NCBI RefSeq assembly: GCF_018607965.1
Contig: NZ_JABBAM010000035.1
Location: forward strand, 1 to 32,540
Length of the DNA stretch: 32,540 nt
Origin: Planktotalea sp.
GTDB taxonomy: Bacteria > Pseudomonadota > Alphaproteobacteria > Rhodobacterales > Rhodobacteraceae
Direction: 5' to 3'
The notes under the pieces were generated by a model. That model did no database searches. It had not been told where the DNA came from and saw only the letters and a list, made by a program, of their open reading frames with translations. Numbering within the stretch: the stretch's first letter is position 1; each line of letters begins with the position of its first letter. Below, piece by piece: positions 1-32,540 of the stretch. The translations under genes were made by a program, and so were the position numbers.

Positions 1-368
1 TGGGTGAATTCGCTTAGTCGAGGGTCGAAAAACGCCATGGGCGGCGTGAGATGTCCAATTGGAGACACCCCGCCAATCGCAAAGCCGGTTTGTTTACGAA
101 TAATAGCAGCATCTGCTTTGCCCAGTGCTTCGCCCGCCAGATTTGATGCTTTGGTCGCGTCCACCTGATTACCGCCAGCAGTTAGGAACAAGAGACAGGT
201 GCCCGACGTTTGCCCGAGGAAAATAATAGATTTCACGATCTGATCGACTTCGCAGCCAATTTCATCTGCAGCCGTTTGTGCGGTTGTGGCTTGGCCTGTT
301 TCGCGGATCGTATCCGGTAGACCCGCTGCCAAGAGGGCGGCGCGTACACGCTCTAAGGATTTGCTCAT
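1..368 (-). CDS. YbaK/EbsC (ProX-like) aminoacyl-tRNA deacylase family protein, C-terminus cut by window edge
   Basis: Not in the ORF track. Reverse complement from ATG at 368 reads MSKSLERVRAALLAAGLPDTIRETGQATTAQTAADEIGCEVDQIVKSIIFLGQTSGTCLLFLTAGGNQVDATKASNLAGEALGKADAAIIRKQTGFAIGGVSPIGHLTPPMAFFDPRLSEF, with YbaK-like 'QIVKSIIF' and 'TGFAIGGVSPIGH' motifs. Confidence 0.85.
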   Translation of the reverse strand, partial: MSKSLERVRAALLAAGLPDTIRETGQATTAQTAADEIGCEVDQIVKSIIFLGQTSGTCLLFLTAGGNQVDATKASNLAGEALGKADAAIIRKQTGFAIGGVSPIGHLTPPMAFFDPRLSEFT

Positions 369-450
369 GTTAGGCTCCAAACTGCTTAAACCGATAAAGC
401 TTATCGTTTGTGCTCTTGCAAATCCGCACGCCGCACGCATTGATGTTCGT

Positions 451-3252
451 ATGACAGACTTCACGTCCATAACCCGTGTGCCAACGCCATTTGATGTTTC
501 CTTAGGGCAGGATGCGTTAAACCTTCTGCCGTCTTTGCCCGCGGATCAAATGGACCTGATCCGAGGTGCGGCAGGGTGCAGTCCCTATCTTAAGGGACTA
601 ATCGGGAAGGAAGCGGAGTGGCTGCAAACGGCACTTGAGGCGCCAGATATCGCGATTGAAACACTTTTCGTGGAGTTGCATGAAACAAATAGCAAAGCGC
701 TTCCCATCGCATTGAGACAGGCCAAACGACGGATTGCGCTTATCACAGGCCTTGCGGATCTGGGCGGTGTTTGGCCGCTGGAAAAAGTGACAAGCGTTCT
801 GACAGATTTTGCAGATCTTGCGGTGACATGCGCCTTGCGCGCCACGATTGGTGCAGAGATTGCACGCGCCAAGTTGCCAGGCATGACGCAGGACAACATC
901 CAGGATGCGGGTGGGATGACCGTGTTGGCCATGGGTAAGATGGGTGCGCATGAGTTGAACTACTCGTCTGATATCGACCTGATTTGCCTGTTCGATGAAA
1001 CCCACTTTGCGCCGGATGATTTTTACGAGGCGCGTGCCTCTTTCGTGCGCGCAACACGTAAGATGTCGGCCATGTTGAACGATCTCACAGGCGAGGGTTA
1101 TGTGTTTCGCACTGATTTACGCTTGCGCCCTGATCCAAGCGTCACGCCTGTTTGCATGGCGATGGAGGCGGCTGAGCGTTATTATGAAAGCCTTGGCCGT
1201 ACATGGGAACGCGCTGCTTATATCAAAGCGCGTCCTTGCGCTGGTAATTTTGAGGCGGGCGCTAAGTTTCTGAAAACGTTGACGCCTTTCGTGTGGCGTA
1301 AGCATCTGGATTTCGCGGCAATTCAGGACGCCCATGATATGCGACTGCGCTACCGCGAACACAAAGGGTTGGGCGGAGCGATCAAATTGCCCGAACATAA
1401 TATGAAGCTTGGGCGTGGTGGCATTCGCGAGATCGAGTTCTTTACACAAACCCGCCAGATCATCGCAGGGGGGCGCGATCCTGACTTGCGTGTTCTTGGG
1501 ACCGTCGAAGGCTTGACGGTGCTTAGCGAAAAAGGCTGGGTGCCCGATGCGGCGGCGCAGGATCTAACAGAACACTACCGAGCACATCGCGAGGTAGAGC
1601 ACCGTTTACAAATGATTGGCGATGCCCAGACCCATAGCTTGCCTAAGTCTGATGAGGGTTTTGCGCGTTTGGCAGCATTTATGGGACGTGACGCGGCTGA
1701 ATTGCGCGGCGATCTCCTTGAACGCCTAATTGCTGTGCATGAGCTGACGGAAGGTTTTTTTGCGCCAGAGGCACCTACAAAGACACATACAAAGTCTGTG
1801 TCGCACTCTTTGGACGACACGATCATTGAGCGTTGGCAGACCTATCCCGCACTGCGTTCGCCGCGTGCTTTGGAAATTTTCGAACGTCTTAAACCCGATT
1901 TCGTCGATCGCTTGTCACAAGCTTCAAAACCGAACGAAGCGCTTTTGGCATTTGACGGATTTCTTGCGCGCCTTCCTGCGGGTGTTCAACTGTTTTCGCT
2001 TTTCGAAGCCAATCCGCAACTTATCGACCTGTTGATTGATATCGTTGGAACAGCCCCTGCACTTGCACGTCATTTATCACAGAATGCGGGGGTATTTGAT
2101 GCGGTGATCGCGGGTAGCTTCTTTGAGGATTGGCCCGGTCGAGACGTTCTGTGTGAAGAACTGTCCGATATTCTTCAACGCGAAACTGATTACGAAAGTA
2201 AGTTGGATGCGACACGCCGATGGTCCAAAGAATGGCATTTCGGGGTTGGGGTTCATCATTTGCGTGGCTTGGCGACACCTGAACAAATTGCGCGACGCTA
2301 CGCCGAGCTGGCAGAGGCGTCATTGCGCGCGCTCTGGCCCCATGTGATTTCGCAATTTACTACAAAACATGGCCAAATTCCAGGTCGGGGTGCGGTTATT
2401 GTTGGAATGGGATCGCTTGGTGCGGGTCGACTGAATGCAACGTCGGATCTTGACCTGATAATGATATATGATGCGGACGGCGTCGAGGCGACTGTTGGGA
2501 AACGTCCCCTGCCTGTGCGCCAATATTACGCACGATTAACCCAAGCAATGGTTACTGCGATGACTGCGCAAACTGCTGAGGGGCGATTGTACGAAGTTGA
2601 TATGCGTTTGCGTCCGTCAGGGACGAAAGGGCCTGTTGCGACCTCTTGGGAGAGCTTTAAAGACTATCAAAATAATCAGGCTTGGCTGTGGGAGCACTTG
2701 GCATTGACCCGTGCACGGGTCGTGGCTGGCAACGATGCACTCGCGCGCGATGTAGAAGCCTTGCGGGTGTCGATTATCGAGCGTGATCGTGATGCTCAAA
2801 TGATTTTGAGCGAAGTCGGTAAGATGCGTCAGCGTATTCAAGCAGCAAAAAAAGCGCAGTTTTGGGATGGCAAGCTTGGTGCGGGTAGGGTGCAAGACAT
2901 CGAATTGATTGCTCAAGCGGGCCTGCTTGGAAGGGGTGCGACCACTCGGGATATTGAAGAGGGCTTGAAGCATTGCGTCGCTTTGGGTTGGATGGAGGTC
3001 GCTGACTGTGCAGCATTGACGCGCAGTTACAGGCTGTTTTGGACTATGCAGCTTGCGATGAAGCTTTTAAGCGAAACGGTGATTGCTGATGATGCAATGC
3101 CGTCTTCAATTGGCCAGGGCGGACTTGCATTCTTGCTGCGTGAAACGGGCTTTGAAAGCTTAGATGATTTGCGCAACGGGATCGTTGAAATCGCACAAGA
3201 GACTGCAGCGGTTTTAGTGAATGTGGTTCCAGCCATGAAAGAGGATGAATAA
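451..3252 (+). CDS. glnE: Bifunctional glutamine synthetase adenylyltransferase/deadenylyltransferase (GlnE); start chosen at ATG 451 rather than 286
   Basis: Two nucleotidyltransferase repeats (AMGKMGAHELNYSSDIDLICLFD and GMGSLGAGRLNATSDLDLIMIYD); KLGRGGIREIEFFTQ motif. Confidence 0.95.
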   Translation: MTDFTSITRVPTPFDVSLGQDALNLLPSLPADQMDLIRGAAGCSPYLKGLIGKEAEWLQTALEAPDIAIETLFVELHETNSKALPIALRQAKRRIALITGLADLGGVWPLEKVTSVLTDFADLAVTCALRATIGAEIARAKLPGMTQDNIQDAGGMTVLAMGKMGAHELNYSSDIDLICLFDETHFAPDDFYEARASFVRATRKMSAMLNDLTGEGYVFRTDLRLRPDPSVTPVCMAMEAAERYYESLGRTWERAAYIKARPCAGNFEAGAKFLKTLTPFVWRKHLDFAAIQDAHDMRLRYREHKGLGGAIKLPEHNMKLGRGGIREIEFFTQTRQIIAGGRDPDLRVLGTVEGLTVLSEKGWVPDAAAQDLTEHYRAHREVEHRLQMIGDAQTHSLPKSDEGFARLAAFMGRDAAELRGDLLERLIAVHELTEGFFAPEAPTKTHTKSVSHSLDDTIIERWQTYPALRSPRALEIFERLKPDFVDRLSQASKPNEALLAFDGFLARLPAGVQLFSLFEANPQLIDLLIDIVGTAPALARHLSQNAGVFDAVIAGSFFEDWPGRDVLCEELSDILQRETDYESKLDATRRWSKEWHFGVGVHHLRGLATPEQIARRYAELAEASLRALWPHVISQFTTKHGQIPGRGAVIVGMGSLGAGRLNATSDLDLIMIYDADGVEATVGKRPLPVRQYYARLTQAMVTAMTAQTAEGRLYEVDMRLRPSGTKGPVATSWESFKDYQNNQAWLWEHLALTRARVVAGNDALARDVEALRVSIIERDRDAQMILSEVGKMRQRIQAAKKAQFWDGKLGAGRVQDIELIAQAGLLGRGATTRDIEEGLKHCVALGWMEVADCAALTRSYRLFWTMQLAMKLLSETVIADDAMPSSIGQGGLAFLLRETGFESLDDLRNGIVEIAQETAAVLVNVVPAMKEDE

Positions 3253-3518
3253 TGCGCGCACTCAAAGGTGATGAGTTTGATCCAAAGGGGTTAATAGCCG
3301 AAGCCTATAACATCGAGGGTATAACGGCATCGGAATGTCGCACCATCTTTCTGGATTTTGCGCTGAACCTAGAAGGCGATAGCGCGACTGCGATCAATAT
3401 CCTTTTAAAGAGATTTGATCGCGAAGATCATCCGATGACCCTTGTTCTACGAGACGGTCTAACTGCGAGTGATCGCCCGCGCCGTCGCGGCGGATGGCGC
3501 AATCGCGAGCGCCCGTGA
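3252..3518 (+). CDS. Small conserved-looking hypothetical protein (88 aa) between glnE and olsB
   Basis: ATG overlaps the glnE stop (TAATG); its TGA overlaps the GTG start of the next gene (GTGA); basic C-terminus. Confidence 0.7.
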   Translation: MRALKGDEFDPKGLIAEAYNIEGITASECRTIFLDFALNLEGDSATAINILLKRFDREDHPMTLVLRDGLTASDRPRRRGGWRNRERP

Positions 3519-4240
3519 CGCAGCTTTTGACCAAAGGCAAGTACCGCGCGCGCGCAAGTTGCGAACCCATTGATGTGCGTGCCGCGCAAGCGCTTCGCAC
3601 CTTAGCGTTCGGGTGTGATGACGGTGATGCATTGGATGCGGAGTGCACACATATTTTGATTGAAGATCTGCATGATGGCACGCTGAAATGTTGCTACCGT
3701 ATGCTCAAATTAACCGGAAAGGATGTGTCGAAAAGCTATTCGGCGCAGTTCTACGATCTTTCCCGTTTGGCGCATTTTGAGGGCCCGATGGTTGAGATGG
3801 GCCGGTTTTGCACGCATCCTGAGTGCGGTGTGGATACTGATCTTTTGCGTGTGGCATGGGGGGCTGTGACGGCTTTTGTAGATAACAACGCGATCGAGTT
3901 GTTGTTTGGTTGCTCCTCTTTTGCGGGCACGGATGCGAGTGCATATTTAGACAGCTTTGCCGTTTTGAACGCACGCCATACTGCTCCAATTCGGTGGGCA
4001 CCACGTGTCAAAGCTGGGGGTGCTATTCAGTTTTCTAACCTTGTGGGCGATATGCCCGTTATCAAGGTTGTCCCCAATACGATGCCCCCGTTGTTGCGCA
4101 CCTACTTGTTAATGGGGGGATGGGTTAGCGATCATGCGGTTATAGATCAAAAAATGAATACGTTGCATGTTTTCACAGGCGTCGAAGTGCGAAAAATCCC
4201 CTTAGCCCGTCAGCGGCTTTTACGTGCTGTCGTTGGCTAA
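3515..4240 (+). CDS. olsB: L-ornithine N-alpha-acyltransferase (OlsB-like, GNAT fold); start revised to GTG 3515
   Basis: Protein MTQLLTKGKYRARASCEPIDVRAAQALRTLAFG...YDLSRLAHFEGPMVEMGRFCTHPE...ELLFGCSSFAGTD..., OlsB/hemolysin-like acyltransferase pattern; GTGA overlap with upstream ORF. Confidence 0.8.
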   Translation: MTQLLTKGKYRARASCEPIDVRAAQALRTLAFGCDDGDALDAECTHILIEDLHDGTLKCCYRMLKLTGKDVSKSYSAQFYDLSRLAHFEGPMVEMGRFCTHPECGVDTDLLRVAWGAVTAFVDNNAIELLFGCSSFAGTDASAYLDSFAVLNARHTAPIRWAPRVKAGGAIQFSNLVGDMPVIKVVPNTMPPLLRTYLLMGGWVSDHAVIDQKMNTLHVFTGVEVRKIPLARQRLLRAVVG

Positions 4241-4322
4241 TTCAGACGCTGTGCGGGGGATATTTGAAAAAGGTGAAACAGGGTGCGTTGACCTTTGCGC
4301 CCAGCTTGCGTAGCTGGCACCT

Positions 4323-6134
4323 ATGGCACGCGCACCCCTTCTTCAGCTTTCCGACATCTCCCTGACTTTTGGGGGAGATCCTGTATTTGATCACCTTGAT
4401 CTTGCTGTTCAACCTGGCGACCGCGTCGCATTGGTTGGGCGCAATGGATCTGGAAAATCGACCTTGATGAAAGTCATGGCTGGTTTGGTCGAACCTGACA
4501 AAGGTTCAATTGTTGCTGGGCCGGGCATCAATGTTGGCTACATGGAACAAGAGCCCGAGATGAAGGGTTTTGCCACGCTTGGCGATTTCGCATTGAGCGA
4601 ACTTGATCCGTCTGAAGTTTACAAGGTCGAACGCGCTGGTGCGGGTCTGAAATTTGATCCTGCGCGCGCGGTTGAAACCGCTTCTGGTGGAGAGCGCCGT
4701 CGCGCTGCTTTGGCGAAGTTAATGGCGGAAGCCCCCGGTTTGATGTTGCTCGACGAGCCGACAAACCACCTTGATATTGAAGCGATTGGTTGGCTTGAGA
4801 CCGAGTTAAAAACGACGCGCACAGCGTTTGTTTTGATCTCGCATGACCGCGCATTTTTGACGGCTTTGACGCGCGCGACGCTTTGGATTGACCGGGGTCA
4901 AGTGCGCCGTCAGGAAAAAGGCTTTGAGGGCTTTGAAGCATGGCGTGACACTTTGTGGGAAGAAGAAGACATGCAGCGCCACAAGCTTGATCGTAAGATC
5001 AAGTCGGAAGCACGTTGGGCGGTTGAGGGCATTTCTGCGCGTCGCAAGCGCAACCAAGGTCGCGTGCGTGCGTTGCAAGATTTGCGGGCAGAGAAGTCAT
5101 CCCAGATCAAGCGTCAGGGAACAGCTGCGATGGCGCTGGCGGATGGTCAAAAGTCCGGCAAGAAGGTGATTGAGGCGTTCGAGCTGTACAAAGCATTCGA
5201 TGGCAAAGACATCGTTCAGAAGTTTTCGCTCACCATTCAGCGTGGGGATCGCATTGCCTTTGTTGGACCAAACGGTGTTGGCAAAACAACATTGATCAAA
5301 ATGCTGATGGGGCAGGAACCTGTCGATAGCGGCACTGTGAAGCTTGGTAGTAAGCTGGAAGTTGCGATCTTTGATCAAGCGCGCGCGCAGCTTGATCCTG
5401 ATATAACACTTTGGGACAGTCTGACGGGCGATCCTGAAATGCGAGTGTCTGGTAAAGCGGATCAGATCATGGTGCGTGGCATGCCCAAGCATGTTGTCGG
5501 CTACCTGAAAGAATTCCTGTTTGATGACGGTCAAGCGCGCGCACCTGTGCGGTCCTTGTCGGGTGGTGAAAAGGCGCGTCTTTTGCTGGCAAAGATCATG
5601 GCACGCGAAAGCAATGTTCTTGTGCTAGACGAACCCACAAACGATTTGGACGTAGAAACATTGGATCTGTTGCAGGATCTACTGGGCGAATACCCTGGTA
5701 CTGTTTTGTTGGTCAGTCACGATCGTGACTTTTTAGACCGCGTTGCCAACACGACCGTCGCGATGGAAGGCGATGGTCAAGCGACTGTGTATGCGGGCGG
5801 CTGGACCGATTATCAGATGCAGCGCGCAGATGATGTGGCCCAAGCGGTTAAGGCGTCGTCGACCAAGTCTGCGAAAGGTGGTTCTGGAAGCGATGCACCC
5901 AAGACTGGCAAAATGACGTTCAGTGAAAAGCATCGTCTGGAAGAGTTGCCCAAAGAAATGAAGCGCTTGGAGGCAGAAATTGCCAAGCTTGAAGAGTTCT
6001 TGGGCACGCCTGATTTGTTCACGCAAGAACCTGCAAAATTTGCCAAGGCCAGTGACGCGTTGGTTGAGCGCCACACAGCGCTGAGCGATGCAGAGGAAGA
6101 ATGGCTGCTGCTTGAGGAAAAAGCGGGCAGCTGA
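4323..6134 (+). CDS. uup: ABC-F family ATPase (Uup-like)
   Basis: Two Walker A motifs (GRNGSGKST, GPNGVGKTT), two signature motifs (SGGERRRAAL, SGGEKARLLL), LLDEPTNHLD and VLDEPTNDLD, C-terminal coiled coil; no TM segments. Confidence 0.92.
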   Translation: MARAPLLQLSDISLTFGGDPVFDHLDLAVQPGDRVALVGRNGSGKSTLMKVMAGLVEPDKGSIVAGPGINVGYMEQEPEMKGFATLGDFALSELDPSEVYKVERAGAGLKFDPARAVETASGGERRRAALAKLMAEAPGLMLLDEPTNHLDIEAIGWLETELKTTRTAFVLISHDRAFLTALTRATLWIDRGQVRRQEKGFEGFEAWRDTLWEEEDMQRHKLDRKIKSEARWAVEGISARRKRNQGRVRALQDLRAEKSSQIKRQGTAAMALADGQKSGKKVIEAFELYKAFDGKDIVQKFSLTIQRGDRIAFVGPNGVGKTTLIKMLMGQEPVDSGTVKLGSKLEVAIFDQARAQLDPDITLWDSLTGDPEMRVSGKADQIMVRGMPKHVVGYLKEFLFDDGQARAPVRSLSGGEKARLLLAKIMARESNVLVLDEPTNDLDVETLDLLQDLLGEYPGTVLLVSHDRDFLDRVANTTVAMEGDGQATVYAGGWTDYQMQRADDVAQAVKASSTKSAKGGSGSDAPKTGKMTFSEKHRLEELPKEMKRLEAEIAKLEEFLGTPDLFTQEPAKFAKASDALVERHTALSDAEEEWLLLEEKAGS

Positions 6135-6148
6135 TTATCGGCAAATTT

Positions 6149-6196
6149 TGGAGCGGGTAACGGGAATTGAACCTGTACCTAAAGCGTAGGCAGCTT
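6149..6196 (-). pseudogene. tRNA-Gly 3'-half remnant (anticodon stem 3' strand, T-arm, acceptor, CCA); candidate distal att site
   Basis: Minus strand GCTGCCTACGCTTTAGGTACAGGTTCAATTCCCGTTACCCGCTCCA; T-arm ACAGG-TTCAATT-CCCGT (one mismatch), acceptor TACCCGC-T-CCA; no 5' half adjacent. Confidence 0.7.
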
Positions 6197-6221
6197 ACGT
6201 GATGCAAATTTTACCAATGAT

Positions 6222-6945
6222 TTAGTTCACATTCAGTAGCCCGTTTGGTCGGCAGTTTGCGTTTCTCGGTCGCTGTGAAAGGTATTTTGCCCGAGTAACC
6301 CTTCGCCTCGGCAAACCGGCAAACCGGCAGAACGGCAGCGGCCTGTATTGTGAGGCGCTGGATAGGCGATCCCATTCGTTTTCTTTGCCAAACGCCGCTT
6401 GCAGGCAGAGTCCAGTCGCAGCCCAATCGTCGCGAGTACCTGGGTCGTAATTCTTGACAAAGGCATCCGCGAATTCACCGCCTGCCTTGCGTTTAAGGCC
6501 TGCTTTCTTAAGGATGAAGTCAGCAAGCTGTTTCATAACGTCAACGCGCTTTGGTGCATCGAACGTGACCCAGATGTTCATTCCATGACCGCCGCCCGAC
6601 AGGAATAGTTTGTGAGGCATGTCATCTTCGATCAGGGCATAAACGACGTGTGATAGCTGCGCATAAAACCTCACCGACTGTCATTCGCATGTTGTGATCA
6701 TCAATGCCAAAGATAAGACAGCGTGTATTACGGAGTCTTTCAGGATCGTTTTCTGAACCGAGGTTGAGCCAAATAGTGCGAAAGTCTTCGCCATGCGTAA
6801 GGTGTTCACAAATGAGATCATCCCTCAGCGGCTTGCCGATAGGACGATACCACCATTTTTCATCTTTAACGCTCCACTCTCGCACAGGATGGCCGCTCAC
6901 AGTGGCGAGGTCTCGCCACAATTTCACACATTCCATGATGATCAT
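6222..6945 (-). pseudogene. Frameshifted archaeo-eukaryotic primase-like (AEP/PrimPol-type) remnant
   Basis: Two overlapping minus ORFs in different frames: ...WWYRPIGKPLRDDLICEHLTHGEDFRTIWLNLGSENDPERLRNTRCLIFGIDDHNMR... and ...VVYALIEDDMPHKLFLSGGGHGMNIWVTFDAPKRVDVMKQLADFILKKAG...; 'IDDHN' and 'LFLSGGGHGMNIWV' resemble the AEP DxD and SGG(K/R)GxHxW motifs. Confidence 0.5.
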
Positions 6946-6959
6946 CCCCGCGTTTCTAC

Positions 6960-7140
6960 GCGGCTAGATTTCACCTAAGCGTCGAAATCTGATATTTTAT
7001 ACTTTACGCGACCTGCCATCTTGTAGAATTTTAATCCACGCCCATCGCAACGCCACGCTTCAAGCGACGACCGCACAGCCATTGGCTCACGTAGAAGCTC
7101 GTGATTAGACACAACGAAGTGCTTACCTGTCACTGACGTT
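6960..7140 (-). pseudogene. Excisionase/AlpA-like helix-turn-helix remnant
   Basis: VVSNHELLREPMAVRSSLEAWRCDGRGLKFYKMAGRVKYKISDFDA followed by TAG where this family usually has Trp ('DFDAW'). Confidence 0.55.
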
Positions 7141-7174
7141 GGCGAGTGGCGACCATTTGAGGCGTGCGGGCTAC

Positions 7175-7959
7175 CGCACATGCAGAACCTGCTTCTTGGC
7201 ATGAAACACATAGTCGGAACGATACACCTTCAACGGTTCAATGATTGCGTGATGCTCAGGAAGTAGGGGCAGGTCGAACGCACGACCGTTCTTCGTTTCG
7301 GGCGGGTGCGTATCTTGGATTTGATCCCAGCGCAGCGACAGGGCTTCTTCCCATCGCAAATCCGTAAAGAGCAGGAACCGATAGAAGGCGCGGTGAACGT
7401 CATTCGGTAGGTTGTCCACAGCTTCACGCCAAGCTTTGAGGCCTGTTCTGCGTACCACTCAATCGCCATTGTTGGGCTTTCGGGACGGTCAAATGTGCGC
7501 CGCGCTTGCCGCTCTTTACTATACGCTTATGCGACGACACGCACATATCCTTTGTGATTTCGTCGAGCAGCTCGTGAAGCCATTTAGACAGATGATTGCG
7601 CATCTGACCTTTGATCAACGTCTTGTTGGCGTCTGTTCGCAGCTTGGGACGGGCAAGATAGGTTTCCATCGGCCGTTCCAGTGTAGGCACCTTCGCCAGT
7701 GCGAGACATTTTGCTGAAACGCAGAGGCTTGGTCAGTTGCTAGTTGTAATGCGTCACCACGAGCGTTGGCTGCGGGCACCTGTGGGACGTTGCAAGGCTT
7801 TGTCCGTTGGGTGCGTCCATTACGTCATGCTGAAAGTAAAAGGTCTTGCGTGCTTTGCCTGTGAAAAGGCCGAAACCTTAGACCTCAGTGTCCCAAATCT
7901 TTTCGTTTGGCGGACCCTTTTAGCAAGCTGTTTGGGTAAGCTTTTTTTACTGCTGCCAT
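7175..7959 (-). pseudogene. Tyrosine integrase remnant, multiply frameshifted and apparently lacking the C-terminal catalytic region
   Basis: Pieces in several minus frames: MAAVKKAYPNSLLKGSAKRKDLG (start 7959), ARKTFYFQHDV (arm-binding-like), METYLARPKLRTDANKTLIKGQMRNHLSKWLHELLDEIT, WREAVDNLPNDVHRAFYRFLLFTDLRWEEALSLRWDQI (box I-like 'TDLRWEEALSLRW'); no convincing box II or Tyr. Confidence 0.65.
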
Positions 7960-8075
7960 AATTAGTCATGCCTTTGTAAGCGCTTTGCGGATAAATCACC
8001 GCAATTCGCTAGAACAAGGCGGGGCGAACACTCAACCGTTTGTCCAATATTTTCAAAGGTCTTGGTACGTTTTGG

Positions 8076-8138
8076 TGGAGTACGGTAGAGAACACGTTAT
8101 GTTGAGACGCTGCCGTGATACCTCTTCACCATACCCGC
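8076..8138 (-). pseudogene. tRNA-Gly remnant with well-preserved 5' half and degenerate 3' half
   Basis: Minus strand GCGGGTATGGTGAAGAGGTATCACGGCAGC (acceptor, D-arm, anticodon stem 5' strand), then GTCTCAACATAACGTGTTCTCTACCGTACTCCACC; about 63 nt instead of about 74; no anticodon stem partner or T-arm. Confidence 0.65.
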
Positions 8139-8182
8139 ATATAGATTGGGATACGTGTGCATCCCAATTCGGTTAAGTTTTC

Positions 8183-10228
8183 TTAGCCGCGTCGTTTGCG
8201 ACGACGTCCACCACCCTCGCCATCACCACCGCCTGTATTGAAACTAACGTTCGGCAAGGTTGTGATCTTACTGAGCTCGGGGAAAGGGTCCGTCTTGTGC
8301 GGTATCGCGCTGGCATTGATAAAGTGCTCTTGGAATTTCGGTTCAATCGCGGTTTCGACTTTGGTGATCTGACCAACGGTGGCTTCGATTTCGGCGCGCG
8401 ACGTCACGTTGCAAAGGGCAATGCGTGCGCCTGTACCAGCGGCGTTTCCTGCACTGGTCACCTTATCAAGGGGTGCATCTGGGATCATACCAAGCACCAT
8501 CGCGTGTTTGGGCGAGATATGCGCGCCGAATGCTCCTGCGAGGACAACACGATCTACAGTGTCTACACCGCGTTCATCCATTAAAAGGCGCGCACCTGCG
8601 TAAAGCGCTGATTTCGCGAGCTGAATCGCACGAATGTCGCCCTGTGTCACGGTGATGCGTGGTCCACCATCCGCTGTTCCATCATGGATCAAATAGGAAT
8701 GTGTGCGTCCCTCGGGGAAACTGCGTTGTGTGCCTGTTTGCGAGGCTGATCCAATTAAGCCGCTTTCATCAAGCAGTCCCGCCATGCGCATTTCAGCGAC
8801 GGCCTCAATAATGCCAGAGCCACAGATCCCAGTGATTCCAGAGGTCGCAACAGCAAGATCGAACCCATCTTCATCAGACCAAATGTCAGAGCCGATCACG
8901 CGAAAACGCGGTTCTTTGGTGGCGGGGTTTATTTCAAGGCGCTCAATCGCACCGGGGGCGGCGCGCTGGCCTGAACTGATCTGCGCACCTTCAAAGGCTG
9001 GGCCTGTGGGGGAAGAGCACGCAAGCACACGGCTTTCGTCACCAAGCAAGATTTCGGCGTTAGTGCCCACATCAACTATGAGTACCAAGTCTTTGGATTT
9101 ACCGGGCTCTTCGGACAATGCAACAGCAGCGGCGTCTGCGCCAACATGGCCTGCAATGCACGGCAGAAGGTAGACACGCCCGTTGTCATTCATCGCGTGC
9201 AGATCCATTTCGCGCGCATCAAGGCTCATTGAGCCAGACGTTGCGAGCGCAAATGGCGCTTGGCCAAGTTCGACAGGATCAATGCCCAAAAGCAGGTGGT
9301 GCATCACGGGATTACATACAAAGACGGTTTCAAAAATCGCGTTCGGATCAATGTCGGCCTCAGTTGCGATGCTTTCGATCAAGCCGTTGATAGATGTGCG
9401 CACGGCAACGGTCATTTCGACGTCGCCGCCCGGGTTCATCATGACGTAGGAAACGCGGCTCATCAGGTCTTCACCAAACCTAATTTGCGGGTTCATCAGG
9501 CCAGAGGACGCTTTGACTTCGCCTGTCACAAGATCACACAAATGCGCTGCGATGGTGGTTGATCCAAGGTCAATTGCAAGGCCGTAAAGACCACCTTCAT
9601 AAAGACCGGGCCAAACATCCAAAATGCGCGCGTGCTCTTCATCGTGCCCCTTATTCAGCGCGACGGAGATCTGCCATTTGCCTTTGCGCAAAGCCGGTTG
9701 CAGTTTACTTAGGACGGGCAGGGCAGTGCGGACATCGTCAATATCCCATTGTTCTTTTAACGCACGTGCGACGCGCTCAAGATCGCCTGTTGGCGTGTGC
9801 ATGTCGGGTTCATCAACTTCGACGAAATATAGGCGCGTTGCCGGATCCATCGTGATCGCGCGGTTTGAAGCGGCCTTGCGGATCACCTGCTTATGCACTT
9901 GGCTTTCTTCAGGCACATCGATCACAATGTTACCTTGTACCGTCGCCTGACACCCTAAGCGGCGACCTGCTTTCAGGCCACGCTTATCATCATAACGTTG
10001 CTCGACTGAATTCCACTCGGACAAAGCGCCCTCAACAGCCGTCACGCCATGTTTGGAGAAATCTCCATAAGACGGGGTGATCTGACATTTGGAACAAATC
10101 CCGCGACCCCCACAGACGCTGTCAAGATCAACTCCAAGCTGACGTGCAGCCGTGAGGACAGGTGTGCCAAGTGGAAAGTGACCACGCTTGCCAGAAGGCG
10201 TGAAGACTACAAGAGGATCGCCAGACAT
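8183..10228 (-). CDS. ASKHA-domain ferredoxin-type reductive activator of corrinoid enzymes (RACE/RamA-like, DUF4445)
   Basis: N-terminal 2Fe-2S motif (CGGRGICSKC), ASKHA motifs (GLAIDLGSTTIAAHL, VLIVDVGTNAEILLG, VLAGAFGAHI), conserved CNPVMHHLLLGIDP. Confidence 0.9.
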   Translation of the reverse strand: MSGDPLVVFTPSGKRGHFPLGTPVLTAARQLGVDLDSVCGGRGICSKCQITPSYGDFSKHGVTAVEGALSEWNSVEQRYDDKRGLKAGRRLGCQATVQGNIVIDVPEESQVHKQVIRKAASNRAITMDPATRLYFVEVDEPDMHTPTGDLERVARALKEQWDIDDVRTALPVLSKLQPALRKGKWQISVALNKGHDEEHARILDVWPGLYEGGLYGLAIDLGSTTIAAHLCDLVTGEVKASSGLMNPQIRFGEDLMSRVSYVMMNPGGDVEMTVAVRTSINGLIESIATEADIDPNAIFETVFVCNPVMHHLLLGIDPVELGQAPFALATSGSMSLDAREMDLHAMNDNGRVYLLPCIAGHVGADAAAVALSEEPGKSKDLVLIVDVGTNAEILLGDESRVLACSSPTGPAFEGAQISSGQRAAPGAIERLEINPATKEPRFRVIGSDIWSDEDGFDLAVATSGITGICGSGIIEAVAEMRMAGLLDESGLIGSASQTGTQRSFPEGRTHSYLIHDGTADGGPRITVTQGDIRAIQLAKSALYAGARLLMDERGVDTVDRVVLAGAFGAHISPKHAMVLGMIPDAPLDKVTSAGNAAGTGARIALCNVTSRAEIEATVGQITKVETAIEPKFQEHFINASAIPHKTDPFPELSKITTLPNVSFNTGGGDGEGGGRRRKRRG

Positions 10229-10429
10229 AATTTTTGTACCTGTGAGTTGGACAGCTTTTGTCGCTACATTAGGGTTCGCGCGTCAAAGGGAAAGCGTGCA
10301 AACGTCATAAACTTAACAATCGGCGTCATTATTTACACTTTGCGGTATTCGTTGGGTTTCAAAGCATGGACATTTCAATGTTTATTGCGCTTGTTAAGCA
10401 AGTTACCGACACACCAAGGACCCCAACCC

Positions 10430-11419
10430 ATGTCCCTTCAGACGCCTTCGCCTGTCGATCAAGTGACTAATACAGATTTCTGGCGTCGCACTCCGCCGGC
10501 ATTGTTTCCTGCACTCATTGGATTGATGGGCTTGGGGCTTGCGTGGCGGGCCGCTGCTGATTTTGCTCCAATAGGGGTAAGCCCTTTCGCAAGTTACATA
10601 ATTTTAGGATTTGGTAGTGTTCTTTTGGTGTTCATCGTGGCGTGTTATTTGACAAAGATTGGCGCACGCCCAACGGTGATTATTGAAGACATGGCAAGTG
10701 TGCCGGGACGTGCTGGCGTATCGGCACTCACCGTAAGTCTTTTCCTCTTTTCGGCTGCAATTGCACCTGTGTCGCCTTTAGTCGCGGCATTCGCGCTTTT
10801 TCCAGGGCTTTTGGGGCATATCGCGACAGCTGGTTTAGCGATCTTAATCATGATGCGAACGCCGCAAGGTTTGATTGTGTCGCCCGCTTGGCATCTGAGT
10901 TTTGTTGGCTTCATAGTGGCCTGCTTGGCAGCGGTCCCCTTGGGATATACTGGGTTGGGTCAAACTATACTAACCATAACAATCATAGTCGCAGTCTGCA
11001 TTTACGGCATCAGCCTTTTACAGATGAGCAAAGGCGATCTGCCAGAGCAAGTGCGCCCGCTTTTGGCAATACATTTGGCACCCGTTAGCTTGTTTACAAC
11101 CGTTTCAACATTGCTTGGACACACAACACTTGCTTTGGTCTTTGCGGTTGGTGCGATGGGCATTGCAGGGGTTCTAATTAGTCGCGCTCGCTATTTGACC
11201 ATTGCGGGCTTTTCTCCGCTGTGGGGGGCATTCACATTCCCGATTGCCGCGTTCAGCGCCGCATTCTTTACGTTAAGCGCTCAGATCAGTGCCTTTGGTT
11301 GGCTCGCTTTAATTCCCCTTGCTCTAGGCACGGTCCTGACGCCCTTCATCCTGTTTCGCGTCCTTAAGATGTGGTCAACTGGCGCACTGGCCACGAAAAC
11401 AGGGGCCGCAGTCGCATAA
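10430..11419 (+). CDS. TehA/SLAC1-like membrane transporter; start at ATG 10430 rather than 10049
   Basis: About 10 predicted hydrophobic helices; 'FWRRTPPALFPALIGLMGLGLAWRAA', 'SALTVSLFLFSAAIAP', 'LLAIHLAPVSLF', typical of the TehA/SLAC1 family. Confidence 0.75.
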   Translation: MSLQTPSPVDQVTNTDFWRRTPPALFPALIGLMGLGLAWRAAADFAPIGVSPFASYIILGFGSVLLVFIVACYLTKIGARPTVIIEDMASVPGRAGVSALTVSLFLFSAAIAPVSPLVAAFALFPGLLGHIATAGLAILIMMRTPQGLIVSPAWHLSFVGFIVACLAAVPLGYTGLGQTILTITIIVAVCIYGISLLQMSKGDLPEQVRPLLAIHLAPVSLFTTVSTLLGHTTLALVFAVGAMGIAGVLISRARYLTIAGFSPLWGAFTFPIAAFSAAFFTLSAQISAFGWLALIPLALGTVLTPFILFRVLKMWSTGALATKTGAAVA

Positions 11420-11457
11420 AGCGTCTCAAAGCTCTTTTCATTCGGCCAAACCCGTGA

Positions 11458-12945
<1,488 letters not shown>

Positions 12946-12949
12946 AAGC

Positions 12950-14146
12950 ATGACCCCAGGCGCGCGCGTATCAGCTGCAATTGAATGTCTCGATGCAATT
13001 TTCGAAGGTGCGCCCGCAGAAAAGGCCCTCACGGGTTGGGCGCGCCGGTCACGTTTTGCGGGATCTAAGGATCGTGCAGCCGTGCGTGATCATGTGTTTG
13101 ACGCACTTAGACAGCGCGACACATACGCGGGTTTGGGCGGCGCACTTGCGGGCCGTAGTGTAATGATCGGCCTTGTAATAGCGCAGGGCCTGACGATGGA
13201 TCATTTGTTTGACGGGCAAGGCTATGCACCTGCGCCGTTGACAGACGCTGAACGTCAAGCGCTCGCTGGCGTGATGTGTTCCTCGGATACCGTTGCCACA
13301 CTCCCGTCAGAGTGGTTCTGGGACATGCCTGATTGGTGTGTGCAGGCGCTGGAACGTTCGCATCCCAATCAAGCTAAACAGATTGCAGATGCTCTCAAAA
13401 GCCGTGCACCTGTGGATATTCGGCTGAATTCAAAGTTAAGCACGATGGACGAGGCTATTCGCGACTTGGCGGTCGATGGCATTGAGGTCGAGCCGTGTGA
13501 TATTGCTAAATCAGCCCTGAGGGTCACGCAAAATCCAAGAAAAATTAAATTATCTGACGCTTACTTGAGTGGAAAAGTCGAATTACAGGATGCGGGCAGC
13601 CAAGCATTGATCGAAGCGCTTCCCCTGACTGATGCGCACATAATTCTTGATTACTGCGCGGGTGGGGGCGGAAAAGCGCTGGCGATGAGCGCGATATGTG
13701 ATGCAAAAATCTACGCCCACGATATTGATGCCGCGCGCATGAAAGACATCCCCGTGCGTGCAGAGCGCGCAGAAACCCACATCAGGTGCTTGGAAACCAG
13801 CGAGTTGGCGGACCAAGGCCCGTTTGATCTGGTTCTATGTGATGCGCCGTGTTCAGGATCAGGCGCATGGCGTCGCAGTCCGGATGCCAAGTGGCGCTTT
13901 ACACAAGATCGGTTTGGTGAGCTCCTTGAAATCCAAAGTGACATTTTGCGCAAGGCGCATTTGCTTGTAGCGCCTGGCGGGTATTTCGTGTTTGCAACCT
14001 GTTCATTGTTCCACGAAGAAAATGAAGATCAGGTGAAGAGTTTTCTAAAAGAAATTCCGAGCTTCACTTGCATCCATCAGAAAAGTTGGACACCGCTTGA
14101 TGGATGTGACGGATTTTTCGCGGCCATTTTGCAGCTTAAGGACTAG
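12950..14146 (+). CDS. rsmB: RsmB/NOP-family class I SAM-dependent RNA (m5C) methyltransferase
   Basis: VELQDAGSQALIEAL, DYCAGGGGKALAMSA (SAM motif), DAPCSGSGAWRRSPDAKWR, ATCSLFHEEN catalytic Cys motifs; ATG at 12950, 4 nt after the guaB stop. Confidence 0.85.
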   Translation: MTPGARVSAAIECLDAIFEGAPAEKALTGWARRSRFAGSKDRAAVRDHVFDALRQRDTYAGLGGALAGRSVMIGLVIAQGLTMDHLFDGQGYAPAPLTDAERQALAGVMCSSDTVATLPSEWFWDMPDWCVQALERSHPNQAKQIADALKSRAPVDIRLNSKLSTMDEAIRDLAVDGIEVEPCDIAKSALRVTQNPRKIKLSDAYLSGKVELQDAGSQALIEALPLTDAHIILDYCAGGGGKALAMSAICDAKIYAHDIDAARMKDIPVRAERAETHIRCLETSELADQGPFDLVLCDAPCSGSGAWRRSPDAKWRFTQDRFGELLEIQSDILRKAHLLVAPGGYFVFATCSLFHEENEDQVKSFLKEIPSFTCIHQKSWTPLDGCDGFFAAILQLKD

Positions 14147-14178
14147 ATTGGCAACCTAAGGTAGATTTTAGGTGCATC

Positions 14179-14193
14179 TTAAGATAGTGTTAA
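14179..14193 (+). promoter_or_regulatory. Candidate CtrA-binding site TTAA-N7-TTAA upstream of the cckA-like gene
   Basis: TTAAGATAGTGTTAA, exact match to TTAA-N7-TTAA, about 20 bp upstream of ATG 14214. Confidence 0.5.
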
Positions 14194-14213
14194 TCAATTC
14201 GCCTTAGTTGCGA

Positions 14214-16532
14214 ATGGAGCTATTTCGGGAGCGCTACGTGTCAGAAGCCATCCTACCCAGCAGTCAATCAATTTGGTCTGCACGCGCGTCTTCAGCATCT
14301 CGTGTTGTCTTGCCCTTGCTCGCGGCAGGCGTTTTTTACGCTGCATCGATCTCGCCAGATCGCATTTCCACCCTCATTTTGATCGCAATCGCCTGCGTTC
14401 TTTTGTTTGGTTGGGCAAGCCGGCTTGCGGTGTTCTCCAATAGCGTTTCCGGACAGATAGATCCATTGAAGTCCGCTAAAGCATTCTGTGAAAACGATCT
14501 TTTAGCGACGCTTATTTCTAACGACGCAGGCGAGGTGATTTGGTTTAATTCTGCCTCAAGCAATTTGATGACCCAAAGCAATCTGCAAACCATTTCAATC
14601 AAAGGATTTTTAGAACCACACCTCCCTAATGTCGCTGGTATCGTTCGACGGATGTCCAAACAAGTTGACCTTGAAGGGGCGTGTAAAGAACGTTTGGTTG
14701 GGCAATCTGGCCGCGTTGATATTCATGTGCAGCGTGTCGGTTAGCACCAGTTGTGGCGCATTGATTTGAAACTGCCGTCCAAATCGGATGAGCAGAATGA
14801 AACGGCAATGCTCACGATTGGTCGAAAGGGCACTATTCTTTATATGAATGGTGCTGCAAAGGATTTGATTGGTGAACGCGTCAAGGGTTTGAATCGATTG
14901 TTCTTCAATGGAATGCCCCCTGTCTGGACAGGTGCAATCCCTAAGCACTTCTAATGGAACGATAAAAGTCCATGTGAAAACACAGCAGTTGCAAGCTGAT
15001 CGCTCTCACATGTTCCTCTCTCCGGTGAAAGTGGGCGCTGACGGAGGGACTACGTGTTGAAAGATCTGCCAATTCCAATCCTTCACTTGAGGCCAAATGG
15101 TGAAATTGAACAGGCAAATACCGAAGCGTTAACGCTTCTGGGATATTCAGACTTAATCGGATCCTGCTTGACGGACATATTTGATAGCCATGGGTTATTG
15201 ATCGACGATTGGATCGATAAAGCAACCTCTGCAAACTCTATCATTGATGCAGAGTTTTTGCGTGTGCGCCGGGCAAAGAAAGAAACTGTCGTACAAGTTG
15301 CGCTGAAGCGGATTGGCAATGACGCCGATTCACGGCTTGTTGCGATTTTGACGGATGCCACAAAATTGAAATCCCTCGAAGCGCAGTTCGTGCAAAGCCA
15401 AAAAATGCAAGCGATTGGTCAATTGGCTGGTGGTGTTGCACATGATTTTAACAACCTTTTGACTGCGATTTCAGGTCATTGTGATCTTATGTTGCTGCAC
15501 CATGATCCTGGCGATCAAGACTACGCTGATTTGATGCAAATCCATCAAAACTCTAACCGAGCTGCAGGACTCGTTAGCCAACTGCTCGCGTTTTCGCGCA
15601 AGCAAACAATGCAGCTTGAACATTTGGATTTGCGCGACACGCTGTCAGATCTTACTCACTTGTTAAATCGGCTTGTTGGCGAAACCGTCACTCTGACGCT
15701 GACGCATGATCCCGTATTAAAGCCCGTTCGTGCAGATAAGCGCCAGCTTGAGCAAGTGATCATGAACCTCGTGGTGAACGCCAGAGATGCAATGCCGAGT
15801 GGTGGAGAAATTACAATTCAAACGGAAAACACAACACTTAGCGTTCCCTTGCGCCGTGATCGTGTGACCGTGCCAACGGGAGACTATATTGTTGCGCGCG
15901 TACGCGATGTCGGTACTGTTATTGATGCAGATGCTTTGGAAAAAATATTTGAACCCTTCTATACGACCAAACACATGGGGGAAGGCACAGGTTTGGGGCT
16001 ATCAACTGCGTATGGAATCGTAAAACAGACGGGTGGTTTCATTTTTGCAGATAGTGAACTGGGGCAAGGAACGTGTTTTTCTTTGTTGTTCCCTGCAAGC
16101 AATGATCAAGCCACAAAAATTGTGTCAAAAACAGAGACTTTGCCGAGACAATCAAAAACGATGTGCAGCGGCGTCGTCCTTTTGGTGGAAGACGAAGCAC
16201 CCGTCCGTGCATTTGCATCTCGGGCTTTGGGAATGTGTGGATTTGAAGTGATTGAAGCAGAGTGTGCAGAAATGGCATTGGATATGTTTCAAGACAAAAC
16301 CCTGAGGGTCGATGTGTTTGTAACGGATGTCATCATGCCAAGTATGGGCGGCCCAACGTGGGTGCGCAAAGCAATGGTTGATAGGCCCGACGTCAAAGTA
16401 ATCTTTGTATCCGGCTACGCTGAAGGTGCTTTCCAAGGTGAAAACAAACAGCTTCCGGAATCGGTCTTTTTGCCCAAACCATTTTCCTTGGCTGAGCTTA
16501 CATCGACAGTTCAAAGCCAACTTACATCCTAA
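14214..16532 (+). pseudogene. cckA: CckA-like membrane hybrid histidine kinase, interrupted
   Basis: Same-frame pieces 14214-14741, 14751-14951 and 15054-16532; TAG at 14742-14744; coding continues in frame 1 between 14950 and 15057 (SNGTIKVHVKTQQLQADRSHMFLSPVKVGADGGTTC), implying two frameshifts. H-box AIGQLAGGVAHDFNNLLTAISGHCDLML, F-box IFEPFYTTKHMGEGTGLGLSTAYGIVKQTGGFIF, receiver with DVFVTDVIMPSMGGP. Confidence 0.8.
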
Positions 16533-16544
16533 AGCGTATTTTCA

Positions 16545-17141
16545 TTAGGACTGCGTTTGAATGCTATTCCATAGATCAAATTCGTCTGCCATTTTACGTT
16601 TGAAACGCATTTCAACGTCCGCAGATAGGATCGGTTTGGAGCCCGCAGAAACATTCAGGCGCTCCAAGTTCAGAGGTCGCTTGAAACGATCCTCTAGGAA
16701 TGCGGTCCAACCAGCCTGATCTTCGTATCTGAAGAGATGGTCGACCTTTGTCCTGTTTGGTCGGGGTTCCAAAAATTTGACCTGTGAGCCCACGTTGGCA
16801 ACAGGCGGCTTGTCGCCTTTCATGTAGGCCAGAATGAAATCATCGAAACTGATTTCTGCAGTAGATTTAGGGTTTCCGTTCAGAAATGGCCGCTGTAGAT
16901 ACTTATACCAACTTCCAAGCCAGCTAATGGGTTCGCGCATCATTGCAAAGGTTTCCATTTCAGCCTTGCAAGCTTTCTCAAACATTGGCCGGAAGAAGCG
17001 ATTGTAACGGTACACAGGGGCGTGCTTTAGTTCAGGTGGATCGGAAATTATCATGGATGCTTTGTCCGACAGAGCGGATTCGATGGCTGTCGTCCCTGTC
17101 TTGGGAACAGACAACAGAACCAATTTTTCTTTCCAAAACAA
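16545..17141 (-). CDS. Sulfotransferase family protein
   Basis: N-terminal PAPS-binding-like VPKTGTTAIESAL, 'MREPISWLGSWYKYLQRP' and 'FRYED' typical of the family. Confidence 0.75.
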   Translation of the reverse strand: MFWKEKLVLLSVPKTGTTAIESALSDKASMIISDPPELKHAPVYRYNRFFRPMFEKACKAEMETFAMMREPISWLGSWYKYLQRPFLNGNPKSTAEISFDDFILAYMKGDKPPVANVGSQVKFLEPRPNRTKVDHLFRYEDQAGWTAFLEDRFKRPLNLERLNVSAGSKPILSADVEMRFKRKMADEFDLWNSIQTQS

Positions 17142-17256
17142 AAGTATAGAGAAAACTTCACCTCAAAATTTCATTCTACATCTATTCTTAACTGATCCAG
17201 CCCAATCTGCCATAGCGAAGATTTAACTTGATTTGTTCCTGTTTTAACCCCAATTA

Positions 17257-17271
17257 GAACATAATTGGAAC
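17257..17271 (+). promoter_or_regulatory. Alphaproteobacterial-type SOS (LexA) box upstream of recA
   Basis: GAACATAATTGGAAC = GAAC-N7-GAAC, 53 bp before the recA start. Confidence 0.85.
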
Positions 17272-17323
17272 ATGCGAACCGATTGCTGCGCGACGCGGCA
17301 TATGAAATAAGGAAGCAGAAACA

Positions 17324-18403
17324 ATGGCAACGGCAGATTTATTGAACATGAGCAGCAAAGCAAACGCAGATAAGCAAAAGGCGCTCGACAGCGCGCTGGC
17401 GCAAATCGAACGTCAGTTCGGTAAAGGGTCGATCATGAAGTTGGGCGACGAAAGTGCCGTTCAAAAGATTGAAGCGACGTCCACGGGATCCCTTGGTTTG
17501 GATATCGCATTGGGCATCGGAGGTCTGCCAAAAGGGCGGATTATCGAGATTTATGGTCCTGAAAGCTCTGGTAAGACCACGCTGACGCTTCACACGATTG
17601 CAGAAGAGCAGAAAAAGGGCGGCGTATGTGCCTTTGTTGATGCCGAGCACGCGCTTGATCCACAATACGCCAAAAAGCTTGGCGTAGATATCGACGAACT
17701 TTTGATTTCGCAGCCCGACACGGGTGAGCAAGCTTTGGAAATCGTCGATACGCTGGTGCGCTCCGGTGCGGTCAGCATGGTCGTGGTCGATTCGGTTGCG
17801 GCCTTGACGCCAAAATCAGAACTTGAAGGCGACATGGGCGATTATAGCGTCGGCGTTCACGCCCGTTTGATGAGCCAAGCCATGCGTAAATTAACGGGCT
17901 CTATTAGTCGCACCAACTGTATGGTCGTCTTTATTAACCAAATCAGAATGAAGATTGGCGTCATGTTTGGTTCGCCCGAAACAACGACGGGTGGCAACGC
18001 GCTGAAATTCTATTCATCTGTCCGCCTCGACATTCGCCGCATTGGTGCCGTCAAAGATCGCGACGAAATTGTTGGCAACGCGACCCGCGTGAAAGTGGTT
18101 AAGAACAAAGTCGCTCCGCCGTTCAAGCAGGTTGAATTCGACATCATGTATGGCGAAGGCATTTCCAAAATGGGCGAATTGTTGGATCTGGGCGTCAAAG
18201 CGGGCGTTGTCGACAAAGCGGGGTCTTGGTTCAGTTACGGTGACGAACGGATTGGTCAGGGCCGTGAGAATGCAAAAATCTTTTTGAAAGAGAATACGCA
18301 TATCTCGCTTGATATCGAAGATAAAATTCGCGCTGCACATGGACTTGATTTCGAAATCCCCGAAGGTGGGAAGAAACCAGATGATGACATCCTAGAAGCG
18401 TAA
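17324..18403 (+). CDS. recA: Recombinase A
   Basis: [17 protein letters not shown] Walker [59 protein letters not shown]. Confidence 0.99.
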
Positions 18404-18431
18404 GTCTTCTACCCATCTAATTGAGTTATAG

Positions 18432-18467
18432 AGAGCGCTGCCGAATGGTGGCGCTCTTTTGTGTTTT
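18432..18467 (+). terminator. Rho-independent terminator after recA
   Basis: AGAGCGC-TGCC-GAAT-GGTG-GCGCTCT hairpin followed by TTTGTGTTTT. Confidence 0.75.
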
Positions 18468-18568
18468 AAGACGGATTGACGCCAAGACCTGAACGGCCTG
18501 TAGACACTCAGGGTGCGGGGAGGTATTTCACCTATAACGCAAATTCAGCCCTTAAAGGCATATGTATC

Positions 18569-21229
18569 ATGGCAAGTCTCAACGATATCCGCTCTACCTT
18601 TCTAAACTATTACGAAAAGCAGGGTCATGCGATCGTGCCATCGGGGCCGCTGGTGCCACGTAATGATCCAACCTTGCTTTTTGCCAACTCTGGTATGGTT
18701 CAATTTAAGAACCTGTTTACGGGTCTTGAAACGCGCGACTATGCCCGCGCAACAACATCGCAAAAATGTGTGCGTGCGGGTGGCAAACATAATGACCTCG
18801 ACAACGTGGGCTACACGGCGCGCCACCACACGTTTTTCGAAATGCTTGGGAACTTCAGCTTTGGTGACTATTTTAAGGCCGATGCGATCGCATTCGCTTG
18901 GGAATTACTGACCAAAGAATTCGGCATTCCAAAAGAAAAACTGCTGGTTACAGTCTATCATACAGACGAAGAAGCCGCTGATATTTGGAAGAAAGTTGCG
19001 GGCCTAAGCGATGATCGCATCATTCGTATCGCAACGGACGACAATTTCTGGCGTATGGGGCCAACAGGACCTTGTGGACCGTGTACCGAGATTTTCTATG
19101 ATCACGGCGAACACATCTGGGGCGGTATGCCCGGGACGCCTGAAGAAGACGGTGATCGCTTTATCGAGATCTGGAACATCGTTTTCATGCAGAACGAACA
19201 GTTCGAAGATGGCACGATGAAGCCGCTCGCAATGCAAAGCATTGATACGGGCATGGGGCTTGAGCGGGTGGGTGCGTTGTTGCAAGGCAAGCATGACAAT
19301 TATGACACGGATTTGATGCGCTCCTTGATCGAGGCCAGTGCCGATGCGACCAGCGTTGATCCAGACGGGGACGGCAAAACCCATCACCGTGTGATCGCGG
19401 ATCACTTGCGGTCCACGTCTTTTTTGATTGCCGATGGCGTGATGCCCTCTAATGACGGTCGCGGCTATGTGTTGCGCCGCATTATGCGCCGTGCGATGCG
19501 TCACGCGCATCTTTTGGGGGCGAGCGATCCGTTAATGCATCGTCTTGTACCGGCGCTTGTGCGTCAGATGGGCGGCGCGTTCCCAGAACTGGGCCAAGCT
19601 CAATCACTGATTGAAGAGACGCTCCACCTTGAGGAAAAGCGTTTCCGCCAGACACTAGAGCGAGGCTTGAAACTGCTGGACGACGAAGTTGCGGGCATGC
19701 CAGAGGGTGATGTGCTCTCGGGTGCATCCGCGTTCAAGCTGTATGACACGTTTGGCTTCCCAGTCGATTTGACCCAAGACGCGCTGCGCGAAAAGGGTCG
19801 TGAAGTTGACCTTGATGGTTTCAAAGCTGCGATGGATGCCCAAAAGGCGAAGGCGCGCGCGGCTTGGTCCGGCACCGGTGCCTCTGCGGAAAGCGCGATT
19901 TGGTTCGATATTGCGGACGCGCATGGTGCGACTGACTTCTTGGGCTATGACACAGAGAAAGCCGAAGGTCAGATTGCAACGCTTGTCATTGACGGTGCAG
20001 AATCGAAAAGTGCGAAGGCTGGTCAAGAGGTCCAGATCGTTCTGAACCAAACGCCATTCTATGCGGAAAGCGGCGGTCAGGTTGGCGACAAAGGTATCAT
20101 CACAACCGACACTGGTGTGGCGCATGTAACCGACACGAAGAAAAGCCAAGGCGTCTTTATTCATATTGCGATAGTGCAAACGGGCGAAATCAATAGTGGC
20201 AGTGCAGCGGTTCTGGATGTGGACCCTGCGCGTCGCACCGCGATCCGTGCGAACCACTCCGCGACGCACTTGCTGCACGAAGCCTTGCGCACGACCCTTG
20301 GGGACCGCGTTTCGCAAGGTGGGTCGCTTAACGGCGAAGACCGCATGCGCTTTGATTTCTCGCACAGCAAAGCGCTCAGTGCGGATGAGCTGAGCACGGT
20401 CGAAAAAGAAGTGAACGGCTATATTCGTCAGAATGCCACCGTTGAGACACGTATTATGACACCAGACGATGCGCGCGCAATTGGGGCGCAGGCCCTGTTC
20501 AGTGAAAAGTATGGCGACGAGGTCCGCGTTGTGTCCATGGGCACGCAAGCGGGCTCTGGCAAAGGCAGCAATGGTGAAACCTATTCGCTAGAGCTGTGTG
20601 GCGGCACGCATGTGCGCCAGACGGGTGACATCGGTGCGTTCGTGATCCTTGGTGATAGCGCGTCCAGTTCTGGCGTGCGCCGTATTGAGGCGCTGACGGG
20701 TCAGGCGGCCCTGGATCATTTGCGTGAGCAGGATCATCGCCTTGGCCAAGTGGCTGCAGACCTTAAGGCCCAAGCTGCAGATGTGCCTGCACGTGTGAAA
20801 GCGCTGCTGGATGAACGTAAAGCGCTGAGCAATGAAGTTGCGCAATTGCGTCGTGAATTGGCGATGTCTGGTGGGGCAGGGCAAGGTGGCGCTGAGCCTG
20901 AAGTCGTGAATGGGATCAAGTTCGTCGCGCAAGTTCTGACGGGTGTGTCGGGCAAGGATTTGCCCGCGCTGATGGACGAACATAAAACACGTATCGGGTC
21001 GGGTGCGATCTTGCTGATTTCAGATGCCGACGGCAAAGCAGCGGTCGCGGCAGGCGTGACGTCTGATTTAACGGGGACCATTTCTGCGAAAGATATCGTG
21101 AAAGCAGCCGTTGTTGAGCTTGGCGGTAAAGGCGGCGGTGGACGTGAAGACATGGCGCAAGGCGGCGGCAAGGACGCTAGCAATGCGGACGGCGCGATTG
21201 CGGCCGCGAAAAAGATATTGGAGGGATAG
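18569..21229 (+). CDS. alaS: Alanyl-tRNA synthetase; start at ATG 18569 rather than 18476
   Basis: [52 protein letters not shown]; editing domain [28 protein letters not shown]. Confidence 0.98.
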
Positions 21230-21232
21230 ACA

Positions 21233-21526
21233 ATGCCAACAGCACTTTGGATTGCTAACGTTCATGTGACAGATGAGACGTCCTACAGTGAGTACGCCTC
21301 GCGCGCGACGGGTGCGATTGCGGATCATGGTGGCGTGTTTCTAGCGCGTGCTGGCAAACATGAGCAACTTGAGGGGCGAGACCGCAAACGCAACGTCGTG
21401 GCGCGCTTTCCATCGCTACAGGCAGCACATGATTGCTATCATTCGGATGCTTATCAAGCCGCACTTGATTTTGCGCGTAACGCCTCAGAGCGTGATTTAG
21501 TGATCGTGGAAGAAGCTGACGTCTAG
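21233..21526 (+). CDS. DUF1330 domain-containing protein
   Basis: ALWIANVHVTDETSYSEYASRA...GGVFLARAGKHEQLEGRDRKRNVVARFPSLQAAHDCYHSDAYQAA, DUF1330 pattern; starts 3 nt after the alaS stop. Confidence 0.85.
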   Translation: MPTALWIANVHVTDETSYSEYASRATGAIADHGGVFLARAGKHEQLEGRDRKRNVVARFPSLQAAHDCYHSDAYQAALDFARNASERDLVIVEEADV

Positions 21527-21553
21527 GCTGCAATCCGCTTGTGAAAATGACGC

Positions 21554-21582
21554 ACACTGGCAGATCTCTGCCGGTGTTTTTG
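21554..21582 (+). terminator. Rho-independent terminator after the alaS-DUF1330 unit
   Basis: ACACTGGCAGA-TC-TCTGCCGGTGT followed by TTTTTGTTT. Confidence 0.8.
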
Positions 21583-21932
21583 TTTCCAACACTGATCACT
21601 CGCCTGTGTGCACCTGAATGTGAAAGGGTCGTGTTGTGTATAACCTTGCAAAAAGAACGTCGATTCGGCTTGGTGATTCCTCAGTTCCCCTGAAAAAAGT
21701 AAACAATCCCAAGTAGGTAACCCGATTGTTTCCTCAAGGGAATTAGTGTGCATTGTTTTGGGATATCCCCTGTGAATAAAACTGGTGTTCAAAAATACAA
21801 AAACGAGGGAAAACAAGTAAAATAAGGGGTTTTGGTTAATCACGTTCAGAAGAAGGCGGAATTACCTATGGCTGCTAAGGATGCCGATGCGTTAGATTTT
21901 TAACACGTGAAGGTTAACCTGGAGGATATTTC

Positions 21933-22205
21933 ATGAAGAAGACACTTATTTCCGCAGTAGTCGCAGCTGTAGCATTTGCAGCACCAGCAATGGCTTGGGA
22001 AGGCAAAACAGTAGCTTGCTACGACAAGCACCTGGTTTCTGCTAAGTACTGAGTAGCTAAGGTTCTCGTTAAAGCTGGCAAGAAGCAGTATGAGCACCGC
22101 AATGGTCGCATCGAGCTGGTTTCTTACCCACCTGTATACCGTCAAGTCGCGACACTTAAGACAGGTTCCCACTATGTTATGAAGCAGGTTAAGTGCCATC
22201 ACTAA
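21933..22205 (+). pseudogene. Small secreted protein with signal peptide, interrupted by in-frame TGA at 22050-22052
   Basis: RBS GGAGGA at about 21921; MKKTLISAVVAAVAFAAPAMAWEGKTVACYDKHLVSAKY*VAKVLVKAGKKQYEHRNGRIELVSYPPVYRQVATLKTGSHYVMKQVKCHH*; frame is open on both sides of the single stop. Confidence 0.7.
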
Positions 22206-22260
22206 GCGGCCTTAATTGAATGCGCTGGCGTCATTTACGCCGCGCGTTTACCCCAAAATA

Positions 22261-22294
22261 AAAAGCGCGGTGGGACTTATCCTACCGCGCTTTT
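22261..22294. terminator. Bidirectional terminator between the small secreted ORF and typA
   Basis: AAAAGCGCGGTgGGA...TCCtACCGCGCTTTT with A-tract/T-tract on either side. Confidence 0.75.
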
Positions 22295-22321
22295 CTGATT
22301 TCTGAATGTAAACTTTAACGC

Positions 22322-24142
22322 TTATGAGCTGCGCGAATGACGCTTGCGCTCATGTGGGTCCAAGTAGCGCTTACGCAGGCGGATCGCATTTGGTGTGACT
22401 TCCACCAATTCGTCGTCGTTGATATACGCAATCGCTTCTTCAAGGCTCAGCGTCACAGGCGTTGTCAAACGAACAGCTTCGTCTGTGCCAGAGGCACGAA
22501 CGTTGGTTAGTTTCTTACCCTTCAACGGGTTCACCTCAAGATCGTTCTCGCGGCTGTGCTCACCAATGATCATACCAGTGTACAGATCAACCTGTGGGCC
22601 GATGAACATCTTGCCACGGCTTTCCAAGTTCCAAAGCGCGTAAGAAACGGATTGACCGCTTTCCATCGACAACAAAACGCCAGCACGACGACCAGGGATT
22701 GGGCCTTTGTGCTCGGCCCAACCGTGGAAAACACGGTTCAGAACGCCAGTACCGCGTGTGTCTGTCAGGAATTCACCGTGATAACCGATAAGGCCACGTG
22801 AGGGCACGTTCAGGATGATACGGGTCTTGCCAGCGCCAGCAGGGCGCATTTCGACCAGATCGCCTTTACGTGCGCCTGTCAGCTTTTCGATTACAACGCC
22901 TGAATATTCGTCATCAACGTCGATTGTCGCTTCTTCGACAGGCTCCATACGTTCGCCGTTGGGGCCTTCTTTCATGATTACCTGTGGACGCGAGATTGAT
23001 AGTTCGAAACCCTCACGACGCATGTTTTCAATCAAAACACCCATCTGGAGTTCGCCGCGGCCAGAAACCTCAAACGCGTCACCACCGGGGGTGTCAGCGA
23101 TCTTAATCGCAACGTTGGATTCGGCTTCTTTGTGCAGACGGTCACGAATAACGCGCGACTGAACTTTTTTACCATCGCGGCCAGCCAGCGGGCTGTCGTT
23201 GATGCCAAAGGTCACTGTAATGGTGGGCGGATCGATCGGTTGTGCGGGCAGGGCCGTGTCAACAGCCAAAGCACAGATCGTGTCCGCAACAGTCGCTTTG
23301 GACATGCCTGCGATGGAAACAATATCACCGGAAATAGCTTCTTCAACATCTTGCTGTGCAAGGCCACGGAACGCTTGGATACGTGTCACGCGGAACTGCT
23401 CGATCTTTTGACCAATACGGCTAAGCGCCTGAACGGTTGCACCAACCTTCAGTTTGCCGCTCTCAACACGGCCAGTTAGCAAACGACCAACAAAAGGGTC
23501 TGCCCCAAGCGTTGTCGCCAACATACTGAAATCTTCGTCTTGGCGCGCAATTTGTGTCGGGCGCGGAACGTGGTTCACAATGAGATCGAACATCGCTGTC
23601 AAATCTTTGCGTGGACCGTCGAGTTCGTTATCGGCCCAACCGTTACGACCAGAGGCATACATGTGTGGGAAATCGAGTTGGTCGTCATTCGCATCCAAAG
23701 ACGCGAAAAGGTCGAAACATTCGTCCAACGCACGATCAGGCTCGGCATCGCCTTTGTCTACTTTGTTCAACACAACGATTGGACGCAGACCCAAAGCAAG
23801 CGCTTTAGACGTCACGAACTTTGTTTGTGGCATCGGGCCTTCAGCCGCGTCGACCAGCAAAACAACACCGTCAACCATGGACAGGATACGCTCAACTTCG
23901 CCGCCAAAATCGGCGTGACCAGGCGTGTCCACGATGTTGATACGTGTGCCTTTCCACTCAACAGACGTTGGCTTGGCGAAAATCGTAATGCCGCGTTCGC
24001 GCTCAATGTCGTTGTTGTCCATGGCACGCTCGGCCACAGCTTGGTTTTCACGGAACGCGCCGGATTGCTTTAGAAGTTCGTCCACAAGCGTCGTTTTGCC
24101 GTGGTCAACGTGTGCGATAATCGCAATATTGCGAAGGTCCAT
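22322..24142 (-). CDS. typA: Translational GTPase TypA/BipA
   Basis: [70 protein letters not shown]. Confidence 0.98.
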
Positions 24143-24265
24143 TGTATACTGCCTTTAACTGAGTTGGGCCTCCGTTATAGGCGTCGCCCTTAAAAGGCCA
24201 GCAAAATAGCGCGACATGCTTAAATGCCGCGCTAATGATGGCTTCATCTTGCCGATTGGTTCAAA

Positions 24266-25807
24266 TTACGCAGGTAAATAAATGTTAAATTGCGCACGTA
24301 TTGCACTGTCTAAGGTTGCATCGAATCTGGCATTTGAACGCGTGGCAAGAATCTCTTGTTTGCGCGCCTTGGCTTTTTCAACCAAAACTGGCTTGCCGAG
24401 TTCGACCCATTCCTTGGGCGAGGTCCGATCCCCCAAGGTTGGATACACGTGATCCGTTTGCATCCGACCCAGTGTTGCATCGGTGCCCAAATAGTGATTT
24501 GGCCCGCCCATGCACACGGCTGCAATTTGATCCAGCGCGAGGGTTTCGTCGTTCACTTCGATCCCGCGCACACAGCGCATTGCTTGGCCGATCAGGTCAT
24601 CGCTAAGGATAAGGCTTTCGTGGCAAAAGCCCAAGAGCGACGAATGCATACCAGCTGCTTCGTATACCATGTTTAAACCAGACAGACCTGCCATGACGTT
24701 GGAACACATCTGTTCCCATCCGGCCTGCATGTCCGGCATTTTGGAATCTGATGCGCCACCCGCCGCACCACCCGGCACGTCGTAAAACGCATGCATTTGC
24801 GCACAGCCCGCGCTTAGTAGCGCCTGTTCGCCTGATCCTACCGACATTGCGCCCGTGCGCAGATCAAGGCCGAAAGGCCATGTGCCAAAGACCGCAGGAT
24901 GGCCGGGGACGATTGCGTTCACATAAACCAGACCCGCAAGGCACTCTGCTGTCGCTTGGGTGATCGCGCCCGCAATTGTCGAAGGTGCTGTCGCGCCCGC
25001 CATGCCCGCAGACAAGAGCAAGACAGGCATACCGCCTTTGATGCAGGCCTCCATGACTTCGCAGGCCTCCGTCGCAAATTTCATTGGTGGAACGACAAAA
25101 CAGTTGGAATTGGACAAAAACGGACGCTCGCGCCATTTATCTTCACCACCTGCAATTTTGTGCAGCATTTCAAGCGCGTGGGGCACAAAGCTGGGTTCGG
25201 TAAAGGACGTTCCAATATGTTTGTTCGTCCCGCTGGTGCAGGCGTAGATCGTGTTCAAATCCATTTCCAGATTGTCGGAAATATCGCGCGCCACCATGGG
25301 GCGCTGCACAAAGTTAATATTGTCGAGCACATCACAAATACGCGCGGCATCGTGCAAGTCTTGGATAGTTGACTCGCGGTAGGCATGGCCCTCAACATCG
25401 ACCATATGAACTGCTGCACCCGCAGTGCCGTAGTGGACGCGCTGTCCTGACAGATCGAGGTCGTTTTTGCCGTCACGACTGAACAAAACCACATCGCGGT
25501 TGGCTTTGGCCAAAGCATCCTCAACTAAGGCGCGCGGGAAACGGATGCGACCATCATCGCCCAAGATCGCGCCAGCGCCCGTTAGGATTTTAACGCCGGA
25601 GGGTGGCGCATCTGCTAGCCCAATTGTCTCTAACGCGGTTAATGCAGCTTGATGGATTTTTTCCACATCCATGTCGCTAAGGGGTTTGTACTGACCGCCC
25701 TCCATGCCGGCCCGAATAGGGCGCATGTGGTCGGGTAATTTATTGGAACGTGCTTCGCGGCGTGCATTGCGTCCACCAGAGCGGCGGGATGGGGTTTGAT
25801 CGTTCAT
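24266..25807 (-). CDS. Trimethylamine methyltransferase family protein (MttB superfamily, non-pyrrolysine; MtgB-like); start at 25807 rather than 25924
   Basis: MNDQTPSRRSGGRNARREARS...; body 'VHYGTAGAAVHMVDVEGHAYRESTIQDLHDAARICDVLDNINFVQRPMVARDI', 'GGMPVLLLSAGMAGATAPSTIAGAITQATAECLAGLV', COG5598-like; no internal amber codon. Confidence 0.88.
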   Translation of the reverse strand: MNDQTPSRRSGGRNARREARSNKLPDHMRPIRAGMEGGQYKPLSDMDVEKIHQAALTALETIGLADAPPSGVKILTGAGAILGDDGRIRFPRALVEDALAKANRDVVLFSRDGKNDLDLSGQRVHYGTAGAAVHMVDVEGHAYRESTIQDLHDAARICDVLDNINFVQRPMVARDISDNLEMDLNTIYACTSGTNKHIGTSFTEPSFVPHALEMLHKIAGGEDKWRERPFLSNSNCFVVPPMKFATEACEVMEACIKGGMPVLLLSAGMAGATAPSTIAGAITQATAECLAGLVYVNAIVPGHPAVFGTWPFGLDLRTGAMSVGSGEQALLSAGCAQMHAFYDVPGGAAGGASDSKMPDMQAGWEQMCSNVMAGLSGLNMVYEAAGMHSSLLGFCHESLILSDDLIGQAMRCVRGIEVNDETLALDQIAAVCMGGPNHYLGTDATLGRMQTDHVYPTLGDRTSPKEWVELGKPVLVEKAKARKQEILATRSNARFDATLDSAIRAQFNIYLPA

Positions 25808-26023
25808 TGTGGCGTGCTTTCGATTGGAGCTAAGGAAGGGGGTGAAAACCGTCCTTAGGGACGCCCCCGTGCGGCACGTCCGCGCCGCGCTCCAATCGTC
25901 ACGCGTGTCAGCGTGAGTTTCCAAATCTTGTCTGCCAAGCCCGTTCTCCCAGACGATATCTGAGTTGAGAACGGATTTATGCGTGATTCTGCGCCAATTG
26001 CGACGTGGCGTCGTTTTCAGGCG

Positions 26024-26851
26024 TTACCACTTACCGCTTGCACCACCACCGCTTGAGGAACCACCACCAAAGCTAGAGCTCGACTTCGACGTGCTTATCC
26101 TTGAAATAGTGTAGGGGACAACATCGCGGTATGTGCAATTTGAGCAGGTGGTAATCATATCGCCATCACCCGCGGTCATTTTCGTCGCTTTCGTTTTCAC
26201 GTGCCGCGTGCGGTCCAGATGGCGCTGGCCACATTCGGGGCACTTCTTCATTTTCACGAATTTATCTTTAAAGACCAGCGCACCGATCCCGCCAAAAACG
26301 GCAACCACAATGGCCCAAACCCAGTTGTTTGTTCCGCTGCCCGTAGGTGCATCTTCCCCCGCAAGAAACGGTGTCACGATCGTATCAATTGTATCGGTGA
26401 CACCCGCCTCAATGCCGTCTTGATAACGATCTTCCTTGAATGCAGGCATGAAAGAGCGGTCAATCACGCGGGCCGTCGTGCGATCCCAATCGCGCCCAAA
26501 GCCATCCCCCAATTCAATGTGCATCGCGCGATCTGTGCGCAGCACCATGACAAGCACGCCATCATTGCTGGTCTTATTGCCAATGCCCCACTCGTTGAAC
26601 AAACCTGTTGCGAAGGCTTCCAATGTTTGATCAGGCGCGAACATGTCTTGGCGCGACAATGTGAGAACGGTCATTTCAACGCCTGTGTCTTTTTTCAACT
26701 CTTCCAATTGGGTGATCAAACGCGCCTCTGAGGCATCATCCAAAAGACCGGCGTAGTCATTTACAGTGGTTGAATTATAGTCGGGATAGGATTGTGCCAA
26801 TGCGCTGGTTGCGGACACAAGAAATGCGAAAATTGCTAAAAAACGGGTCAT
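26024..26851 (-). CDS. TPM domain-containing (YgcG-like) secreted/membrane protein
   Basis: Signal peptide, 'VNDYAGLLDDASEARLITQLEELKKDTGVEMTVLTL', 'EWGIGNKTSNDGVLVMVLRTDRAMHIELGDGFGRDW', TM helix, CxxC zinc-ribbon-like pairs, Ser/Gly-rich tail. Confidence 0.85.
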   Translation of the reverse strand: MTRFLAIFAFLVSATSALAQSYPDYNSTTVNDYAGLLDDASEARLITQLEELKKDTGVEMTVLTLSRQDMFAPDQTLEAFATGLFNEWGIGNKTSNDGVLVMVLRTDRAMHIELGDGFGRDWDRTTARVIDRSFMPAFKEDRYQDGIEAGVTDTIDTIVTPFLAGEDAPTGSGTNNWVWAIVVAVFGGIGALVFKDKFVKMKKCPECGQRHLDRTRHVKTKATKMTAGDGDMITTCSNCTYRDVVPYTISRISTSKSSSSFGGGSSSGGGASGKW

Positions 26852-26899
26852 AAAATGGATTTTCTTAACTTGAATGGACCTAGGTTACCTTAGTTTCCT

Positions 26900-28075
26900 C
26901 TATTTACAAAGCTTTGCTGCAAACGCACATAAAGTCTGTAGAGCAGCGCCGTAGGTATCGTCGTCAATCGTCATGGCAACGCGCAGATGTCCTGCTGCGG
27001 CTTGGCCGAAACTTTCACCGGGCATCACTGCGATGTGGTGCTCATCGAGCAAACGGTTGGCAAACGCTTCGCCACTCAGCCCCGTGTCGCGAATATCTAG
27101 TATCACATACATCGCCCCATCCGCAGGGATCATACGCACGTGGTTTTGTTGGCCAAGTATATCGACGGTGATCTTGCGACGGCGCGCAAACGGTGCCGCG
27201 ATCTTTTCTTCTAACGCTGGCCCTTCGCGAAGTGCGAACAGGGCCGCGTCCTGTACAAACCCTGCAACGCCGTAGGTCGTATGTGTCGCCAAGTTTGTCA
27301 GATGCGCGATCACCTCTTTGGGGCCAACGATCCAGCCCACGCGGCTGCCCGTCATCGCATGGCTTTTCGACATAGACCCGATCACCAACGTGCGTTCGGC
27401 CATGTCGGGCAGGGCACGCGGGGACAGATGTTCGCCCTCCCAAATCTGCGTGTCGTAAACTTCGTCAGAGATCAGCCAAAGGTCGTGGCGTTTGCAAACC
27501 TGTGCGATCCCTTCCAGCGTTTCGCGCGTGTAAACAACGCCCGTCGGATTGTTGGGCGAGTTGATCAACAGGCTGGCCGCGCCGCTTGCGAGCGCGTTGA
27601 TATCATCTGCATTGGGTTGAAACCCGTCCTCAGCACGCGCTTGAACGGGCACAGCAACCGCACCAATCCCGCGCAAAGTGCCGGGGTATGTTGCGTAGTA
27701 GGGATCAATGAAAAGTGCGGTCGATCCACTGGGACAAGCCGCCAAGTGCGCGGCGAACAATGCGGATTGCCCGCCCGGTGTGATCATCACGTTTTCTGGT
27801 CCTGTCACAACGCCCGTGCGCGCCTGCACACGATCCGCAACCTCTTGGCGCAGCGCAGCAATTCCCGGAACCATCGCATAACCCGTATGCCCCCCACGCG
27901 CAGAAGCATCCATGGCCGCCAAAATGCTAGGGTCCGTGCGAATGTCATGCTCGCCAATCGTCAATTCGGTCACGGGTGTACCTGCCGCAATCATCTGGCG
28001 CGCGCGCATGAAGACCTCCCAACCGTCGGAACCACCACCGGTAATATTCGTCAAAGTCGTGGACAATGCGGGCAT
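26900..28075 (-). CDS. PLP-dependent class I/II aminotransferase; start at 28075 rather than 28225
   Basis: MPALSTTLTNITGGGSDGWEVFMRARQMIAAGTPVTELTIGEHDIRT..., SPNNPTGVVYTRETLE, SDEVYDTQIWEG, GSMSKSHAMTGSRVGW (PLP lysine motif). Confidence 0.9.
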   Translation of the reverse strand: MPALSTTLTNITGGGSDGWEVFMRARQMIAAGTPVTELTIGEHDIRTDPSILAAMDASARGGHTGYAMVPGIAALRQEVADRVQARTGVVTGPENVMITPGGQSALFAAHLAACPSGSTALFIDPYYATYPGTLRGIGAVAVPVQARAEDGFQPNADDINALASGAASLLINSPNNPTGVVYTRETLEGIAQVCKRHDLWLISDEVYDTQIWEGEHLSPRALPDMAERTLVIGSMSKSHAMTGSRVGWIVGPKEVIAHLTNLATHTTYGVAGFVQDAALFALREGPALEEKIAAPFARRRKITVDILGQQNHVRMIPADGAMYVILDIRDTGLSGEAFANRLLDEHHIAVMPGESFGQAAAGHLRVAMTIDDDTYGAALQTLCAFAAKLCK

Positions 28076-28311
28076 AACTATCTCCTTAGCGCAACACCCG
28101 TCACTTGGACGCGACGCGCCAGATTCGTCAACACACTGGACGGATTGAAATTGTGTCGCTATCAAACATCCATGAACCACGTACAAAGCATCACACTTAT
28201 TTGCTGTATTTCCTGCTAACTTCACGTTGGCGGGCCGGTTTCACATTTCCTATTCAGGTTTGAGTTGCTAAGTCCGCCGCACCCCTTTTGCGCGCATTCA
28301 GGACGACCGAC

Positions 28312-29706
28312 ATGACAAAGATCACACTGCACAACACGAAAACCCGTTCCAAAGAGGAATTGGTGCCGATCAAATCTGGCGAAGTGTCGATGTATGTCTG
28401 TGGCCCAACGGTTTACGCCCGCGCGCATCTGGGCAATGCGCGCCCTGTGATTATCTTTGACACGCTGTTTCGTTTGCTGCGCCATGTGTACGGCGACGAC
28501 AATGTGACCTACGTGCGCAATTTCACGGATGTGGACGACAAGATCAACGCGCGTGCCGCCGAGACAGGGCAATCTATTCGCGAGATCACGGATGGCACGA
28601 TTGCGCTTTATCTGGCGGATATGGACGCAGTCGGCGCGATGCACCCCAACCACATGCCGCGCGCGACCGAGTACATTCAGCCAATGGTGGATATGTCGGC
28701 TGACCTGATCGAAAAGGGGTTCGCTTACGAGGCCGAAGGTCACGTACTGTTTTCGGTCAAAAGCTATCAGGACTATGGCAAATTTTCTGGTCGCAGCATC
28801 GATGATATGATCGCAGGTTCACGCGTCGAAGTTGCACCTTACAAGCGTAATCCGATGGATTTTGTTCTGTGGAAACCCTCAGATGCAGACACTCCCGGCT
28901 GGGACAGCCCTTGGGGCAAAGGTCGCCCGGGGTGGCACATTGAATGCTCTGCCATGGCGCGTGAAATTCTGGGCGAGAGCTTTGATATTCACGGCGGTGG
29001 CAACGATCTGATGTTCCCGCACCATGAGAATGAGATCGCTCAATCAAAATGCGTTGGCCATGATTTTGCAAACATATGGATGCACAACGAGATGTTGCAG
29101 GTCGAGGGCAAAAAGATGTCCAAGTCGCTTGGCAACTTCTTCACTGTGCGCGATTTGCTGGATCAAGGGGTTGCGGGGGAAGTGATCCGGTTTGTGATGC
29201 TGAGTACGCATTACAGGAAGCCGATGGATTGGACCGAAACAAAACGGGCTGAGGCGGAACGCACTTTGCGCGGTTGGCACGCCAAAACAGACGGGATCGT
29301 TATTGCGAATGCTCCCGCTGATGAGGTAATTGCGGCGTTGGCCGATGATTTGAATACGCACAAGGCGATTCAAGTGTTGCACGAAATTGCGCGCAAAGGG
29401 GATCCCGCAGTTCTGAAGCGATCTGCGCAATTGCTAGGGCTTTTGACGGATGAGTTAGGCGAGTGGGTCGCGTCCAGCATGGGTGGTGGACTGGATCACG
29501 AGAAGATCCTGCAAGTTGAAGGATGGCTGCGCTCGGCGCGTAATGCTGCGATGTTGAATAGCGATTTCACCGAAGTGGATCGACTGAAAAGTGACGCAAA
29601 ATCTGCTGGTTTGGAAGTGCGCATGACGAAGGAAACCGTTGAGTTGAAGCCCACACAAAGTTTCGATGCTGACCGGCTCCACAATATCAAGCGGGGGGAT
29701 ACGTGA
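28312..29706 (+). CDS. cysS: Cysteinyl-tRNA synthetase; start at ATG 28312
   Basis: [92 protein letters not shown]. Confidence 0.98.
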
Positions 29707-31334
29707 TGACCAAACAACGCCTCTATCTCTACGACACGACTTTGCGCGATGGGCAGCAAACCCAAGGCGTTCAGTTTTCCACTGTAGAAAAGATTCAGAT
29801 CGCTGAAATGCTTGACCAGCTTGGCCTCGACTACATCGAGGGCGGCTGGCCCGGCGCGAACCCCACGGATTCCGCGTTCTTTGACGAAGCGCCCAAGACC
29901 CGCGCGATGATGACCGCATTTGGCATGACCAAACGGGCAGGGCGTTCGGCTGAAAACGATGATGTGCTGGCCCAAGTCATGCAAGCGGGCACAGGCGCGG
30001 TCTGCCTTGTTGGTAAATCCAGCGCCTTTCACGTGTCCGATGCGCTTGGCATCACCAAGGCCGAGAACACGGCCAACATCGCCGCTTCTTTCTCGCACAT
30101 TGTGGGCGAAGGGCGCGAGGCGCTGTTTGATGCAGAACACTTCTTTGACGGGTACAAAGCCGATCCAGACTACGCGCTTGAAATCCTGCACGCCGCCATT
30201 GAGGCTGGCGCGCGTTGGGTTGTCTTGTGTGACACCAACGGCGGGACTTTGCCTGCTGAGATCAGCGAAATCACCAAGGCTGTCATCGCGTCGGGGATAA
30301 AGGGCGAAAATCTCGGCATCCACACACATGACGACACGGCTAACGCGGTCGCCTGTTCTTTGGCAGCCATCGACGCGGGCGCGCGCCAAGTTCAGGGCAC
30401 GCTGAATGGGCTGGGCGAACGCTGCGGCAATGCCAACCTGACCACGCTGATCCCAATCCTGCTGCTGAAAGAACCCTACGCCAGCAAATTCGAAACAGGC
30501 GTCACGCTTGAGGCGCTGAAATCGCTGAAACAGATGTCGCATAAGCTAGACGATATCTTGAACCGCGTGCCCCTGCGCCAAGCGCCTTTCGTCGGCAGTT
30601 CAGCCTTTGCCCATAAAGCGGGGTTGCATGCCTCTGCGATCCTGAAAAACCCCAGCACATACGAACACATCGAACCCGAAATCGTCGGCAACGAACGCGT
30701 CATTCCAATGTCCAACCAAGCAGGGCAGTCTAATCTGCGTCGCCGCTTGTCAGAGGCGGGATTGAGCGTGGAAAAAGGCGATCCGGCGCTTGGCTATTTG
30801 TTGGACGAAATCAAAGAGCGCGAAGCGCTGGGGTATTCCTATGACACCGCGCAGGCCAGTTTCGAGCTGCTCGCGAGGCGCGCTTTGAACCAACTGCCAA
30901 ACTTCTTTGAAGTAAAGCGTTACAAAGTCACGGTCGAGCGGCGCAAGAATAAATACGACAAGATGGTATCTTTGTCCGAGGCTGTTGTTGTGGTGAAAAT
31001 CGACGGCGAAAAGAAGCTGTCCGTTAGCGAATCTATGGATGACACGGGATCAGATCGTGGTCCTGTGAACGCGTTGTCCAAAGCGCTCGCCAAGGATTTG
31101 GGTCAATATCAAGAGATGATCGACGATATGCGCCTTGTGGATTTCAAGGTGCGGATCAATCAAAGCGGCACAGAGGCGGTGACGCGCGTGATCATCGACA
31201 GCGTTGATTCTAAAGGGAATCGTTGGAGCACGGTCGGGGCGTCGGCAAACATTGTTGATGCGAGTTTTGAAGCTTTGATCGATGCGATCCAATGGAAGCT
31301 GATCCGCGATACCGGTGAAAAATTCACGAAGTAA
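29703..31334 (+). CDS. cimA: Citramalate synthase (CimA family; start GTG 29703 or ATG 29706)
   Basis: [76 protein letters not shown]-terminal LeuA allosteric domain; overlaps the cysS stop. Confidence 0.93.
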
Positions 31335-31383
31335 CCTTGACGTTACATGTCACCTTTCCTACCCATGTCACCTATAGGTTACT
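31330..31383. promoter_or_regulatory. Candidate operator region: 8-bp inverted repeat enclosing two direct repeats
   Basis: AGTAACCT (31330-31337) and AGGTTACT (31376-31383) are exact inverted repeats; CATGTCACCT occurs at 31346-31355 and 31364-31373; lies 17 bp before ATG 31400. Confidence 0.5.
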
Positions 31384-31399
31384 TAGAGGGGCAAAAGAC

Positions 31400-31798
31400 A
31401 TGAATACAGATACACTCACTAAGATTAGGTTTTTTGGCTTCGCGGCGGCTGGATTGGTCTGTGCCAGCTATAGCGTTGCGGCTCTTGCAACGAATACGCC
31501 TAACCCAATGTCGCCTTGGTTGCCTGGCATTGCTGGTTTTGCGGCGGCGGCATTAATCTGGGTGTCAGCTATTTCAGCAGGACGGCGAACTGCAGACGCC
31601 GCCTTTGATTAATTCTACCAAATTGAATGGAGCCGCGCTCAGCAGTTTGCCTATTGGTTTGCAATTCTGCTTTATCCAGTCTTTGCAGTGTTCTTAACGC
31701 TTGGTTGGATTTGTTCGGTCACTGCATTCGCCTCGATGGGTACTGCCACAGGTGCCGCACCGATGCTGGCCTTTTGCGTCATTACATTGAGAAGCTAG
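31400..31798 (+). pseudogene. Integral membrane protein interrupted by in-frame TAA at 31610-31612
   Basis: MNTDTLTKIRFFGFAAAGLVCASYSVAALATNTPNPMSPWLPGIAGFAAAALIWVSAISAGRRTADAAFD*FYQIEWSRAQQFAYWFAILLYPVFAVFLTLGWICSVTAFASMGTATGAAPMLAFCVITLRS*; same frame open up to TAG at 31796, immediately before the next gene. Confidence 0.7.
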
Positions 31799-31801
31799 GG
31801 C

Positions 31802-32008
31802 ATGGCAAAGCTACACAACACCCTCAAAACCCTGCGCACAGAGCAGGGGTTCACCCAAGCCTCACTTGCGGATGCGGTCGGCGTGTCACGCAAAACGATC
31901 AACACGATCGAAAACCACGTGTTCACCCCGTCCACGCTGCTCTCAATGCAAATCGCACAGGTGCTCAATTTAACTGTGCATGATATATTTTACGTGAAAG
32001 ACGATTAG
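31802..32008 (+). CDS. XRE/Cro-C1 family helix-turn-helix regulator (short type)
   Basis: MAKLHNTLKTLRTEQGFTQASLADAVGVSRKTINTIENHVFTPSTLLSMQIAQVLNLTVHDIFYVKDD, canonical HTH. Confidence 0.9.
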   Translation: MAKLHNTLKTLRTEQGFTQASLADAVGVSRKTINTIENHVFTPSTLLSMQIAQVLNLTVHDIFYVKDD

Positions 32009-32009
32009 C

Positions 32010-32540
32010 ATGTTTTTGAAATTTATACATTTTATTGCAGTGAGCCTATGCATTATCGGGCTGGTTCCCTTTGGTCTGGTTGCATCGCAATGGCCTAAGA
32101 AAATGGACGTGATACAGACCGGCGAGACGTTGAATTTTGAATCCGCTTTGGCTGGTAATTTGCAAACTGCACCTGAGCCAGCACAAATCGAAACACGTGA
32201 TGTTTGGACGATGCCAGTGCGCAAATATGGAATGCAAGACGCAAGCAAGCCCTTGCTAATTTTGATCCACGGCTCTGGCTGGAACGGTTTGCAATACAAC
32301 GCAATGGCGCAAAACCTATTGCAAGATGCACATGTGCTTGCAGTTGATTTGCGCGGTCATGGTGCTACGCCAAAGCGTCGCGGCGATGTGGATTACATCG
32401 ACCAGATGGAGGATGATTTGGCCGACCTGATCCAAGCAGAGGCCGTACAGGGCCAGCAAGTTGTGATGCTTGGTCATTCCTCTGGTGGCGGACTTGTGGT
32501 GCGCTTTGCTGGAGGCGAACACGGTGCGCTGATTGACAAC
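32010..32540 (+). CDS. Alpha/beta hydrolase, C-terminus cut by window edge
   Basis: Not in the ORF track (no stop in window): MFLKFIHFIAVSLCIIGLVPFGLVASQWP...LLILIHGSGWNGLQYNAMAQNLLQDAHVLAVDLRGHGATPKR...VVMLGHSSGGGLVVRFA; HGSG oxyanion and GHSSGG nucleophile-elbow motifs. Confidence 0.85.
   Translation, partial: MFLKFIHFIAVSLCIIGLVPFGLVASQWPKKMDVIQTGETLNFESALAGNLQTAPEPAQIETRDVWTMPVRKYGMQDASKPLLILIHGSGWNGLQYNAMAQNLLQDAHVLAVDLRGHGATPKRRGDVDYIDQMEDDLADLIQAEAVQGQQVVMLGHSSGGGLVVRFAGGEHGALIDN

What the first reader, a model, noticed from the sequence alone, without database searches (positions are those of the whole stretch)
6149..8138. A tRNA-Gly gene split by a decayed integrative element, with both att-side tRNA remnants visible
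On the minus strand, 8138 to 8109 reads GCGGGTATGGTGAAGAGGTATCACGGCAGC, a good tRNA-Gly 5' half up to the anticodon stem. About 1.9 kb further on, 6194 to 6149 reads GCTGCC...ACAGGTTCAATTCCCGTTACCCGCTCCA, a good 3' half. The separated parts are complementary: GGCAGC with GCTGCC, and acceptor GCGGGTA with TACCCGC. The copy next to the 5' half keeps only a degenerate 3' part ending TACTCCACC. Integrase and excisionase-like remnants lie between them in the expected orientation. The simplest reading is integration at the anticodon loop, followed by decay of the reconstituted tRNA, so this tRNA-Gly locus may be lost.
Basis: partly seen in the sequence, partly recalled or inferred. Interest (0 to 1): 0.6.

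Follow-up and report, generated by a model that had tools for sequence, protein, structure and literature searches.

The report
Decayed tRNA-splitting, tRNA-replacing integrative element
A mobile DNA element once cut this bacterium's tRNA-Gly(CCC) gene in two; its intact relatives never mend the gene they cut but bring a whole spare copy, and here both the gene and the spare appear to be gone.

Summary
On the minus strand, 8138-8109 and 6195-6150 are the 5' and 3' parts of one tRNA-Gly(CCC) gene. Four congeners carry it intact next to the RACE gene; in G001 it lies directly between uup and RACE. The 1.9 kb between the parts is a decayed integrative element: integrase pseudogene, primase N-terminus, right attachment arm.

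The supposed decayed 3' half beside the 5' half matches the real 3' half at chance level (9/37) and aligns with the left end of intact elements. I found 21 relatives, mostly intact, in other genera. They split tRNA-Gly(CCC) or (UCC) in the anticodon loop, share only a 7-15 bp core with the target, and restore the gene at neither junction. Where the far end was recovered it carries a complete tRNA-Gly, usually exactly 137 bp from the crossover. In several essentially complete genomes that copy is the only full-length tRNA-Gly(UCC).

This matches 'tRNA-dependent lysogeny' (mBio 2024, PMC10865867), described for actinobacteriophages. Here it occurs in an alphaproteobacterial family, on islands and satellite-like elements. 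In the window an internal deletion, probably at a CAA[A/G]CTGC microhomology, removed the replacement tRNA, so tRNA-Gly(CCC) is probably lost.

The parts
8109..8138 (-). 5' part of the host tRNA-Gly(CCC) gene (acceptor 5' strand, D arm, anticodon stem 5' strand)
   Evidence: 29/30 identical to congener tRNA; orthologous position in G001, G003, G004, G005
8102..8108 (-). Decayed left copy of the att core (GTCTCAA for TTCCCAA, the anticodon loop)
   Evidence: 5/7 identical; the core in intact relatives is CTTCC(C)AA plus a few bp
7961..8101 (-). Left end of the element (leader between att core and integrase, with arm-like CCGCAAAGCGCTTACAAA at 7990-7973).
   Evidence: Aligns with left ends of G186, G392 and G259 elements; similarity to tRNA 3' half at chance
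7080..7959 (-). Integrase pseudogene (tyrosine recombinase), broken by frameshifts and stops
   Evidence: tblastx/tblastn pieces in order against the intact 388-398 aa integrases of G186, G015, G392; PHROG integrase E 2.8e-9
6249..7041 (-). Primase pseudogene, N-terminal part only (AEP/PriCT_2 type), frameshifted; ends at a deletion junction
   Evidence: Colinear with the 845 aa primase of G186; 65% and 58% identity to G186 and G015
6251..6261 (-). Probable deletion junction: primase codons (CGCAA[A/G]CTGC) joined to the right arm (ACAAACTGCCTACAAA) at a short microhomology; the lost segment would include the replacement tRNA
   Evidence: Right-end alignment and primase codons of G186 and G015
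6196..6250 (-). Right attachment arm (P') of the element
   Evidence: Aligns with right ends of G186, G392, G259
6150..6195 (-). Displaced 3' part of the host tRNA-Gly(CCC), with decayed right copy of the core (TGCCTAC)
   Evidence: 41/46 identical to congener tRNA; BLAST E 1.9e-16
8183..10228 (-).
   Evidence: Orthologue 91-92% identical adjoins intact tRNA-Gly(CCC) in congeners
4323..6134 (+).
   Evidence: Orthologue 84-88% identical on the other side in congeners

Best explanation
The locus is the wreck of an integrative element of a family that uses tRNA replacement instead of tRNA restoration. A tyrosine integrase recombines a very short core with the anticodon loop of the host tRNA-Gly gene. 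This separates the 5' and 3' halves and regenerates the gene at neither end. The intact element carries its own complete tRNA-Gly gene, with a promoter-like box upstream, just inside its right attachment arm, and this takes over decoding. In this genome the element decayed: the integrase and primase became pseudogenes and an internal deletion from the primase to the right arm removed the replacement tRNA. Neither copy remains, and GGG is presumably read by tRNA-Gly(UCC), which is present. Shown by sequence: the split, orthology, no restoration, the att cores, the replacement tRNAs in relatives, and truncation of the window element. Inferred: that the replacement tRNA is expressed and complements, that the window element once carried one, and the route of the deletion.
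For: Intact orthologous tRNA in four congeners. Element parts colinear with intact relatives. A split, unrestored tRNA-Gly beside the integrase in 21 of 23 integrase loci: the core scan plus G015 (inverted) and G247, visible in the printed sequence. ARAGORN finds no tRNA in these loci, about 1.5 kb either side of the integrase. att core identity 7-15 bp in 12 elements. Complete tRNA-Gly near the far end, with the displaced host half beyond it. Tandem signature in 21 of 397 genomes of the family, reversed-pattern control 0, nearly always at the same 137 bp spacing. The element copy is the only full-length tRNA-Gly(UCC) detected in G171, G084, G100, G409 and G247. Empty site with intact tRNA-Gly(UCC) in congeners of G409, and the same site occupied by a second element in G785. 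Element inserted in the opposite orientation in G015 still carries its tRNA at the same end. Window right end aligned with intact right arms, with a deletion junction in the primase. No CCC tRNA elsewhere in G000. Published precedent: PMC10865867.
Against: The window copy has no trace of a replacement tRNA, so its former presence is inferred from relatives. The genome is a 91% complete draft with only about 20 tRNAs found, so a CCC gene in the missing part cannot be excluded. Some relatives were split over contigs (for example G396, G420, G298, G036, G065, G299, G389), so left and right ends were paired within a genome rather than on one contig. For G128 no far-end pair was found. No expression or excision data.
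Confidence: 0.9

Rival explanations
1. Ordinary tRNA-targeting island: the element carried the tRNA 3' half, restored the gene at the left end on integration, and that restored 3' half later decayed.
For: It is the usual arrangement for tRNA-targeting islands (PMC4383910, PMC8371274). A distant integrase relative in G642 shows it: complete tRNA-Gly(GCC) at one end, displaced identical 3' half at the other.
Against: The sequence after the 5' half matches the tRNA 3' half at chance (9/37) and aligns with the left ends of intact elements. None of the close relatives with an identifiable junction restores the tRNA there.
Confidence: 0.05
2. A genuinely split tRNA gene whose halves are transcribed separately and joined in trans, as in some archaea.
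For: Both halves are recognisable and in order in many genomes.
Against: Intact relatives have a complete tRNA-Gly as well, so no trans-splicing is needed. The window halves carry substitutions in and around the anticodon loop (a computed join reads anticodon CCU, called tRNA-Arg). Congeners have the unsplit gene.
Confidence: 0.02
3. The complete tRNA beside the right end is not cargo but the restored junction of a second, tiny standard element or of a tandem array.
For: Complete tRNA, short spacer, then 3' half looks like a miniature standard island. Tandem accretion may occur: in G099 the split 5' half and the complete copy share the same 5' flank.
Against: In G015 the element lies in the opposite orientation, and its complete tRNA is still at the element's right end and on the element's strand, next to the host 5' half. 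Many complete copies differ in sequence from the host halves and follow element sequence. The spacer carries the arm-like motif also found before the integrase.
Confidence: 0.03

Closest known systems
tRNA-dependent lysogeny of actinobacteriophages (Guerrero-Bustamante & Hatfull, mBio 2024, PMC10865867)
   Same: Tyrosine integrase; attB in a tRNA gene; core of only about 8-17 bp; tRNA not rebuilt at attL or attR; [quoted passage not shown] related integrases exist that do rebuild the tRNA.
   Different: Here in an alphaproteobacterial family; target tRNA-Gly(UCC)/(CCC) rather than Lys, Ile2 or Leu; carried by satellite-like elements and cargo islands with no complete phage gene set found; replacement tRNA at a near-constant 137 bp from the crossover beside the non-integrase arm; a decayed case in which both tRNAs appear to be gone. 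Requirement of the tRNA is not shown experimentally here.
Prophages in tRNA-Leu(UAG) of Sinorhizobium meliloti (PMC11476347)
   Same: Alphaproteobacterial case in which integration inactivates a tRNA gene and the prophage carries a functional equivalent.
   Different: [quoted passage not shown] no family-wide architecture.
Lactobacillus johnsonii prophage Lj965 (cited in PMC10865867)
   Same: tRNA not reconstructed, prophage codes for a cognate tRNA.
   Different: A Lactobacillus prophage; taken here only from that citation.
Standard tRNA-targeting genomic islands (Islander, PMC4383910)
   Same: Tyrosine integrase, anticodon-loop crossover, displaced tRNA fragment at the far end.
   Different: Standard islands carry a tDNA fragment that restores the target; this family does not and carries a whole gene instead.

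Membership tests
tRNA-dependent lysogeny (PMC10865867), applied to the intact relatives | Element encodes a tyrosine integrase | tested here: met
   PF00589 and PF13356 above cut-off in G186 and G015; PF00589 above and PF13356 just below in G392
tRNA-dependent lysogeny (PMC10865867), applied to the intact relatives | attB lies in a host tRNA gene with only a short common core | tested here: met
   7-15 bp identity in 12 elements; empty site for UCC in congeners of G409, for CCC in G001
tRNA-dependent lysogeny (PMC10865867), applied to the intact relatives | Functional tRNA not reconstructed at attL or attR | tested here: met
   ARAGORN finds none beside the integrases; Rfam tRNA scores 24.1 and 26.3 bits at the G186 and G392 left junctions, below the cut-off of 29
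[quoted passage not shown]
   Complete tRNA-Gly near the far end where recovered:
tRNA-dependent lysogeny (PMC10865867), applied to the intact relatives | Disrupted tRNA is essential and the element tRNA is required for survival | not testable with these tools
   Consistent for UCC: only full-length copy detected in G171, G084, G100, G409, G247
tRNA-dependent lysogeny (PMC10865867), applied to the intact relatives | Element is a temperate phage | tested here: inconclusive
   G186 has portal and terminase genes; the parts of G171, G100 and G409 examined show transposases, GGDEF/EAL, transporter and other cargo, no structural phage genes; annotation was partial
tRNA-dependent lysogeny, applied to the window element itself | Element carries a cognate tRNA | tested here: not met
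   No tRNA in the window; the segment where it should be is deleted. It is a remnant of such an element, not a functioning one
Standard tRNA-restoring genomic island (Islander) | attP carries a tDNA fragment that restores the target gene | tested here: not met
Trans-spliced split tRNA genes | Mature tRNA made by joining two transcripts | not testable with these tools
   No RNA data; made unlikely

The most novel reading that the evidence does not exclude
Outside phages, chromosomal islands and satellites of this alphaproteobacterial family repeatedly overwrite the host's tRNA-Gly(UCC) gene, the only one expected to read GGA, so that an essential tRNA lives on a mobile element. This ties the host to the element, lets successive elements replace one another's tRNA (as G099 suggests), and after decay can leave a lineage without that isoacceptor, as the window does for CCC.
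Probability: 0.6. Interest if true: 0.72.

Novelty: new variant of a known kind. Interest (0 to 1): 0.6.

Why it matters
The 2024 paper that defined tRNA-dependent lysogeny says that its prevalence outside actinobacteriophages needs further investigation. This work gives a number for one alphaproteobacterial family: about 5% of 397 sampled genomes by either the integrase (20) or the tandem-tRNA signature (21), and 26 by one or the other. It also suggests that the strategy is not confined to phages. The tRNA sits at a fixed distance from the crossover, which makes these elements easy to find by pattern. Island finders that look for a restored tRNA plus one fragment would tend to map them wrongly, because the complete copy is inside the element. 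The window adds a natural case in which both copies of tRNA-Gly(CCC) appear to be gone.

Tried and rejected
Considered and rejected: the 7.7 kb insert beside the same tRNA in congener G005 as a related element (transposase, AMP-ligase-like, P450-like and AbrB-like ORFs, judged by eye; no tRNA fragment); the class-wide hits of the tandem pattern outside the family (33 of 34 look like ordinary tRNA-Tyr-tRNA-Gly arrays, judged from the printed first part); codon-usage relaxation as evidence (GGG 12.9% of Gly codons in four window genes against 14.5-23.5% in congeners, too small a sample). The second integrase copies in G065 (C9) and G270 have no split tRNA beside them and were not pursued.

Full report
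OBSERVATION. The 5' part (8138-8109, minus) is 29/30 identical and the 3' part (6195-6150, minus) 41/46 identical to the tRNA-Gly(CCC) of congeners. BLAST of the 3' region finds that gene in G001 at E = 1.9e-16. ARAGORN reports no tRNA in the window. In G001, G003, G004 and G005 an intact 74-nt tRNA-Gly(CCC) lies right after the RACE orthologue on the way to uup. In G001 nothing else lies between, so it is an empty site.

WHAT LIES BETWEEN. Translated pieces of the insert fall in one order along an integrase of 388-398 aa and a primase of 845 aa in other genera (G186, G015, G392). The window copies are broken by stops and frameshifts. The primase stops at less than half of its length.

THE KEY COMPARISON. 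In intact relatives the tRNA-Gly next to the integrase is also split at the anticodon loop and is not restored. This holds for 21 of 23 integrase loci; G015 (inverted) and G247 were read from the printed sequence, the rest from the core scan. ARAGORN finds no tRNA within about 1.5 kb of these integrases. Five targets besides the window are CCC genes, the rest UCC. Where both ends could be compared the identical core is 7-15 bp, the loop plus a few bases, too short to restore the gene.

THE REPLACEMENT. At the far end, just before the displaced host 3' half, sits a complete tRNA-Gly gene. In most elements the distance from its anticodon to the crossover is exactly 137 bp; G186 has 149, G392 119, G259 1199. 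A TTGAC-like box stands upstream of most copies, and repeats of a CCKACAAA/CCTRCAAA type follow directly, like those just before the integrase, so the spacer is probably the second attachment arm. In G015 the element is inserted the other way round, and the complete tRNA is still on the element's strand at its right end, so it is cargo and not a junction product. A pattern for complete tRNA, spacer and 3' half hits 21 of 397 genomes of the family, with 0 hits for the reversed control. In G171, G084, G100, G409 and G247, all listed as 99-100% complete, a search with a tRNA-Gly(UCC) query finds only one full-length UCC copy, the one on the element; the other full-length hit, at about 72%, corresponds to the GCC gene (typed by ARAGORN in G000).

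EMPTY AND OCCUPIED SITES FOR UCC. A computed join of the two G409 flanks matches across the joint in G783 and G781, which have the intact tRNA-Gly(UCC). In G785 the same site is split by another element of about 37 kb with the same 137 bp arrangement.

WHAT HAPPENED IN THE WINDOW. The right end aligns with intact right arms. The junction reads primase codons CGCAAACTGC running into arm sequence, at a place where the intact primase (CGCAAGCTGC) and the intact arm (ACAAACTGCC) resemble each other. A deletion there would have removed the rest of the element with its tRNA. Both core copies have mutated (GTCTCAA and TGCCTAC for TTCCCAA), so precise excision could hardly give back a CCC tRNA; a computed join reads anticodon CCU. 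G000 has tRNA-Gly GCC and UCC but no CCC among the genes found. The assembly is a 91% complete draft with only about 20 tRNAs, so the loss is probable, not proven. That tRNA-Gly(UCC) can read GGG, and that it alone reads GGA, rests on established wobble rules, not on a test here.

CARGO. G186 carries portal, terminase and a BsuBI/PstI-type restriction gene with a methylase, which looks satellite-like. G392 has a primase and a cytosine methylase. G171, G100 and G409 look like cargo islands with transposases, signalling and metabolic genes. Annotation was partial. A tree of the integrases puts four CCC elements in one clade and one (G389) apart, next to a UCC element, so the target has changed at least once (many forks are open and the deep branches long). 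More distant relatives in other families lie at tRNA-Gly(GCC); G642 restores it in the ordinary way.

COMPARISON WITH WHAT IS KNOWN. Reviews state that an intact tRNA is rebuilt on integration (PMC8371274, PMC4383910). The exception is tRNA-dependent lysogeny (PMC10865867): short core, no rebuilding, and a phage tRNA of the same isotype that is required for lysogeny, shown in mycobacteriophages. S. meliloti prophages in tRNA-Leu(UAG) are a small alphaproteobacterial precedent (PMC11476347). The intact relatives here meet the genomic criteria. Dependence was not tested, and most do not look like phages. Hence: a new variant of a known kind, with the window a decayed example.

Noticed in passing
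window 24655-24754 (-): Rfam PYLIS_3 (pyrrolysine insertion element of mttB) passes its cut-off, but it lies inside an uninterrupted 552 aa ORF, so it probably reflects mttB sequence similarity rather than a working element.
   Followed up: partly
L024 9346-17018 (G005): Between the same tRNA-Gly(CCC) and uup this congener has 7.7 kb with transposase-like, AMP-ligase-like, P450-like and AbrB-like ORFs; the tRNA is intact and no tRNA fragment was found there.
   Followed up: partly
L216, about 5892-5935 (G084:C1:2470891-2470934, -): A second, incomplete tRNA-Gly(UCC) 5' part followed by arm-like CCGACAAATTACATACAAAA: apparently the right-end remnant of another decayed element.
   Followed up: partly
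L107 819, L126 16533 and 16718, L108 19065 (G099): The split 5' half on C1 and the complete tRNA share the same 5' flank, and the 3' half on C1 fits better the 5' half on C9. This suggests one element inserted into another's tRNA, or recombination between two elements.
   Followed up: partly
L240, L238, L241, L243, L249, L256 (G010, G223, G296, G384, G265, G326): Six more genomes with the tandem complete-tRNA/3' half signature that did not pass the integrase threshold; their integrases were not examined.
   Followed up: no
L144 1487-1560 (G015 element): The replacement tRNA-Gly(CCC) of this element is very unlike the host's (GCGGGCGTGGTATATGGGTTGTGCC...), suggesting a distant source.
   Followed up: no
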